Shown here piece by piece: positions 1 to 64,000 of a stretch of 64,000 nucleotides of DNA; within the stretch, counting starts at the first letter, position 1, and every line of letters starts with the position of its first letter. Location of the stretch: NCBI GenBank assembly GCA_949927415.1, contig CATLFB010000001.1:248001-312000 (forward strand). The letters are read 5' to 3'. The notes beneath the pieces are model-generated. The model was not told the DNA's origin. It worked only from the letters and a program-made list of their open reading frames with translations, and made no database searches. This DNA is from an uncultured Candidatus Melainabacteria bacterium. Lineage in GTDB: Bacteria > Cyanobacteriota > Vampirovibrionia > Gastranaerophilales > Gastranaerophilaceae. A program made the translations under genes and the position numbers.

Positions 1-17
1 TATTATGTTTTGACACG

Positions 18-1622
18 CTATTTTAAATTCTTCACAGCTGCATCAATCAAACCCTTAAACAGCGGATGCGGTCTTTCAGGGCGGGATTTGAATTCCGGAT
101 GGAATTGAGATGCAACAAACCAATCATTTTGCGGCAATTCAACAACTTCAGCGAGCATTCCGTCAGGCGACATTCCGGAAAATACCAGACCGGCATCTTC
201 GATTTGTTTTAAGTATTCATTATTAACTTCATATCTGTGGCGGTGGCGTTCTGAAATCTTTTCGGCACCGTAAGCTTTAGCCGCCTTTGAACCCTTCTTC
301 AACACACAATCATAAGCGCCGAGCCTCATTGTACCGCCATAAGCCTGAACATTTTTCTGTTCCAGCATCAAGTCGATAACAGGATACTGCGCGTTTTCGT
401 CAAATTCGGCTGAATTTGCACCCTTCAAACCTACAACGTTTCTGGCGTATTCAATAACCGCGCACTGCATACCTAAGCAAAGCCCCAAAAACGGAACATT
501 GTTTTCGCGAGCATATCGGATAACATTTAATTTTCCTTCAATACCGCGGATTCCAAAGCCGCCCGGTACAACAACCGCCTGCACATCTTTCAGCAATTCT
601 TTACACTTTTCGCCGTCAACGCATTCTTCTGAATTTATCCACTTGATATCTATTGCGGCATCATTTGCATAACCCGCGTGCTTCAGTGATTCAACGACCG
701 AAATATATGCATCTGAAAGTTTGGTATATTTTCCGGCAATTGCAACTTTAACCGTTTTTTTCGGATTTTTAATCTTTTCAACAAGATTTTCCCAGCCGGC
801 TAAATCAGCCTTGCGATCTTCTACTCTGAGCATATCAAGAACGACATGCGCCATATCTTGCGCTTCAAGGGCCAGCGGAACTTCATAAATACTTTTCATA
901 TCGCGGCATTCAATAACCGCGTCTTTCGGAACTGAGCAGAAAAGCGCGAGTTTTTCTTTTTCTGTTTTCGGAATCGGTTTTGTGGTACGGCATACGAGGA
1001 TTTCCGGCTGAATACCGTAACTTCTCAAAACATTCACACTGTGCTGTGACGGTTTTGTTTTCAATTCGCCTGATGTCGGAAGATACGGGAGCAATGTGCA
1101 GTGGATTGAAATTGCGTTGCCGATTCCGGCTTCAGCTTTAAATTGCCTGATTGCTTCAATAAACGGCAAACTTTCGATGTCGCCGATTGTGCCGCCGACT
1201 TCAATTAATTGAAAATCCGGTTTAAATTGTTTTGCGGCACCGTTGATTTTTGATTTAATTTCGTTTGTGATATGCGGAATAACCTGAACGGTTGCACCGA
1301 GGTAATCGCCGCGGCGTTCTTTTTTAATAACATGCTGATAGACGCTTCCGGAGGTTACGTTGTTGAGTTTGCCGAGAAAAGTGTCGGTAAATCTTTCATA
1401 GTGGCCTAAATCAAGGTCGGTTTCCGCACCGTCATCGGTTACGAAAACTTCGCCGTGCTGAAAAGGACTCATTGTGCCGGGGTCGACATTTATATACGGG
1501 TCGAATTTCTGGTTAATTACAGAAAAACCTCTTGCTCTGAGAAGTCTGCCCAGAGACGCTGCAATAATCCCTTTGCCAAGAGAACTTACAACACCGCCTG
1601 TTATAAAAATATATTTTGTCAT
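18..1622 (-). CDS. pyrG: CTP synthase
   Basis: Makes CTP from UTP, ATP and glutamine, the last step of pyrimidine nucleotide synthesis. The N-terminal synthase domain opens with the family signature ([16 protein letters not shown]). The C-terminal class I glutamine amidotransferase domain has the nucleophile motif LGLCLGMQ near residue 380 and the His/Glu pair in FHPEF near the C-terminus. At 534 aa it is full length. The open frame extends 14 codons further upstream, but the ATG at 1622 sits behind AGAAGGGG and matches the family start, so I use it. It lies 73 nt downstream of gatC on the same strand and is probably cotranscribed with it. Confidence 0.97.
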
Positions 1623-1695
1623 CTTTACCCCTTCTGCTTCCGGCTCCAACTCCGGATTTATCACTTACTTATAATATTTCTCAAAAGTTTTGCGG

Positions 1696-1977
1696 CTAAC
1701 CGATTTTCGGAACCTTGAAAAATCCGTCTTCAACTTCCGGACCGTTTGCCATCAATTCTTCTTTTGTCTGTTCGTAAACAACTTTGTCTTCTCTCATAAC
1801 GTTTACAAAATCAATAACCTGAGTCATCGGTTTTACATTTGTTGTGTCGACTTCATTCATCTGGTCAACGTATTTCAAAACATCGCCAAGCTGTTTTGTA
1901 TAAAGTTCTTTTTCTTCTTCTGTTAATTCTAATCTTGCAAGCTTTGCAACATGTTCAACATCTTTTATGGTAATCAT
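1696..1977 (-). CDS. gatC: Asp/Glu-tRNA(Asn/Gln) amidotransferase subunit C
   Basis: The small 93-aa subunit of GatCAB, which amidates mischarged Glu-tRNA(Gln) or Asp-tRNA(Asn). The opening ITIKDVEHVAKLARLELTEE and the central YVDQMNEVDT segment are typical of GatC, as is the length. gatA and gatB are not in this window, so the complex is encoded at dispersed sites. It is the first gene of a probable gatC-pyrG unit on the minus strand. Confidence 0.93.
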   Translation of the reverse strand: MITIKDVEHVAKLARLELTEEEKELYTKQLGDVLKYVDQMNEVDTTNVKPMTQVIDFVNVMREDKVVYEQTKEELMANGPEVEDGFFKVPKIG

Positions 1978-2077
1978 ATTCTACTCCCTATATTTTATTT
2001 TTCTATATTAGCATAAACAATTTATCTCAACCATATATATTAAATAAAATTAAAATTTTCTTTTTTTCGTATAATTA

Positions 2078-2086
2078 TGCTATAAT
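2078..2086 (+). promoter_or_regulatory. Extended -10 promoter of the sigma-factor gene
   Basis: TGCTATAAT is a perfect -10 hexamer with an extended TGn element, 29 nt before the TTG start. No good -35 hexamer is visible 17 nt upstream, which fits an extended -10 promoter. The predicted leader is only about 20 nt and contains GGAGAG. Confidence 0.5.
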
Positions 2087-2114
2087 TAATAATACAGAAA
2101 CCGGAGAGTAAGTC

Positions 2115-2894
2115 TTGGATACAAAAGAAAGACAAAATGAAGAGCTGGATGCATTACTGATTTCTTTTAAGAACACAAAAGATGAAAAAAAGAGAAGAAT
2201 GCTGCATCTTAGAATAGTTGAAGAAGCAATGGCGCTAGTAAAAAAGATTGCCAATACTATTGCTTTGCAATCAGGGATTTCTAACGAAGACTTAATTCAG
2301 GTGGGTTCACTCGGGCTTATCAAGGCGATTGAATTTTACCGTTTGGATATGAACACTAAATTCAAAACTTACGCAACCTATTTTATCAAGGGTGAAATCA
2401 AGCATTATCTTCGGGATAAAGCATCTATTATTAAAGCACCGCGCGAATTGCAGGAACTTTTGTTCAAAATTAACACTGCAAGAAAAAAACTCGGTGAAAC
2501 CGGAACGGAAGATGCGACATCCGAGCAGATTGCAGAATATTTAGATTTACCGGTTTCAAAAATCAACGAAGTAATTGAGATTGAAAGATGCAAAAGCACG
2601 CTTTCGCTTGACCAGTCATTCATGCAGGATGATGAAGATATTTCGCTTATCGACAAGATTCCGGCGAATGATTATCAGGAATTTATGAATTCTTATGAAA
2701 ACAAGATTATGCTGGCAAGCACAATCCAAAAGCTTCCGGCTGAACTCAGGGAAATTATTGAACTAAGTTATTATCAGGATTTGAATCAGAGAGAGATATC
2801 TGAAAAAATGAATATGTCACAAATGCAGGTATCAAGAAGATTAAAAAAAGCTTTAAGCAAAATGTATGAACTAATAAAAAATAATGGAGATTAA
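2115..2894 (+). CDS. RNA polymerase sigma factor, sigma-70 family (group 3, SigF/SigB-like)
   Basis: A 259-aa alternative sigma factor. Region 2 is recognisable (EDLIQVGSLGLIKAIEFY, then KFKTYATYFIKGEIKHYLRD), region 3 covers the middle, and region 4 ends with a helix-turn-helix (LNQREISEKMNMSQMQVSRR). Region 1.1 is absent, as in SigB/SigF/FliA-type factors. The start is TTG at 2115 preceded by GGAG, with no better ATG. Its stop overlaps by one base the start of the prepilin peptidase gene, so the two are probably translationally coupled. A link to control of pili or secretion is possible but is inference. No anti-sigma factor gene is adjacent. Confidence 0.88.
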   Translation: MDTKERQNEELDALLISFKNTKDEKKRRMLHLRIVEEAMALVKKIANTIALQSGISNEDLIQVGSLGLIKAIEFYRLDMNTKFKTYATYFIKGEIKHYLRDKASIIKAPRELQELLFKINTARKKLGETGTEDATSEQIAEYLDLPVSKINEVIEIERCKSTLSLDQSFMQDDEDISLIDKIPANDYQEFMNSYENKIMLASTIQKLPAELREIIELSYYQDLNQREISEKMNMSQMQVSRRLKKALSKMYELIKNNGD

Positions 2895-3913
2895 TGATGA
2901 ACACAGAACTTATTCTTATTTTTGCTGCCGTATTTACGTTCATAATAGGAACCGTAATCGGAAGTTTTTTGAATGTTGTGGCGCTTCGCGGACTTACTGG
3001 AGAATCAATTGTACTTCCGCCTTCAAAATGCCCGCATTGCAAAAACAAACTTAAACCCTGGCATAACATTCCGATTTTGTCATACCTGTTTTTGGGCGGC
3101 AAATGCGCATTCTGCAAAGAAAAAATCAGCATGCAGTATCCGATTGTTGAACTATTAACAGGACTTCTGGCTGTTGGAACACTGTTCAAATTCGGTCCTT
3201 CTTTTACAGCCGCATTTGTTTTCGTGGTATTTTGCATACTTTTGGTAATGTCGGTTACTGATATTAAAGAAAAAGTTATTTGTGCAGGTCATGCATGGTT
3301 TATGATAATTTTCGGCTTGCTTTACAACATATTCCTGACCTGGTTTACAGTTCAGACTAGTCTAAGTGAAACAGGCGCATTTTTATTTACGCAGAAAAAC
3401 CTGTGGGGGCTTCCGATAGTTAATTCTGTTTTGGGAGTTGTTGCAGGCGTTGTAATTATGGAAATTCTTGCAAACTTTGGAAGATTATTTGCCGGAAAAA
3501 GAGCCTTCGGCGTTGGCGATACATATATTGCGGCAGGTTTGGGTATTTGCTTTGGCATTCACAACTTGCTTGTAATGATTCCGATAAGCATTGTTGTACA
3601 GCTTGCATTTGTGTTGCCGGGATTCTTGAAAAAATTGGCTTGCAAAGGTGATTATCATACTGTTATTTCACTGATATTATTCTTGCTTGCAACAGGCGCA
3701 TTTTCAGTATGCAACTATTCTTTAGGACTGTTTGAAAATACAGTTGTACTTATTGCCGCATCAGTTGTGCTTGGTATAATCGGTTTATACACATGCGTTC
3801 GAATCATCAAAGGCATCAAAGACGGAAATGAATTAACCGTTCTTCCTTTCGGCCCTGCGATGGCTATTGCTGCAGTTATAACAATGCTTCTTTTAACAGG
3901 AGTCTCAGCATAA
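2894..3913 (+). CDS. pilD: Prepilin peptidase (type IV leader peptidase, A24)
   Basis: An integral membrane aspartyl protease that cleaves and N-methylates type IV prepilins and pseudopilins. The N-terminal cytoplasmic domain has the zinc tetracysteine (C46/C49, CPHC; C71/C74, CAFC). The two catalytic aspartates are D123 in TDIKEK and D209 in GVGD. About eight membrane segments are visible. At 339 aa it is longer than the usual 250-290 aa, because of extra C-terminal membrane helices. The start overlaps the sigma-factor stop by one base; a second ATG directly follows. A likely substrate is the pseudopilin at 26.6-27.4 kb. Confidence 0.93.
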   Translation: MMNTELILIFAAVFTFIIGTVIGSFLNVVALRGLTGESIVLPPSKCPHCKNKLKPWHNIPILSYLFLGGKCAFCKEKISMQYPIVELLTGLLAVGTLFKFGPSFTAAFVFVVFCILLVMSVTDIKEKVICAGHAWFMIIFGLLYNIFLTWFTVQTSLSETGAFLFTQKNLWGLPIVNSVLGVVAGVVIMEILANFGRLFAGKRAFGVGDTYIAAGLGICFGIHNLLVMIPISIVVQLAFVLPGFLKKLACKGDYHTVISLILFLLATGAFSVCNYSLGLFENTVVLIAASVVLGIIGLYTCVRIIKGIKDGNELTVLPFGPAMAIAAVITMLLLTGVSA

Positions 3914-3964
3914 AAATATACAAAAAACTTAATTCAAAATAAAAAAGAGTCGTAAAAAAGAAAT

Positions 3965-4582
3965 CTAAACAGAAAGTATTTTGAGCGACTCTTTTAATAT
4001 GTCTTCTGCAGACGCGTTTTCGCTCAAAATTGCAAGAACTTTTGAGAAGGCATTCTTGATTTCTTCTCTGTCATAACCGAGCGAAATAAGTACCATCTGC
4101 GCATCTTCCATATTTTGTGAATTCTGAGCAGCGGCAGTCTTGATTTCTATCGGAGCCGTTGTATTATAATTCATCAACTTGTCTTTTAGTTCAAGGATAA
4201 TTTTTTGTGCCAATTTCGGCCCGACGCCTTTTGCACGCGTCAACTCTTTGAAATTTCCCTGGATTACAAATCCGATTAATTCAGAGGATTGAAATTCATC
4301 CAATAAAGTCAAAGCCATCTTGCTTCCGACACCCGACACCGATGTCAGAATAGAGAAAATATCGCGGTCTTCTTTGTGCAAAAATCCGCAAAGCGCCATT
4401 TTATCTTCTCTGTGAATCAGGATTGTATAAATTTTGCCTTCCTCGCCGGTCTTTTCAACAGCCGCGTAATCCCTTGGCATAACTTCAACAAGATAACCGA
4501 TTTCGTTATTTTCAACTGTTAAGAAAAATCCTTTGTTTGAGCCGGTTTTGCCGGCAAAAATCCCTTTGATATAATCGTACAT
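3965..4582 (-). CDS. ruvA: Holliday junction branch migration protein RuvA
   Basis: The DNA-binding subunit of the RuvAB branch-migration motor in homologous recombination. The 205-aa protein has the N-terminal OB domain (MYDYIKGIFAG), the two helix-hairpin-helix motifs of domain II (TSVSGVGSKMALTLLDEF and TRAKGVGPKLAQKIILELKD) and a C-terminal RuvB-binding domain ending NASAEDILKESLKIL. Its ATG follows the dnaA stop codon with no gap, an unusual dnaA-ruvA pairing that suggests one transcript and coupled translation. ruvB and ruvC are not in the window. Confidence 0.95.
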   Translation of the reverse strand: MYDYIKGIFAGKTGSNKGFFLTVENNEIGYLVEVMPRDYAAVEKTGEEGKIYTILIHREDKMALCGFLHKEDRDIFSILTSVSGVGSKMALTLLDEFQSSELIGFVIQGNFKELTRAKGVGPKLAQKIILELKDKLMNYNTTAPIEIKTAAAQNSQNMEDAQMVLISLGYDREEIKNAFSKVLAILSENASAEDILKESLKILSV

Positions 4583-5980
4583 TTATAAATCCTTTAATTT
4601 AATTTTTAATTCGGAAATTGTTCTGTCCAATTCCTTGTTAATTTTGAGTTCATCTTTAATTTTTTCGTAAGAATAGAGCATTGTTGTGTGTTTTTTATTG
4701 AAAAATTCCGCTATGCATTCAAAACTTTTTTCAGTAAGTTCGCGCGCAAGATAAACCGCAACATGGCGTGAACCTGAAACTTTCTGGTTTCTTGATGAAC
4801 TTTTAAAATCTTCAACTGTTACACCGTAATAATCTGCGACAGATTTTGCAACTGTTTCTATGGACAATTCTTTTCTGGCGGCTTCGCAGTTGAGAACTTT
4901 TTTGGTAAATTCCAGAGTCAAAGGAATTCCTTCAATATCGGCAAATGCGCTGACTTTATTAAACGCGCCTTCTAATTCTCTAACATTTGAAATGAAATTG
5001 TTTGCAATATATTCAAAAACCTCAAACGGGATATCCATTCCGACCTGTTCTGCCAGATTTTTTAAAATCGCAACCCTTGTTTCAAAATCCGGAATCGTAA
5101 TATCAACCATAATCCCCATTTCAAAACGTGTCCTGAGGCGTTCCGGAAGGGTCGGGATATCTTTTGGCTGGCGGTCTGACGTTATGACAATTTGTTTGTT
5201 GTTGTTGTGAAGGCTGTCGAAGGTGTGGAAAATTTCTTCCATCGTCGCCTTTTTAGATTCAAGAAACTGGATATCGTCAATCAAAAGCACGTCGATATTT
5301 CTATATTTTTGACGGAACTTATCCATTCTTGAAATTCTGTCGTTGCACTGGATATTTTTGATAACCTCATTAAAATAGTCTTCGGTTTTGATATATCGAA
5401 CGCGAAGTTTTGGCTTGTTAAAGATTATATAATGCCCGATTGCCTGCATAAGGTGGGTTTTGCCAAGTCCTGATGCGCCGTAGATAAAAAGCGGGTTATA
5501 TTTTTTAGCCGGATTTTTGGCAACGGCCATCGCAACCGCATGTGCAAACCTGTTGTTTTCGCCAACAACGTAATTTTCGAATTTGTATTTCAGGTTGAGA
5601 TTCGAAAAAGACTGCATTTTGGCAAGATTATCCAGAACTTTTTTCTGTTCTTCATCCTCATCTGCATGAATGGATTTTGGTTTTGAGCTTTCTTTTTTCT
5701 TTTCTTTGATATAACGCTCTGCAAACGCGGCATCGTACTGGATGTCAAAATCAACATCATGGCCGAAGTGTTTTTTCAAAGCTTCGCTGATTTGTTTGAA
5801 ATAATTTTGTCTGACGATTTGCGGCGCAAGCTGGTGCACTGTAATCAGCGAAAAAATATTATTATCAAATCCCACCGGCTCGATTGAATCAAACCATGAA
5901 TAGAATGCATGTGCGGGGATTACGTCACGGAGTTCGGATTTTATTTCGCTCCATATATTTTTAACTTCCAAAATATCCAT
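4583..5980 (-). CDS. dnaA: Chromosomal replication initiator DnaA
   Basis: The AAA+ initiator of chromosome replication. The 465-aa protein has all four domains: N-terminal domain I, a charged linker rich in Glu/Lys, the ATPase with Walker A (GASGLGKTH, about residue 170) and Walker B (DVLLIDDIQFL), and the C-terminal DNA-binding domain with KKHTTMLYSYEKI as its signature. The 120-nt upstream gap shows no clear DnaA boxes, and dnaN and gyrB are not adjacent, so this need not be the origin. The downstream neighbour is ruvA, starting at the next base. Confidence 0.97.
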   Translation of the reverse strand: MDILEVKNIWSEIKSELRDVIPAHAFYSWFDSIEPVGFDNNIFSLITVHQLAPQIVRQNYFKQISEALKKHFGHDVDFDIQYDAAFAERYIKEKKKESSKPKSIHADEDEEQKKVLDNLAKMQSFSNLNLKYKFENYVVGENNRFAHAVAMAVAKNPAKKYNPLFIYGASGLGKTHLMQAIGHYIIFNKPKLRVRYIKTEDYFNEVIKNIQCNDRISRMDKFRQKYRNIDVLLIDDIQFLESKKATMEEIFHTFDSLHNNNKQIVITSDRQPKDIPTLPERLRTRFEMGIMVDITIPDFETRVAILKNLAEQVGMDIPFEVFEYIANNFISNVRELEGAFNKVSAFADIEGIPLTLEFTKKVLNCEAARKELSIETVAKSVADYYGVTVEDFKSSSRNQKVSGSRHVAVYLARELTEKSFECIAEFFNKKHTTMLYSYEKIKDELKINKELDRTISELKIKLKDL

Positions 5981-6101
5981 AAAAATATTTTACTACAAAA
6001 GTTCGGACAAAAGCTGAAATTTTTGTAAATTTTTATTATAAACAATACAAGGCATACGCCAAACATGTTCAAGCAATCAAACTCGGCCAGAGATTTTCAA
6101 A

Positions 6102-6665
6102 CTAAATTTGGCTGATAATATCGCCAGCCTTATTCATTAGCGTATAGCTGATAACTTTTCCGTCATCATCCCAGTCAACGCTTGCAAAAAGGCTTCCGTC
6201 TTTTCTGAAAAATTCCGAATGATTTATAGCAGAAGGTCTCAAAACCTCATCAACACGATAAGCGCCGAATTTTCCGACAGGATGCTGGTATTTATTTTCC
6301 AAATCAAAATCAGGTTTTAAATTTTCCAAATATTTTATAAAATATTTATTGTCAGTGCCTGTTTTTGGCTCTTTTTTGGTGTAAAAGATAACGTTGTTTT
6401 TTACTGCATCGAGGGCTTGTTCGGGTTTGCGGCCTTTATAAACATAAATTCCGGCAATAACGGAAGCCGCAAGGGCAGCCGCGCCCAGAAAATATTTAGA
6501 ATTATCACACATGCCTTTTTGAGATGGTTTTTGAACCGGAATCTCCGGTTTTATTTGTGGTTTATCCTGAGGCTTTTGAACGCTCAAATGGGTGATGAGC
6601 ATGCCGGACGTTTTGTTCGTCACCATCGGAAAACCTATGCTGTTATTGAAATTCTCGATTGCCAC
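6102..6665 (-). CDS. Hypothetical protein with one membrane segment
   Basis: I do not recognise a family. The 187-aa protein has a Pro/Lys/Gln-rich segment near residues 30-50 (QKPQDKPQIKPEIPVQKP), one hydrophobic segment (about residues 56-75, YFLGAAALAASVIAGIYVY) and a polar C-terminal domain rich in Asp/Lys. The start is GTG at 6665 behind AAAGGATATA. It lies between dnaA and trmH on the same strand with spaces of about 120 and 57 nt. It is probably an inner-membrane-anchored, lineage-specific protein; topology is not clear. Confidence 0.6.
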   Translation of the reverse strand: MAIENFNNSIGFPMVTNKTSGMLITHLSVQKPQDKPQIKPEIPVQKPSQKGMCDNSKYFLGAAALAASVIAGIYVYKGRKPEQALDAVKNNVIFYTKKEPKTGTDNKYFIKYLENLKPDFDLENKYQHPVGKFGAYRVDEVLRPSAINHSEFFRKDGSLFASVDWDDDGKVISYTLMNKAGDIISQI

Positions 6666-6722
6666 ACTATATCCTTTACAATTTCCCGTTATATTAAAAA
6701 CCGGACAAAATTTTTTTTGCTA

Positions 6723-7472
6723 TTAAATTAACAATTCGTATAAAACAATTCCGCATGAAATGCTTAAGTTCAAAGATTCCACATTATCTTTCATCTCGAT
6801 TTTCAAATCCGTATCAGAAAGCTTAATCAAATCCCCGCTCAAGCCGTCGGCTTCACTACCGAACATCACAACAAACGGCGCATTCACTTCAAAATTCTTC
6901 AGCAAATTTTTTGACTTTGGAAGGGTCGCGATTTTTGTATGATTTTTGAAATATTTCATAATTTCCGCAGAATCCGTGATATGCACAACCGGCAACTTCC
7001 AGAGGCATCCGACAGCGGAGCGCACAACTTTCGGATTGTATAAATCAACGCAATCGCCGAAAAGCACCGCCAAATCCGCACCAAAAGCGGCGGCTGTTCT
7101 AAGAATTGTTCCGAGATTACCCGCATCTTTTATATTTTCAAGAAGCAAAACCTTATCAGCTTTTTTAATATTTTCAATGCCAAAGATTTTTTGCACCCCA
7201 ACACCGACGCAATCCGGTGCGCTGTCGGTTGTGGAAATTTTCTTCAAAACAATTTCTGTTGTCGGAATAATTTTATCTTTCAAAAATTCGTAATCCGAAA
7301 TTTTATCTTCCCGCACAAAAACATATTCGATTTCAACTCCGCAATTGAAAGCTTCAAATACGGGTTTGTAACCTTCCAGAAGAAACTTTTTCTCGAGTTC
7401 GCGGTATTTTTTCTGCTGTAATTTTACGGTTTCTTTAACCAGATTGTTTGAAACGCTTGTTATTTTTTCCAC
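6723..7472 (-). CDS. RNA methyltransferase, TrmH/SpoU family
   Basis: A SPOUT-class 2'-O-ribose methyltransferase acting on rRNA or tRNA with SAM. The 249-aa protein has an N-terminal substrate-binding domain (EKKFLLEGYKPVFEA), then the knotted domain with motif 1 (LLLENIKDAGNLGTILRTA), motif 2 (FVVMFGSEADGLS) and motif 3 (LNLSISCGIVLYE). This layout matches RlmB/TsnR-like enzymes, but the target nucleotide cannot be read from sequence. The GTG start at 7472 overlaps the stop of the upstream peptidase gene by one base, so the two are translationally coupled. Confidence 0.88.
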   Translation of the reverse strand: MEKITSVSNNLVKETVKLQQKKYRELEKKFLLEGYKPVFEAFNCGVEIEYVFVREDKISDYEFLKDKIIPTTEIVLKKISTTDSAPDCVGVGVQKIFGIENIKKADKVLLLENIKDAGNLGTILRTAAAFGADLAVLFGDCVDLYNPKVVRSAVGCLWKLPVVHITDSAEIMKYFKNHTKIATLPKSKNLLKNFEVNAPFVVMFGSEADGLSGDLIKLSDTDLKIEMKDNVESLNLSISCGIVLYELLI

Positions 7473-9028
7473 TAGATTACCTCAAAACTTTCAAGCCACA
7501 CTTTTTCTTCTGCTGTCAGCATGTCAAAATCAATGAGTTTTTTCTCATAGCACATATTTGTGAATGATTTGATTTTACCGTTTTCCAGATAGCAGGAATT
7601 CTCAAGCCGCACGCCAAAATGCTCTTTATTATACAAGCCCGGCTCTATTGTGAAACACATGTTATTTTTTAAAGATGTTTTTGCGATTTCGTTCAAACTC
7701 AAATTCGGCGGCGCCTCATGAACATTTATCCCAATCCCGTGCCCCAGTCCGTGATTGAAGACAAAACCTTCAAGTTTATTTTCTTCAAAAACTTTTCTTG
7801 CGCAAGAATCTATGTCAAAGCCTGAAGTTTCCGTACTCGTTTTAAAATTAAACGCATTCAGAAAAACTTTTAAGACTGTTGTATAAACTCTTCTGTGCAT
7901 ATCAGTTGGCTCGCCTTTTACAAAAACTCTTGTAATATCAGTTGCAAGCCCGCCTTCATAATACGCGCCGCAATCAATCAACACAAGGCTTCCGTCTTTT
8001 ATTATTTCATCATTTGATGATTTTGAATAATGCGCAAGCGCAGAATTCTGGTTATGCGCAACAATAGATTTAAAACTCAAAATTTTTGCGCCGAATTCAC
8101 GGAACAACTCTTCCAGTTTTTTATCAATATCGTATTCTGAAATATTTTCTGTATTTTCAATAAAATCTCTTATGGCATACATTGTTTTGTCAGTCCGCGC
8201 AAAAGCTGATTTGAGATGTTCGATTTCAGAATCAGTTTTGACCGTGCGCATCAACAGAGCAGGATTTTCCTTTATCTGACGGGCTTTTTTCCCCAAGAGC
8301 GCATAATCATAAGCGCTGATTGTTGATTTGTCGATATAAACAACGTCAGAAGTTATATATTTATCAAAATCTTTTATTTTTTCGCCAGTAAAAAGTGTTG
8401 CGGAATGTTTTGTAACAAGCGCTTTTCCTTTGATTTTTGCTGAATACGGTTTTGAAAAATCGCGTTTGTTATAAAGATACGAAACATCTTCCAAATTCGT
8501 AAAAAGAATACTTTCATTCAATTGAAGCGTTTTTTGGATTTGTGCGATTTTTTCATCCGAAGAAAAACCGCACATAACATCAGGAACATCTTCAATTTCA
8601 CCAAAATCCGGCGCGTCTGTTTCGATTCCGTCAGAATTGAGAAGTTTTACTTTGAATTGTTTTTCCATTGCTTCAACGCGCGCCTCTGAATTTTTTCTCG
8701 CGCAAACGCCGACTATAGAATTTGCAGGAATACGTTTTGCCATTTCCGTCAATTGCGATTGACCGGAGGAGAGTTTCACAACAGTCACGCAACCGGGATT
8801 TACCTCCAAATCCGCCTGAATATGATATCTTCCGTCCACAAAAAGGTACAATTTATCAAATCCGAGGAGGCAATCGCCTGTTGAGCCTGAAAATCCGGTT
8901 AATTTATATCTGGCATTTTCTCCCAATTCGTTATATTCAACCAGAAATTCATTGGTTGAATTTACAATCAGGAAGTCGACTTTTTCAGACTTCATAAACG
9001 CGCGGGCTTTGGAGATTGCATTTTCCAT
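7472..9028 (-). CDS. Xaa-Pro aminopeptidase, M24 family
   Basis: A cytosolic metallopeptidase removing N-terminal residues before proline. The 518-aa protein has two creatinase-like N-terminal domains and a pita-bread catalytic domain. Visible metal and substrate motifs are LIDCGAYYEGGLATDITR (Asp ligands), NHGLGHGIGINVHE (His) and FTIEPGLYN (Glu). It is shorter at the C-terminus than eukaryotic XPNPEP enzymes but has the complete active site. Its ATG overlaps the stop of the upstream PPIase by one base, and trmH overlaps downstream, giving a tightly packed three-gene operon. Confidence 0.9.
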   Translation of the reverse strand: MENAISKARAFMKSEKVDFLIVNSTNEFLVEYNELGENARYKLTGFSGSTGDCLLGFDKLYLFVDGRYHIQADLEVNPGCVTVVKLSSGQSQLTEMAKRIPANSIVGVCARKNSEARVEAMEKQFKVKLLNSDGIETDAPDFGEIEDVPDVMCGFSSDEKIAQIQKTLQLNESILFTNLEDVSYLYNKRDFSKPYSAKIKGKALVTKHSATLFTGEKIKDFDKYITSDVVYIDKSTISAYDYALLGKKARQIKENPALLMRTVKTDSEIEHLKSAFARTDKTMYAIRDFIENTENISEYDIDKKLEELFREFGAKILSFKSIVAHNQNSALAHYSKSSNDEIIKDGSLVLIDCGAYYEGGLATDITRVFVKGEPTDMHRRVYTTVLKVFLNAFNFKTSTETSGFDIDSCARKVFEENKLEGFVFNHGLGHGIGINVHEAPPNLSLNEIAKTSLKNNMCFTIEPGLYNKEHFGVRLENSCYLENGKIKSFTNMCYEKKLIDFDMLTAEEKVWLESFEVI

Positions 9029-9306
9029 TATGCCTGACCTGTGACTTTAATCAGGTGCCAGCCAAAATCAGTTTTAACGGAAACTACACTGCCGACTTCG
9101 TTATCAAAGCATGCATCTTCAAATTCTTTAACCATTTCGCCGCGTTCAAAATAGCCTAAATCTCCGCCGTTTTGGCCTGAGGGGCAAAGCGAGCATTTTT
9201 TTGCCAAATCTTCAAAACTTTCGCCTTTTTCGATTCTTTCCAAAAGTGTTTTAATCTGGTCTTCTGTTTTGACTAAAATGTGGCTTGCTCTAACTTCTGT
9301 TGCCAT
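9028..9306 (-). CDS. Parvulin-type peptidylprolyl isomerase
   Basis: A single-domain 92-aa PpiC-type proline isomerase with the signature ASHILVKTEDQ at the N-terminus, SGQNGGDLGYFERGEMVKEFE in the middle and FGWHLIKVTG at the C-terminus. There is no signal peptide, so it is probably cytosolic. The start is supported by AAGGAG 7 nt upstream. It is the first gene of the ppiC-M24-trmH unit. A proline isomerase beside a proline-specific aminopeptidase suggests a shared role in handling proline-containing peptides, which is inference. Confidence 0.9.
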   Translation of the reverse strand: MATEVRASHILVKTEDQIKTLLERIEKGESFEDLAKKCSLCPSGQNGGDLGYFERGEMVKEFEDACFDNEVGSVVSVKTDFGWHLIKVTGQA

Positions 9307-9420
9307 AGTAATACTCCTTATAAAACTTTTAACAAGACGAGTTTAGCAAAAACAAAAAGCTTGCGCAATTGTCTTATTCGCAAAATATTCTCAACTCAAA
9401 ACGTCTGTTTATTTCACAAT

Positions 9421-9456
9421 AAAAAAGACCTTATAATTTCTTACAAAGTCTTTTTT
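9421..9456 (-). terminator. Rho-independent terminator of the ferredoxin gene
   Basis: AAAAAAGAC and GTCTTTTTT form the outer stem, with a further near-paired inner stem. The T-run follows on the minus strand, just downstream of the ferredoxin gene. It could also act on the plus strand. Confidence 0.7.
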
Positions 9457-9489
9457 ATTTTTACTATTAATTATTCCTGTTTATTCAGC

Positions 9490-9666
9490 TTATGCGATTT
9501 CGATAGCGCCAACCGGGCAAGCATCTGCTGCTTCTTTTACGCAATCTTCGTTAGCTGCAACTTCTGCTTCGTTAACTTTTGCTACATCTTCTACTGAAAA
9601 TACTGCGTCGCAGATTGATTCGCAAGCGCCGCATGCTATACAAGAATCGTTTACTTTTACGTCCAT
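9490..9666 (-). CDS. Ferredoxin, 4Fe-4S type
   Basis: A 58-aa low-potential electron carrier. The protein reads MDVKVNDSCIACGACES and ends ACPVGAIEIA. The first cluster motif CIACGACESIC supplies CxxCxxC plus a further Cys. The C-terminal motif has a single DACP and there is one isolated Cys (EDCVKEA). This matches monocluster 4Fe-4S ferredoxins of the Thermotoga or Desulfovibrio type, which bind one cluster with the fourth ligand from the ACP motif. The start is ATG with a GGAG-type site upstream. It has its own terminator and appears monocistronic. Such a protein fits an anaerobic electron economy. Confidence 0.9.
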   Translation of the reverse strand: MDVKVNDSCIACGACESICDAVFSVEDVAKVNEAEVAANEDCVKEAADACPVGAIEIA

Positions 9667-9757
9667 CGTTTTTCTCCTTATTTTATTTCGACATTGTGAA
9701 TTGAATTCACAATTATATTATATAATAAACTTTTTTAATTTCAACAATATTATTTAA

Positions 9758-10927
9758 TCAGAAAAGTTTTCTTAATCTTTCTGCAATATAGTCAAAACCT
9801 GTTATTTCACCGAGGTTTTGCGCCTCGACTGACGCTCCGTAAATCAGAAGCGGAACGATTTCGCGCGTATGATCCGTTCCGGGCACCGTCGGGTCGCAGC
9901 CATGGTCTGCCGTTACAAAAAGAACATCATCTTCATTCATTTCTTTTAAGATTTTTTCAAGATATCTGTCAATTTCTTCGATTGCCGCTCCGTAACCTTT
10001 TGCGTCGTTTCTGTGGCCGAAAAGCATATCCGTATCAACAAGGTTAGTAAAAATCAGCGTGAAATCATTACTGCCTGAATAATCTTTGTACGCAATTGAA
10101 GGAAGGTCAAGTTCATTTTTAACGGCTTTGAGAGTTAATTCCAGCCCTTCTTTATTTGAACCTGTATGTATTGCATGGGTTATGCCGGATTTTGAGAAAA
10201 TATCTTCGATTTTGCCGATTCCGATGACTTTTCCGCCAATTTCTTTAATCTCATTCAACACAGTATATTCAGGAACCATTGAATAATCACGGCGATCTTT
10301 TGAGATTCTTGTCGGTTTGCCATCCAGAACCTTGTATGGACGGGCGATTACGCGCGAGACATTGTAGCGGCCTTCATCAAGAATTCGTCTAGCGGTTTCG
10401 CACCATTTATAGAGTGTTTCAAGCGGGATTAAATCTGTATCAACGGCGATTTGGAAAACGCTGTCGGCGCTTGTGTAAACAATCGGGAATTTTGTTTTTT
10501 GATGATCTTCATTAAGTTTTTCAATGATTGCGGTGCCGCTTGCGGGGCAATTGGCTAGAATTCCGCCGCAGCCTGTTTCTTCGACAAACTTTTTCACAAG
10601 TTCTTCAGGAAAACCTTCGGGAAAAGTTGCAAAAGGTGTTTCCGACACAAGCCCTGCGATTTCCCAGTGACCGGTTGTGGTATCTTTGCCTTTTGATTTT
10701 TCAAAAAGAGTAGCAAATTGTGCAATAGGGTTTTGCGTTTTTTGAATACCTTTAAAATCCTGAATATTTCCTAACCCCATTTTCTCTAAAACCGGCACAT
10801 TCAATCCGTTATTAAATTCGCATACATTTTTGAGAGTATTACACTCCGGAATATCGCCAAAATCGCGGCAATCCGGCATTGCGCCAATTCCCATACTGTC
10901 GATTACGATAATTATCGCTCTTTTCAA
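9758..10927 (-). CDS. deoB: Phosphopentomutase
   Basis: Interconverts ribose (or deoxyribose) 1- and 5-phosphate in nucleoside salvage, linking with nucleoside phosphorylases such as the one at 60.9 kb. It belongs to the alkaline phosphatase-like superfamily. Visible metal motifs are IVIDSMGIGAMPD at the N-terminus, GKDTTTGHWEIAG (the phosphoacceptor Thr region) and VTADHGCDPT near the C-terminus. The open frame begins at 10969, but a TTG at 10927 with AGGAG seven bases upstream gives the family-like start LKRAIIIVIDSM, so I use it (389 aa). No other deo genes are adjacent. Confidence 0.94.
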   Translation of the reverse strand: MKRAIIIVIDSMGIGAMPDCRDFGDIPECNTLKNVCEFNNGLNVPVLEKMGLGNIQDFKGIQKTQNPIAQFATLFEKSKGKDTTTGHWEIAGLVSETPFATFPEGFPEELVKKFVEETGCGGILANCPASGTAIIEKLNEDHQKTKFPIVYTSADSVFQIAVDTDLIPLETLYKWCETARRILDEGRYNVSRVIARPYKVLDGKPTRISKDRRDYSMVPEYTVLNEIKEIGGKVIGIGKIEDIFSKSGITHAIHTGSNKEGLELTLKAVKNELDLPSIAYKDYSGSNDFTLIFTNLVDTDMLFGHRNDAKGYGAAIEEIDRYLEKILKEMNEDDVLFVTADHGCDPTVPGTDHTREIVPLLIYGASVEAQNLGEITGFDYIAERLRKLF

Positions 10928-10996
10928 AATTCCGCTCCTATTTTCTTTATCCCGAAACCATTCTAACACAAAATCGGCCTGTTTGTACAGGAAAAA

Positions 10997-11536
10997 TCAC
11001 ATTGCCTGACGAACAAGCGCAAACGCATTAAAATCTACCGAGCCGTAGATAATTTTGAATTGATTATCGCCGTCTTCGATAAGTTTGACGAAATTAATTT
11101 CTTCTTCGCCAAAGTCGTCGTTAGTTTCAGAGACTTCTATATTTGCAAGAAGCGTATGTGCCTGGAAAAGTTTCAGATAAACTTTACCGTTTTTTCTCTC
11201 GCCCATAACCTGATAATGCCCGACAGGAAGAACAGCCTCCTCATTAATTGCAATATCAACGGGAATCAAAAGAATCGGGAGTTCTTTCGGAACAGCATTC
11301 AAAAACTGAGTTTCGTTGCTTTGCTGGAAAGCCTCGCCGTTTCTCAAAAGTCTGTCTTTGGGCTTTTTTGGCTTGCCTTTTTTACTTTCGAGAGCTTTTT
11401 CGAATTCTTCATCTGTCACGGATTTTTGGCCGTATGCATTTTGATCGCCAAAGTTGTCCCACAAATCGCCGTCGGCGAAAACAGGCTGAATTCCCGCCAT
11501 AAACAATATAAAAAATAATATCAAAAACTTTTTCAT
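10997..11536 (-). CDS. Hypothetical secreted protein
   Basis: No family recognised. The 179-aa protein begins with a clear signal peptide (MKKFLILFFILFMAGIQPVFA, cleavage near residue 21), followed by a charged Lys-rich linker (residues about 45-65) and a C-terminal domain of likely beta strands (AVLPVGHYQVMGERKNGKVYLKLFQ) that could form a small beta barrel. It is probably periplasmic or outer-membrane attached; no lipobox cysteine is visible. The start is ATG with a weak SD. It is followed on the same strand by deoB after 69 nt. Confidence 0.65.
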   Translation of the reverse strand: MKKFLILFFILFMAGIQPVFADGDLWDNFGDQNAYGQKSVTDEEFEKALESKKGKPKKPKDRLLRNGEAFQQSNETQFLNAVPKELPILLIPVDIAINEEAVLPVGHYQVMGERKNGKVYLKLFQAHTLLANIEVSETNDDFGEEEINFVKLIEDGDNQFKIIYGSVDFNAFALVRQAM

Positions 11537-11650
11537 ATCTTTATTTTAAGGATTTTTAGAATTTTGTAAACATATATTTATAGGAGTTACTAAAAATTTA
11601 GGGAAAGTCGCATAAACGCAACGCACCGTACCGCTTCAAAAAAATCAAAA

Positions 11651-11667
11651 CCGCCCCGAAGGGGCGG
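11651..11667 (-). terminator. Rho-independent terminator of the group 2 sigma gene
   Basis: CCGCCCC GAA GGGGCGG is a perfect GC-rich stem. On the minus strand it is followed by TTTTGATTTTTTT, and it lies 49 nt downstream of the sigma-factor stop. Confidence 0.9.
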
Positions 11668-11715
11668 CACAAAACTACTTATTTAAACACGAGACATATA
11701 AAAACACACGAGTTA

Positions 11716-12621
11716 TTAACCGATATAACTTGAAAGCAATTCTTGAGACAATGCTGAAAGTCTCATTTTTTGCAATGCACGAAGTTCTGTTTGGCGGATG
11801 CATTCTTTTGTGACGCCGTAGATATTTCCGATTTCTTCTAACGTCAATTTCGCCGCATTATCCAGGCCGTAACGCATTTTTACAACATCCTGTTCTCTTT
11901 CTTTCAGGGTTGAAATGACTATTGCAATATCGTTTTTAAGGTTTTCAAACTCCGCATTTGCACAAACTGATGCCCTGTCATCTTCAAGAATATCTGCAAC
12001 ATTAAGTTCTTTGCCGTCTGCTCTTTCCAGACCGCTTTCAATTGAAATCGTTTTTGTATAAGCTGATAAAAATGTTTCGATTTTATCGGGTTCAATGTTC
12101 ATTTTCTTTGCAACATCCTGATTTTTAACCTGACAATTGTATTGTTTTTCCATTTCGGATTTTACTTTTGAAAATTTTGAAAGCGTTTCCTGAATATATA
12201 CAGGAATCTTCATGCAGTGAGACTGTTCTGAAATCGCCTTAAACATCGACTGCTTAATCCACCAGCCTGCGTATGTTGAAAATTTATATCCAAGTTTGTA
12301 ATTAAACTTTTCAGCCGCAATCATCAAGCCCAAATTGCCTTCCTGAATCAAATCAACAAGCGGAATTCCGGATGAATGTATCACTTTTTTCGCAATCAAG
12401 ACAACAACACGCAAATTCGACTGTACTAAACGTTTTTTTGCCTCAGCATCACCCTCTTTTGCTTTTTTAGCCAAATCTCTTTCTTCAGCCAACGACAAAA
12501 CAGGATACTGTGAAATCTCTCTTAAATAATCTGTCAATTCTCCGTTTCCATACATCAAAACTTCATTTTTGGCCGGATTCGATTTTACCTTCTTCATTTT
12601 GACAGGCGCGTTCTTACTCAT
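11716..12621 (-). CDS. RNA polymerase sigma factor, sigma-70 family (group 2, RpoD-like)
   Basis: A 301-aa sigma factor of the primary-like type without region 1.1. Region 1.2 (DYLREISQYPVLSLAEE), region 2.1-2.4 (NLRVVVLIAKKV, DLIQEGNLGLMIAAEKF, KFSTYAGWWIKQSMFKAI), region 3 and region 4.2 (TLEEIGNIYGVTKECIRQTELRALQKMR) are all visible. Its size and layout match the cyanobacterial group 2 factors SigB-SigE, usually non-essential and stress-responsive. The region 2.4 residues match those that read a TATAAT -10. The N-terminus is a short Lys-rich tail. It is a single gene closed by its own strong terminator. Confidence 0.9.
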   Translation of the reverse strand: MSKNAPVKMKKVKSNPAKNEVLMYGNGELTDYLREISQYPVLSLAEERDLAKKAKEGDAEAKKRLVQSNLRVVVLIAKKVIHSSGIPLVDLIQEGNLGLMIAAEKFNYKLGYKFSTYAGWWIKQSMFKAISEQSHCMKIPVYIQETLSKFSKVKSEMEKQYNCQVKNQDVAKKMNIEPDKIETFLSAYTKTISIESGLERADGKELNVADILEDDRASVCANAEFENLKNDIAIVISTLKEREQDVVKMRYGLDNAAKLTLEEIGNIYGVTKECIRQTELRALQKMRLSALSQELLSSYIG

Positions 12622-12791
12622 ACTCTTTTAAACTCCTTATTTAAATTTGTTACACGGGACAACTTACACTTAATCTGGATATATATTTAGTATATATCAT
12701 AGTATATACTTTTACAAGTCTTTTGTTAAGATATATTAAAATGGAAATATTTTCTTATTTTATGTATAATAATTTAATAAGAGGAGGATTT

Positions 12792-13268
12792 ATGAAAAAG
12801 AAAATTATAATCACATTAGCTATTTTATTGCTGGTTGTTATTTCTTCTGCAGCAGGCTTTGCTGTGGCAAATGCTACAAGCGGCTCAGGACAAAAACAAA
12901 AACCGTCTGATTACAAAGTCGGTATCACTTATGACAAAGCGGTTGAAAGCGACAAACCTATGGTTGCATTGTTTTATGTTGACTGGTGCGGATATTGCTT
13001 GAAGTTTATGCCTAAATTCAAAACATTAAGCCTTATGTATCTTGGAAAGTACAATTTTGTTATGCTTAACGTTGAAGATCCGGTTAACAAAGAATTGGTT
13101 GAATCTGTTGGTTTGACAGGATTCCCGACAGTATATATTATGGATCCGAAATACGATAACAGAGTGCTTTTGAACAATGCTTTCTATCAGAATATTCCGA
13201 AAATGAAAACTGAACTTAACAGATACTTAAGAGTCAGAGGATTGATGGATAAAGGTTCTAAAAAATAG
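12792..13268 (+). CDS. Membrane-anchored thioredoxin-like protein
   Basis: A 158-aa protein with an N-terminal hydrophobic segment (MKKKIIITLAILLLVV, signal or anchor) followed by a thioredoxin fold facing the periplasm. The active-site motif is WCGYC (C66, C69) in FYVDWCGYCLKFMP, and the cis-proline is in TGFPTVYI. The CGYC dipeptide differs from classical CGPC, which usually shifts redox potential toward disulfide formation or isomerisation; the actual activity is unknown. The open frame extends 23 codons upstream, but ATG 12792 has GAGGAGGATTT before it and starts the signal sequence. Confidence 0.88.
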   Translation: MKKKIIITLAILLLVVISSAAGFAVANATSGSGQKQKPSDYKVGITYDKAVESDKPMVALFYVDWCGYCLKFMPKFKTLSLMYLGKYNFVMLNVEDPVNKELVESVGLTGFPTVYIMDPKYDNRVLLNNAFYQNIPKMKTELNRYLRVRGLMDKGSKK

Positions 13269-13275
13269 ATTTTGG

Positions 13276-13300
13276 TGCGGGTTTATCAGATAAACCCGCA
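13276..13300 (+). terminator. Terminator of the thioredoxin-like gene
   Basis: TGCGGGTTTATC A GATAAACCCGCA is a 12-bp perfect stem, directly after the stop codon. It is followed by TATTTTATATT, a weak U-tract. Confidence 0.7.
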
Positions 13301-13350
13301 TATTTTATATTCGGCCCGGAAACTATATTGCGCTGGTTTAATTTTAGACA

Positions 13351-13379
13351 AAAAAAAAAGACCTTGATTTTTCAAGGCC
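13351..13379 (-). terminator. Minus-strand terminator with no obvious gene
   Basis: CCTTGA/TCAAGG hairpin preceded on the plus strand by nine or more A, so the U-tract lies on the minus-strand transcript. No minus-strand gene is visible between here and folE2. It may stop antisense transcription, or mark an unseen small RNA. The rest of the 13.27-13.57 kb gap is AT-rich and holds nothing else I can call. Confidence 0.5.
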
Positions 13380-13569
13380 TATCCGTTTAAATAAGAAGAG
13401 AGAGCTTTATATTTATAATAAGTATATTATTCCCAAAAAGTTGCTATTTTTTGTTTATTAAATTAACAAAAATTAACAAAAAATTTTAAAGGGTACTAAT
13501 TACAATATATTTCAGAGAAAATCTATTTTAGTGACCCCTGATAACCACAGAAAAAACGGAAAAGGAAAT

Positions 13570-14361
13570 ATGAAAGACATCCAGAATTTAAAAGACGAAA
13601 GAAATGTTGACATACAAAAAGTCGGAATCAAACATCTTGAGATGCCGCTAATTATTGAGCGCAAAAACAGTTCAAACCAGATTGTATATTCGCGCGCAAA
13701 AGTAAACGTATCATTGCCGCGTGATTACAAGGGAACCCACATGTCGAGATTTGTTGAGGTTATAAACGAATGGCGGAACAAAAACCTTTTAGGAGTCGAT
13801 ATTAAGGGATGTTTAGAAGAGATAATCAACAGGCTTGAGGCAAAAAGCGGAGAGTTGGAATTCAAGTTCAAATATTTTATTGATAAGGAGTCACCGGTTA
13901 CGAAATTATCTTCACCGATGAGTTTTGACTGCATATTCAAAGGTCAGATGGAAGGCGGGGATTACAAATTTATTTTGGGTGTGGAAGTTCCTGTGACAAC
14001 GCTTTGCCCTTGTTCAAAAGAGATTTCGGACAATGGCGCGCACAATCAGCGTGCTTTTATACGTGTACGGGTATCTTACGATGAGGACAAGCATATTTGG
14101 ATAGAGGATTTGGTTGATTTGGTGGAAGCTTGCGCGAGTTGTCCGGTTTATCCGTTATTAAAGCGTCAGGATGAGAAATATGTGACAGAGAAGGCTTATG
14201 CCAACCCAAAATTTGTGGAAGACGTATTGCGCGATGTTGTTGTAAAGCTTCGCCGGCATGAAGTGGTGAAGGAATTTGAAGTCGAATGCGAGGCGTTTGA
14301 GAGCATCCACAACCATTCAGCCTGGGCCTACCAGCACGAGGCACACGAAGTGTGCTCTTAG
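13570..14361 (+). CDS. folE2: GTP cyclohydrolase IB (FolE2)
   Basis: Converts GTP to 7,8-dihydroneopterin triphosphate, the first step of folate (or queuosine precursor) synthesis, using a metal other than strictly zinc. The 263-aa protein has the type IB active-site motif TLCPCSKEISDNGAHNQRA and a tunnelling-fold core. ESIHNHSAWAYQH near the C-terminus is also typical. The frame is open to 13531, but ATG 13570 has AAAGGAAAT upstream and fits the family. The gene's last codons and TAG stop run into the repeat-rich region that follows. No other folate or queuosine gene is adjacent. Confidence 0.95.
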   Translation: MKDIQNLKDERNVDIQKVGIKHLEMPLIIERKNSSNQIVYSRAKVNVSLPRDYKGTHMSRFVEVINEWRNKNLLGVDIKGCLEEIINRLEAKSGELEFKFKYFIDKESPVTKLSSPMSFDCIFKGQMEGGDYKFILGVEVPVTTLCPCSKEISDNGAHNQRAFIRVRVSYDEDKHIWIEDLVDLVEACASCPVYPLLKRQDEKYVTEKAYANPKFVEDVLRDVVVKLRRHEVVKEFEVECEAFESIHNHSAWAYQHEAHEVCS

Positions 14362-14938
14362 ACATTGGAACTGGATTAGGTAGATTGCGCTTTTAAAAGA
14401 ATTAGCTGGATTTTCGGTAGAGTGAAGTGAAGCCGACGTGCGATTAGCACGGAGGATGAGCGGAACTCGTCACATCCAAAGCTCCGCAGTGAGCACGAGT
14501 CGGCAGAGGGTGAAAAGCGTTGTGGGGAGCAATGCTTTGGAACCCGTTTAGCGCCGTCGAGCAAGACAGCGGCAAAATCGCCCGAGCGATTTTGAGCGAA
14601 CGCTAGGTGTTAGAAAGCCGAATAATCCAGTGCTACGCACGTAGAGACATTGGATCTGAATTAGGACAGGGGCGCTTGGAGAGGTCAACGTTTTTGACGG
14701 AAACCTTCAACATACGACGAAAATCGTCGCGTACCCTCTCCTGAATCAGGAGAGGGCAGAATTTCAACTTGAGCACGCGTTTACGCTGCGAAAGTTAGAA
14801 ATTCGGGTGAGGTTGAGGTGCTCCGCACATTGAAAACTTTTGGGTCGGATTAGAAAAAATCCGCTTTTGCAAGATTTAGACACGAAAACACAGAATTAGG
14901 ACAAGGGCACCTAAAGGTTATCTTTTGCGCAGAGGACT
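14358..14938 (+). repeat. GC-rich, hairpin-dense tandem repeat region
   Basis: A stretch of about 580 bp without a convincing gene and visibly richer in GC than its surroundings. It holds three degenerate units that begin with a similar phrase: GACATTGGAACTGGATTAGG (14362), GACATTGGATCTGAATTAGG (14647) and a more diverged ACACAGAATTAGGACAAGGG (about 14888). The last two continue with AGGACA(A/G)GGGC. Several perfect hairpins occur: AAAATCGC/GCGATTTT (14574-14593), CGACGA/TCGTCG (14715-14729), an 11-bp stem CCCTCTCCTGA/TCAGGAGAGGG (14734-14756) and CGGATT/AATCCG (about 14853-14870). Short frames on either strand look spurious. It could be an accumulated intergenic repeat or a structured RNA. 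Confidence 0.6.
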
Positions 14939-14976
14939 AAAAATCCGGGCTAAACACAACTTCAACCCGGATTTTT
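14939..14976. terminator. Bidirectional terminator between folE2 and the M49 gene
   Basis: AAAAATCCGGG and CCCGGATTTTT form an 11-bp stem around a 16-nt loop. T-runs lie on both strands, and it sits between two convergent genes. Confidence 0.85.
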
Positions 14977-15019
14977 AATGTATTTTTTAAATATATTGCT
15001 GCAGCTTTGGAATTCCGGA

Positions 15020-16789
15020 TTAACTCCTCAAAAGCATTCTTGCCAAAGGCGCATCCGTTCTGCCATTTAGATTTTTGTCGATTTCTTTGAGTTTTTTGGA
15101 AATCACCTCCATCTCATCTGTCCAGACAAAATTGTCTAAAACATATTTTTCACCTTTTGCAAAATCGCCGTCAATCTGGATTCTCACGATTTCTGCAAGC
15201 ATTTTTTTCGCTGTCGGAATCATTTTGTCAATATTTACATGAATTTTGCCATCCTCTGTCAATTCAATTGCGCCGTTTTCAAGGAAATATTTGTTCTGCA
15301 TTACAGAGCGAACCCTGTGCGCCTGCGATAGTGTCGGTTTTGATTTAAGAAAATTATCTGCCGCAAAAGACACAATCATCTGCAAAACCTGTTCTGATGT
15401 ATACATTCCTTTTTCTTCCAGCAAGTCCAAAAACGCCAGAGCGCCCATATCAGCCTTGTTTTCTTCGATTATACTTTTGTATTTACCTAAAGCTTCAGTA
15501 CCTTTGTTCGGTCCCAAAGAATGCGTGTTCTCATGCCCGATTGTAAACCAGTGGTCAGCCTCATCAAGATAATATTGGTGTTGAGATTTATCTAAAATCG
15601 TATCAAGACGCTTTTGGAGTTTTTCGCGGTCTGATATAAATCTGATTTGTCTGTGATAAACATTTCGTCTGCCGCCGCCGATTTTGAGAGACAGCTTGTC
15701 GTCATTCGGAAGGTTTTCGGCAAGCGTTATCCCTGCCCGATAGGCACCGACATCCCCCGCCAGAACTACAATATCCACATCAACCATTGTCTGTTTTGGA
15801 GAATTTCCGACCTCTGAATTTTCTGCCGGATGATTCAAGATTTCGTTTGAAGGTTTTATATTTTGTTCATACTCGTCACAATAAGGCATATTGGCCGCCA
15901 GAAGCGGAAGATAGTCTTTTATTTTCAGCAAATCCTCAGTTCCTTTTTTGTTCACAATTCCGACACGCCCGCCCAGAAAATCCTTTGAAATTACCGGAAT
16001 GTTATGTTCATCCAGAAGTTTTTTCAACTCTTCATTTTCAATAACGCTTTCGGTCATTTCATCTGCGTAATTTTCGCGCGTAATCGTGAATTCCAAAGGT
16101 GTATCCTGCAACTCAGCCCATTTTTTATCAGCGTAAGCATCAAGCATAGGATCAGCCGATCTAAGGGCTGAGGCCTGAAGTTTCAGATACTCGTTAAAAT
16201 CTTCGTTTGTAGAAGTTTCAGCCGCAGATTCCAGTTTTTCAGCCACAACTCTGAATTCTTCATGGAAATAATCAATGTAATCTTTTGCTGCAAGTTCATC
16301 CCCGGCTCTCAAGACAACTGAGCGCTGGTTAAGTATTTTTCTGACCTCTTCGATTTTGCCGTCTTTAATCATTTTTATAAGAATTTTGTGAAATTCTTCT
16401 TTCGACAAATCTGTCGGATACAAACCTTTTCCGGGAAGTTCTTCAACCCCTTTTGCAAGATTAATTTTGACAGATTCTCTGTCGATTGCGCACATTCCGA
16501 TTTGTGCGTCAAAAAGAATTTTGGTAAGTTCCGCACGCTCGTTTCCTTTGAGAATTTCAGTACGCAAAAAATCGTAAAACGGCAAATTCTTTTTGTTATC
16601 AAGCTGAAGGTTTATTTTTTGAATAAAATAAGCTGCTTTAACAAGGTTTTTCAAAGCAGCTTTGTCGCCTTCTTCAAGCGCCAAATATTCCGGCGCATCA
16701 ACATCAAGCATTTTTTTTGTCGTCAAATAATCCTTATGAGTACGCTTTTTCAATTCTTCAAGCGTATAATTAAGTTCAAAAGTTTCCAT
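15020..16789 (-). CDS. Dipeptidyl-peptidase III family protein (M49-like)
   Basis: A predicted zinc metallopeptidase releasing dipeptides from peptide N-termini. The zinc motif is HENTH at residues 419-423 (HEXXH instead of the HEXXGH of animal DPP III), followed by IIEENKADMGA, which provides the third ligand Glu in the EExxAD-type motif. The upstream segment GAYRAGITLAENLPND and the NVYHRQIRF segment are also in character. The frame is open to 16822, but ATG 16789 follows GAGGAGAGATAT (589 aa). There is no signal peptide, so it is cytosolic. Some bacterial relatives are uncharacterised NUDIX-less M49 proteins; the substrate is unknown. Confidence 0.8.
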   Translation of the reverse strand: METFELNYTLEELKKRTHKDYLTTKKMLDVDAPEYLALEEGDKAALKNLVKAAYFIQKINLQLDNKKNLPFYDFLRTEILKGNERAELTKILFDAQIGMCAIDRESVKINLAKGVEELPGKGLYPTDLSKEEFHKILIKMIKDGKIEEVRKILNQRSVVLRAGDELAAKDYIDYFHEEFRVVAEKLESAAETSTNEDFNEYLKLQASALRSADPMLDAYADKKWAELQDTPLEFTITRENYADEMTESVIENEELKKLLDEHNIPVISKDFLGGRVGIVNKKGTEDLLKIKDYLPLLAANMPYCDEYEQNIKPSNEILNHPAENSEVGNSPKQTMVDVDIVVLAGDVGAYRAGITLAENLPNDDKLSLKIGGGRRNVYHRQIRFISDREKLQKRLDTILDKSQHQYYLDEADHWFTIGHENTHSLGPNKGTEALGKYKSIIEENKADMGALAFLDLLEEKGMYTSEQVLQMIVSFAADNFLKSKPTLSQAHRVRSVMQNKYFLENGAIELTEDGKIHVNIDKMIPTAKKMLAEIVRIQIDGDFAKGEKYVLDNFVWTDEMEVISKKLKEIDKNLNGRTDAPLARMLLRS

Positions 16790-16844
16790 ATATCTCTCCT
16801 CTGTATGAATTGAGTATATCACTCTTTTAAAGAATCGTAAAGTA

Positions 16845-17315
16845 TTATTTGTGGTAAGTTTCGCCCTTGATAATCTTAAACGCGCGATAAATCTGCTCTA
16901 CAAGGATTAATCTTGCAAACTGGTGTAGAAATGTCATTTTTGAAAGACTAAGTTTGAAATCCGCACGGCTGGAAACTATTTTTGATAATCCGCAGGATGA
17001 ACCTATTACAAAAATTATTTCACCTATCCCGTCCTGTGTGATTTCATTAATTTTTTCGGCTAAATCCTCAGATGAGAGCATCTTGCCGCCGATTTCAAGA
17101 GTTATCACGTAGGATTGCGGCTTTATGTGGGAGAGAATTTTTTGAGCCTCCTCATCAAGCGCTTTTGAGATGAGATTTTCGTCCCTGATTTCTACAGGCT
17201 GTAATTCGATGATTTCAAAACTTGCGTATGGCGTAAGTCGTTTTTGGAATTCTGCGATTCCTTCTTTCAAAAACTTTTCCTTTAACTTTCCAAGCGCAAT
17301 AACTTTGATATTCAT
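16845..17315 (-). CDS. rlmH: 23S rRNA pseudouridine-1915 N3-methyltransferase RlmH
   Basis: A small SPOUT methyltransferase that modifies m3Psi1915 in helix 69 of 23S rRNA in assembled ribosomes. The 156-aa protein shows the opening IKVIALGKLKEKF, the SAM-binding knot FVIGSSCGLS and the C-terminal signature LSKMTFLHQFARLILVEQIYRA with KGETYHK at the end. It follows the mscS gene by three bases, so the two are cotranscribed. Confidence 0.95.
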   Translation of the reverse strand: MNIKVIALGKLKEKFLKEGIAEFQKRLTPYASFEIIELQPVEIRDENLISKALDEEAQKILSHIKPQSYVITLEIGGKMLSSEDLAEKINEITQDGIGEIIFVIGSSCGLSKIVSSRADFKLSLSKMTFLHQFARLILVEQIYRAFKIIKGETYHK

Positions 17316-17318
17316 AAA

Positions 17319-18182
17319 TTAATTTCCTGATTTTTCCACATAAACAGATGTTGACGGGAATGCAAAATCAAGGCCTTCGGCTCTGAATCTTTTAACAACT
17401 TCCAGAATTACGCCTGATTTAATCTTCATCAGCGGATTGTAGGAATGTGTTTTTGCATAAGCAATGCATTTAATATTTATGGAACTGTCCGCAAGCGTAT
17501 CTAAAAACACCGCATAATCATCGTAAATATCAGGATTTTCGCGAAGAATTTCTTCGACAATAGAAATGGCTCTTTGAAGTTTTTCGTTTGTTGTGTCGTA
17601 GGTGAGCGTAAAAACTTCAACTATTCTGCGCTTTTTAGCCGCTGAAAGGTTGCAGATATTACCGTTTGAAACGCTGGAATTTGGAACTATGTAGAGAAAA
17701 TTGTCAAGAGTTCTGATTTTGGTTGAGCGGATATTAACATCTTCCACAGTGCCTTCTACGCCGTTTGCGATAATGTAATCACCGATTTTGTAGGCTTTAT
17801 CACTGAATATTGCAAGGGTTCCGAAAATATTTGCGATTGTTGCGTTCGCCGCAAAGCCGACTGCCAAACCGGTAATTCCGAAACCTGTTATCAGGGATGA
17901 AACCGAATAACCATGGCTTTGAAGGAACGATGCGACAATAAAGAACACAAGAATTGATTTCATAATTCGCTCCAAAATCGGAACAAATTGTGTAAGCTGG
18001 CTGTTGCCGTCTCTATTTAAAATGCGGTTTTTGAGTTTTGCACTCATTATATCAACTGCCTTGAACAAAACGACAATAAGAAGAATATTAATTATTGCGC
18101 CGACAATCAGGTCAAAGTGCGTTGATTCCAGAAGTTTGTTAAACTTTTCCAAATGTTCGATAATTGTATCCATAAAATCCAT
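17319..18182 (-). CDS. Mechanosensitive ion channel, MscS family
   Basis: A small-conductance tension-gated channel for osmotic protection. The 287-aa protein has an N-terminal membrane region of three helices. The third is the pore helix with the Gly/Ala-rich run GFGITGLAVGFAANATIANI. A beta domain follows (GDYIIANGVEGTVEDVNIRSTKI, VPNSSVSNGNICNLS), then a mixed C-terminal domain. The frame is open to 18221. Two near ATGs exist; the second (18182) has the better spacing from AGAGG, so I chose it. It sits three bases upstream of rlmH. Confidence 0.92.
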   Translation of the reverse strand: MDFMDTIIEHLEKFNKLLESTHFDLIVGAIINILLIVVLFKAVDIMSAKLKNRILNRDGNSQLTQFVPILERIMKSILVFFIVASFLQSHGYSVSSLITGFGITGLAVGFAANATIANIFGTLAIFSDKAYKIGDYIIANGVEGTVEDVNIRSTKIRTLDNFLYIVPNSSVSNGNICNLSAAKKRRIVEVFTLTYDTTNEKLQRAISIVEEILRENPDIYDDYAVFLDTLADSSINIKCIAYAKTHSYNPLMKIKSGVILEVVKRFRAEGLDFAFPSTSVYVEKSGN

Positions 18183-18322
18183 AATCATATCCTCTTTATT
18201 TTTATAACAAGAATACCACAAAAAAGATATTCTGAATCAGGAAGATGTTTATTGCCAAAATGCCAATTATTAACTATAATATATATGAATGCAGGAATTC
18301 GTGAATAACAGGGAAAGTTTTT

Positions 18323-19045
18323 ATGAGCAGCGATTTCAACTATAAAGATTTTATTGACCAGCTAAGGTTTCAGGTGAGAGGAGTAATTCCTGACAAATAC
18401 AGCGAACATGAAATCTATGTCAGAGATACTATGTACAAAATGACAACGCTTGCCGCTGAAGAACTTGTCAACGAAACCGATATTGATGAAGAGCATTGCA
18501 AATACATCACCCAAATCATTGCGGAATGGACTTTTCACAAAACGCTTGACATGATTTATGCAAATATCCCGTCACGGTTTCATGAAGCGATTTTGCACAA
18601 AATAAATTTCGATATTTACGACTTTTTGGTCGAAAAAGAAAATGACGCAACAAGCGAAGCTGTCATTCAAAAAATCGAAAAACTTGTAAACAAAAGCTTC
18701 AAAAAAGCCGTGTTCAAACTCTTTGATGCAAAACTCATAAACAAAAAAGTTTACAATTCTGCCATAACAAATTCAAATATCGACGAAATGGCGGCTTCAA
18801 AGAACGAAAACTCCGATTTATATTCAGTGCCTGTTTCAATTTGGGATGTAATAAAAGTTAACCCTTTTATTACGCTTGCCTACTTTGCTGTCCTACCGCT
18901 AACTTTTATAACAGCATTAATTTCATTTCATCAACAGCATTTACCAATCGGATTTTGTGCACTTTCGCTGTTTGCGCTGCTCTTATGGCGATTTTTGACA
19001 AGAGAATCGCTGATTTCAGTCAACATTCCCGATGAAGATTCCTGA
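18323..19045 (+). CDS. Hypothetical membrane protein
   Basis: No family recognised. The 240-aa protein has about 170 residues of mainly helical, charged sequence, then two hydrophobic segments near the C-terminus (about 180-200 and 205-225, AYFAVLPLTFITALI and PIGFCALSLFALLLW). The bulk is therefore cytoplasmic with a C-terminal membrane hairpin. The start is ATG behind AGGGAAAG. It stands alone between the divergent mscS gene and hppA, with hppA having its own promoter. Confidence 0.65.
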   Translation: MSSDFNYKDFIDQLRFQVRGVIPDKYSEHEIYVRDTMYKMTTLAAEELVNETDIDEEHCKYITQIIAEWTFHKTLDMIYANIPSRFHEAILHKINFDIYDFLVEKENDATSEAVIQKIEKLVNKSFKKAVFKLFDAKLINKKVYNSAITNSNIDEMAASKNENSDLYSVPVSIWDVIKVNPFITLAYFAVLPLTFITALISFHQQHLPIGFCALSLFALLLWRFLTRESLISVNIPDEDS

Positions 19046-19093
19046 ACCGCCCGCCTCTCCATCATCTGAGTAGACGATTTCTATATTACAAAG

Positions 19094-19122
19094 TTGTCAC
19101 AAATCTTAATTTAGATTATAAT
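19094..19122 (+). promoter_or_regulatory. Sigma-70-type promoter of hppA
   Basis: TTGTCA, a 17-nt spacer, then a perfect TATAAT. The -10 ends 35 nt before the hppA ATG, and AAGGAGAGG precedes that start. Confidence 0.8.
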
Positions 19123-19157
19123 ATTTCGCGTGAAACGACTTAATTTAAGGAGAGGTT

Positions 19158-21581
19158 ATGTTTAAAAAATTACTTTCATCCGGAACAATCGCGTCGCTTT
19201 TTGCAGCATTGTTCTGCACGATTTCGCCTGCCTTTGCAAGCGAAGCGGATTTGGTTGTTCCAAGCATTAAAGACGCAAGCACATCCAGCTACAATCTTTT
19301 GCTGATTGGTATTGCAATTTCCGTGATTGGTCTTGTGTTCGGATTTATCGAATTCTTACGTATCAAAAAATTGGACGTCCACTCTGCGATGGCAGAAGTC
19401 GGAAATACAATTTTTGAAACCTGCAAAACTTACCTGATTCAGCAGGGTAAATTTTTGCTTGTATTAGAAGTGCTGATTGGACTTTGTATTGCGTTTTACT
19501 TCGGATATCTTCAGGGAATGCCGCTGAAAAACGTTGCAATCATCCTCGGCTGGTCAGTAATCGGGATTCTCGGCTCTTACGCCGTTGCCTGGTTCGGTAT
19601 AAGAATGAACACTTTAGCAAATGCAAGAACTTCATTTGCATCTTTGAAAGGCAACCCGCTGAATGTTCTGAACATCCCGCTGAAAGCCGGTATGTCAATC
19701 GGCGTTTGTCTTGTATCAGTTGAACTTATTTTGATGTTGACAATTCTTCTGTTTGTACCGGGAGAAATCGCAGGCGCTTGCTTTATCGGATTTGCAATCG
19801 GTGAATCTCTTGGAGCATCCGCACTTCGTGTTGCCGGCGGAATCTTTACAAAAATCGCTGACATCGGTTCAGACTTGATGAAAATCCAGTTCGGCATCAA
19901 AGAAGACGACCCCAGAAACCCCGGTGTAATCGCTGACTGCACAGGCGACAACGCAGGAGATTCCGTAGGCCCGACGGCTGACGGCTTTGAAACTTACGGT
20001 GTTACAGGCGTTGCGCTTGTTTCGTTCATACTTCTTGCGGTTGCAGGGTCTGAAAATCAGGTTCAATTATTGACATGGATTTTCGTAATGAGATTTTTGA
20101 TGATTGTAACTTCGGTTGTCGCATACTGGATTAACGGCGTTGCAGACAGAATTTACGCAGCAAAAACTCAAAAATTCGACTTTGAAAAACCTCTGACAAA
20201 CCTTGTCTGGTTAACTTCAATTTTATCAATCATTATGACATTTGGTGTCAGCCGTTGGTTATTGGCTGATATGGGCGGAAACCTGTGGCTTGTTCTTTCC
20301 TGCATAATTTCCTGCGGAACACTTGGAGCGGCTCTGATTCCGGAATTCACAAAGATATTCACATCGCCTAAGGCAAAACACACAGAAGAAGTTGTAACAG
20401 CTTCACGCGAAGGCGGATCTTCTTTGACAATCCTTTCAGGTATTGTTGCCGGCAACTTCTCGGCATTCTGGATTGGTATGGTAATCGTACTTTTGATGGG
20501 ACTTGCTTATGCTGCATCAAATTACATTCCTGAAGATTTGATGATTTACAGTTCAGTATTCGCATTCGGCCTTGTAGCATTCGGATTTTTGGGAATGGGC
20601 CCTGTCACAATCGCAGTTGACTCTTACGGACCCGTTACAGACAATGCGCAATCCGTTTACGAATTGTCTTTGATTGAAGAAATTCCAAACATTGCAGAAG
20701 ATATCGAAAAAGATTTCGGCTTTAAACCCGATTTTGAAAACGCTAAAAAATACTTAGAAGAAAACGACGGCGCCGGAAATACCTTCAAAGCAACTTCAAA
20801 ACCTGTTCTAATCGGAACAGCGGTTGTTGGTGCTACAACAATGATTTTCTCATTAATTCTGGTTATCAAATCAACACTTGGAATCGAGCCTGAAATGATT
20901 TTGAATATGCTAAATCCGTACACGCTTCTGGGATTCCTCGCAGGCGGTGCCGTAATCTACTGGTTCTCAGGCGCTTCAATGCAGGCAGTTACAACAGGCG
21001 CATATTCTGCAACAGAATACATTCATGACACCATTAACCTTGACGATGCCGATTGCAAGAGTGCAAACGTTGCAAACTCAAAAGAAGTTGTAAAAATTTG
21101 CACACAATACGCTCAAAAAGGTATGATTAATATCTTTATTGCACTATTTGCATTTGCACTCGCATTTGCCTGCCTATCAGCACCTGCAGGACTTACATCA
21201 GCGCCTGTTGCGTTTTTTGTAAGCTACTTGATTGCAATTGCCGTATTTGGTCTTTTCCAGGCCGTATTTATGGCAAATGCCGGCGGCTGCTGGGATAATG
21301 CGAAGAAAATCGTTGAAGTCGATTTAGGAGAAAAAGGAACTCCGCTTCATGAAGCAACCGTAGTCGGAGACACTGTCGGCGACCCGTTCAAAGACACCTC
21401 ATCCGTTGCAATGAACCCGATTATCAAATTCACAACACTATTCGGACTTCTTGCAATGGAAATCGCTATTTCCGAATCATTCAGAAATATCGCGCCGATT
21501 GCAGGCTGGGTATTCTTAATCATCGCATTAATTTTCGTAGTACGTTCATTCTATGCAATGAGAATTCCGACAAAAAAATAA
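19158..21581 (+). CDS. hppA: Membrane-bound ion-translocating pyrophosphatase
   Basis: Hydrolyses pyrophosphate and pumps H+ and/or Na+ out of the cytoplasm, recovering energy from biosynthetic PPi. The 807-aa protein has about 16 membrane helices. The pyrophosphate-binding acidic motifs are EDDPRNPGVIADCTGDNAGD and VGDTVGDPFKDTSS. The first is followed by SVGPTADGFETYG instead of the common CAGMAADLFESY. The region that distinguishes K+-dependent from independent enzymes reads QAVTTGAYSA. These variants resemble a divergent Bacteroidetes-type clade, some of which pump Na+; ion choice cannot be read with certainty. The N-terminus (to about residue 27, ending AFAS) may be a signal-like first helix. 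Confidence 0.94.
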   Translation: MFKKLLSSGTIASLFAALFCTISPAFASEADLVVPSIKDASTSSYNLLLIGIAISVIGLVFGFIEFLRIKKLDVHSAMAEVGNTIFETCKTYLIQQGKFLLVLEVLIGLCIAFYFGYLQGMPLKNVAIILGWSVIGILGSYAVAWFGIRMNTLANARTSFASLKGNPLNVLNIPLKAGMSIGVCLVSVELILMLTILLFVPGEIAGACFIGFAIGESLGASALRVAGGIFTKIADIGSDLMKIQFGIKEDDPRNPGVIADCTGDNAGDSVGPTADGFETYGVTGVALVSFILLAVAGSENQVQLLTWIFVMRFLMIVTSVVAYWINGVADRIYAAKTQKFDFEKPLTNLVWLTSILSIIMTFGVSRWLLADMGGNLWLVLSCIISCGTLGAALIPEFTKIFTSPKAKHTEEVVTASREGGSSLTILSGIVAGNFSAFWIGMVIVLLMGLAYAASNYIPEDLMIYSSVFAFGLVAFGFLGMGPVTIAVDSYGPVTDNAQSVYELSLIEEIPNIAEDIEKDFGFKPDFENAKKYLEENDGAGNTFKATSKPVLIGTAVVGATTMIFSLILVIKSTLGIEPEMILNMLNPYTLLGFLAGGAVIYWFSGASMQAVTTGAYSATEYIHDTINLDDADCKSANVANSKEVVKICTQYAQKGMINIFIALFAFALAFACLSAPAGLTSAPVAFFVSYLIAIAVFGLFQAVFMANAGGCWDNAKKIVEVDLGEKGTPLHEATVVGDTVGDPFKDTSSVAMNPIIKFTTLFGLLAMEIAISESFRNIAPIAGWVFLIIALIFVVRSFYAMRIPTKK

Positions 21582-21589
21582 GCCTCAAA

Positions 21590-21711
21590 GGCTCCCCGTC
21601 GGTGAAACCTGCATTGCAGGCGAGGGGTTTAAGGGAATGAGTATTATCTCATATAAAAAGCGCTCAGACGAAAGTCCGGGCGCTTTTGCTTTGCAGATTT
21701 TTTGCAAAGCC
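21590..21711 (+). terminator. hppA terminator within a run of hairpins
   Basis: Three stem-loops follow hppA. 21595-21626 pairs CCCC(G)TCG with CGAGGGG around the palindrome CCTGCATTGCAGG. 21656-21687 pairs AAAAGCGC with GCGCTTTT, with an inner GAC/GTC stem and a GAAA tetraloop; this is the best terminator. 21688-21710 pairs GCTTTGC with GCAAAGC. The remainder up to 21828 is AT-rich and featureless. Confidence 0.7.
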
Positions 21712-21828
21712 GTCGGGAAATCTTTATCATTTAAAAATTAACTTTTGTAAAGAATCAACTTTATTTTCTAAAGATTTTCAACTTCCCTGACGATAAAGAA
21801 AAAGTGTAGAACAAAAGGAGAAAACTTT

Positions 21829-21975
21829 ATGAGTTCAAACGAAATCAATGGCGCAGGTTTGCCTAAAGATACTACATCAGTCAACAACAATCGTCCTCAA
21901 GTTGACAGAGAAAAATTGAAAAAGAGAAAACAAACGGTTATATTAGAGAATTTTACGAGAAAAAACAAGCTATAA
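21829..21975 (+). CDS. 5' part of a small coiled-coil gene (frameshifted)
   Basis: A 48-aa frame beginning with ATG behind AAAAGGAG (MSSNEINGAGLPKD). It has the best start in this locus, but ends early in TAA. Near 21916-21930 (an A-rich run, TTGAAAAAGAGAAAAC) the sequence in the -1 frame continues naturally as KEKTNGYIREFYEKKQAIM and joins the next ORF. This looks like one protein of about 160 aa split by a one-base change or by frameshifting. The stop and the next ATG overlap (TAATG), so re-initiation is also possible. No function recognised. Confidence 0.5.
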   Translation: MSSNEINGAGLPKDTTSVNNNRPQVDREKLKKRKQTVILENFTRKNKL

Positions 21976-22313
21976 TGCAAGAAATGCTCAAGACTGAAAC
22001 AAAAAATTTAGCTAAACTTGAAGCTCAGCTTGCAGCCGAAAAGGCGAATTTGGAAGAGCAATTACATAACAAAAAATCAAAAGACGGCAGAAATATCGAA
22101 CTTTTAAAATCTTTAGATGAAGAAGCACTCATTAAACAAATGGAGCAGGAGGCTTTGAAAGAGTTGGAAACCGGTGTGGATTCTTTAAAAACTCAGGATG
22201 AAAAGAATTTTATTAAAAAGCTAACCGATGAAACAATAAAAGAATTGGAAGCAACTAATAAACTTGAACAAAAACCGGTTAAAAAATTAGACCCTCCCGG
22301 TTATTCTGATTAA
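21975..22313 (+). CDS. 3' part of the small coiled-coil gene
   Basis: A 112-aa frame, almost entirely charged heptad-like helix (TETKNLAKLEAQLAAEKANLEEQL, abbreviated here; then alternating Glu/Lys to the end). The last residues are KLDPPGYSD. There is no Shine-Dalgarno site before ATG 21975. The frame is open upstream of the ATG back to about 21906, consistent with a fusion to the upstream 48-aa piece. The Lys/Glu-rich helix suggests a coiled coil, possibly a structural or scaffold role. Lineage-specific and of unknown function. Confidence 0.55.
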   Translation: MQEMLKTETKNLAKLEAQLAAEKANLEEQLHNKKSKDGRNIELLKSLDEEALIKQMEQEALKELETGVDSLKTQDEKNFIKKLTDETIKELEATNKLEQKPVKKLDPPGYSD

Positions 22314-22339
22314 ATTTCCCCTAAAATATATTTTTCTTG

Positions 22340-22363
22340 GCGCCGGACTCCGGCGCTTTTTTT
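22340..22363 (+). terminator. Rho-independent terminator
   Basis: GCGCCGG ACT CCGGCGC, followed by seven T. It closes the coiled-coil gene region before the BadF-type gene. Confidence 0.9.
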
Positions 22364-22463
22364 ATTTCTTACCTCATGATTTTGTTTATGCTAAAATGAA
22401 AACAAAGATTTAACAAAAGCCGGAAAATTTTCAAAACGGCATGAGACAAAAGGAAGTAAAAAC

Positions 22464-23471
22464 ATGAGTTTGACAGTATATTTAGGGATAGACGTAGGTT
22501 CAGTTACAACAAAATTAGCACTAGTTGATGAAAAAGGTAAATATGTAGACAGTTACATGTTAAAAACCGCCGGAAAACCGGTTGTTGCAGTTCAGGAAGG
22601 CTTAACAAAACTTTTTGCCCAAAGAATTACCGACTACAACGTAATGGGTGTCGGCACAACAGGTTCGGGAAGAAACCTTGCAGGAGCACTTGTCGGAGCT
22701 GACGTTATCAAAAACGAAATCACAGCCCATGCGGTTGCCGCAAGCATTAACGTTCCCGGAGTTCAAACAATCCTTGAAATCGGCGGGCAGGACAGCAAAA
22801 TTATCATCCTGCGCGACGGGATTGTAACAGATTTTGCGATGAACACGGTCTGCGCTGCCGGCACAGGAAGCTTTTTGGACCATCAGGCGCAAAGACTTAA
22901 TGTTCCTATCGAAAAATTCGGTGAAACAGCTCTGAAATCAGAAAATCCTGCGCGAATTGCCGGACGCTGCGGCGTTTTTGCGGAAAGCGACTTAATCCAC
23001 AAACAACAGTTGGGATATCCGGTTGAAGATCTTTTATACGGGCTTTGTCAGGCTCTTGTAAGAAACTATCTTGCAAACCTTGCTCTCGGCAAAGAACTTC
23101 TTCCAGTATTCTCCTTCCAGGGAGGTGTTGCAACAAATTCCGGCATGGTAAAGGCTTTTGAAGAAGCCCTGGGCCACAAAGTAATTGTTCCGGAAAATCA
23201 CCAGACTATGGGCGCTATCGGAGCAGCACTTCTTGCAATGGAAAACCACCAGTATACAGAAGCAAAAACAAAATTCAAAGGCTGGCAGGTTGCTGATATG
23301 TCATTCCACTCAATAACATGCGAATGCACAGGCTGCTCAAACAACTGCGAAGTCATCACCATTGTTGAAGGCGAAACCGAAACTCAAAAAGTTGAAAAAA
23401 TTAAAGATATCAAAGGCAACATCATTGCTCGCTGGGGCGGCACCTGCGGAAGATGGGATATAACAAATTAA
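22464..23471 (+). CDS. BadF/BcrA/HgdC-type ATPase (acyl-CoA dehydratase activase-like)
   Basis: A 335-aa member of the ASKHA fold. LGIDVGSVTTKLAL is the phosphate 1 motif, followed by GVGTTGSGR, the FeS-ligand segment MNTVCAAGTGSFLDHQA and GRCGVFAESDLIH with a second Cys. In known members a dimer holds one 4Fe-4S cluster and uses ATP to inject an electron into a 2-hydroxyacyl-CoA dehydratase or benzoyl-CoA reductase. The C-terminus has further cysteines (CECTGCSNNC, RWGGTCGRWD), as in stand-alone activase-type proteins. No dehydratase gene is nearby, so its partner is unknown. It appears monocistronic. Confidence 0.85.
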   Translation: MSLTVYLGIDVGSVTTKLALVDEKGKYVDSYMLKTAGKPVVAVQEGLTKLFAQRITDYNVMGVGTTGSGRNLAGALVGADVIKNEITAHAVAASINVPGVQTILEIGGQDSKIIILRDGIVTDFAMNTVCAAGTGSFLDHQAQRLNVPIEKFGETALKSENPARIAGRCGVFAESDLIHKQQLGYPVEDLLYGLCQALVRNYLANLALGKELLPVFSFQGGVATNSGMVKAFEEALGHKVIVPENHQTMGAIGAALLAMENHQYTEAKTKFKGWQVADMSFHSITCECTGCSNNCEVITIVEGETETQKVEKIKDIKGNIIARWGGTCGRWDITN

Positions 23472-23557
23472 GTTTTGTAACATTTTTTGAAAATCCGGCA
23501 ATTATATCGGGAATATATACTTTATATTTATATAATATACAAATATAAGGACGTATA

Positions 23558-24595
23558 ATGGCGGACATTACCGTAAAAACAGGTCAAGGCGTGACGCAGG
23601 CAATCGCAAGTAATTTGGGATTGTCATCAGCTGATTGCAAAAAAGTTAAACTTTCTGTCTGGCAGGAAGTTGTAAAACTTGTTGACCAAAATAACACAAA
23701 ATCGGTAAACGAAGGCAAAACTCCGACATTTACAGGCACAAATGATGCGAGCAAGATTGGCGACAGGTCGAGTTGGCAGACGAACTTTACTGTTCATAAC
23801 GGTCAGACAATGCAAATTGATGACAGCATCATGGGTAAGATTAAACAGCTTTTGACAGGAAAAGCGCCGGAAGTTCAGGCAGCTCAAAGTGCAGCGCGTG
23901 CAAACGCACCGCAAGCGGCAACAGAAGCTGCAGCCGCAGCCAAACCGGAAACAGTATCTCAAACAACAACTCCGACAGCAGCTTCAAGCGCAAGCGAAGC
24001 CAACATAGTTGCAGACACACCGCTTGAAGGCAGCGTTGAGACCGGAAGAGCGGCAAATGCACTTATAAATAAAATGGGACAATATGAAGATGTGAAGGTT
24101 TCTGTTATTTCAGACGAAATCAGCGCATTAATGAATAAGAAAGACAGAACGCCGGAAGAAACGCAATTAATGCATACTGAACTTTACAACGGCATGAAAA
24201 AGCTTGGAAATTCAATGACAAAATTTATTTGCGCAGAATACGGCAACGGAAGTGAAACCATAAGCCCCGAAGCATTTGCGAAATTCCAAAAAGCCGGACG
24301 CGACGAAGCCGCAAGCGCAACGGGAATTACCATAAGCGCACAAGAGGCACAACAATATGCCCAAAGTGACAATATTTTGTTTGCCAGAATTGACATTAAT
24401 GGCGATGGTGTAATTGACAACAAAGAAATGTCAGCATTCTACTACGCAATGGATTTTGATGAAAACAACAGGTCAAACGGAGCAATTGACACAATTTCAG
24501 CCGGAGCAAACGCGCAGTTTTTAGACGATCCGAATCAGAATATGTTTGACAAAAAGATGTCATACACATACAAAACTCTCTGGGGCGCAGAATAG
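23558..24595 (+). CDS. EF-hand domain protein
   Basis: The 345-aa protein has no signal peptide. After about 90 residues with a LysM-like or coiled appearance comes an Ala/Thr/Ser-rich linker (about residues 110-150). Then a helical domain, with a calcium-binding EF-hand at about residues 278-289 (DINGDGVIDNKE, canonical at positions 1, 3, 5, 7, 9, 12). A second loop (DFDENNRSNGAID) is degenerate. The start has AAGGACGTATA before the ATG. It may act as a calcium sensor or be exported by a non-classical route. It is monocistronic, between the activase-like gene and ykgJ. Function unknown. Confidence 0.7.
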   Translation: MADITVKTGQGVTQAIASNLGLSSADCKKVKLSVWQEVVKLVDQNNTKSVNEGKTPTFTGTNDASKIGDRSSWQTNFTVHNGQTMQIDDSIMGKIKQLLTGKAPEVQAAQSAARANAPQAATEAAAAAKPETVSQTTTPTAASSASEANIVADTPLEGSVETGRAANALINKMGQYEDVKVSVISDEISALMNKKDRTPEETQLMHTELYNGMKKLGNSMTKFICAEYGNGSETISPEAFAKFQKAGRDEAASATGITISAQEAQQYAQSDNILFARIDINGDGVIDNKEMSAFYYAMDFDENNRSNGAIDTISAGANAQFLDDPNQNMFDKKMSYTYKTLWGAE

Positions 24596-24647
24596 CGGCA
24601 AAAGAGGGGATCATTTTCAAACGCGGGTTTTGTGATATCATTTTGTT

Positions 24648-25346
24648 ATGAATGATTTAACTTCAAACTTAGAAAACCAGCGAACAAAATATCGGGAATT
24701 CTTCATGCAATCCGTTGAAGAAATACAAAGCAGAATTGATAAAATAAAGCCTGCCGGAGTTATAGAGGATATTTTCACGGACTTTCCGCCCGAAAGTGCC
24801 GGCAATCAGTGGCAAAAAGAAGTTTTAGAACTTCTTGAAAATGATTTTTTAAAAGATATTTATATAAAATTCCAAAAAATTCTGAGAATGCGCTCAAAAT
24901 ACACATGCCGGTGCTGTGCCACCTGCTGCCGACTTGCTTGCAGTGAATTTTCGCCCGAAGAACTAAAAAAACGCGCAGATAGAGGAGATAATTTCGCCCG
25001 CCAATTCTTGAGCGTTTTCATCCCGTACTCCTCAAAAGAAGAGGCTCGAAAAGTATATCCTGAATACATTTCACTGCTGGAAGAAAATAAAGAAACAGAC
25101 GTTTATTTTTACCACTGCCCGAAACTCACATCAGATAACAGATGCTCTGATTACGAAAACCGACCGCAAATATGCAGAGACTTTCCGGACAATCCGCTGA
25201 CGCTTTTGCCTAAATCCTGCGGCTTTTGCGAGTGGAAAAAGAAATCTGAAGAAACGACTCTTCATCTTCATGCTATGATTGAAATTGTGGAGTACTACAA
25301 GACCAAAATACCGGTCGGGACGGGTAGTGTGTTAAGTGAAAGGTGA
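24648..25346 (+). CDS. YkgJ family cysteine-cluster protein
   Basis: A 232-aa member of the predicted metal-binding (Fe-S or zinc) cysteine-cluster family. The conserved cysteines are in CRCCATCCRLAC, then HCPKLTSDNRCSDYE, RPQICRDFP and CGFCEW. An N-terminal helical extension of about 80 residues precedes the core. Function is not established; relatives are annotated as flagellin N-methylase-like. It is paralogous to the gene at 32.0 kb. Its last four codons and stop lie in the left arm of a 161-bp inverted-repeat element that begins at 25332, so the original C-terminus may have been altered by that element. Confidence 0.85.
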   Translation: MNDLTSNLENQRTKYREFFMQSVEEIQSRIDKIKPAGVIEDIFTDFPPESAGNQWQKEVLELLENDFLKDIYIKFQKILRMRSKYTCRCCATCCRLACSEFSPEELKKRADRGDNFARQFLSVFIPYSSKEEARKVYPEYISLLEENKETDVYFYHCPKLTSDNRCSDYENRPQICRDFPDNPLTLLPKSCGFCEWKKKSEETTLHLHAMIEIVEYYKTKIPVGTGSVLSER

Positions 25347-25492
25347 GAGGTAAGAGGTGAAAAGACCATATCAGAAAAAGATATGAAGTAGCAGTTCGAT
25401 AAGATATGAGTTATAAAAACATTTATTAACAATCTCTAACGATTAAATTATAACGAAACGGACTTTTCACCTTTCACCTCTCACTTTTCACT
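25332..25492 (+). repeat. Heptad-armed inverted-repeat element, copy 1
   Basis: Two 30-nt arms (25335-25364 and 25463-25492) are imperfect reverse complements, each built from 7-bp units of the kind GTGAAAG/GTGAGAG/GTAAGAG. The core contains TAACGAAACGGA just before the right arm (25451-25462), a motif shared with copies 2 and 3 (TAACGTAACSGA). The core is AT-rich and shows no gene. The element supplies the ykgJ stop codon and ends 33 nt before rlmN. It would fold to a long hairpin if transcribed. Confidence 0.8.
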
Positions 25493-25524
25493 CCCTTCCC
25501 CTCCCCCCAATCCAGGAGACAACA

Positions 25525-26544
25525 ATGCAAATACTATCAGGCCTGAGCCTATCAGAAATAGAAAAAATTACAGACCAACTTCATGCCTCAAAATTCAGAG
25601 CGCGCCAGATTCACAACTGGATTTACCTGAAATCGGTCAAAGATATTGATGAAATGACGGATTTGTCAGTAAAATTCCGCGAAGAACTCAAAAAAATCGC
25701 GTCCGTAACCGATGTGAAAATTAAAGTCAAACAAGTCAGTTCTGACGGAACAATAAAATATCTGATAGAATTTCCCGACGGAGAATGCGTTGAAACAGTT
25801 CTTATGCGATTTGACAACCGCGCAAACCTAACAGCATGCGTAAGTTCCCAAATTGGCTGTGCCGTCAATTGTTCATTCTGCGCGACAGGAAAACGCGGTT
25901 TTATAAGAAACATGACTTATAAAGAAATTATTGAACAGGTTTTGACAATCCAGCGAGATACAGGCCTGAAAGTTACAAATATCGTATTTATGGGGCAGGG
26001 CGAGCCGCTTTTGAACCTTGATAATGTCAGAAAGGCGATGGAAATCTTTAACGAAAACTTCCAAATCGGCGCACGTCGTCTCACGGTTTCCACAAGCGGA
26101 ATTATCCCCGGGATTTATAAACTTGCCGAAAACGACATGCAATCAACGCTTGCGGTTTCTTTGCATGCGCCAAATCATGAAATCCGCAGAAAGCTTATGC
26201 CGATTGAAAACAAATATTCAATGCCGGAACTCAAAACCGCACTGAAAAAATACGTCGAAAAAACAGGCCGCAGAATTACAATCGAATATCTTCTTGCAAA
26301 AGATCTGAACGACACGCTGGAAGCAGCAAAAGAACTTGCCGAATATCTTTCTGATATCAAATGCAATGTGAATTTAATCCCCTACAATCCGACGGCCAAA
26401 AACGATTACCAGAGACCTTCAAACAACGCCATTCAAAAATTCAAATATCTTCTCGAACATTCGGGCAAAAAGGTGACAATCCGCCTTGAGCGCGGTGCTG
26501 ATATTGATGCGGCCTGCGGGCAGCTGCGCGGAAAAGTTGATTAA
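25525..26544 (+). CDS. rlmN: 23S rRNA (adenine-2503-C2)-methyltransferase RlmN
   Basis: A radical SAM enzyme that methylates A2503 in 23S rRNA (and A37 of some tRNAs), using a 4Fe-4S cluster and two methyl transfers. The 339-aa protein carries the cluster motif CAVNCSFC (C112, C116, C119), the second helix NIVFMGQGEPLLN, and the methyl-carrying Cys in ADIDAACGQL near residue 333. The start is ATG behind AGGAGA. It is a single gene between repeat copy 1 and a terminator shared with the pseudopilin. Confidence 0.96.
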   Translation: MQILSGLSLSEIEKITDQLHASKFRARQIHNWIYLKSVKDIDEMTDLSVKFREELKKIASVTDVKIKVKQVSSDGTIKYLIEFPDGECVETVLMRFDNRANLTACVSSQIGCAVNCSFCATGKRGFIRNMTYKEIIEQVLTIQRDTGLKVTNIVFMGQGEPLLNLDNVRKAMEIFNENFQIGARRLTVSTSGIIPGIYKLAENDMQSTLAVSLHAPNHEIRRKLMPIENKYSMPELKTALKKYVEKTGRRITIEYLLAKDLNDTLEAAKELAEYLSDIKCNVNLIPYNPTAKNDYQRPSNNAIQKFKYLLEHSGKKVTIRLERGADIDAACGQLRGKVD

Positions 26545-26578
26545 ACCGTAAACGCAGCTAATCCACCTGTAAAAATTT

Positions 26579-26612
26579 AACCCGAAGTGTGAATTAACAC
26601 CCCGGGTTTTTG
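26579..26612. terminator. Bidirectional terminator between rlmN and the pseudopilin gene
   Basis: AACCCG/CGGGTT outer stem with an inner GTGT/ACAC stem. A T-run follows on the plus strand, and TTAAATTTTT on the minus strand. It lies between two converging genes. Confidence 0.8.
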
Positions 26613-26620
26613 ATTTAATT

Positions 26621-27415
26621 CTATTTGTAATAATATTCCATATTATCGTGTTCAAGAATATATCTTGAGCACCCCCATCCGGTATAATCCTTTCCGGATC
26701 CGGGATCACAGTCATCAAAAGAATCAGGAAGAATCCGGTCTTTCATAATTAAAAAAACAAACAAATCAACTCCGTACTTATTTGGTTCTTTTGGCCCGTT
26801 CAAGTCATACCACATCATTCCGCAGACATTGTTAAAACCGCCATCATGTGCATTACAGTTTCTTGTCATCGAATCTCTGAACCATAGATAACTTCCGTCA
26901 AGCAGCACCATTTTGTAGTATGCAATACCGGCATCATAATTCATCCCACGATTACTCCCGTTAAGATATGAATATGTTGTAGAAATACAGCCCTCCCCGC
27001 ATTTGCAGTTTCTGGCAATTTTTAACTCCGGAACCAAATTTCTCGCAAATCCCTCCGGACATTTAGCACCATCCGCGTATTCCCAATCCTCAACATATCC
27101 GGATTTGCCAATTGCCATCAAAAACGCCTGATTCATCGTCGAATAAAACTTTTTAACCTTTGTAACAGTTGCCCTTTCTTGATATTTGTTAATAACAGCA
27201 GGCAACGTCATCGCAGCCACAATCCCGATTATACCAAGCGTTATAAGAACTTCTGCGAGCGTAAAAGCATTCTTAGGTAAATGAATTCCACTCTCTGATG
27301 TTAATCTTTCTGCAAAATTTAAAACGGAACAAAGCCGTGAAGAAAGATTTTGATTTTTTAAATTGTCACTAATCCCTTGAGAATAAAGGTCAGCGGATGC
27401 CCCCCCCCCCCGCAA
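26621..27415 (-). CDS. Type IV pseudopilin-like protein
   Basis: A secreted protein with a type III/IV-prepilin N-terminus: a hydrophobic segment of about 20 residues beginning FTLAEVLITLGIIGIVAAMT with the conserved Glu at +5. The residue before the cut is Ala (KNA|FTLAE) instead of Gly. The mature part is about 210 residues, rich in Cys and aromatic residues (CKCGEGC, NCNAHDGG), with no match I recognise. The frame has no ATG before the signal: the only in-frame start is a TTG at 27415 without SD. An ATG at 27440 with AAGAGAAG upstream is one base out of frame because of a 12-C homopolymer, see separate entry. The length of the leader (about 50 aa) is unusual. Confidence 0.8.
   Translation of the reverse strand: MRGGGASADLYSQGISDNLKNQNLSSRLCSVLNFAERLTSESGIHLPKNAFTLAEVLITLGIIGIVAAMTLPAVINKYQERATVTKVKKFYSTMNQAFLMAIGKSGYVEDWEYADGAKCPEGFARNLVPELKIARNCKCGEGCISTTYSYLNGSNRGMNYDAGIAYYKMVLLDGSYLWFRDSMTRNCNAHDGGFNNVCGMMWYDLNGPKEPNKYGVDLFVFLIMKDRILPDSFDDCDPGSGKDYTGWGCSRYILEHDNMEYYYK
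27400..27411 (-). repeat. Poly-G (plus-strand C12) homopolymer at the pseudopilin start
   Basis: Twelve consecutive C on the plus strand (12 G in the gene). From the ATG at 27440, 12 G give MKNQAMTGFAGGGGIR and stop. With 11 or 14 G the reading enters the pseudopilin frame (…GGGASADLYSQ). This fits a slipped-strand phase switch, but homopolymer length is also error-prone in assembly. Confidence 0.7.
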
Positions 27416-27518
27416 AGCCAGTCATAGCTTGATTTTTCATAAAAACTTCTCTTTCTTTTAAATACTTCTTTTTTATATTAAACTATTTTTGTAAATAATT
27501 CAAGATGGAAATTTCAAA

Positions 27519-27956
27519 ATGAAAGCACTCATTCAAAGAGTAAAAAAGGCATCCGTTACAATTGGCGGGGAATTATATTCAGAAATTAATTCAGGTTTAC
27601 TTATATTTTTGGGCGTTACAAAAGACGACGGCAAAGAAAATGCAGAAAACCTTGCGCAAAAAATCCTTAAACTTCGAATTTTTGAAGATGAAAATGAAAA
27701 AATGAATTTCTCCATATCGGATATACAGGGTGAAATCCTCGTGGTATCGCAGTTTACTCTCTGCGCAGATTGCAGTAAAGGCACCCGTCCTGGTTTTGAC
27801 TCTGCCGCACAACCAAACCGCGCAAACGAATTGTATGAAGATTTTGTATCACATCTCAAAACCTCAGGCCTCACGGTTAAAACCGGCAAATTTCGCGCAA
27901 TGATGGATGTGGCACTCGTCAACGACGGACCGGTCACAATTTTGCTGGAAAAATAA
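27519..27956 (+). CDS. dtd: D-aminoacyl-tRNA deacylase
   Basis: Removes D-amino acids (and glycine) from mischarged tRNAs. The 145-aa protein has the two family motifs, SQFTLCAD near the middle and NDGPVTI at the C-terminus (the Gly-cisPro motif that reads D-chirality). The opening MKALIQRVKKASVTI is also typical. It starts 79 nt downstream of the divergent pseudopilin start and appears monocistronic. Confidence 0.95.
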   Translation: MKALIQRVKKASVTIGGELYSEINSGLLIFLGVTKDDGKENAENLAQKILKLRIFEDENEKMNFSISDIQGEILVVSQFTLCADCSKGTRPGFDSAAQPNRANELYEDFVSHLKTSGLTVKTGKFRAMMDVALVNDGPVTILLEK

Positions 27957-28100
27957 TTTCACCTCTTGCAAATATTTTCATTTTATGTTAATATAATTAT
28001 ATTAAGTATATTGATATTTATATTATTACCGAGGAGTAATTAATTTTTAAATCGATTTTTATTATGCAATTATTATTTTTTCAATTAAGAGGCTTTTAAT

Positions 28101-29201
28101 ATGTATGTAAACAAGTGCGTTAAGTGCGGTCGTGAATTTGAAACGAAAAACCCCAAAAGAGTTATTTGCCCGGACTGTCTGTATCCGGATAAAAAAATGA
28201 TGATAACATCCTCATCAGATTCTGCATCAGAAACTTCGGCTCCAAAACCGGCCCAGACGGAAGGTGAACAAACCTTAAGAAGTTACTCAACCGAAGACAG
28301 ACCACAATTCTACAGCAGTTATTCCAGCGGCGGCAACGACAATCAAGGCTACAGACGCCCGCAGCAACGCAATTACAACAATAATCAGGGCGGCTACAAT
28401 CGTGACAGCGGATATCGTCGCGACAACAACCGTCAGGGATACAACAGAAGTAACAATCAGGGAAATTATAACCGTGATGGCGGATATAACAGAGACGGCG
28501 GCTACAATCGTGACAACAGACGTAGCGGCTATAACAATCAAAGACCTCAACAGGGCGGTTATAACAGAGGCGGCTTCCAAAACAGACGTCCGCAGGGTCA
28601 AAACCGCTTCAACAACAACAGACGCCCGGGCGGCAACAGACCAAAAGCCCCGAAACAGCTTTTGATAAGCAAGGAACAGCTTGAACAAATTGAATTGCTC
28701 TACAAAGCCATGCTTCCGCTTCCGAATCCGGATGCACATGAATTCATCGGAGAAAAACTTGAACTGGAACCGAGAAAAGTATTTTTCGGAATAAATCTAG
28801 TCAGACAGAAACTTATGCTTCCGAAACTTCCGTTCCCGAAACGTAAACTGGCGATTTCTCCGGACCAGCTTTTTGCAATCAAAAACCTTTATGAACCGTT
28901 ATTACCGCTTCCGCCAATCGGATGCCACAAAATCATTGCGGCTCAATTAAAAATGGATGAGTGGAGAGTTCATGTCGGAATCGGCTTGATTCGTTCACAA
29001 ATGGGTTTGCAGCGCTGGAATCAGGATAGGGCTGATGTTCCGGAAGAGTTCAAAAAATCTTCTGAAGAACAGGCGGCAGAAAAAGTTAAGGCTGAAGTTT
29101 CAAAAAACACAGAGCCTGCAGTTGAAACAACAGAAGCGGCTCCGGAAAAACCAAAAAGAGGCAGAAAGCCTAAAAAGGTTGAAGAAACACCTGAATCATG
29201 A
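28101..29201 (+). CDS. Zinc-ribbon, RG/NG-rich low-complexity protein with tandem domains
   Basis: Not a family I recognise. The 366-aa protein has: (1) a zinc-ribbon with four Cys (C6, C9, C23, C26); (2) a low-complexity region (about 75-181) rich in Gly, Arg, Asn, Tyr and Gln, with repeats like GYNRDGGYNRD; (3) two similar helical domains, residues 187-240 and 250-303, each starting IS(K/P)(E/D)QL and carrying a LPLP motif (internal duplication); (4) an acidic tail with a KRGRKPKK AT-hook-like motif (about 352-359). The start has AAGAGG eight bases before ATG. The stop overlaps rimM's ATG (ATGA), so it is coupled to rRNA-maturation genes. A role in RNA or ribosome assembly is plausible. Confidence 0.7.
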   Translation: MYVNKCVKCGREFETKNPKRVICPDCLYPDKKMMITSSSDSASETSAPKPAQTEGEQTLRSYSTEDRPQFYSSYSSGGNDNQGYRRPQQRNYNNNQGGYNRDSGYRRDNNRQGYNRSNNQGNYNRDGGYNRDGGYNRDNRRSGYNNQRPQQGGYNRGGFQNRRPQGQNRFNNNRRPGGNRPKAPKQLLISKEQLEQIELLYKAMLPLPNPDAHEFIGEKLELEPRKVFFGINLVRQKLMLPKLPFPKRKLAISPDQLFAIKNLYEPLLPLPPIGCHKIIAAQLKMDEWRVHVGIGLIRSQMGLQRWNQDRADVPEEFKKSSEEQAAEKVKAEVSKNTEPAVETTEAAPEKPKRGRKPKKVEETPES

Positions 29202-29710
29202 GCAAGTTTATTTCTGTAGGGAAAATTCTTAACTTCCATGGAATCAAAGGCGATGCAAAAGTCGGATTTTCCAAGAATCAGGAAGCATTTTTTTGCGGAC
29301 TTGAAAAAGTTTTCGTTCTATATGAACATGACTATAAGCCGCTTGATATTGTATCTATCAGACTTCACAAAAACAATGCGATTGTAAAATTCAGCGGGAT
29401 TGATTCTATTGATGAACTTTTAGAATACAAAGGATGCCTGCTTTTTGTCGAGGAAGAAACCATTCGCGAAGCATTGGAAGAAGACGAGTTTTTGATAGAT
29501 GAACTAGTCGGGCTTGACGTTTTAGATGAAGCCGGCAACAAATTGGGATTTGTTGTAGGTGTTTCAAACAATGGCGCAACTGATTTACTTTCCGTAAAAA
29601 CAAAATCGAAAAACATTTCACTAATCCCTTTTGTCAAAGCAATTGTCACAAACGTAAGCTTGAAGGACAAAAAAATTGTCATAAACAATATTGAGGGACT
29701 TTTGGAATGA
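29198..29710 (+). CDS. rimM: 16S rRNA processing / ribosome maturation factor RimM
   Basis: An assembly factor for the 30S head domain, binding protein S19. The 170-aa protein starts with the canonical SVGKILNFHGIKGDAKVGF and has a C-terminal PRC-barrel (LIDELVGLDVLDEAGNKLGFV) then the LIPFVKAIVTNVS signature. It overlaps the upstream low-complexity protein by four bases and trmD by four bases, so all three are translationally coupled. The more usual neighbours rpsP and rplS are absent. Confidence 0.95.
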   Translation: MSKFISVGKILNFHGIKGDAKVGFSKNQEAFFCGLEKVFVLYEHDYKPLDIVSIRLHKNNAIVKFSGIDSIDELLEYKGCLLFVEEETIREALEEDEFLIDELVGLDVLDEAGNKLGFVVGVSNNGATDLLSVKTKSKNISLIPFVKAIVTNVSLKDKKIVINNIEGLLE

Positions 29711-30390
29711 GATTTGATGTATTGACGCTTTTTCCGGAAATGATTGAATCACATTGTTCCTATAGTATCCTGAAACGCGCGATTGAGGCGGGTGTAATTG
29801 AAGTCGGAACTGTAAATCCGAGGGATTTCACACATGACAGGCACCGAAAAGTCGACGATACACCATACGGCGGCGGAGCGGGAATGGTTTTGATGCCGCA
29901 GCCCTATGTCGATGCGTATGAAAGCGTGAAAAAATTGGAAAACTCAATTACGATAATGCTTTCACCGCAGGGAGAACAATTGAGCGAAAAAGTTGTCAAA
30001 GAGCTTGCCGAATTTGACCAGATAATATGTCTTTGCGGGCATTACGAAGGGTTTGACGAAAGAATCCGCGAAATAATTAAGCCGAGGGAAATTTCGTTGG
30101 GTGATTTTGTGCTCACAGGCGGGGAACTTCCTGCGTTGTGCGTAATTGATGCGGTTAGCCGAAAGCTTGAAGGGACTCTTGGAAAAATCGAAAGCGCTGA
30201 AGACGACAGCTTTTCAGACGGGCTTTTGGAGTATCCGCAGTACACAAAACCCAGAGAATACAGGGGATTAAAGGTTCCGGAAGTACTTTTGAACGGCAAT
30301 CACAAGGATATTAACGCCTTCCGTCAGGAGCAGCGGATTCTGCGCACAAAATTAAGACGTCCGGATTTGCTGGAGAATAAAGATATTTAA
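29707..30390 (+). CDS. trmD: tRNA (guanine-37-N1)-methyltransferase TrmD
   Basis: Methylates G37 next to the anticodon, keeping frame. A SPOUT enzyme of 227 aa with MRFDVLTLFPEMI at the start, DDTPYGGGAGMV, the SAM-binding knot ICLCGHYEGFDERI and LGDFVLTGGELPA. It overlaps rimM by four bases and ends the operon. Confidence 0.97.
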   Translation: MRFDVLTLFPEMIESHCSYSILKRAIEAGVIEVGTVNPRDFTHDRHRKVDDTPYGGGAGMVLMPQPYVDAYESVKKLENSITIMLSPQGEQLSEKVVKELAEFDQIICLCGHYEGFDERIREIIKPREISLGDFVLTGGELPALCVIDAVSRKLEGTLGKIESAEDDSFSDGLLEYPQYTKPREYRGLKVPEVLLNGNHKDINAFRQEQRILRTKLRRPDLLENKDI

Positions 30391-30462
30391 CGATTAAACA
30401 AATTCCGCCTGAACCTGCCATTCATCAATGATTTATAAACCGGATACGGGAAATTTTAAAGA

Positions 30463-30927
30463 TTATTTCTGTAAAAATTTAGGCGTTCCAAGCCCGAGCC
30501 CGTCTTTAACAAAATTAAATGCAGTCATAACACCTAAAGCAATTGCACTGCCGCAGGCAAGCTTTTTACCTTTAGCCAGAAGTGCTGTCGTACCAAGCGC
30601 CAGCGGCACAACATTATCAGTCAGCATTGAGACAAATCCTGAAAAATATCCGATTGCGGAATTGAAGAATGAAAGCACGCCGCTTCCGAGATGGTATTTG
30701 AAAACTTTGTCTTTCATTTCACTTTTCAAAAGGCTTGGCGAATCCAGACGCTGAGAGTTTTCCCACAAATCCATGCTGACATTTGCATCATGCGTTTGCG
30801 ATTTCACATCAGCCTGCAGCTTTCCGATAGTATGCGCATCACGTGCAATCAGGACAACAGCCGCCGCACCTGCGGTTTTTGCAAGATATTTTCCGTAATT
30901 ATTTTTTACTGCACTTACTATGTTCAT
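30463..30927 (-). CDS. Hypothetical membrane-associated protein
   Basis: No family recognised. The 154-aa protein has an N-terminal moderately hydrophobic stretch (LAKTAGAAAVVLIARDA) and at least two hydrophobic segments toward the C-terminus (about residues 95-118 and 122-140, rich in Ala/Gly/Val), with a short polar middle. It starts 11 nt downstream of the HEAT-repeat gene, so it belongs to the same transcription unit. Possible peripheral or integral membrane protein; function unknown. Confidence 0.6.
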   Translation of the reverse strand: MNIVSAVKNNYGKYLAKTAGAAAVVLIARDAHTIGKLQADVKSQTHDANVSMDLWENSQRLDSPSLLKSEMKDKVFKYHLGSGVLSFFNSAIGYFSGFVSMLTDNVVPLALGTTALLAKGKKLACGSAIALGVMTAFNFVKDGLGLGTPKFLQK

Positions 30928-30938
30928 AAATTATGACC

Positions 30939-31916
30939 TTATTTTTTGTCGGATTTGTCCGCGACTTCAAATTCTTTTTCTACTACTTTTCCTGACATCT
31001 TGAGAAGTATGTTTGTGGCTTGTGCCGCATCCTGCCCGTATCCTGAGGTTGAATTCTGCATCTTCTTTAATACGCCGATAGTATAATCATCTCCGGTACA
31101 GGTTCTGGAATCGAGCATGCTGAGCGCTAGGAATTTAATCTGCTGTGAGGGGTCTTGAAGCATTTTATTAATTAATGCAGTCAGTGCCGGATCGTCCTTT
31201 CGGCTGTCGTCTTCCTGAAGTCTTGCAACAACTTCTTTTGCACCCATCATTCGAACTTCTTTATCCTGACTGTTTAAGTAGTTTTCAAGATTTTTTATGT
31301 AATCATCGCTCAATTCAACAACTTTTCGTTTTTCAGTCTTCTTTTTTTCTTCGGTCTTTTCGGTTTTTACAGTTTCTTTATCAATTGTTGCGGATGTTTG
31401 AGATTTCGTTGAGTCGGACATGTTCCTTGCGGCAAGTGCGGCATCGTTCAGATTGGCCGCGCCGGAATTAGCAGAAGCATTTCCTTCAGAATTTTCTCCT
31501 GCGCCGTTTAAGGAGCCGTTTACGCCACCTGTTATATTGTTATTTATAACAGCGTTTCCGCCTTGTCCACCCTGGCCGCCTTGTGCAACAATATTTCCTT
31601 GTCCGGGAAGCCCGTATTGCTGTGTATAATAATTTGACGGGTATGCAATTCCAGGCAAACTCTGTGATAGCGGAGCATTTCCTGTCGGATTGTTATTCGG
31701 AATTCCGACAGATGGGTTATAAATTTGAATATTCACACCCGCATAGCTTGGCGGGGGCGCCGTTTGAGTTTGCGTCTGAGGTGAAGTCATATAATTCTGT
31801 TGAGGCAATGGCTGCTGCTCCACCGGCGGAATAATTTGCGGCTGAACAACTGTCGGCTTTACCTGCGGATTTATTTGCTGTAATTGCTGGTTTCCCTGGT
31901 TCTGTACTGATGTCAT
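30939..31916 (-). CDS. Gln/Pro/Asn-rich protein with a HEAT-like C-terminal domain
   Basis: The 325-aa protein has a long disordered N-terminal half: QQ/PP-rich (to about residue 60), then a Gly/Asn-rich part (about 100-165, with QGGQGGQGG) and a Lys/Glu-charged linker. The C-terminal ~120 residues look like HEAT-like alpha repeats (YLNSQDKEVRMMGAKEVVARL, FLALSMLDSRTCT). HEAT repeats usually bind other proteins. There is no signal peptide or membrane segment. It has AAAGGG before ATG and is cotranscribed with the hypothetical membrane protein downstream. Function unknown. Confidence 0.65.
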   Translation of the reverse strand: MTSVQNQGNQQLQQINPQVKPTVVQPQIIPPVEQQPLPQQNYMTSPQTQTQTAPPPSYAGVNIQIYNPSVGIPNNNPTGNAPLSQSLPGIAYPSNYYTQQYGLPGQGNIVAQGGQGGQGGNAVINNNITGGVNGSLNGAGENSEGNASANSGAANLNDAALAARNMSDSTKSQTSATIDKETVKTEKTEEKKKTEKRKVVELSDDYIKNLENYLNSQDKEVRMMGAKEVVARLQEDDSRKDDPALTALINKMLQDPSQQIKFLALSMLDSRTCTGDDYTIGVLKKMQNSTSGYGQDAAQATNILLKMSGKVVEKEFEVADKSDKK

Positions 31917-32044
31917 AACACTACCCTTTTTAAAATACTTATATATTAAAAGTATTTTTTGGCAGAATTATTGCTTTTATTTCAAAAAGTTTAAGAAATG
32001 TTAAATATCTTTATGTGCGAAATTGTTTAGAATATAATTAAGTA

Positions 32045-32626
32045 ATGGGAAGTTACGAAGATAATTATTTATTAAGGAGGCCTCAGGAACTCTGCAATAT
32101 GTGCGGGCGCTGCTGCCGCGTTGTCACGACCTCCAAGCCTTACAAAGAGTTAAAAGCGCTTGAAGAGACAGGCGATAAGGGGGCATGCGAATTTTTGAAA
32201 ATCTTTACCCCGTACCCTTCGATTGAGGCCGCACGCAAAGTCGACAGAGAACTTGTCGACAATGTGATTGAACTTCTCAAAGCTGACGGAAATTTTGATG
32301 AAAGCCGGCTTACATTTTACGGCTGCAAATACCTGCTTAAAAACAATTTGTGCTCTATTTATGAAGAACGACCGGCGCTCTGCCGCCATTGTCCGTCAAC
32401 CCCATGGTCTATTGTTCCGCCGGGATGCGGGTTTGAAGGCTGGCTTTTTATGGAAAGAGAAAAGGCAAAGGAAAAAGTGCGCAAAGCCAAAGAGGATTTG
32501 CTTGAATTAAAACTTTTAAAAAACAAGAACAAAGATGAAGAAATATTGAAAAAAATCACCTCTGTTGAACACAAAATTCAGACAACTATTGAACTTTACA
32601 AAAAATACGGTTCTTACGACTGGTAA
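32045..32626 (+). CDS. YkgJ family cysteine-cluster protein
   Basis: A 193-aa paralogue of the gene at 24.6 kb. The cysteine core is CNMCGRCCRVV, then YGCKYLLKNNLCSIYEE, RPALCRHCP and PGCGFEGW. The C-terminal 50 residues are a charged helix (EKAKEKVRKAKEDLLELKLL). It probably coordinates zinc or a Fe-S cluster; no reaction is established. ATG at 32045 is preceded only by AATTAAGTA, a weak site. A second ATG nearby at residue 20 would lie inside the cysteine core. It ends in a terminator shared with GH57. Confidence 0.8.
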   Translation: MGSYEDNYLLRRPQELCNMCGRCCRVVTTSKPYKELKALEETGDKGACEFLKIFTPYPSIEAARKVDRELVDNVIELLKADGNFDESRLTFYGCKYLLKNNLCSIYEERPALCRHCPSTPWSIVPPGCGFEGWLFMEREKAKEKVRKAKEDLLELKLLKNKNKDEEILKKITSVEHKIQTTIELYKKYGSYDW

Positions 32627-32647
32627 ATTTGCACAAAAATTTGTCAC

Positions 32648-32687
32648 AAAAAACGGCGCTATGCGAAAAATCATAACGCCGTTTTTT
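32648..32687. terminator. Bidirectional terminator between ykgJ and GH57
   Basis: AAAAAACGGCG and CGCCGTTTTTT form an 11-bp stem with a loop of about 18 nt. T-runs are on both sides and the flanking genes converge. Confidence 0.88.
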
Positions 32688-32701
32688 AAATTTAAAACCG
32701 T

Positions 32702-35203
32702 TTAAATTCCGGCTTTTGCAAGTTTTGTTCTGTAAAACTCTGTATTTATATTGAGTTTTGTGCCGATATCAAGAAGCATGTTAATAAATTTCTTGTCGCT
32801 TGCTCTATTGGAAGTTTTGACAGATTCTATTATATCGCCGATTTTGTGGTAAATCTTTGAATAATAGATATTTTGGGCTTCCGAGATGTCGATTTCCAGT
32901 TCAAGTTTTTCGATATAATCAAAGAGTTCAAGAACAACATCAGCCTGTTGGATTTCGAAACTGAATGCAAGTCTGTTGATATTTTGAAGAATTTTCTTTG
33001 CAAAAATCGCGTTTGAAGGCTGTTTGTCGAGTTTAAGCCCCATTTTTCTGGTTTCAAAATTTATATCAGACGCTTCCTGCAAAACAGACGGTTCAATAAA
33101 TCCGCCGGAATGCTTTATTAGTTCGTTAAATTTGCGGCTGAGAGCGTAACCTGCGGCAATTTTGAATTCGTCAGGAATCGCAAGTCCGAGATTTTGCATA
33201 TGATAAATCGAACTTTTGCCTTCGTCATACATGTCCTGATAAATCTGCGCAAATTTCTGCATTTTGCCTTTGAGAAGTCGTTGAAGGATTTTGCGTCTTT
33301 CTTCGATGAAAATATCTTTCAAAGTGTAGTAATCTTTGCCAAAATACTCATCCAGCGCGCGGATAATTTCTGTTTGCGGATTTAGCAGGAATATTTTGAT
33401 AAGTTCGGATTTCATGGTGTTGTATTCGGCATCATCAGAATATTCTTTTATCGCACAATGGAAGTCGCCGCCTGAATACTGCATAAGGGCAAACATTAGA
33501 TTAGATTTTTGAAGCGTTACCATTGACTGGATTTCAATATGGCCGATTACAAGATTTGAAGAGCCTTTATGAACTTTCTGGTAATCATCGCGTTTGATTG
33601 TGTAGCAGTAAACATTTTCTTCATCTTCAAAATCTTCATAAAGTGATGAGATTGCCCACAAACTTGCAATTTGTTTTGGTGTGACAATTGAAGGTTTCAC
33701 GAAGTTGTTGAAAATATCTCTTCCTGTGCCGTATTCTGCAATGTTACTTTTAGCTTCAGAAAGGATTTCCGTGAATCTGCTCTCATAATCTTTTTTGGTA
33801 AATCCTGCCGCAAGCTGCATTGCACGCGCCGCGTATTTCATAATCTGAACTGTTTCAATTCCTGAAATTTCAGAGAAGAACCAGCCGCAGCTTGTGTACA
33901 TAAGCATTGCCTGACGCTGGATTTCCAGCAATTCCATCCCTTTGACTTTTTTATCGTCCGACAAATCTGCAAGGAAGTTTTCATTCTGGAATTTAACAAC
34001 ATTCATAATATTTCGGTCAAGAATGACTTCGATATAATTGTTGCGGACTTCCCAGCAGTCTTTATTGTAATATTTTGGGCCTTCTTCCTCAAAAAGCCTT
34101 GCCAATTCGTCGCGCAAATAGTCCAAAGCTTCTCTCAAAGGCTTTCTCCATTTCTGGTTCCAGCCCGGATGGCCGCCGGTTGAGCAACCGCAGTCTTCTT
34201 TCCATCTGCCGACACCATGGAAACAACTCCAGCTTGAAGCTTGTTTGATATCTACCTCATAATCACTGCGGTATTTGTCCAGATATTCAGCGTAATTTGT
34301 GATTGTGAAGCCTTCTTCTTTAGCTTTTATTTGAAGCACATAGGCTAAAGCCATATCGCCGAATTTCGTATGGTGACCGTAGCTTTCGCCGTCAGTTGCA
34401 ATGTTTACAAGCTGAGGGTAATCACGGCAGTCAGAAACGCCTTCTTTCAGGCGTTTTGCAAACTTGTTGCCGTCTTTTAGAAGTTCATCAAACGCAACAG
34501 ATCTGGAAATTGCCCCGTCATAGAAAAACAAATCAATGAATTTTCCCGGTGCTGATTTGATGTAGTATCTGTAAGAACGCGCCGGATCAATATTTCCCCA
34601 GCTTACATCCAACCATTTTTTCTCGCCTTCTTTCCGTATGGATTGCGCCTGATAAGGTGAAAGGACTGTGAATTTAATGCCGTTTTCTTCCAAAATCCTC
34701 AAGGTGTCATCGTCAACGGCGGTTTCCGCAAGCCAGATTCCTTCAGGTTTGCGGCCGAAACGGTATTCAAAATCCCGTATGCCCCATTTTGTTTGCGTGA
34801 TTTTGTCATTCTCGTTTGCCAGAGGCATTATTATGTGGTTGTAAACCTGCGCCATGGCGTTTCCATGCCCGTTATGCTCCTGAATGCTTTCTATATCCGC
34901 TTTGATTATTCTTTCGTAAGTCAAAGGCGCAAACTGTTCCATCCATGAAAGCAATGTCGGGCCAAAGTTGAAACTCATATGTTCGTAATTGTTTACGATA
35001 TCAAGAATTCTGTTCCGGCTGTCAACTATTTTTGATACCGAATTCGGATTATAGCACTCTTTATTAATCCTCTCATTCCAATCATGAAAAGGAAGTGCGC
35101 TGTCTTGCAACTCTATTGCTTCCAGCCACGGGTTTTCGCGCGGAGGCTGATAGAAGTGTCCATGTATCGTTAAAAATTTTTTATTTGTGTTTTCATCAGT
35201 CAT
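32702..35203 (-). CDS. Glycoside hydrolase family 57 protein (DUF3536 type)
   Basis: A large 833-aa alpha-glucan-acting enzyme of family GH57 with a DUF3536-type C-terminal part. The first 350 residues form the catalytic (beta/alpha)7 barrel with TIHGHFYQPPRENPWLE at the start, NFGPTLLSWME, GIWLAETAVDDDTL and NIATDGESYGHHTKFGD. These contain the typical GH57 motifs 1-4, including the acidic pair that in characterised enzymes are nucleophile and acid/base. No signal peptide, so it acts in the cytoplasm on storage glucan or oligosaccharide; exact activity is unknown. The start is supported by GGGAG seven bases upstream. It is single, closed by a shared terminator. Confidence 0.9.
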   Translation of the reverse strand: MTDENTNKKFLTIHGHFYQPPRENPWLEAIELQDSALPFHDWNERINKECYNPNSVSKIVDSRNRILDIVNNYEHMSFNFGPTLLSWMEQFAPLTYERIIKADIESIQEHNGHGNAMAQVYNHIIMPLANENDKITQTKWGIRDFEYRFGRKPEGIWLAETAVDDDTLRILEENGIKFTVLSPYQAQSIRKEGEKKWLDVSWGNIDPARSYRYYIKSAPGKFIDLFFYDGAISRSVAFDELLKDGNKFAKRLKEGVSDCRDYPQLVNIATDGESYGHHTKFGDMALAYVLQIKAKEEGFTITNYAEYLDKYRSDYEVDIKQASSWSCFHGVGRWKEDCGCSTGGHPGWNQKWRKPLREALDYLRDELARLFEEEGPKYYNKDCWEVRNNYIEVILDRNIMNVVKFQNENFLADLSDDKKVKGMELLEIQRQAMLMYTSCGWFFSEISGIETVQIMKYAARAMQLAAGFTKKDYESRFTEILSEAKSNIAEYGTGRDIFNNFVKPSIVTPKQIASLWAISSLYEDFEDEENVYCYTIKRDDYQKVHKGSSNLVIGHIEIQSMVTLQKSNLMFALMQYSGGDFHCAIKEYSDDAEYNTMKSELIKIFLLNPQTEIIRALDEYFGKDYYTLKDIFIEERRKILQRLLKGKMQKFAQIYQDMYDEGKSSIYHMQNLGLAIPDEFKIAAGYALSRKFNELIKHSGGFIEPSVLQEASDINFETRKMGLKLDKQPSNAIFAKKILQNINRLAFSFEIQQADVVLELFDYIEKLELEIDISEAQNIYYSKIYHKIGDIIESVKTSNRASDKKFINMLLDIGTKLNINTEFYRTKLAKAGI

Positions 35204-35241
35204 TTCTTAACTCCCGAAATTGCTCCATAAATTTATAAACA

Positions 35242-35757
35242 CTATTTTTTCTCTGTTTCTTTTGGCTTAACAGTCAAAACCTTGAATTGTTCAACATCCA
35301 TCCAGACATCGCCAAGCGCCGTTGAAAATACCTTGCCGGCAAATTCAATTTCATCACCTGCATTCAAATCAATATGCTTTTCAGCTTCAGAACGTTTTAG
35401 AAAAATCTTCAATTCAGAAAGCGGTATGTTATGATCAGCGACGTCAGGCCTTTGAATTAAAAAGCTTATGAAATCTTCTGAACTTTTCATCGCAGGTTTG
35501 TAGTCAAGCCCGAGAGTAGAAAATTTGTCGAATTTAGCTTTTATTTTAACCTGTTTGTTGAGATAAAATGACGGATTTTTTACCATATCCAAAGGATTAA
35601 CCTGCATATAGTTTTTTGCAGCCGGTGCCGTAGAGTTTGATGATACCGGAATAAGCGGATTTTCAAGATTTATCGCACCCGTATCTCCAATCGCAGAGGT
35701 TACGCTCAAACCTGCTGAAATAATCAATAACGGTAATATATATTTAGCTTTGCACAT
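35242..35757 (-). CDS. Hypothetical secreted protein (OB-fold-like)
   Basis: The 171-aa protein starts with a signal peptide (MCKAKYILPLLIISAGLSVTSA). After a linker comes a domain with VNPLDMVKNPSFYLNKQVKIKAKFDKF, and later LNAGDEIEFAGKVFSTALGDVWMDVEQF. This layout is typical of small OB-fold proteins, where a 'distance' loop precedes alternating strands. No catalytic residues are visible. ATG 35757 has AAGGGA upstream and is preferred over the 10-codon longer frame. It is upstream of GH57 by 38 nt and probably cotranscribed with it. Confidence 0.65.
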   Translation of the reverse strand: MCKAKYILPLLIISAGLSVTSAIGDTGAINLENPLIPVSSNSTAPAAKNYMQVNPLDMVKNPSFYLNKQVKIKAKFDKFSTLGLDYKPAMKSSEDFISFLIQRPDVADHNIPLSELKIFLKRSEAEKHIDLNAGDEIEFAGKVFSTALGDVWMDVEQFKVLTVKPKETEKK

Positions 35758-36074
35758 TTTAAGTTTCCCTTCTTTATCTCTCCACAATTATATCTTACCA
35801 CATAAATCAGAAAATTTCAGCAACACGGCAAGATATTTTATAACAACAGAGACATTTTATCCCATTTAATGGCCTTTAACCCTAGCCAGTCGGGTAATAT
35901 TTTCGAATTTATATCATTACATCACAAACATTTTATATGTAATCATTTTTTTAAACGATTTCAAACGAAATGTTTTGATAGATTATGTATATACTCAAGC
36001 TATGGATAAGATATCCGGCGGATAACTTATTTTTAACTGAATTTACCCCACAATAGTTATATAGGATTAAATAA

Positions 36075-37064
36075 ATGAATTATTTATTTAAAGTTATATT
36101 GCTCTGTGCAATACTCTCAAACGCATTTACCCCTTGTTTTTCGGAAGAAACACAAATATCACCGGCGGAAGAGTTATCAAAACTTCCGCTGGCTGTTCCT
36201 GAGGAAATTCAACCGACTAAAAGTGATGATTCCAAAGAAATTGCAGAAATCGTCACTCCGGTAGCCGAAGAACAAACAACTGCCAGCACAAATACATTTA
36301 CTACACAAAACAATATGCAACTTGCACAGAGCGATATGGCTATACAAGATGAAATAGTCGATCTTTACGACACACCAAAAATTGCGGCCTGTCCTGTCGC
36401 AAATGATGCACTTTTGCACAGAACCGGTACGGTCGAAGCTTTCAAAAGTGCGTACAAATGCCTTTACGGAAGAGATTTAACCGCGATAATCTTAGAAAAG
36501 GGGCGAAAATTTGAAGTCAAATCAATTCATGAAATGTCATTTGAATCCACTTCAAAATCAGAAATTGCATTTGAATCGATTTATCCCGAAAGACTTTTTT
36601 ACAACAAAGATCCCGAAAAGCTTATTTTTAAAGGACAGATAATCAAAAACAATCCTCCGAGAAAAGGCGGCGGAAGCGGCACTTTAAAGGTTAAAATCAC
36701 CGGAATCAAGGTCGGAAACGTTACATATCCGGCAGAAGCTTACATTTCAAAGATGAACAAGAAAAACGTCATGTTCGGTGCTGTTGCGGTGCCTTCAAAA
36801 TACAAAGAGAATCTGCAAAACACCGTAAACACCGGAACCATAAACAACTATTACAACACAGACCCCTGCAGCAAAGTTCATGACAATTGCGTCAATAATG
36901 CGGTAAAACCTTTTTATTTCATAACAGGCGCGGCTTTGCAAACAGCAGATTTGTTTCTTGCTCCGATTATCGCGTTTTTCGCACCCGGAAACGAGATTTT
37001 AATTCCGGAAGGAACCGAGTTTGAAATAAAGCTTGAAGGGGATGTGCCCGTTTTGGATTTATAA
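36075..37064 (+). CDS. Secreted protein, paralogue of the 53.4-kb gene
   Basis: The 329-aa protein has a signal peptide (about 1-23, ending TPCFS). A Pro/Glu/Thr-rich, probably disordered stretch (25-95) follows. The C-terminal ~200 residues align with the protein at 53.4-54.3 kb: I(L/K)KG(R/T)KF(E/R)VKS, GTLKVKITGIKVGNVTY, then a hydrophobic pair (LQTADLFLAPIIAFFAPG) and IPEGTEFEIKLEGDVPVL at the end. The paralogous last motif is IPAGSEFEFKVQEDV. No known family recognised. It resembles periplasmic or surface-exposed beta-rich proteins with a C-terminal hydrophobic hairpin. Confidence 0.65.
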   Translation: MNYLFKVILLCAILSNAFTPCFSEETQISPAEELSKLPLAVPEEIQPTKSDDSKEIAEIVTPVAEEQTTASTNTFTTQNNMQLAQSDMAIQDEIVDLYDTPKIAACPVANDALLHRTGTVEAFKSAYKCLYGRDLTAIILEKGRKFEVKSIHEMSFESTSKSEIAFESIYPERLFYNKDPEKLIFKGQIIKNNPPRKGGGSGTLKVKITGIKVGNVTYPAEAYISKMNKKNVMFGAVAVPSKYKENLQNTVNTGTINNYYNTDPCSKVHDNCVNNAVKPFYFITGAALQTADLFLAPIIAFFAPGNEILIPEGTEFEIKLEGDVPVLDL

Positions 37065-37200
37065 GTTTCGGGAGGATAGCGGAGGCGCGCTTCAAAAATT
37101 TTGAACAAACAATGCGCCTCTGCTGCCTCTTTTTTCTGCCTTCATACAGGAAATCTTGAGTTTTATTTATGTTTGTAATACGATTAAGTTAAGGTCAAAA

Positions 37201-37219
37201 GGGTACCTGTACGGTATCC
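37201..37219 (+). promoter_or_regulatory. Hairpin in the pckA leader
   Basis: GGGTACC TGTAC GGTATCC forms a 7-bp stem (one G-U) just upstream of AAGAAGGAG and the pckA ATG. It might mask or regulate the leader; it might also be a chance stem. Confidence 0.4.
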
Positions 37220-37236
37220 GTAAGAAGGAGAAAATT

Positions 37237-38898
37237 ATGGCAACAAAAGAATTTTTTACAAATTCAGAAGAGCTTAAACAGCTGATGTCAGCTGCTCGTG
37301 CTACAATTACTGCACCTTTCTTCGGAAACAATGTTGAAGAAGTTAAGTCAGTAGCTGAAGCTTACAAATTAGCAAAAAACAGCCCCGGAACTATTGAATT
37401 GACAGGCATGCCTGTTTACGAACCAGAAAAAATCGGTCTTCCGCAGGGCGCTAACCAGTTATTATTCAACGACGGTACTGTAGTTGGACGTTGTGCAGCT
37501 GCTAGAAAAATCGTTGGCGAACCTAACTGCGATTTGAAATATTTACTTCCGATTATTCGTGAAGCTATCTACGGAACTCGCGACAGACTTATGTACAGAA
37601 CTGAAGCTGTTGTTGGTTTGGAAGAAGACTTCATGGTAAAAGCTCACCTTTTAATTCCGGAAGGTTTTGAAAACATTATGTACTCTTGGATGTTGAACTT
37701 CCAGTACATCAACGAAAAATACACTGAAATGTATGCAAACTCAAGAGAACTGCCGGATGGAGACATCTATGTATTCTCAGATCCTGACTGGACACACCCT
37801 GACTTCCCGTATGGTTTGACATTCTTCGATCCTGAACACAACTGTGCATGTATCTTAGGTATGAGATACTTCGGCGAACACAAAAAAGGTACTTTAACAC
37901 TTGCTTGGGGTTGCGCTGCTCGTAACGGTTATGCTTCATGCCACGGCGGTATGAAACGTTACAACCTTGACGGCGGAAAATCATTCCAGGTTGCAGTGTT
38001 CGGACTTTCAGGTTCAGGTAAATCAACTATCACTCACGCTAAACACGGCGGAAAATACGATATCACAGTTCTTCACGATGACGCATTTATCATCAATGTT
38101 CATGATAAATACACTATCGCGCTTGAACCTGCTTACTTTGACAAAACAGCAGACTACCCGATTGGATGCGATGACAACAAATATATCTTGACTCAACAGA
38201 ACGCAGGCGCTATCGCTCTTGCTGACGGCAAAGTTGTTTCAGTTACAGAAGATATCAGAAACGGCAACGGACGTGCAGTTAAATCTAAACTTTGGTCACC
38301 AAACAGAGTTGACAGAATTGACCAGCCGATTAACGCTATTTTCTGGTTAATGAAAGACCCGACAATTCCGCCGGTACTTAAACTTTCAGGCGCTGCACTC
38401 GGTTCTGCTATGGGCGCAACTCTTGCAACAAAACGTTCTTCTGCTGAAAGACTTGCAGCTGGCGTTGATCCGAATGCATTGGTAGTTGAACCTTATGCTA
38501 ACCCGTTCAGAGTTTACCCGCTTTCAGTTGACTACACAAGATTCAAACAGTTAATCGCTGACGGCGTTGACTGCTACATCCTGAACACAGGTGAATTCAT
38601 GGGTACAAAAGTTCAGCCGAAACACACTCTTGGCATTATCGAAGCTATAGTTTCAGGTGAAGCTGAATTCCACAAATGGGAAAACTTCTCTGATATCCAA
38701 ATTATGGATATTGAAGGATTTGATGCAGCGTTCTCTAACAAAGAATACGCTACTCAATTCGTTGCACGCATGAACGACAGAATCAACTTCGTTAAATCAA
38801 GAGAAACCGAAAAAGCCGGTATTGACAAATTACCTGCTGACGCTTTGGAAGCTCTTGAAGCTGTTGTTAAAGAAGCAACTTCTTTAGCAGGTGTTTAA
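37237..38898 (+). CDS. pckA: Phosphoenolpyruvate carboxykinase, ATP-type
   Basis: Converts oxaloacetate and ATP to phosphoenolpyruvate, CO2 and ADP. In anaerobes it often runs in the reverse, CO2-fixing direction. The 553-aa protein has the ATP-PEPCK signature with P-loop GLSGSGKSTITHA, the preceding GMRYFGEHKKG with active-site Lys/His, the LHDDAFIIN motif and the C-terminal NPFRVYPLSVDY. The frame is open from 37156, but ATG 37237 has GAAGGAG eight bases before. It is closed by a strong terminator. Confidence 0.93.
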   Translation: MATKEFFTNSEELKQLMSAARATITAPFFGNNVEEVKSVAEAYKLAKNSPGTIELTGMPVYEPEKIGLPQGANQLLFNDGTVVGRCAAARKIVGEPNCDLKYLLPIIREAIYGTRDRLMYRTEAVVGLEEDFMVKAHLLIPEGFENIMYSWMLNFQYINEKYTEMYANSRELPDGDIYVFSDPDWTHPDFPYGLTFFDPEHNCACILGMRYFGEHKKGTLTLAWGCAARNGYASCHGGMKRYNLDGGKSFQVAVFGLSGSGKSTITHAKHGGKYDITVLHDDAFIINVHDKYTIALEPAYFDKTADYPIGCDDNKYILTQQNAGAIALADGKVVSVTEDIRNGNGRAVKSKLWSPNRVDRIDQPINAIFWLMKDPTIPPVLKLSGAALGSAMGATLATKRSSAERLAAGVDPNALVVEPYANPFRVYPLSVDYTRFKQLIADGVDCYILNTGEFMGTKVQPKHTLGIIEAIVSGEAEFHKWENFSDIQIMDIEGFDAAFSNKEYATQFVARMNDRINFVKSRETEKAGIDKLPADALEALEAVVKEATSLAGV

Positions 38899-38920
38899 TA
38901 AACATCTAAATATATTAAGG

Positions 38921-38952
38921 GCGCCGGATTATTCTAATCCGGCGTCTTTTTG
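38921..38952. terminator. Bidirectional terminator after pckA
   Basis: CGCCGGATTA TTC TAATCCGGCG with a T-run downstream. It overlaps the last codons of the small minus-strand ORF. Confidence 0.85.
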
Positions 38953-39122
38953 TTTATTATCTTAATCGGCGCGCCAAATTCTTTTTTTATTACACCAGAA
39001 AGTTTAGACGATTCAACCTTCTTAAGATTAATTTCTAAAGGATTTAATTCTCCTGAAGGATTTAGAACCTGCGGTTTTTGAAGCTGAGGGTCAACCTTAG
39101 ATTTACAGAAAAGTTTTTTCAA
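38934..39122 (-). CDS. Small hypothetical protein coupled to the HExxH gene
   Basis: A 62-aa frame starting with TTG at 39122, which overlaps the stop of the upstream gene (TTGA), so translation is probably coupled. It is Lys/Pro/Leu-rich (KVDPQLQKPQVLNPSGELNPL) and ends in KKTPD. Its last codons lie in the stem of the shared terminator. No function is recognised. It could also be non-coding leader of the terminator. Confidence 0.4.
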   Translation of the reverse strand: MKKLFCKSKVDPQLQKPQVLNPSGELNPLEINLKKVESSKLSGVIKKEFGAPIKIINKKTPD

Positions 39123-40015
39123 TTTATTCTTTTTCTGATTTTAATCTCACTTTTGAGAACTATTGCCGCCTCATTATAAAGCTGTGCAAGCATTTCTGAT
39201 TTTGAAATATTTTCACCTTTTACAAAGTTTCTTACAACCCGTCCTCCGACATTGTAAGCGCGCGCTTCATCACGTATATTTTTTCTGAATAATTTTAAAA
39301 AAGCCGGATTCCGCTCATCAATACCAGGAAAAATCAGTTCTTGGCGTACAAAAGTTCTAATTGCATCATGTAATTTTTCACGGCTTTCGAATCCGGTTTG
39401 TTTCAGTAATCCCTCAAGACCCGGCTTATATTCCGTGCAGTCTTTCAATCTGGATGATACGGGACCCAGTTTAGACTGTTGGATTAACCAGTTTTGAAAC
39501 GCATGCAATTTTTTATTTCCGGTATTGCTTAAGCTTTTTTGCAAATATTCCAATACTTCTTGAGGAATCAACTTCATAATAAATTGTCGTTTCTTCGCTG
39601 ACATACTGACATTGCCCCAAAGCACATGTTCCAGTTCATGAGTTGTCAAATTTAGAGCCTCAAGATTATCTGCATTTTCTAATCTCAAGTTTAGAAGAGT
39701 TTTGCCGCTTTTGCCGCCCGGAATAACTGCGGATACACTTCCGTTATAAAGTCTTTCTGCAATTTCATCAGTCAATTTCAAATTATCTTTCGCAAAAGCT
39801 TTAAAAGTATCAAAATCACTTGCAATAGTGACTTTTGCGGCTTTCTTTGACCCGATTGCTTCAGAAAGAAGTTCATGAACCCTTCCTGTTTCAATTCTGC
39901 CTCCGGCCCGAATATCTCCGGCAAGTGTGCGTCCGATTTTCTCGCAATTTTTCACAATGCCCCTATGCGACATTACGCCCGTTGCTTTGTAGATTAAACG
40001 ACCAATTCCAATCAT
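39119..40015 (-). CDS. Putative metallopeptidase-like protein (HELEH)
   Basis: The 298-aa protein has HELEH in TTHELEHVLWGNVS near residue 128, an HEXXH motif typical of zinc metallopeptidases. The third ligand cannot be identified; the nearest downstream acidic candidates are weak. The rest is mostly alpha-helical and charged, without signal peptide. The opening (MIGIGRLIYKATGVMSHRG) is preceded by AAGGAG. Family unknown. It could be an intracellular protease, or the HExxH could be incidental. It is followed by the overlapping small ORF. Confidence 0.5.
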   Translation of the reverse strand: MIGIGRLIYKATGVMSHRGIVKNCEKIGRTLAGDIRAGGRIETGRVHELLSEAIGSKKAAKVTIASDFDTFKAFAKDNLKLTDEIAERLYNGSVSAVIPGGKSGKTLLNLRLENADNLEALNLTTHELEHVLWGNVSMSAKKRQFIMKLIPQEVLEYLQKSLSNTGNKKLHAFQNWLIQQSKLGPVSSRLKDCTEYKPGLEGLLKQTGFESREKLHDAIRTFVRQELIFPGIDERNPAFLKLFRKNIRDEARAYNVGGRVVRNFVKGENISKSEMLAQLYNEAAIVLKSEIKIRKRIN

Positions 40016-40479
40016 AAAATCTCCTTTAATTCCCCTATGAATATATAAAGTATTTTTTGATTAAAAAATCGCGCATAAAAAAGCATATAAAAAGCAAATT
40101 CTTTATCCCCCTCAAGTTAATTCTGTTCCAAAAGAATAATGCGCCTCAGGCGCAAAAAAAAGAGCCGGCATTTCTGCCAAGCTTTCGTATATCAAACGTG
40201 AAAACTATTGATATTTATAAATTGTACATAGTATTTATATAATGAGAAGATATTATTTCAAAAGGAGAAGCCTGCCATATTTTAAACCAAACCGCTAAAA
40301 GAAAAAATCTTGTCGCAACCCCGAAAAAGTGCTTGGATACAGCAAGCTTACATATTTATAATAACGTTTTTTTAGCAAGTTTTCACCACTCAAAAGAATA
40401 ACTTTTAAAGAAAATAATTAGCAAAAATGAATTAATCCTAAAGAATTAGAAAAAAGGAAGTTAAATTTACACAATGGAC
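40016..40479. other. Intergenic region without a gene
   Basis: AT-rich stretch of about 460 nt before the tRNA. It holds a TATAAT-like box near 40226 and an AAAAGGAGAAG SD-like site (40260-40270) that leads to no open frame. It may be the remnant of a lost gene. GCGCCTCAGGCGC (40141-40153) is a hairpin but lacks a T-run on either strand. Confidence 0.4.
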
Positions 40480-40508
40480 TTGCAAAAAAAATATGTTTAA
40501 GTTAAGAT
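40480..40508 (+). promoter_or_regulatory. Promoter of tRNA-Gly
   Basis: TTGCAA, 17-nt spacer, TAAGAT. The -10 lies 22 nt before the tRNA. Both hexamers match the consensus at 4 of 6 positions. Confidence 0.6.
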
Positions 40509-40529
40509 ATGTTTGTGAAAAATAAATAC

Positions 40530-40605
40530 GCGGAAGTAACTCAATGGCTAGAGTCCCTGCCTTCCAAGCAGGTTGTTGCGAGTTCGAGTCTCGTCTTCCG
40601 CTCCA
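40530..40605 (+). tRNA. tRNA-Gly (TCC)
   Basis: Folds as a complete tRNA: acceptor GCGGAAG/CTTCCGC, D stem ACTC/GAGT, anticodon stem CCTGC/GCAGG with loop CTTCCAA (anticodon TCC), variable loop, T arm GCGAG/CTCGT with TTCGAGT, discriminator T and an encoded CCA (40603-40605). It sits at the left border of the island that carries the restriction-modification genes, a common type of integration site. I found no duplicated 3' end of the tRNA downstream. Confidence 0.95.
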
Positions 40606-40617
40606 TATTTTAAAATT

Positions 40618-40638
40618 GAGCCATTTTGGCTCTTTTTT
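40618..40638 (+). terminator. Terminator of tRNA-Gly
   Basis: GAGCC ATTTT GGCTC with a T-run, 13 nt after the tRNA. Confidence 0.8.
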
Positions 40639-41215
40639 GTTGCTATAACTACGTTTCCAGAGTTCGAACCTTCATTTTTTGCAAATCGCCGATTTTTGGT
40701 CGTTTTTTCAGAATTTTCAAGATATGATTGCTTTTCGGGGAGTTCTAACCTGTTTTCTAAAGGTATTACAAAGTTCTAACTGCGATGCAAGTGTATTTTT
40801 AAGTCCGTTTTGCTCAGAAGTATTTCACGTCAATGCCAGGGCGATTACCCGAAGCAATCCGGCTTTTAGCGGTCGGAATTTGCTTGATAATCTAGAATTC
40901 AAATCGGACTAAAACTGACTTTTACCGGGCTCAAAAGTCATCAAGTTTTTAACAAAACGGCTAATTTACACATGAACATAAACAAATTTCATAGTCCATT
41001 ATGAAGATATTGAATTTGTTGGAGTGAAAACCTCTAAAGACGAGCTAAGTAGTAATTAAAGAGTACTTAGAAAATTTTAGATTTTGTGTAGTAGCTTGAT
41101 TATTTATCTTCAGTTAAGAATTATTTCAAAATTATAAAACTAATAGCAAAATTTATTTTTACAAGGTTTATGACAGACAGGAGAAGAATAATTTTTTAGT
41201 AAAGGATGTCGAAAA
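40639..41215. other. Intergenic region, no gene
   Basis: About 580 AT-rich bases. Two or three short phrases AGTTC(G/T)AACC occur near 40658-40780, but they are not a clear repeat. A short frame near 41010-41060 (HYEDIEFVGVKTSKDELSSN) has no start codon and could be a protein remnant. Nothing else is supported. Confidence 0.35.
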
Positions 41216-42689
41216 ATGATAATCACGGCGTTTCAACACAATTTGAGGAATAAAAATACTATATAGAACAATAATAAAAGTACTTTAATTAGACCAAATA
41301 ATTTGAATTTAATTCAAAACGATACTTTTGTGTTTTTTGGTGCTGCAAAACAAAACGAAATCTCAACCATAAATATGTCTGATGAAACTTCGCAAATTTT
41401 TGATTTAGTTAAAGATAACTATGCCAGTGAGCACAAACAAGTCTCAGAACAAATCTCCGAACAGCTTAACAATTATTTAATAAAAAATCTTAAGTATGAT
41501 AACAAGGTAAAACTGAAATTCAAAACAGAAAAATTGCTTGATATTTCACTTGAAAGCGGAAAATCCGGTAATGAAATAAGTTTAACAAAATCTGATGACA
41601 ACAAAAATGCATATCAGCTTACCTTTAAAGACGAAAAAAACAAAACTCAAAAAATTATTCTTGCCAGCCAATAAGATTAAAATTGCAAATGGCTCGACTC
41701 TTGACCTGAAAAATTTGGATAGAATTGTTAATATAAAACTTCAACACTTATATGCAGAAAAAGTGTTTAAACTTATGTGTGATTTTCGTGAAATTTTAGA
41801 CGATGCGGATGATTATCGCTATTCAGGAGCTTTTTATAAGGTATCACATAAAGAACCGGCAGAATTAAAATCTTTAAAGTCTATAAAACATGAAAATGGA
41901 AAACCTGAGTGGGAACTATTTTATAATAAGAATGGTAATTTAGACAAAGTTGAAAAATATGACAGTGCAGGCAATCGTATCTTTTCTTTCTACCTTGGTA
42001 GAACCCCCCATTGGTAATACAAGGGTAACAAAACTTATTAGATATGAAGAAGATAAACCAATTGAGCAAATTTCTTACGATGTTGCAAATAATGTACAAG
42101 AGTATAGTGGCCCCAATAATGTAAAATTTAATAATGATAACAGTACCTTAAAAATTTCTTCTCCTTGCAATATGACAATTTCATATAATAGGATTTATGG
42201 TACTGAAACAGAAGTTAAAACAGGTGATATCACAAGCATTTATAGATTCAAAGACTTCAAAAATTCAGAGTTAATACAATATTCTGAAAAAGATAAGAAT
42301 GGTAATATAAAAAACACGAGCCTGAGAATGGCAAACTGATAGAAACTATTACACAAGATAAAGATGGAAATAAAGTTATAAAAACATACAACCCTAAAAA
42401 TGGCAATCCTATAGAAACCGTTATAGAATTTAAAGAAAACGATAAGTTAGTCTCTCACCGTTATAGAGCTGACGGAACCTTACAAACCAAAAAACGTTAT
42501 TGCAACCCTCCACAACTTTTGAAGTATTCTACTTCGAAAGAAGTTAGTAGTCGTGCCAAGGAAAAGCGTCCGCTCTTTTATTATGAAAATTATGCAGAAG
42601 ACGGAAAAACTCTGATAAGTTATAGATGCATGGGCAGAGATGAAACAATAGAAACATTGAATAATCAAAAAAATACTGGCAGAAACTGA
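41216..42689 (+). pseudogene. Decayed gene with repeated NGN-type motifs
   Basis: A former gene of about 490 codons. It starts with ATG at 41216 behind AAAGGATG, has an in-frame TAG after 16 codons, then changes frame at least three times (near 41670, 41985 and 42330) while keeping a consistent amino-acid style. Typical phrases: LYNKNG/YDSAGNR-like (NKNGNLDKVEKYDSAGN), EKDKNGNIKN, QDKDGNKVIKTYNPKNGNP and YRADGTLQTKKRY. These resemble the short repeats of YD/MORN-like secreted proteins. The final frame ends with TGA at 42687. It lies between the tRNA and the restriction-modification operon, on an AT-rich island. Confidence 0.7.
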
Positions 42690-42763
42690 GTCAAATACAA
42701 AAAACGGACAAGAATTAATAACAAATTAAAAGCTTTGGTGCTGCTGTTACGGCACCATACAAA

Positions 42764-43012
42764 CTACTGGAAACTAAGAACTGGTTTTCGGGGAAGCAAG
42801 AAATTTGTTATTTCATAGCATGCCTTGTTAAAATCGCCGTTAAAATTTACGGCTCTGTCATCTAATATAACACCCAAAAACTTGTTTTTAATATCTGTAA
42901 CTTCGCTTATAAATTGTAATAGATTATTTTCTTTCAGCCAATTATTTACGAGTGATTTTTCGCGTACAGTGCAAATTTCGATAGTACATATTTTCATGAT
43001 ACAATTAAACAA
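42764..43012 (-). pseudogene. C-terminal fragment of a HAD-like protein
   Basis: An 82-aa frame, with no SD before either the TTG at 43012 or ATG at 42997. The sequence VNNWLKENNLLQFISEVTDIKN, then VILDDRAVNFNGDF, matches the C-terminal part of small HAD-like proteins in which IDDRAIxFxGDW is conserved. The N-terminal DxD nucleophile is missing. It is probably a truncated remnant. It lies on the opposite strand, immediately upstream of hsdR. Confidence 0.5.
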
Positions 43013-43028
43013 AAGCTGTTAGGTGTTT

Positions 43029-45419
43029 ATGAACAAAAAAGATTTATCTGAGCGTGATATCAGTACAAAATTTATTACTCCTGCAATTGTAAAAGCTGGT
43101 TGGGATAAAAACTCACAGATTAGAGAAGAGGTTTCTTTTACTGCCGGTAAAGTTATTGTTAGAGGAAAGCTTGTTTCCCGGGGAAAACAAAAACGGGCTG
43201 ATTATATTCTTTATTACAAAAATAACATACCTATTGCTGTTGTCGAAGCTAAAGATAACAAACATTCTTTAGGTGCCGGTATGCAGCAAGCAATCGGTTA
43301 TGCCGAAACGCTTGATATTCCATTTGTTTTTACATCAAACGGCGATGCGTTTTTGTATCACGACAGAACTGTTGATTTAGGTAAAAAAGAAATCGAATTG
43401 ACCCTTGATAATTTCCCGTCACCACAAGATCTTTGGGAGAAATATAAAAAATTTAAAGGAATTGAAGAATCTGAAGCAGAACAAATTTATACGCAAGGTT
43501 ATCACAAGGATACTGACGGGAAAGAGCCTCGATATTATCAAAGAATAGCCATAAACAGAGCAGTTGACGCGATTGCTAAGGGTCAAGACAGAGTACTTCT
43601 TGTTATGGCAACCGGAACGGGTAAGACTTATACGGCTTTTCAAATAATTTGGCGATTATGGAAAGCTAAGAAGAAAAAAAGAATTTTATTTTTAGCAGAT
43701 AGAAATATTTTAGTTGACCAGACAAAAAGCCAAGATTTTGCACCGTTTGGTGATAAAATGACTAAAATCTCTAAACGTCAAATTGATAAATCTTATGAAA
43801 TCTATCTTTCACTTTACCAAGGTTTAACAGGAAACGATGAAGATAAAGATGCATATAAACAATTCTCAAGAGATTTCTTTGATTTAATTGTAATAGATGA
43901 ATGTCATAGAGGCAGTGCAAAAGAAGATTCTGCTTGGAGAGAAGTATTAGATTATTTTAGCTCAGCCACTCACTTAGGTTTGACTGCCACTCCTAAAGAG
44001 ACAAAGGATGTTTCAAATATTGAATACTTTGGAGAGCCAATTTACACCTATTCTTTAAAACAAGGTATTGAAGACGGTTTTCTTGCACCTTATAAAGTAA
44101 TTAGACCATTGATTAACATTGATTTGGACGGGTTAAAATTAAAAGAAGGAACTATTGATAAATATGGTAAAGAAGTACCAAATGAAGAATTTAATGTAAA
44201 AGATTTTGACAAACGAGTTGTTGTTGATGAAAGAACAGAACTTGTTGCAAAAAGAATTACAGAATATCTGAAGAAGAACAGCAGATATGATAAAACAATT
44301 GTTTTTTGTGTGGATATTGACCATGCAAACAGAATGAGACAAGCTTTGGTTAACGAAAATTCTGATATGGTTTCAGAGAATTCAAAATATGTGATGCAGA
44401 TTACGGGCGACAATGAAGAAGGGAAAAGAGAACTGGATAATTTTATCGACCCTGAATCAACATATCCGGTAATTGCAACAACTTCAAAACTTATGACAAC
44501 AGGGGTTGATGCAAAAACCTGCAAACTAATTATCTTGGAGAGCAATATCAACTCTATGACAGAATTTAAGCAAATTATAGGTCGAGGAACCCGTCTAAGA
44601 CCTGATTATGGCAAATGGTATTTTACTATTCTTGATTTTAGAGGAGTGACAAGACTTTTTGAGGATAAGGAATTTGACGGCGAACCTATTCAAATCAAAG
44701 ATGTCGCAGACACAGAAGAAATGCCCGATGAAACACAATCTCAAGAAGAAGTCGCAACTTTGATAGAAGAGTTGCCTGAAGATGAAACAGTTGTTGATAT
44801 TCCACCGAATATCAATATCACGGAAATCGAAAATCCTACAAAAAAATTCTATGTTAACGGGATTGAAGTTGTACAGGTCGGTGAACGTGTTCAATACTAT
44901 GGCAAAGACGGAAAACTAATTACAGAAAGTTTAATCGACTATACGAAAAAAAACTTGAAAGCACAGTTTGCAACAATGGAAGATTTTATCAAAAAATGGT
45001 CAGAATCAGACAAAAAAACTGCTGTTATAAAAGAACTTGAAGAGCAGGGTATAATGTTTGCCGAGTTATCAGGAGAAGTTAAACAAAAAACCGGAAAAGA
45101 CTTAAGTATTTTTGATTTAATCTGCCACGTAGCTTTTGATATGCCGCCATTATCAAAAAAAGAACGTGCGAAAAATGTCAAGAAACGCAATTACTTTGAC
45201 AAATATTCAGATAAAGCAAGAGCAATTTTAAATGCCATTATAGATAAGTTTGCAGACGACGGAATAATGGAAATTGAAAGCAGAGAAATTTTGAAATTTC
45301 AACCGTTTGATTCTTTTGGAACTCCGTTGGAAATTTTAAAAGAATTTGGCGGAAAAGATAAGTATGAAGATGCAATCAGAGAGCTTGAAAATGAACTGTT
45401 TAATGATGAGGTAGCGTAA
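43029..45419 (+). CDS. hsdR: Type I restriction enzyme, R subunit
   Basis: The motor and nuclease subunit that translocates and cleaves unmodified DNA. The 796-aa protein has an N-terminal nuclease domain with RADYILYYKNNIPIAVVEAKD (D...ExK pattern), then SF2 helicase motifs: Walker A MATGTGKTYTAFQ, DECHRGSAKED (motif II, DECH), LTATP, and QIIGRGTRLRPDYGKW (motif VI). A C-terminal domain follows. ATG 43029 has a modest AGG site. It is cotranscribed with hsdM (3 nt gap) and hsdS. The operon is AT-richer than the flanking housekeeping genes, consistent with a mobile defence island. Confidence 0.95.
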   Translation: MNKKDLSERDISTKFITPAIVKAGWDKNSQIREEVSFTAGKVIVRGKLVSRGKQKRADYILYYKNNIPIAVVEAKDNKHSLGAGMQQAIGYAETLDIPFVFTSNGDAFLYHDRTVDLGKKEIELTLDNFPSPQDLWEKYKKFKGIEESEAEQIYTQGYHKDTDGKEPRYYQRIAINRAVDAIAKGQDRVLLVMATGTGKTYTAFQIIWRLWKAKKKKRILFLADRNILVDQTKSQDFAPFGDKMTKISKRQIDKSYEIYLSLYQGLTGNDEDKDAYKQFSRDFFDLIVIDECHRGSAKEDSAWREVLDYFSSATHLGLTATPKETKDVSNIEYFGEPIYTYSLKQGIEDGFLAPYKVIRPLINIDLDGLKLKEGTIDKYGKEVPNEEFNVKDFDKRVVVDERTELVAKRITEYLKKNSRYDKTIVFCVDIDHANRMRQALVNENSDMVSENSKYVMQITGDNEEGKRELDNFIDPESTYPVIATTSKLMTTGVDAKTCKLIILESNINSMTEFKQIIGRGTRLRPDYGKWYFTILDFRGVTRLFEDKEFDGEPIQIKDVADTEEMPDETQSQEEVATLIEELPEDETVVDIPPNINITEIENPTKKFYVNGIEVVQVGERVQYYGKDGKLITESLIDYTKKNLKAQFATMEDFIKKWSESDKKTAVIKELEEQGIMFAELSGEVKQKTGKDLSIFDLICHVAFDMPPLSKKERAKNVKKRNYFDKYSDKARAILNAIIDKFADDGIMEIESREILKFQPFDSFGTPLEILKEFGGKDKYEDAIRELENELFNDEVA

Positions 45420-45422
45420 ATT

Positions 45423-46874
45423 ATGCCAAACATATCAAGCGTAATTAAAGCAATACAAGATATAATGAGAAAAGATACGGGCGTAGATGGTGACGCTCAA
45501 AGACTTTCTCAGATTGTTTGGATGTTGTTTTTAAAGATATTTGCTGACAAAGAAGCGGAATATGAAATAATGGATGATAATTATAAATCGCCCTTATATT
45601 CTAAATATCGCTGGCAAAATTGGGCAAAAGATGAAGAGGGAATCACTGGTGATGAGCTGATTTATTTCATCAATAATGATTTATTTCCATACTTGCAAAA
45701 CTTGGAAAATACTTCTGATAACAGAGCTTTGATTATTAAAAATATTTTTCAAGATACTTATAACTACATGAAATCAGGGACTTTGCTCCGACAAGTTATC
45801 AATAAAATTAACGAAATTGATTTTAATTCGTCAGAAGACAGACACTTGTTTAATGACATTTATGAACAACTTTTACAAAGTTTACAATCTGCAGGAAATG
45901 CGGGAGAATATTATACTCCTCGTGCAGTAACCCAATTCATTGTTGATATGATTAACCCTAAAATCGGAGAAAAAATTCTTGACCCGGCTTGTGGAACAGG
46001 CGGATTTTTAGCTTGCTCAATTGAACATTTAAAAAAACAGATTTCAACAACAACTGACGGGGAAACTTTGAATAATAATATTTTCGGGATAGAAAAGAAA
46101 CCTTTGCCGCATCAGCTTTGTACAACAAATATGATTTTACATGGAATTGATACTCCAATAAATATTAGACGTGATAATACTTTATCAAAACCGATAAACA
46201 ACATTTCACCTGCAGATAGAGTTGATTGTATCGTAACAAATCCACCTTTCGGGGGTATTGAAGAAGAAGGAATAGAAAGTAATTTTCCATCCTCTTATAG
46301 AACAAAAGAAACGGCAGATTTGTTCTTACTATTTATTATTGCAAAACTAAAACCACAGGGAAGATGTGGAGTAGTCCTTCCTGACGGGGCTTTATTTGGA
46401 GAAGGTGTTAAAACAAGAATTAAAGAAAAACTTATGACTGATTGTAATTTGCACACCATTATAAGACTTCCAAAAAGTGTTTTTGCACCATATACATCAA
46501 TCAATACAAACCTTTTGTTCTTTACTAAAGGAGAACCAACGAAAGAAACGTGGTTTTATAGATTAGATATGCCTGAAGGCTACAAAAATTTTTCAAAAAC
46601 GAAACCAATGAAAAGAGACCACTTAAAACCGGTTGAAGATTGGTGGAATAATAGAAAAGAAATCGAGGTAGAAGGATTTTTCAAAGCTAAAAGGTACAAA
46701 ATAGAAGAAATAAAAGCACGCAATTACAATCTTGATTTATGCGGATATCCTTACGAAGAAGAAATAGTATTACCACCTATGGAATTATTGAAACAATATC
46801 AAGAAAAAAGAGCCGAGCTGGATAAAAATATTGATGAGGTTTTAGTACAGATTAAGTCGATGCTTGAGGGGTAA
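45423..46874 (+). CDS. hsdM: Type I restriction-modification DNA methyltransferase
   Basis: The N6-adenine methyltransferase subunit. The 483-aa protein has the N-terminal helical domain, the SAM-binding motif I (ILDPACGTGGFL), the catalytic NPPF motif IV (VTNPPFGG) and the typical AGEYYTPRAVTQFIVD just before motif I. It lies between hsdR and hsdS with spaces of only three bases each way. Confidence 0.95.
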   Translation: MPNISSVIKAIQDIMRKDTGVDGDAQRLSQIVWMLFLKIFADKEAEYEIMDDNYKSPLYSKYRWQNWAKDEEGITGDELIYFINNDLFPYLQNLENTSDNRALIIKNIFQDTYNYMKSGTLLRQVINKINEIDFNSSEDRHLFNDIYEQLLQSLQSAGNAGEYYTPRAVTQFIVDMINPKIGEKILDPACGTGGFLACSIEHLKKQISTTTDGETLNNNIFGIEKKPLPHQLCTTNMILHGIDTPINIRRDNTLSKPINNISPADRVDCIVTNPPFGGIEEEGIESNFPSSYRTKETADLFLLFIIAKLKPQGRCGVVLPDGALFGEGVKTRIKEKLMTDCNLHTIIRLPKSVFAPYTSINTNLLFFTKGEPTKETWFYRLDMPEGYKNFSKTKPMKRDHLKPVEDWWNNRKEIEVEGFFKAKRYKIEEIKARNYNLDLCGYPYEEEIVLPPMELLKQYQEKRAELDKNIDEVLVQIKSMLEG

Positions 46875-46877
46875 CCT

Positions 46878-47639
46878 ATGAAAGCAGAAACTTTAAAAAA
46901 ATCAATATTACAATATGCAATGCAAGGAAAACTTGTTCCTCAAGATTCAAATGATGAACCTGCAAGCGAGCTTTTAAAACGAATAAAGGCTGAAAAAGAG
47001 CAACTGATTAAAGACGGTAAAATCAAAAAAGAAAAACCTTTACCACAAATTACAAAAGAGGAAATACCATTTGAATTGCCAAAAGGTTGGGAATGGGTAA
47101 GGTTGGGTGATATTGTTGCAATTTCTACCGGCAGGTATGATGCAAACCATGCTTTAGAAAATGGTCAATATGCTTTTTTTACTTGTTCTTACACTCCAAT
47201 GAAGTGTAATACCTATTCATATTCAGGAAAAGGAATTATTTTACCAGGCAATGGTGCTAATGTAGGGTTGTCCATATATTATGAAGGTAAGTTTGATGTA
47301 TATCAAAGGACATATGTATTACAAGCATATTCAAATTTATTCTTAAAATATATTCATTATTTGTTAATTGGAAATTGGAAAGAATATAATGCAAATAAAT
47401 TATTTGGTGGGGCAACACCTTATATTAAATTAGGAAATATTCAAAATTATATAGTTCCACTTCCACCACTTGCAGAACAACAACGAATTGTTAAAAAATT
47501 AGAACAGATATTACCTCTAATTGATGAATACAGCAAAAATGAAGAAGAATTATCTAAACTGAACGAAACTTTACCAAATAAAGAAATCCATCTTGCAACA
47601 TGCAGTTCAAGGCAAACTTGTCCAACAAAATCCCAATGA
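46878..47639 (+). CDS. hsdS: Type I specificity subunit, first half (truncated by frameshift)
   Basis: 253 aa: an N-terminal conserved segment (KKSILQYAMQGKLVPQ, then PFELPKGWEWVRLGDI), one target-recognition domain and the central helical spacer (LPPLAEQQRIVKKLEQILPLIDEY). It then runs out of frame after LNETLPNK and ends 21 residues later in nonsense sequence. The downstream frame resumes with the same conserved segment, so the natural gene was a single hsdS of about 466 codons (46878-48276). A 5-bp loss at a direct repeat (ACCAA) near 47568 could explain the frameshift; this is inference. Confidence 0.85.
   Translation: MKAETLKKSILQYAMQGKLVPQDSNDEPASELLKRIKAEKEQLIKDGKIKKEKPLPQITKEEIPFELPKGWEWVRLGDIVAISTGRYDANHALENGQYAFFTCSYTPMKCNTYSYSGKGIILPGNGANVGLSIYYEGKFDVYQRTYVLQAYSNLFLKYIHYLLIGNWKEYNANKLFGGATPYIKLGNIQNYIVPLPPLAEQQRIVKKLEQILPLIDEYSKNEEELSKLNETLPNKEIHLATCSSRQTCPTKSQ
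46896..47117 (+). repeat. hsdS internal direct repeat, copy A
   Basis: About 222 bp that match 47581-47802 closely at DNA and protein level (74 residues from KKSILQ to GDIV). Such repeats allow recombination between the two halves, changing or deleting a recognition domain. Confidence 0.8.
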
Positions 47640-47802
47640 TGAACCGGCAAGCGAGCTTTTGAAACGAATAAAATCCGAAAAAGAACAGCTAATCAAAGAC
47701 GGTAAAATCAAAAAAGAAAAACCCCTACCTCCAATTACGAAAGATGAAACACCATTCGAATTGCCCAAGGGTTGGGAATGGGTAAGATTAGGTGATATTG
47801 TG
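47581..47802 (+). repeat. hsdS internal direct repeat, copy B
   Basis: Second copy of the conserved segment preceding the second recognition domain; see copy A. Confidence 0.8.
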
Positions 47803-48276
47803 AATTATGGATTAACAGGTAGTTTAGAATATTCTGAAGAACTTGATAAAAATATGTGGATATTGGATTTGGAAGACATTGAAAAAGTTTCTTCAAAATT
47901 ACTCATTAAAAATCGAATTAAAAATAAAACTTTTAATAGTACAAAGAAGTGTTTTCAAAAAAGAGATGTTTTATATGGAAAATTACGACCATATCTAGAC
48001 AAAGTTATAGTTGCAGATGAAAATGGGATTTGTACTACAGAGATTTTGCCATTAAGAACATATGCGAATCTCAACCCTTATTATTTAAGATGGGTATTAA
48101 AGAATCCTACATTTTTACAATATGTTAACCAGTTAACTTATGGAGTGAAGATGCCAAGATTGGGTACTGAGGATGGCAAAAATGCAATTATACCACTTCC
48201 ACCTTTTGCCGAACAACAACGAATTGTTGCTAAGGTCGATGAACTTATGCAAATTATTGATAATTTAAAAGTGTAA
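47593..48276 (+). CDS. Type I specificity subunit, second half
   Basis: 227 aa in the +1 frame, beginning with a TTG at 47593; the frame is open to 47581 or earlier (KKSILQHAVQGKLV). It repeats the conserved segment PFELPKGWEWVRLGDI, followed by a different target-recognition domain and LPPFAEQQRIVAKVDELMQIIDNL. There is no SD at the TTG, so independent translation is doubtful, but re-initiation is possible. In some type I systems a half HsdS is still functional as a dimer. Treat the pair as a split hsdS. Confidence 0.8.
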   Translation: MQHAVQGKLVQQNPNDEPASELLKRIKSEKEQLIKDGKIKKEKPLPPITKDETPFELPKGWEWVRLGDIVNYGLTGSLEYSEELDKNMWILDLEDIEKVSSKLLIKNRIKNKTFNSTKKCFQKRDVLYGKLRPYLDKVIVADENGICTTEILPLRTYANLNPYYLRWVLKNPTFLQYVNQLTYGVKMPRLGTEDGKNAIIPLPPFAEQQRIVAKVDELMQIIDNLKV

Positions 48277-48430
48277 TCTTATGGACATCTTAATCTTAGC
48301 AAACGATTTTGATATAGTTGAGAATTAATTATATACGCTCTCTTTTTATGTGAAAAAAGCTATTCTAAGAAAACTTAAAAAATATCATTGCAAGAATATT
48401 TCCTTAATATCAAGAAATCATACACTATTT

Positions 48431-48477
48431 ATCCGGATTTACATTTAAATTCAACCTGCTTAAATCCGGATTTTTAA
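48431..48477 (+). terminator. Terminator of the restriction-modification operon
   Basis: ATCCGGATTT and AAATCCGGAT form a 10-bp stem with a 21-nt loop, followed by TTTTTAAC. It lies 155 nt after hsdS. The rest of the gap is AT-rich without a gene. Confidence 0.75.
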
Positions 48478-48577
48478 CTTACTTAATTTTGCGCACAAAG
48501 CTTTTTATTTTAAAAGATTTATTCGTATGTTTTTAAATTTTGACAATTTGATAATTTTATTATGAAAGGAGAAATTT

Positions 48578-48892
48578 ATGAGTTGGATTTATCTTGTTTT
48601 AGCAATTATTTTTGAAACTCTGGGAACTACATTTCTAAAAATGTCTCACGGATTTTCGCATCTTTTGCCATCAATAGGCACCATACTTAGTTACGTACTT
48701 TGTTTTCTGCTCTTATCGTTTGCATTAAAAACAATTGATATGAGCATAGCTTATGCAATTTGGGCTGCGTTTGGAATACTTCTGGTCAGCGCAATCGGAA
48801 TGGTATTTTTCCATGAATCCGTGAGTTTTCTAAAAATTGCATCTATTGCATTAATAATTCTTGGAACGGTCGGCTTAAGACTTGCAAATTAA
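48578..48892 (+). CDS. SMR family multidrug/quaternary-ammonium transporter
   Basis: 104 aa with four membrane helices, the size of EmrE/SugE-type transporters. The essential Glu of helix 1 is present (LAIIFETLGT, residue about 13). The start follows GAAAGGAG seven bases upstream. Drug or guanidinium export by proton exchange is the family role; the substrate here is not known. It is monocistronic and lies at the right side of the accessory island. Confidence 0.9.
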   Translation: MSWIYLVLAIIFETLGTTFLKMSHGFSHLLPSIGTILSYVLCFLLLSFALKTIDMSIAYAIWAAFGILLVSAIGMVFFHESVSFLKIASIALIILGTVGLRLAN

Positions 48893-48935
48893 GTATTCAT
48901 AGAACCTGATAAGAAAAGCCTCAATTTATGCATTA

Positions 48936-48969
48936 AAAAACGGCCTCAGATTTTTCTAAGACCGTTTTT
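48936..48969. terminator. Bidirectional terminator between SMR and autotransporter
   Basis: AAAAACGG and CCGTTTTT outer stem with a mostly paired interior; T-runs lie both sides and the genes converge. Confidence 0.85.
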
Positions 48970-48979
48970 ATTTTGAAAA

Positions 48980-51900
48980 TTAAAGTACAACTCTGAATCC
49001 GAATTGGAATCCGACACCATTTCTTCCGCCGGATCTGAACATTGACTGAAGATAACCTGTGCATCTTTCGCCAGCCGTTTTCTGGATACCCAGACCGTAC
49101 ATGAAATATGGGTCAAGGCTCAATTCAGGAAGACTTACATCATTTGCCATAAATTTGGTATCGTCAAGAATATTCCAAACGATTGTTAATCCCATATATG
49201 GCTGCCATCCGTGTTTGAAGTTTCCGATAAATTTAACACCCGGCGCGATTTGAATTGCGTTCAGCGGGTCGCCGTTAATATTTACACCGGCTGCATTTTT
49301 ATAATCAAATGTATTTACAAAGCTGTATGACATCATATAACTTGGCTGAATGATAAATCTGCCTTCTCCAAGTTCCCAGTTGTAACCTGTTTTAGATGCA
49401 ACACCTGCCATTAGCATTGTAAAGTTTTCGTTGCCGTACATTGTGCTGGCCTCACCTGCATTTGCACCAACGTTTGCTGTTAATGCGGTAAAGAAGTTAC
49501 CCTTAAATAAGACGCCTGTTGCACCTAAAGTTCCGCCGTTTTGATAGATTCCTGTTCCGTTAAATGACTGGTGGCTTCCGTTGTATGCACCGTACAATGA
49601 ATACATTCCGTCAAAACCGTGTTTCAGTTCAAATATATCGGAATCTCCGCCAAAGAATGAGCCGTATGAAACATTTGAAACTTTCGGTCCGTTATTTAAG
49701 TTGACCTTTTCGAATGTTCCGTAAGGTTTAAACCACAAGCCTTTGCTGTCATGCGGATTAGTTGAAGGATTGTATTTTCCGCCTTCTGTAATAGCATAGC
49801 GGTTGCGCATTTTCATAACATTTCTTTGAGATTGCGGCATTAGCATATACAAATCCATGTTATTAAATGCCATTTCATACGAATTTAACTGTGTTAAATA
49901 TGCACCGGTCAAAGCGCCAACAGGGCCGGTCAAAACTGCAGGGTTATAATTTTTGCTGGTTTTTCCGGCTGAACCTGCAAGAACGATTTGGCCTGTATGC
50001 GGGTCGTAATTTGCACCGTATCTGAATATCGGGCCAAGTACTTCCGCTCTGTTATCAAGATTCAGTTCTACAACATCAAGCAGAGGACTGTTGCCGTTTT
50101 CATCTTTTTCAATAAAGTCGAATTTGAATGAAGTAGCTGACGGATTTTTATCAGGCAAAATGTTGAGGTTATTGATAATCAACTTTCCGTCTCCAGATAC
50201 AGAAGCGGCTGCTATTGTATCAGACATGCCGGTTTTCATATCAATATCAAGTCCGAGTTTGCCGTTGCCGTCCATATAGAGGTTTCCGAAGTTAACTCTG
50301 TCTGTTGCACTGTTATTTGCAAGGTTAAGTTGTGCATTGTTGTTAAAATGAGTATTTGCGGCTGAAAAATATTGCGCACCGGGCACAACTGTTGTCATAC
50401 CGCCGTTATAGAAGATATCTCCCGTAAATCCGCTGTTGTTGCCGGCAAGAACAAGATTTCCGGTACCTTCTTTAAAGATTTGACCTTCACCTTGAATTCC
50501 GCCGTTTACAGTTATTGATTTCGGGCCGTTAAAAGTTAATTGAGCGATATTGTCTCCATTATTGACCATAGTAATATCATTCGGAACCGGAGCAAGAACG
50601 ATTTCTCGGGCATTTTGCGGATTAGCGGCAGTATTACCCGAGAACACTACGTCTTTTGAAAAAGCTGATACTGTAACTTTTCCGCCGTCATTATAAATAG
50701 CACCGCCGCTTTGGCCTGCATGGTTGTTTACAAATGAGGTGTCAATCAGGTTTGCGGTACCTGTGTTATATATTGCACCGCCGTTCAAGTTTGCAGAGTT
50801 ATATTGGACAAATGAATTTGCGATAGTCAACTGGCCGGCATTATTTACAACAGCACCGCTGTTTGCTGTTGCAAAATTTGTTAATGCTTTATTTGTCAAT
50901 GAAGAGCCGACATTAATTAGTTCAAGACGCTGGCCTTCTGCAACCGTAATACCTTCGTATCCGCCGCCGTTCAGTTCATATCCGTCAAAATTGATTTTCA
51001 GATATTCGCCGTTCATTGCGCCAAGATTTTGGCCGAGAAGCAGATCTGCGGCAGGATTTTGTCTGTATTCTCTGATACCTTCTGCAGTTATTGCATCTGC
51101 AAGACCGTTAGAGGTATCTTTTTCAACATTAATGAAACCATCTTCTCCAATTGACAGAGTGAATTTTTTATTCCCTGTATATTGAACAATCGAATCACCT
51201 ACAAGTGAAAAATCTGAGTCTAATTTGTTGAACAATTTGAAATTATTTTTATCACCATCTTTAATTTTCACATCAAAGTGTTCTGCGTCAAACTTCAAGC
51301 CGCCTGACATTGAATCAGAAACGTTAAAAATATCGCTTTCACCTTTTGACAAATCTGCATCAAAGGCAATCTTGACATTTTCTTCGTTTATTTCCAAATT
51401 TCTCACATTTAATGTGTCGATTTTGTCATTCTGCATATTCAGTGTGCCTGAAGTAAGAGTCAAATCTACATTATTGAAAATCGGAGAACTTTCAGCAGAT
51501 TTCGCAGCGGAAGCTTGGGAATTCAAAACAAGTTCACCGCTTTTTAATTCAAGCGCCGTATTTTTAACCTGAGCATTAAAAGTAACATTTCCGTCAACAC
51601 TCAAAGAAGCTGAATCAGGACTTGAACCTGCGATTCCGTCATTGAAAAGAAGTTTGCTGTTTTCTTTACGTGTAATTAAGCGGACATTACCTTCCTGAAT
51701 AAAAATAGCATTTGATTCCGGCGTGCCCATATCCTGACCGACTCTGTGCATGTTGCCGGTGAATTCATGAGTTTTTTCGTCATCCGCTTCTATTTGAAAC
51801 ATTTGAAGTGCGCCGCTTGATGAATTTTGATTAACATGGATAGCACCGCCGTCCTGATCGGCTTTGTTGTTGATAAAGTCTGAATTTATAACCCTTACAA

Positions 51901-53050
51901 CTTCGAGTGTTGATGTGCTTGCACTGTTAGATAAAGTTGCAATGGCACCGCCGCGGGTTTTTGCGTGGTTATTTTCGAATTTACTGTCATGGATTTCCAT
52001 AACTCCGCCATGCGAATACACGGCACCGCCAAGAGTTTCTGCAACGTTACCGGTAAATGTTGAACCATAAACCATCACCGGATCTTCGCCTGAGACTGCT
52101 ATCGCGCCGCCTGAATTTGAGGAGTTTTCAGTAAACGTACCGTTATGAACCTTCAAAGAACCGCTTGCATCAATTGCACCGCCGGAATTACGCGCAGTAT
52201 TTTCGGTAAAAGTACTGTTATAAATTTCAATGCCGCGTCCTAAAGTGCCGCTTGATGACACAGACATCGCACCGCCGGTATGCGCATGGTTGTCACGGAA
52301 TGTCAAATTATCTAAAGACACCTCTGCACTGCTGATATACATTGCGCCGCCCATACTTGCTTCATTACCTTCAAAAACGCAATCATGAATTGCATGAACA
52401 ATTCCGCTGTCAGAAGATATTTTCAGTCCGTCAATAGCTATTGCGCCGCCGTATTTGTTATACTCTTCCAGAGTTCCGGCATGGTTGTTTTTGAATTCGG
52501 AGCCTGAAATTTCAATATTATTCGCATTTCTGAAATAAAGGGCTCCGCCGCCTGTTGCAGCACTATTTCCAATAAACTTTGAATCTTTTATCTGTCCTTG
52601 TTTTGTCTGCGCAAAATATATCGCACCGCCGTTTGCTGCGGCACTGTTTTCATTAAATTCAGTATTTAAAATTTCGGCATTTTTCGTTTGATAAAGCATC
52701 AAAGCGCCGCCGCCCGTTGAGAAATCACTTGCGGTACTTTTATTTGAATTAAAGAAACTGTCTCTTACATTGAGAGTTCCGCCCCAGTCATAGATGGCTC
52801 CGCCGCCGCCCGGGATTCCGTAAACTGCTCCATGGGTGTTTGTATTGTTGTTAAAAGTATTATTTATAACATTTAACTCATTTCTGTTTACTGAAACACC
52901 GCCGTAAAAACCTGCAAATTCGCCGGCATCTGTATAATTTTCATAAGTTTGGCCTTCGGTAATATCCACACCAAAGGCTTTTTCCGGATTGAATGGTGCG
53001 CAAAGCATTACCACAGCGCACGCCATTAACAATGTTTTGTGTCGAATCAT
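48980..53050 (-). CDS. Large Pmp-like autotransporter (type V secretion)
   Basis: 1356 aa. A signal peptide (residues 1-27) is followed by a repeat-rich passenger (about 50-430) with many copies of FxxN and GGA(I/A/M) motifs, as in chlamydial polymorphic membrane proteins and other beta-helix adhesins (NNTNTHGAVYG, NSAAANGGAIYFA, NTARNSGGAI). A middle part with a second short GGAI block (GGAIYNTGTAN, GGAIYNDGG) and PATR-like segments follows. The C-terminal ~270 residues form an autotransporter beta-barrel ending GFQFGFRVVL. The barrel indicates an outer membrane. ATG 53050 has AAAGGAATAATAAAA upstream. The probable role is adhesion or surface variation. Confidence 0.9.
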   Translation of the reverse strand: MIRHKTLLMACAVVMLCAPFNPEKAFGVDITEGQTYENYTDAGEFAGFYGGVSVNRNELNVINNTFNNNTNTHGAVYGIPGGGGAIYDWGGTLNVRDSFFNSNKSTASDFSTGGGALMLYQTKNAEILNTEFNENSAAANGGAIYFAQTKQGQIKDSKFIGNSAATGGGALYFRNANNIEISGSEFKNNHAGTLEEYNKYGGAIAIDGLKISSDSGIVHAIHDCVFEGNEASMGGAMYISSAEVSLDNLTFRDNHAHTGGAMSVSSSGTLGRGIEIYNSTFTENTARNSGGAIDASGSLKVHNGTFTENSSNSGGAIAVSGEDPVMVYGSTFTGNVAETLGGAVYSHGGVMEIHDSKFENNHAKTRGGAIATLSNSASTSTLEVVRVINSDFINNKADQDGGAIHVNQNSSSGALQMFQIEADDEKTHEFTGNMHRVGQDMGTPESNAIFIQEGNVRLITRKENSKLLFNDGIAGSSPDSASLSVDGNVTFNAQVKNTALELKSGELVLNSQASAAKSAESSPIFNNVDLTLTSGTLNMQNDKIDTLNVRNLEINEENVKIAFDADLSKGESDIFNVSDSMSGGLKFDAEHFDVKIKDGDKNNFKLFNKLDSDFSLVGDSIVQYTGNKKFTLSIGEDGFINVEKDTSNGLADAITAEGIREYRQNPAADLLLGQNLGAMNGEYLKINFDGYELNGGGYEGITVAEGQRLELINVGSSLTNKALTNFATANSGAVVNNAGQLTIANSFVQYNSANLNGGAIYNTGTANLIDTSFVNNHAGQSGGAIYNDGGKVTVSAFSKDVVFSGNTAANPQNAREIVLAPVPNDITMVNNGDNIAQLTFNGPKSITVNGGIQGEGQIFKEGTGNLVLAGNNSGFTGDIFYNGGMTTVVPGAQYFSAANTHFNNNAQLNLANNSATDRVNFGNLYMDGNGKLGLDIDMKTGMSDTIAAASVSGDGKLIINNLNILPDKNPSATSFKFDFIEKDENGNSPLLDVVELNLDNRAEVLGPIFRYGANYDPHTGQIVLAGSAGKTSKNYNPAVLTGPVGALTGAYLTQLNSYEMAFNNMDLYMLMPQSQRNVMKMRNRYAITEGGKYNPSTNPHDSKGLWFKPYGTFEKVNLNNGPKVSNVSYGSFFGGDSDIFELKHGFDGMYSLYGAYNGSHQSFNGTGIYQNGGTLGATGVLFKGNFFTALTANVGANAGEASTMYGNENFTMLMAGVASKTGYNWELGEGRFIIQPSYMMSYSFVNTFDYKNAAGVNINGDPLNAIQIAPGVKFIGNFKHGWQPYMGLTIVWNILDDTKFMANDVSLPELSLDPYFMYGLGIQKTAGERCTGYLQSMFRSGGRNGVGFQFGFRVVL

Positions 53051-53095
53051 TTTTATTATTCCTTTTTTAACGCTATTTGCTATTCTGAATCAGTA

Positions 53096-53160
53096 AAATG
53101 CTATATTTAATAATATAATTACAGCATTTCTTTGTCAATATTACACATTATATAGCATTT
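53096..53160 (-). promoter_or_regulatory. Autotransporter promoter enclosed by inverted repeats
   Basis: TTGACA (53133-53138), 17-nt spacer and TATTAT (53110-53115) on the minus strand make a near-consensus promoter. It is flanked by a perfect 11-bp inverted repeat, AAATGCTATAT (53096-53106) and ATATAGCATTT (53150-53160). A third half-site, AGCATTT, sits in the spacer (about 53122-53128). The repeats could be operator sites for a regulator, or a 43-bp invertible promoter. Confidence 0.65.
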
Positions 53161-53304
53161 ACAAATATTAAAAGTTTATATAAACAATTTCAGAATTATT
53201 CAAAATATTGACCGACAGGCTAATTTTGTTCAAACATTTTTTTAGTTTAATTAAATTATAAACAAAAAATCTTTTTCATACTTCCAGCTATTCTTAATTC
53301 CAAC

Positions 53305-53328
53305 GGAGCCGAAAGGCTCTTTTTTTTT
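53305..53328 (+). terminator. Orphan plus-strand terminator
   Basis: GAGCC GAAA GGCTC followed by nine T on the plus strand. No plus-strand gene lies upstream. It would stop transcripts running rightward from the autotransporter promoter region. The gap 53051-53414 holds this, the promoter and otherwise AT-rich sequence. Confidence 0.8.
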
Positions 53329-53414
53329 GCCGGATATAACACGGAAGAGATGATGACAAAATCTGGCTGCAATAAAATTTATTCAAGCCTGACGATTTCA
53401 AACAAGAACTTCTT

Positions 53415-54329
53415 TTACAAACTCAAAAATACATCTTCCTGTACTTTGAACTCAAATTCACTTCCGGCAGGAATTGAAATTCGTCCGCCCTTATAACCGA
53501 TTGAAATAACCGGAGACAAAACAAAATTTACGCCATACGCCGCAATTCCGACGATAGTGGGCACGGGAGAAATTATAGCTCCAATCGGATTGTTTGAAAG
53601 TTTCGTAGATGTTTTTCTGGTTTTCTGATAAAATTTTTCGCCTTTATCAACCTGATTTGCAACACCTTTCCAGTATTGGCGCTTGCCTTTTATGTTGTTC
53701 ACAAAAATCTTTTTATGGTTTGCTTTTGTAACTTTGCCATGAGCAGAGTAAGTTTTTCCGTTGAAAGAAACGCTTTCCAAAACAAGTACGACAAGCCCGC
53801 CGTTTCCGGTCATTTGCGGGGCATGAACATCTTTGACGGAAGCTTTCAAAACAGCCCCTGCAGGAATTGTCACATATTTTTGATAAACTGGCGCCACAGA
53901 GGTAAAACTTACTTTCGAACCTTCATGGAGATAATCTGACACAACCGAAGATGATTTCACTCTGAATTTTGTGCCTTTTTTAATTTTTATGGCAGTAAAG
54001 TCGTTTTTTGTAACGGTTGAGCCCGGAAGATCTTTATTAACCTTTTTGACAACAGGGTCAGGTGCCGAAGGAACGTTTTTGGGAGGAGCCGTTGTTGTAG
54101 TTTGGTTTTGGGATTGAGCAGGTTTTGGCTGGGTTGTAATGGTTTTGGACTGAGAACCTGTTGTTTTTGGAAGCGGCGGAAGATTTTGCTGCTCCAATTT
54201 TGTAGGATTGTAGTTTTTGCGAATTTCCTCATCAACAGACAGGTCAAGTTCAAGCGCAAAGCAGGCTGAATTCAGCAAAAAAACAGCCGCAAAAAGACAA
54301 ATCAACCTTCCTGATATTGACCTTCCCAA
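53415..54329 (-). CDS. Secreted protein, paralogue of the 36.1-kb gene
   Basis: 304 aa with a signal peptide (about 1-25). A Thr/Gln/Pro-rich linker (about 50-100) is followed by a C-terminal domain matching the protein at 36.1-37.1 kb: IKKGTKFRVKSSS, LVVLVLESVSFNGKTYSAHGKV, NHKKIFVNNIKG and the end IPAGSEFEFKVQEDVFL. A hydrophobic pair (GIAAYGVNFVLSPVISIG) precedes the last motif. The TTG start at 54329 is supported by AGGAG with 8-nt spacing. It lies 11 nt after the GltD-type gene and is probably cotranscribed. Family unknown. Confidence 0.65.
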   Translation of the reverse strand: MGRSISGRLICLFAAVFLLNSACFALELDLSVDEEIRKNYNPTKLEQQNLPPLPKTTGSQSKTITTQPKPAQSQNQTTTTAPPKNVPSAPDPVVKKVNKDLPGSTVTKNDFTAIKIKKGTKFRVKSSSVVSDYLHEGSKVSFTSVAPVYQKYVTIPAGAVLKASVKDVHAPQMTGNGGLVVLVLESVSFNGKTYSAHGKVTKANHKKIFVNNIKGKRQYWKGVANQVDKGEKFYQKTRKTSTKLSNNPIGAIISPVPTIVGIAAYGVNFVLSPVISIGYKGGRISIPAGSEFEFKVQEDVFLSL

Positions 54330-54340
54330 ACTAAAATCTC

Positions 54341-55714
54341 CTATTCACTCAACAAATCATTGATAGCTTTGGCGGCTTTTTTTCCGGCGCCCATAGCGTT
54401 AATTGCATTTGACTCACCAACAGGCGCAACGTCTCCGCCGGCGTAAACCGTCGGAATATTTGTGCATCTTGTTTCGCCGTCAACCGTGATATATCCGCGC
54501 TTGTCCGTGATTATTTCAAGCCCTTCGGCCTCTGCTGAACGCTGAATAATCGGATTCGGGCCGGTACCGAGCGCAACAATAACCGTATCAAGTTCCATTG
54601 TCTCAAATTTTCCGGTAGAAACAGGCTTGCGGCGACCGCTTTCATCAGGTTCGCCAAGTTCCATGACTTCCAGTTCAACCGCTTTTACATAACCGTCTTC
54701 GCCGAGAATTTCTTTTGGCGCATAGAGGAATTTGAAAACAATTCCTTCTTCTTTTGCATGGCGGATTTCTTCCAAACGCGCAGGAAGTTCTTTTTCAGTA
54801 CGTCTGTAAATAATATAAACTTCTTCAAAGCCGACTCTGACAGCAGTTCTTGCCGCATCCATCGCAACGTTTCCGCCTCCGAATATCGCGGCTTTTTTGC
54901 CGACTCTCAAAGGTGTCGGACTGTCAGCCTGCCCCGCATTCATCAAGTTAACACGCGTCAGAAATTCATTTGCCGAAAATACGCCGTTAAGATTTTCGCC
55001 CTGAACATTTAGCATTTTAGGCAAACCTGCGCCGGAGCAGATAAAAATAGCATCAAAACCGTCTTCTTTAAGCTGTTTTAGCGTAATTGATTTTCCAACA
55101 ATAACATTTGTATGGAATTCAACACCCATAGCTTTCAAATTTGTAATTTCGCGGTCAAGAACAGTGCGCGGCAGCCTGAATGGAGGGATTCCGTAGCGGA
55201 GAACGCCGCCAAGTTTGTGAAGCGCTTCAAAGACAACAACTTCATGACCGGCTTTTCTTAAATCAGCGGCAGCAGTAATACCTGCACAGCCGGAGCCGAC
55301 AACGGCAACTTTTTTGCCGGAAGGTTTTATTTCGGGCATATCAGCTTTTGTGTTATCTCCGACATATCTTTCAAGAGCGCCGATTGCAACGGGTGAGCCT
55401 TTAATTCCTAAAATACATTTTCCTTCACACTGGCGTTCCTGCGGGCAGACGCGACCGCAAACAGAAGGGAGCATACTTGTTTGGCGGATAATTTCACCGG
55501 CTTTTTCAAGATTTCCTTCTTTGATTGCCTGAATAAATTGCGGAATTTGAATATTCACGGGACAACCTTTAACGCACTGCGGATTTTTGCAGTTTAAGCA
55601 TCTGGAAGCTTCCAGTTTAACCTGTTCTTCTGTCAAATTGCTTTCTACAGGGTCAAAATTATGTCTTCTTTGAATTTTATCTTGTTCGTGAACACGTTGT
55701 CTTTCGATTGCCAT
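54341..55714 (-). CDS. gltA: NADPH-dependent glutamate synthase small-subunit-like oxidoreductase
   Basis: A 457-aa GltD-type flavoprotein. The N-terminal domain has two 4Fe-4S motifs (SRCLNCKNPQCVKGCPV and GRVCPQERQCEGKC), followed by FAD (VAVVGSGCAGITAAADL) and NADPH (AAIFGGGNVAMDAARTA) Rossmann motifs. Single-subunit relatives are annotated as glutamate synthase (GltA/SudA); others are the NfnB subunit of electron-bifurcating transhydrogenase. No gltB or nfnA gene is adjacent, so the reaction is not certain. The symbol gltA is tentative. It precedes the secreted-protein gene by 11 nt. Confidence 0.85.
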   Translation of the reverse strand: MAIERQRVHEQDKIQRRHNFDPVESNLTEEQVKLEASRCLNCKNPQCVKGCPVNIQIPQFIQAIKEGNLEKAGEIIRQTSMLPSVCGRVCPQERQCEGKCILGIKGSPVAIGALERYVGDNTKADMPEIKPSGKKVAVVGSGCAGITAAADLRKAGHEVVVFEALHKLGGVLRYGIPPFRLPRTVLDREITNLKAMGVEFHTNVIVGKSITLKQLKEDGFDAIFICSGAGLPKMLNVQGENLNGVFSANEFLTRVNLMNAGQADSPTPLRVGKKAAIFGGGNVAMDAARTAVRVGFEEVYIIYRRTEKELPARLEEIRHAKEEGIVFKFLYAPKEILGEDGYVKAVELEVMELGEPDESGRRKPVSTGKFETMELDTVIVALGTGPNPIIQRSAEAEGLEIITDKRGYITVDGETRCTNIPTVYAGGDVAPVGESNAINAMGAGKKAAKAINDLLSE

Positions 55715-55789
55715 CTTATATCCCTCTTCTTTATAATTTTATCTATATTTATATTTTAATCAAAAGTCACAGGCTTTGCAAGAGGGGTG

Positions 55790-55946
55790 GATTAAGTGAA
55801 AGGTGAGAGGTGAAAAGTGAGAAGTCGGTTACGTTAGGTTGGGTTGAGTGAAGCGTGAATTTGTTGTGAAAATAATAGAAATTAGGAAAATTCTACAATA
55901 ACAGTATTCTGAAAAGAACTTTTCACCTCTAAACTTTCACTTCACC
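55790..55946 (-). repeat. Heptad-armed inverted-repeat element, copy 2
   Basis: Left arm ATTAAGTGAAAGGTGAGAGG with further 7-bp units, and right arm CTTTTCACCTCT…CTTTCACTTCAC, imperfect complements. The inner motif appears as TCGGTTACGTTAGG just after the left arm (about 55824), the reverse complement of the motif before the right arm in copies 1 and 3, so this copy is inverted. It lies between the GltD-type gene and mutS2 and contains no gene. Confidence 0.75.
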
Positions 55947-55995
55947 CCCTAATGCCCCATCTTGCAAATCTCGCTTGAAATAGTACAATAACCTT

Positions 55996-58377
55996 ATGGA
56001 TATTGTATCGAAAACTCTTAAAACCTTAGAATTTGACAAAATTCAGGAAAAAGTTTCGCTTTTTGCAAAAATTTCGCAAAGCAAAACCCTTTCGCTGAAT
56101 TCACCTGTATATAACAATTATAATGAAATAATTAAAGCGCTTGAATTTACCAAAGAAGCAAAAAGCCTTCTTGATTATGCGCTCGACATTCCGATTGGTT
56201 TTGTGGCAGACATATCAAAGATTCAAAAAAACGCTCAGGTCAGTTATCTTACAGAAGAAGAATTAATTGACACGGCAAAAACTCTTCGCTCATCGCGTCT
56301 GGTGAAAAAATTCCTTGCAGACAATTCTGAACAAACCAAAATCCCAAGCCTCGTTGAACTTTCTGCAAATCTTATTTCGGCAAGAGATTTGGAAGATAGA
56401 ATTTTCAACACATTTGATGAGAATCTTGAGATAAAAAAAGATGCAACGCCTGAACTCAAAGGGCTTTGGGCATCTTTGAACGAGCATGAAAAAAACTTGA
56501 AAAACAAAGTTTCGGATTTGTTGAATTCCGCGGAATTCTCAAAACATCTTCAGGAAAACATTTACACAACGCGTGATGACAGAATTGTTTTTCAGGTAAA
56601 AGCGCCATCAAAAAGCAAGGTCAAAGGAATTGTCCATGATGTTTCGGCGACAAACAAGACTTTCTACATAGAACCGGAAGCCCTGGTGCCGATAAACAAC
56701 AAAATCCGCGAGATAAAGGCACAAATCCACGCTGAAGAAGTCCGAATTCTTGTTGAACTTTCTTCTCTTGTCAAAGAGAGAATTACTGATTTAAAAATCG
56801 CGGAAAGGGTGCTTGCCGAAATCGATTTTCACTTTGCAAAAGCTCGATATGCCGCAAGAATCGGGGCGATTGAACCGGAAATTTTGAATGACGAAAATTG
56901 CAAATCAGTTCAGATTGAAAACATGCGCCATCCGCTCTTAATCGGAACGGTCGAAAATATTGTCACAAACGATTTTTCAATCGGAAAGGACTACAAATCC
57001 ATTGTCATAACAGGTTCTAACACAGGCGGAAAAACTGTTACAATCAAAACAATCGGACTGTTTCTGCTTATGGCAAAAGCCGGATTTTTCCTTCCCTGCA
57101 CAATGGCAAAAATTTATCCTTTTAAGAAGGTTTTTGCAGACATCGGAGATGATCAGAGCATTTTGCAGAGCTTGTCAACTTTTTCATCACACATGAAAAA
57201 TATTATTGAAATAGTTGAACAATCCGACGGGGAAACGTATGTTTTATTAGATGAAATTTGCGCGGGAACAGACCCGCAGGAAGGTTCGGTGCTTGCAAAA
57301 GTTATACTGGAAACGCTTGCACAAAAAGATGTTTTTTCAACAATAACAACCCACTACGGCGAATTGAAAGCGCTGGAATACACAAACTCCTTTTTCAAAA
57401 ACGCATCTGTTGAATTTGATACAAATTCACTAAAACCCACGTACAAACTTTTAATCGGAATTCCGGGCTTGAGCAATGCGATTGCGATTTCGGCCAATTT
57501 GGGGCTTCCAAAAGAGATTACCGACCGCGCAAGAGAAATTCTGATTAACAGGAAAGACCCCTCGATTCTTGTTGTTGAGAAATTGCAGGAAACCCAGCAA
57601 AAACTTTCGGACAATCTTAAAGATTCTGAAACCGCAAAAGAAGAAGCTGACGAATTAAAAAAAGAATACGAAGAAAATCTTGAGGCAATCAAAAAAGACA
57701 AAAAGAAAGCAATAAAAAACATCAGAACAAAATTTGATTACGAAATGCTTTCCGCAAAAGCCGAAATAAAGGCGATTCTCGATGAAATGCGCCGCGAAAA
57801 AACGGAAAAAATCGCGCGCCGTTCATATTCCCGCCTTGCAAAATTAGAGCAGGATTACAGCGAAAAGCTAGATAAATATGATGAAAAAAATCAGTATGCA
57901 CCTGTTGATTTTGAAAAAGTAGAAATCGGTGACAAACTGCTTGTAAAAGAACTTCATCAAACAGTCACAGTGCTTTCAAAGCCAGACAAGAAAGGGAAAA
58001 TCTTTGTGCAGATGGGAAACATCAAAACAAAAATGGACAAAGATAAACTTGCGCCGTATGATAAAAAATTCGAGAATAAATCAAGCGGCTATTCGCCTGT
58101 GAAATTTGAAAGTTTCGAATTAAGACGCGCGGAAGTTTCAAACCGGCTTGATTTGCGCGGAAAAACCGTCGAAGATTCGCTGGATTCGCTCGAACTGTTT
58201 TTAGATCAGGCAAGTCTTGCAAATTTCAGCGAAGTTTCGGTAATTCACGGGCATGGAACAGGAGCCTTGAAATCTTCAGTCAGAGAATTTCTAAAAACCT
58301 CCCCCTACGTTTTAAATTTCCGCCCCGGCGCTGACGGCGAAGGCGGTGACGGAATAAGCGTTGTCATGTTAAGGTAA
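55996..58377 (+). CDS. mutS2: Endonuclease/ribosome-rescue ATPase MutS2
   Basis: 793 aa. A MutS-type core with ATPase motifs (Walker A GSNTGGKTVTIKTIG, about residue 340; YVLLDEICAGTDPQEGS; STITTHYGELK), a long charged coiled-coil clamp (about 520-620), a KOW-like segment and the C-terminal Smr domain (LDLRGKTVEDSLDSLELFLDQA, then VIHGHGTGAL). Family members suppress recombination or split collided ribosomes. ATG is at 55996. A repeat element precedes it. Confidence 0.95.
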   Translation: MDIVSKTLKTLEFDKIQEKVSLFAKISQSKTLSLNSPVYNNYNEIIKALEFTKEAKSLLDYALDIPIGFVADISKIQKNAQVSYLTEEELIDTAKTLRSSRLVKKFLADNSEQTKIPSLVELSANLISARDLEDRIFNTFDENLEIKKDATPELKGLWASLNEHEKNLKNKVSDLLNSAEFSKHLQENIYTTRDDRIVFQVKAPSKSKVKGIVHDVSATNKTFYIEPEALVPINNKIREIKAQIHAEEVRILVELSSLVKERITDLKIAERVLAEIDFHFAKARYAARIGAIEPEILNDENCKSVQIENMRHPLLIGTVENIVTNDFSIGKDYKSIVITGSNTGGKTVTIKTIGLFLLMAKAGFFLPCTMAKIYPFKKVFADIGDDQSILQSLSTFSSHMKNIIEIVEQSDGETYVLLDEICAGTDPQEGSVLAKVILETLAQKDVFSTITTHYGELKALEYTNSFFKNASVEFDTNSLKPTYKLLIGIPGLSNAIAISANLGLPKEITDRAREILINRKDPSILVVEKLQETQQKLSDNLKDSETAKEEADELKKEYEENLEAIKKDKKKAIKNIRTKFDYEMLSAKAEIKAILDEMRREKTEKIARRSYSRLAKLEQDYSEKLDKYDEKNQYAPVDFEKVEIGDKLLVKELHQTVTVLSKPDKKGKIFVQMGNIKTKMDKDKLAPYDKKFENKSSGYSPVKFESFELRRAEVSNRLDLRGKTVEDSLDSLELFLDQASLANFSEVSVIHGHGTGALKSSVREFLKTSPYVLNFRPGADGEGGDGISVVMLR

Positions 58378-58455
58378 ATACGAATATTATTAAATTTTGT
58401 CAAAAATTAACACAAATTCTCCATTTTGTGATATAATTTTTTTCAGGTAACTGGT

Positions 58456-59616
58456 ATGCTTATAAAAGAATTACGTAATGATAACAATTTAATCAATCTG
58501 TTTTGCACTTTGGCTGAAATCCCTTCTCCATCAATGAAGGAAGAAAAAGTCATAGAATGGCTTCAAAATTATTGCAGTGAAAACGGACTGAATTGCAGGC
58601 TTGATAATTATAAAAATGTGATTATCAATATTCCGGCAACAGACAATTCAAAGCCGCCTCTACTTTTATCCGCACACATGGACGTTATCGGAGATGACAG
58701 CCCTGTCGAAACTTATCTGGACGGAGATTTGATAAGAGCAAAAGGCAGAACTCTCGGCGCTGATGATAAAGCGGGTCTTGCAAATGCGCTTTATTTTGCA
58801 ACAAGCATCGCAAAATCAGATATGGCTCATGGCGAAATCGAACTTGTTTTCACAAGAGATGAAGAAAACGGCGCATCAGGCATAAGAAATGTCGAATTTG
58901 ACAAACTGAATTCAAAATATGTTCTGGTTCTTGACAGTGACAGCCTTGGGCAGCTTATGACTTCAGGTGCAAGCTATACAACCGTAAAAATTCATGTAGA
59001 AAGTTTTAAGGGCGGACATTCCGGCATCGACATTGCGGATACGACGCGCGAAAATGCCGCAAAACTTATTGCCGATATAATTGCAAACCTCCCGCAGGGC
59101 GTTTATTACTCAGAAAACGGCGAAGTTGTCACATCCTGCAATATCGGCGGAATAACTTCCGGCAATATCAAGGTTACAAATATTATCAACACAACGGCAG
59201 ATGCAAGTTATTCAATCAGAAGTTCAAATAAGTCAGTTGAAGAAGAGTTAAAAGAAAGATTTTTATACGAAATCGAAGATTTCAACAAACAGTATGAAAA
59301 CATCGCAAAAGCAGAAATCGTCTTTGAAGAACATCTTCCGGCATTTGAAAAATCTGATGACATTTACATTCCGCTATTGTTTGAAACAGTTGCGCATAAA
59401 GTCGGAGTGAAACCTGAAATTTCATCCTTCCATGCCGGTGCCGAAACCCACATTTACGCAAACAGAACAAACTCAAAAGGCGAAAAGTTCCTTCCATATT
59501 TAGTCGGGCTTGCTGATGTACATAATATGCATTCCTGCGAAGAAAACGTTGATTACAAATCAATAATCAAAGGTCAGGAACTCTTAAACGAATTTTATAA
59601 AGCTTATATCAGCTAG
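58456..59616 (+). CDS. M20 family peptidase, PepT/tripeptidase-like
   Basis: 386 aa with two-zinc M20 motifs: LSAHMDVIGDD (His-x-Asp), GRTLGADDKAGLANAL (bridging Asp), RDEENGASG (Glu) and FHAGAETHIYAN (His). The central lid domain is GGHSGIDIADTTRENAA. Relatives act as aminotripeptidases or carnosinase-like dipeptidases; exact substrate unknown. It starts 78 nt after mutS2, with a possible promoter between them. Confidence 0.9.
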   Translation: MLIKELRNDNNLINLFCTLAEIPSPSMKEEKVIEWLQNYCSENGLNCRLDNYKNVIINIPATDNSKPPLLLSAHMDVIGDDSPVETYLDGDLIRAKGRTLGADDKAGLANALYFATSIAKSDMAHGEIELVFTRDEENGASGIRNVEFDKLNSKYVLVLDSDSLGQLMTSGASYTTVKIHVESFKGGHSGIDIADTTRENAAKLIADIIANLPQGVYYSENGEVVTSCNIGGITSGNIKVTNIINTTADASYSIRSSNKSVEEELKERFLYEIEDFNKQYENIAKAEIVFEEHLPAFEKSDDIYIPLLFETVAHKVGVKPEISSFHAGAETHIYANRTNSKGEKFLPYLVGLADVHNMHSCEENVDYKSIIKGQELLNEFYKAYIS

Positions 59617-59806
59617 ATTTGATATATTTTAAACCTTCCGATTTTGTAATCTGATTTTTTTTGCAATCTTTTCTGTTAATGGAGTTAAACCAAAATTTTT
59701 GCTGTCAGAATAGTTTAAAAAATCACGCACCGAGCGGAGTTCAAGCATAACAATAACACGGATGCGCTTATTGTAGTAAACTTGCATAAATGATAATTTA
59801 TTGCAC

Positions 59807-59836
59807 AAAAAAAGACGGCCCGTGAGCCGCCTTTTA
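59807..59836 (-). terminator. Terminator of the lytic transglycosylase gene
   Basis: On the minus strand GGCGGC TCACGG GCCGTC (one G-U pair) followed by seven T. It lies 15 nt after the stop. Confidence 0.8.
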
Positions 59837-59850
59837 GAAAATTCTTTCAC

Positions 59851-60459
59851 TTAAATTGCAAGTGTAGTAGCTTCTATTTTCAATTCAATAGGAGTTTCTT
59901 CCACGATTTCGACCGTTACTGGCTTAACAACCTCGGTCTTAACTGCCGGAGCAGTTGTTTTTGCCGGAGTAACAGGCTTAACAGCTTTGACCATCATCGG
60001 ATCAGGATTTGCTTTGTACCTGTGGTAATCCGTCATAATCTTACTTACAAAACGTTTTGTTTCGGCATAAGGCGGAACCGCTTTGTACTTTTTAACGTTT
60101 CCGGGCCCTGCGTTGTAAGCCGCAAGCGCCAATTCCATTGAACCGAACATTTTGTACATCATTTTGTAATACATAATACCGCCGCGGATATTATCGTTTA
60201 AAGAATACGGGTTTAGCCCCATTCTTTTGGCTGTGGAAGGCATTAATTGAAATACACCTACTGCACCGTGGCTGCTGCGGGCTTCGTGCCTGAAACCGGA
60301 TTCGGTTCTTGCTATAGACAGGGCAATTGCAGGGTCTACGCCCATCTCAAGGGCATGTTTGACTATCGCTGCTTTCACCGTGTTTACGTCTGATGCCTGT
60401 GCCGGAGCACAACAAATCATGCACATAAGCGCAACAGTGACTAGTAATAGTTTTTTCAA
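59851..60459 (-). CDS. Lytic transglycosylase, SLT domain
   Basis: 202 aa. Signal peptide (about 1-22). The SLT domain has the catalytic Glu in ARTESGFRHEARSSHGAVG, then GVFQLMPSTAKRMGLNPY, NIRGGIMYYKMM and ALAAYNAGPGNVKKY. It cleaves peptidoglycan in the periplasm. A Pro/Val-rich C-terminal tail follows. The start is TTG at 60459, supported by AGAGG about 9 nt upstream. The long leader contains the palindromes noted separately. Confidence 0.92.
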   Translation of the reverse strand: MKKLLLVTVALMCMICCAPAQASDVNTVKAAIVKHALEMGVDPAIALSIARTESGFRHEARSSHGAVGVFQLMPSTAKRMGLNPYSLNDNIRGGIMYYKMMYKMFGSMELALAAYNAGPGNVKKYKAVPPYAETKRFVSKIMTDYHRYKANPDPMMVKAVKPVTPAKTTAPAVKTEVVKPVTVEIVEETPIELKIEATTLAI

Positions 60460-60623
60460 AATGTAATCCTCTGGTTGTAAATTGTGAATTCTTAAAAGTT
60501 AATTTTCTCTCCCTCTTTTTTCAAGGATTTAACTTTCAAGAATTTAATTCATACCAACATAATATTACAAAAATTTTAAATTTCAACCCTCAAAAAAGCC
60601 CAACTCGCCAAAACCCGCGTCCC

Positions 60624-60663
60624 GCAAAAGTTTTGCAAATGTAAATTTTACATTTATTTTGTC
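60624..60663 (-). promoter_or_regulatory. Palindromes upstream of the transglycosylase gene
   Basis: GCAAAA G TTTTGC (60624-60636) and AAATGTAAA T TTTACATTT (60637-60655) sit next to TGTCAA (60658-60663), a -35-like TTGACA on the minus strand. A matching -10 is not clear. They may be an operator; the leader to the gene would be long (about 170 nt). Confidence 0.4.
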
Positions 60664-60675
60664 AAGAGGGCGAGA

Positions 60676-60832
60676 GTTAAGAGAAAGGTGAGGGGTGAAA
60701 GGTGAAAAGTTCATTTCAGGATACAGTCCTTATGAAATTTTATTAATATTAATTGTTGTAGCAAACTATTCATTAACCCAAACATAACGTAACGGACTTT
60801 TCACCTTTCACCCCTCACCTTTCACTTAATCC
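60676..60832 (+). repeat. Heptad-armed inverted-repeat element, copy 3
   Basis: The best-preserved copy. The 34-nt arms (60676-60709 and 60797-60830) match as reverse complements at about 32 positions. Units such as GGTGAAA/GGTGAGG repeat every 7 bp. The inner motif CATAACGTAACGGA lies before the right arm. The length (157 bp) equals copy 2. It lies between the transglycosylase and phosphorylase genes and has no gene inside. Confidence 0.85.
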
Positions 60833-60900
60833 CCTTTTCACTTTTTATTTTTTCATGCTAAAATCATTTTACGGATACAAAAAACTTTAAGGAGACGGAA

Positions 60901-61704
60901 ATGGAAAATAAAAAATTGGCAACAATCGGTGTATTTGGCGGTTCAGGATTTTACAAATTTCTTGATAATATTGAAGAAGTAAGGGTTGAAACACCTTACG
61001 GTATGCCGAGTGACAATCTTTTTATCGGAACAATCGGGGCGCATAAAGTAGCATTTATGCCGCGCCATGGCCGCAATCATACCATTTTGCCGCACCTTCT
61101 CAATTACCGTGCAAATGTCTGGGCGATGAAATCTGTCGGCGTTGAAAGAGTTATTTCGCCATGTGCCGCCGGAAGCCTTCAAAAACACGTTAAACCCGGC
61201 GATTTTGTAATCTGCGACCAGTTTGTAGACTGGACTGACGGCAGAAAATCAACATTCTTCGAAGGCCCGATTGTTACCCATCCGTCTGCAGCAGAAACTT
61301 ACTGCCCCGAACTTAGAAACCTTGCAATCGAAACCGGAAAAGAACTCGGAATTACAGTACATAAAACCGGAACTGTTGTTGTCATCAACGGACCGAGATT
61401 TTCAACAAAAGCAGAATCAAAATTCTTCACAAATCAGGGCTGGGAAGTTATCAACATGACAGCTTTCCCGGAAAACTATCTTGTCAAAGAAATGGATATG
61501 TGTCCGGTTAATATTTCGCTTATTACAGACTACGATGCAGGCCTTGTGGGAGATGTTCCGCCGGTTTCGCACCATGAAGTTATTGAAGTTTTCAACAACA
61601 ACCTTTCAAACTTGAAAACATTGCTCTTCAAGATGATTGAAAAAATTCCTGCAGAACGCGAAAATTGTAATTGCGCAAACACTAAAAAAAGTTCACAAAT
61701 GTAA
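60901..61704 (+). CDS. 5'-methylthioadenosine/purine nucleoside phosphorylase
   Basis: 267 aa. MTA phosphorylase-type signature: IGVFGGSGFYKF, PRHGRNHTILPHLLNYRANVW, ISPCAAGSLQKHVKPGDFVICDQF, then GPRFSTKAESKFF and MTAFPENYLVKEM. It cleaves MTA (or a purine nucleoside) with phosphate, releasing adenine or another purine base. Phosphopentomutase (deoB) could use a ribose 1-phosphate product. ATG has AAGGAGACGGAA before it. MTAP vs PNP specificity cannot be settled by eye. Confidence 0.9.
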   Translation: MENKKLATIGVFGGSGFYKFLDNIEEVRVETPYGMPSDNLFIGTIGAHKVAFMPRHGRNHTILPHLLNYRANVWAMKSVGVERVISPCAAGSLQKHVKPGDFVICDQFVDWTDGRKSTFFEGPIVTHPSAAETYCPELRNLAIETGKELGITVHKTGTVVVINGPRFSTKAESKFFTNQGWEVINMTAFPENYLVKEMDMCPVNISLITDYDAGLVGDVPPVSHHEVIEVFNNNLSNLKTLLFKMIEKIPAERENCNCANTKKSSQM

Positions 61705-61722
61705 TTCGCTCAAAGGACAATT

Positions 61723-61992
61723 ATGATTAGAGGCTTAATTTACGGCATAAACAATATATTTTTAATATTTTACATTCTGATTATCGGAAGAATTTTCTTA
61801 AGCTGGATTCCGACAGTAAGATGGGATTTACAGCCATGGAAATTTGTGCGCGAAGTGACAGATGTTTATCTTAACATTTTCAGACGCTTTATTCCACCCA
61901 TTGGAATGATAGATATTTCGCCGATTGTTGCAATCCTTGCGCTTCAATTAGTGCAAAACCTTATTATCTTCGCTCTTTTGCAATTTGCCTGA
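61723..61992 (+). CDS. YggT family membrane protein
   Basis: 89 aa with two membrane segments (about 5-25, LIIGRIFLSWIPTV nearby, and 65-88) and the conserved middle FRRFIPPIGMIDISPIVA. YggT proteins are linked to membrane/division or osmotic tolerance; the precise role is unclear. It starts 18 nt after the phosphorylase gene with AAAGGACAATT before ATG, so cotranscription is likely. Confidence 0.85.
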   Translation: MIRGLIYGINNIFLIFYILIIGRIFLSWIPTVRWDLQPWKFVREVTDVYLNIFRRFIPPIGMIDISPIVAILALQLVQNLIIFALLQFA

Positions 61993-62078
61993 GGTGCGCG
62001 AAAGTTTTAGAGTGCGGGATAAGAGTAATTGCCGGACAACTTGTAAAAATTTCTACTTTGCGTTAAAGTTTACTTATA

Positions 62079-63419
62079 ATGAAAATAATTATTTACGGCG
62101 CAACAGAAGTAGGATGTCTACTGGCTACAGAATTCTTTGAAGACCATGACATTACAATAATAGACAAGGAAGAAAACCGTACTGATGAGTTCAACAAACT
62201 TGATATCAGTTTTATTCAGGGAAACGCTTCAGACCTTGAAGTTTTGAAATGCGCTGACATAAAAAACGCAGACATATTCATCGCCTGCACAGGAATGGAT
62301 GAAATCAACATTGTAGCCTGTCTTGCGGCAAAACGTTACGGCAAAATCCGGACAATCTGTTTTGTAAGCAAAGAAGAATACAAAAACACATTAACTTATG
62401 AAAAAAACGACGATTTTTACACCGATGTTTTCATAGATTACATAATCTGGCCGGAAGAACTTTTGACGCAGGAAATTTTCCGAATCGTAACGGTAGCGCA
62501 TGCGCTTGATGTTGAAAATTTTGCAGACGGCAAAGCAAGACTTCTTGAATACAAAGTCAGAGAGAATTCGCCGATTGTAGGCAAGAAAATCAAAGATGTC
62601 GGATTTACCAAAAACACACTGATTGTCGGGATAACCCGTTGCTGCCAGCTTTTTATCCCGAACGGTGAGACCGAAATCGAGGCGGAGGACAAACTCATAT
62701 TTATGGGAACTTCGCACTCTCTGGACATATTGGCAGGAACATTTTTCCATGAAAAAGAATATGTCAAAAATGTTGCGATAATCGGCGGCGGCAATGTCGG
62801 CTTGATGCTTGCAAAAAGCCTTGAGGCTGTCAAAATCAAAACAAAAATCATAGAAAAAAATCTTGAAAGATGCCACTGTCTGGCAGAAGAATTGAGCAAT
62901 ACTCTTGTGATAAACGGAGACGGAACGGATTTGAAGCTTTTGGATGAAGAAGACATCGGCTCCTCTGACGTTGTAATAAGCGTTACAAATAACGACGAGA
63001 GAAATCTTCTTTGCTCGCTTCTTGCCAAACAATTAGGCGTAAAACGTGTTATTGCAAGGGTTTCAAAAGTTTTAAACATTCCGCTGTTTGAAAAAGTCGG
63101 AATAGACATTGCGATTTCTCCGAAAAATTCAGCATTGAACGAAGTTCGAAACGATTTGCAGGAAAATGATGTTGACATTCTGGCAACCGTAGAACAGGGT
63201 CAGGGCGAAGTTTTGGAAATTGGTGTTCTGCCGGAATTCAGCGGGAAGAAAATTATGGAACTGCGTCTTCCAAAACATGCAATTATCGGCATTATCGAAC
63301 GCAAAAAGACTGTTATTATTCCAAAGGGTGATGTTGAACTTCATGTAGGAGATGTTCTGATTATATTTACAAAAGCGGAAGATGCTCAGGATATTAAAGA
63401 ATTTTTCAAGGTAAATTAG
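62079..63419 (+). CDS. trkA: Trk potassium uptake regulatory subunit TrkA
   Basis: 446 aa with two RCK units, each a Rossmann NAD-binding domain plus TrkA-C domain. The first begins MKIIIYGATEVGCLLATEFF, the second NVAIIGGGNVGLMLAKSLE. It gates the TrkH channel in response to nucleotides. The start has no strong SD. It ends TAG one base before the ATG of trkH, so the two are one operon. Confidence 0.95.
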   Translation: MKIIIYGATEVGCLLATEFFEDHDITIIDKEENRTDEFNKLDISFIQGNASDLEVLKCADIKNADIFIACTGMDEINIVACLAAKRYGKIRTICFVSKEEYKNTLTYEKNDDFYTDVFIDYIIWPEELLTQEIFRIVTVAHALDVENFADGKARLLEYKVRENSPIVGKKIKDVGFTKNTLIVGITRCCQLFIPNGETEIEAEDKLIFMGTSHSLDILAGTFFHEKEYVKNVAIIGGGNVGLMLAKSLEAVKIKTKIIEKNLERCHCLAEELSNTLVINGDGTDLKLLDEEDIGSSDVVISVTNNDERNLLCSLLAKQLGVKRVIARVSKVLNIPLFEKVGIDIAISPKNSALNEVRNDLQENDVDILATVEQGQGEVLEIGVLPEFSGKKIMELRLPKHAIIGIIERKKTVIIPKGDVELHVGDVLIIFTKAEDAQDIKEFFKVN

Positions 63420-63420
63420 T

Positions 63421-64000
63421 ATGCGCTTAAATTATATTGCAAATGCACTTGGCATTATATTGAAATACATCGGACTTGTAATCCTTCTGCCGATAATTGT
63501 TGCAATAATTTATAAAGATTACGTTTCAATTCTGCCGTTTTTCACAGCCGGCGTGTTTTCAATCATTGCAGGATACAGCCTTAGGAAATTTGTCAAAAAC
63601 GCGTATAAAATCGAAAATTTAAACGATATTAAAAAATCAGAAGCGCTTTTTATTGTTGCACTTTCATGGATAACCTTCGGAATTATAGCAGGCCTGCCGT
63701 TTTTATTTTATGGTCTAAGCCCGATAAATGCTTTGTTTGAAGCAGTTTCCGGAATCACAACGACCGGTGCAACTATATTGACAAACTTTGATTTCCCAAA
63801 AACATTCTTTTTCTGGCGCTCGCTGACACAGTGGCTCGGGGGCTTAGGAATTATCGTGTTGTTTATCGCGATTCTGCCGCAATTTGCAGTTGCCGGCCGC
63901 CAGATGTTCTTTGCAGAAGCCCCGGGACCGACAGAGGACAAAATCACTCCAAGAATCCGAAATACAGCATCAGCCTTGTGGAAAATTTATATCGGACTTA
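63421..64000 (+). CDS. trkH: Trk potassium uptake membrane subunit TrkH (partial)
   Basis: The first 193 codons before the window ends. It has several membrane helices, and a selectivity-filter motif (EAVSGITTTGATIL) followed by FFWRSLTQWLGGLGI, typical of TrkH/KtrB. The rest lies beyond 64000. ATG begins one base after the trkA stop. Confidence 0.9.
   Translation, partial: MRLNYIANALGIILKYIGLVILLPIIVAIIYKDYVSILPFFTAGVFSIIAGYSLRKFVKNAYKIENLNDIKKSEALFIVALSWITFGIIAGLPFLFYGLSPINALFEAVSGITTTGATILTNFDFPKTFFFWRSLTQWLGGLGIIVLFIAILPQFAVAGRQMFFAEAPGPTEDKITPRIRNTASALWKIYIGL

Follow-up and report, generated by a model that had tools for sequence, protein, structure and literature searches.

We found that a run of 12 G residues separates a start codon from the reading frame of a pilin-like protein by one base in an uncultured Gastranaerophilales genome, and that the same arrangement stands before dozens of pilin-like genes in this genome and in its relatives. 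The tract is best explained as a simple-sequence-repeat (contingency) switch, in which slipped-strand changes would turn a multigene pilin repertoire ON and OFF, most of it being OFF in the sequenced population; we assign this reading a probability of about 0.68. It builds on the frame arithmetic at the site, the lack of an alternative start, the recurrence of the arrangement across the family and the presence of both ON and OFF lengths among homologous cassettes, each of which was observed directly.

The G tract and its gene in the window

In the window (the whole stretch of 64,000 nucleotides that was analysed), the 12-G tract occupies positions 27400..27411 of the minus strand and, by its sequence, the frame arithmetic and the number of such runs expected, is a candidate slippage site. 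It is preceded on the same strand by the start codon and first codons of the cassette (27412..27440; ATG AAA AAT CAA GCT ATG ACT GGC TTT GC), giving a start module of 29 bases from the ATG at 27440 to the tract, in a pattern that recurs at dozens of other loci. A Shine-Dalgarno-like sequence, AAAGAGAAG (27446..27454, minus strand), lies 5 bases from this ATG but is weak and degenerate, whereas most sister cassettes carry AAGGAG or AGGAG. The preliminary description of this region had taken 27440 as the sole ATG with a Shine-Dalgarno sequence, put out of frame by the 12-G tract; the frame shift was borne out, but the Shine-Dalgarno sequence is not a good one. At 12 G, the ATG opens a short out-of-frame ORF (27390..27440, minus strand) encoding 16 residues, MKNQAMTGFAGGGGIR, which reads through the tract and then terminates almost immediately at a TGA (27392-27390).

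The pilin-like frame extends over 264 codons (27415-26621), with its upstream limit set by a stop at 27424. It comprises an open leader from the tract to the prepilin motif (27266..27399, minus strand), in which an internal Shine-Dalgarno-backed start is absent, and the pilin-like protein proper, from the FTLAEVLITLGI motif to the stop codon (26621..27265, minus strand), the first codon of FTLAEV being at 27265. As had been claimed, this frame has no Shine-Dalgarno-backed ATG of its own: neither ATG nor GTG occurs upstream of the motif, and a Shine-Dalgarno sequence is missing at its only TTG (27415, at the tract edge), at one CTG and at two ATT codons. The pilin frame is offset by one base from that of the ATG at 27440, so that 11 or 14 G would join the two. 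The poly-G observation at 27440/27411-27400 is confirmed.

The window protein has a prepilin N-terminal cleavage/methylation domain, scoring above the curated cut-offs of both Pfam N_methyl PF07963 (24 bits against 21.2) and TIGR02532 (22.5 bits against 16.3). Its structural model (20 homologues; pLDDT 85) has a long N-terminal helix (30-82) and a beta-rich domain, and the best PDB match of the model is the gonococcal pilin 1ay2, at an E value of 0.096 that is below significance. The protein does not qualify as GspG, with 23.1 bits against a cut-off of 88.85 for the equivalog profile TIGR01710, and a C-terminal LPXTG sorting signal is absent, the sequence ending in ...ILEHDNMEYYYK. The label "pseudopilin" given earlier was thus right as regards the prepilin signal, although we prefer the wording "pilin-like protein with a prepilin signal". 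A prepilin peptidase of the same genome lies at 2894..3913 of the window on the plus strand (PF01478, 27.9 bits against a cut-off of 26.5, the match being at G000:C1:251224-251613, or window 3224-3613) and would process these pilin-like proteins.

A start cassette repeated across the genome and the family

In this genome (G000; 2.18 Mb), there are 44 distinct runs of at least 12 G, compared with 0.009 expected under a first-order model built from the window, a homopolymer length far beyond chance. Neighbourhoods of up to 3 kb were read around all tracts of at least 8 G. At least 32 poly-G and six poly-C tracts lie in a shared start cassette before one pilin-like family, in the order Shine-Dalgarno sequence, ATG, 7-12 codons (e.g. 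MKKQAIIEF), G12 (10-13), an early stop in the ATG frame a few codons past the tract (about 0-4 at most loci), a leader free of stops, usually 11 to 83 residues long, and FTLAEVLIT. The 32 poly-G loci have the pilin motif in an open frame downstream, the one clear exception being L057, which has stops in the leader frame. At loci preselected for an open pilin frame, the leaders of this genome contained 0 stops over 1432 codons in that frame, and 77 and 140 in the other two. Internal in-frame starts with a Shine-Dalgarno sequence were present in 12 and absent from 86 of 98 leaders in four genomes. Tract length therefore decides whether the start module and the gene share a frame, both at the window copy and at dozens of further loci.

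The longest run found, 18 G at G000:C1:388501-388518 (L042), has no pilin or long frame downstream. Contigs C2, C5, C7, C10, C16, C17 and C18 of this genome have an end no more than about 150 bases from a G-tract cassette; the repeats have probably interrupted the assembly, which would make the actual number of cassettes larger than the one counted. At five loci of a relative, G008 (L177, L184, L200, L204 and L205), the G-tract cassette is combined with a conventional Shine-Dalgarno start four codons before the prepilin motif; these pilin genes may be expressed irrespective of the tract, or may be recent gainers of the cassette.

The same cassette design was found in the sister species, in other genera of the family and in MAGs named Candidatus Gastranaerophilales. 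The relatives comprised one genome per species, as single consensus sequences and in several cases as metagenome bins; a contig scan for a strain of the same species matched only other Gastranaerophilales MAGs, and IMG/VR scans for strain comparison gave no matches. This genome has 71 prepilin signals; other genera of the family reach as many as 111, whereas most of the order's remaining families have about 10. Poly-G tracts of at least 10 number 63 in this genome and up to 111 in the family, with almost none outside it. Tract number tracks pilin number over 36 genomes of the family (Spearman 0.69), with G025 (83 signals, 2 tracts) and G020 (93 signals, 1 tract) as exceptions, indicating that a large pilin family is possible without tracts. 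G039, from another family of the order, has 88 prepilin signals and zero poly-G tracts of at least 10, so pilin expansion there happened without the switch.

No tract is present in the homologues closest to the window gene, in five other genomes including the sister species, or in its closest paralogue in this genome; such homologues begin M-K-K-G-FTLAEV (e.g. MKKGFTLAEV) and have a Shine-Dalgarno sequence. Either the window copy gained its cassette or the others lost theirs, and the sequences suggest a gain. The preliminary description had named a start elsewhere in related genomes as evidence that would tell against a switch. This is partly what we found, but the tract cassette is present in many other members of the family, so the conventional starts of the nearest homologues do not refute the switch. 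Its main proposal, a poly-G frame switch at the 5' end of the gene, fits all of the evidence, and dozens of pilin-like genes in this genome and its relatives repeat the arrangement.

In G026, which belongs to another genus, loci L302-L318 have a distinct cassette, MADxEIKNGQx-G10-TAA, with a stop right after an almost uniform G10. G tracts were also observed before or within an acyltransferase-3 gene and sugar-nucleotide/phosphotransferase-like, AlgX-like and PMP-repeat surface protein genes (G009 L206:384-1496, minus strand; G034 L250:514-1815, plus strand; G026 L301 and L311). The acyltransferase-3 gene is in frame with its tract, and these non-pilin genes are typical of the classical contingency types.

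At ten loci, the pilin start module contains a poly-C run (Pro codons) instead: L035, L037, L062, L078, L080 and L086 in this genome, and L239, L246, L260 and L261 in G034. All six of the former have a Shine-Dalgarno sequence and a pilin downstream, and most have a short OFF peptide (e.g. MHREDSIITCPPPRQIR). In anchored alignments of poly-C with poly-G cassettes, mean scores were -1.0 inverted, -10.2 direct and -9.1 shuffled in this genome, and -0.3, -11.5 and -10.5, respectively, in G034; when the three tract-adjacent bases were left out, p was at most 0.01 at 5 of the 10 loci, near 0.02 at 2 and not significant at 3. From this reverse-complement likeness, the cassette appears to be in use in either orientation, each end bearing a Shine-Dalgarno sequence, which would account for the presence of CTCC after most poly-G tracts in this genus. 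A role of CTCC as a hairpin sequestering the Shine-Dalgarno sequence was rejected, since complementarity was above that of shuffled sequences but own pairs barely beat swapped ones (p = 0.05-0.18 per genome). A broader proposal, which we consider possible but rather less than an even chance, is that a start cassette of about 60-75 bp (Shine-Dalgarno sequence, short ORF, central G run and distal CTCC) has spread to dozens of pilins in both orientations, inverted copies giving a poly-C run on the coding strand and the Shine-Dalgarno sequence of the other end, and that almost all copies are held one base off, so that one or a few pilins would be expressed at once in a manner resembling antigenic variation, in a gut commensal that is related to cyanobacteria.

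Frame states and the explanations weighed

As we envisage the switch, slippage of DNA polymerase would alter the number of G residues, and that number would join or separate the start module (Shine-Dalgarno sequence, ATG and 7-12 codons) and the prepilin-type pilin-like frame. With 12 G, the ribosome would make the 16-residue peptide and terminate, leaving the window pilin OFF; with 11 or 14 G, the pilin would be ON. Since paralogous pilin genes follow the cassette at dozens of loci, the pilins expressed by any one cell would be a small and changing subset of the repertoire. Slippage would occur within a population, and the proteins would be expressed and located at the surface, where they may act in adhesion or in escape from immunity or phages.

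Phase was scored on unbiased tract samples by a rule that needs an upstream Shine-Dalgarno-backed start; the G026 cassettes, whose starts escaped the motif and start rules, were left out. Only 17 of 120 tract-bearing copies in five genomes were in frame with the pilin, where one third would be expected (p = 2.5e-6), namely 0/30 in this genome, 5/30 in G008, 5/16 in G009, 4/23 in G022 and 3/21 in G034. The window copy is outside the scored 30 because its Shine-Dalgarno sequence is too weak for the rule, and it has the common offset. An additional pilin-like copy of this genome, L077, which lies at a contig end and has a diverged motif, reads in frame. Among the 103 OFF copies, one OFF frame dominates. 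It has a surplus of one base in this genus (60 vs 6 copies) and in G022 (19 vs 0), and is one base short in G034 (18 vs 0).

ON and OFF lengths thus both occur among homologous copies. For example, in G009 the module MQTMIEFT is ON with 11 G and OFF with 12 G, and the near-identical module MQTMKEFT is ON with 14 G, the 11-G and 14-G copies sharing a spacing class; G006 has an 11-G copy that is ON; and in G008 and G001 copies with equal spacing are ON at 12 G and OFF at 13 G. The in-frame copies of G009 and G006 agree with the earlier statement that 11 or 14 G would restore the frame.

In this genus, spacers that need 11, 12 or 13 G for the common OFF state mostly carry 11, 12 or 13 G (permutation p = 5e-5); frame, not length, is the conserved property. 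A preferred tract length alone as the cause of the common frame is ruled out by this permutation and by a simple stationary model, and the log-likelihood rose by 16 when a model with a preferred length and an ON cost was made to penalise the second OFF frame as well, a value that is indicative, as the loci are not independent. These results also count against the slipped-strand switch, in that free slippage predicts one third ON and equal OFF frames, unlike the data, and a preferred length plus an ON cost falls short of explaining the OFF-frame bias. The weak Shine-Dalgarno sequence of the window copy and the intact MutS of this genome count against it as well. Loss of mismatch repair as a cause is ruled out, since this genome and almost all of the relatives encode a full-length MutS. 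Neutral drift in tract length seems insufficient as the source of the bias; selection, programmed slippage or the history of copying may lie behind the dominant OFF frame.

Programmed slippage would mean that the tract is deliberately one base off and that ribosomal frameshifting or RNA-polymerase slippage yields low, roughly constant amounts of every pilin. We judge this unlikely, although it would account for a single OFF frame kept whatever the tract length and across differing upstream spacings, for a default frame that stops shortly after the tract, as in programmed-frameshift sites, and for the lack of ON copies among those scored in this genome. However, the direction of the offset depends on the genus, with one base too many in two genera and one too few in G034, which is unexpected for a single recoding mechanism; relatives contain copies that are clearly ON; and no stimulator was established (pairing between Shine-Dalgarno and anti-Shine-Dalgarno sequences, p = 0.05-0.18).

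The long pilin frames, stop-free at nearly all loci, make it less probable still that history alone is at work, that is, that cassettes were copied in one tract state, slip slowly and belong mostly to silent or decaying copies, since silent copies would decay. Dissimilar cassettes, falling into 24 sequence clusters, also have an equal frame offset. Some flank changes do preserve the frame via single substitutions, with A replaced by G at the edge of the tract; the cassettes of one species resemble each other; and the window copy has a weak Shine-Dalgarno sequence, all as a purely historical origin would allow.

There is a very small chance that an assembly or sequencing error hides a true tract of 11 G and a gene that is simply ON, since short reads and PCR are prone to errors in long G runs and several contigs of the assembly end near tracts. 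However, tracts of 10, 11, 12 and 13 G all show an equal offset, their spacers differing to match, and so do several genomes that were assembled independently of one another, so that a constant technical error is hardly the cause. Least credible is that the run acts as DNA, a G-quadruplex starting gene conversion between pilin copies as in Neisseria pilE, for although the pilin family is large, many of its genes follow a G-rich element and G12 could form a quadruplex, the window tract lies between start codon and pilin, inside a translated start module whose frame it sets by its length and with stop-free leaders downstream, whereas the pilE element lies outside the coding frame.

Significance and comparison with known systems

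Phase variation is best known from pathogens, and among the papers searched none dealt with it in Gastranaerophilales. Under the slipped-strand switch, a large part of the surface repertoire of an uncultured commensal order appears to be given over to phase variation. If this is true, tract states in metagenomes would reveal which pilins are expressed in each population and how they shift with host or time. The constant off-by-one state raises the testable question of how a single OFF frame is maintained. There is also a caution for annotation, as such genes are easily given false starts or called frameshifted, and pilin content may be misread.

Like type IV pilins and type II secretion pseudopilins, the window protein combines a prepilin signal, FTLAEVLITLGI, whose +5 residue is E, with a long N-terminal helix and, in the model, a beta-rich C-terminal domain, and a prepilin peptidase is encoded in the genome. 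It differs from them in that 71 prepilin signals occur in one genome, and in that the leaders of tract-bearing copies extend over 11-83 or more residues after the tract, compared with 4-7 in the closest tract-free homologues. In the poly-G and poly-C contingency loci of Neisseria and Campylobacter, a homopolymer in the 5' coding region likewise sets the frame of surface genes at many loci per genome; the switched genes there, however, belong mostly to differing families (adhesins, glycosyltransferases and modification enzymes), whereas the cassette here is common to members of a single expanded pilin-like family.

Among large surface-protein families under repeat-number control, the nearest is vlhA of Mycoplasma gallisepticum, a paralogous family with repeat tracts whose active state is tied to one repeat number (PMC6258824). 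Its GAA repeats act in the promoter, which is active only at 12 repeats (PMC6258824), whereas the G tract here acts in the reading frame.

In Bifidobacterium breve UCC2003, the sortase-dependent pilus loci bbr_0113 and bbr_1889 carry G10-G12 tracts (Penno et al. 2022, PMC9187656). Their deposited sequence is OFF, two ORFs put in frame gave visible pili, and G-tract lengths are mixed within the population (PMC9187656). That system has two loci with LPXTG pilins and measured slippage, whereas the switch proposed here for Gastranaerophilales involves dozens of prepilin-type (N_methyl) genes per genome, a repeated cassette and a common off-by-one state. Both are found in gut commensals and have a G tract of 10-12 near the gene start, a short upstream ORF with the only good start and an annotated state that is OFF, and the G-tract pili of B. 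breve are the nearest experimental case.
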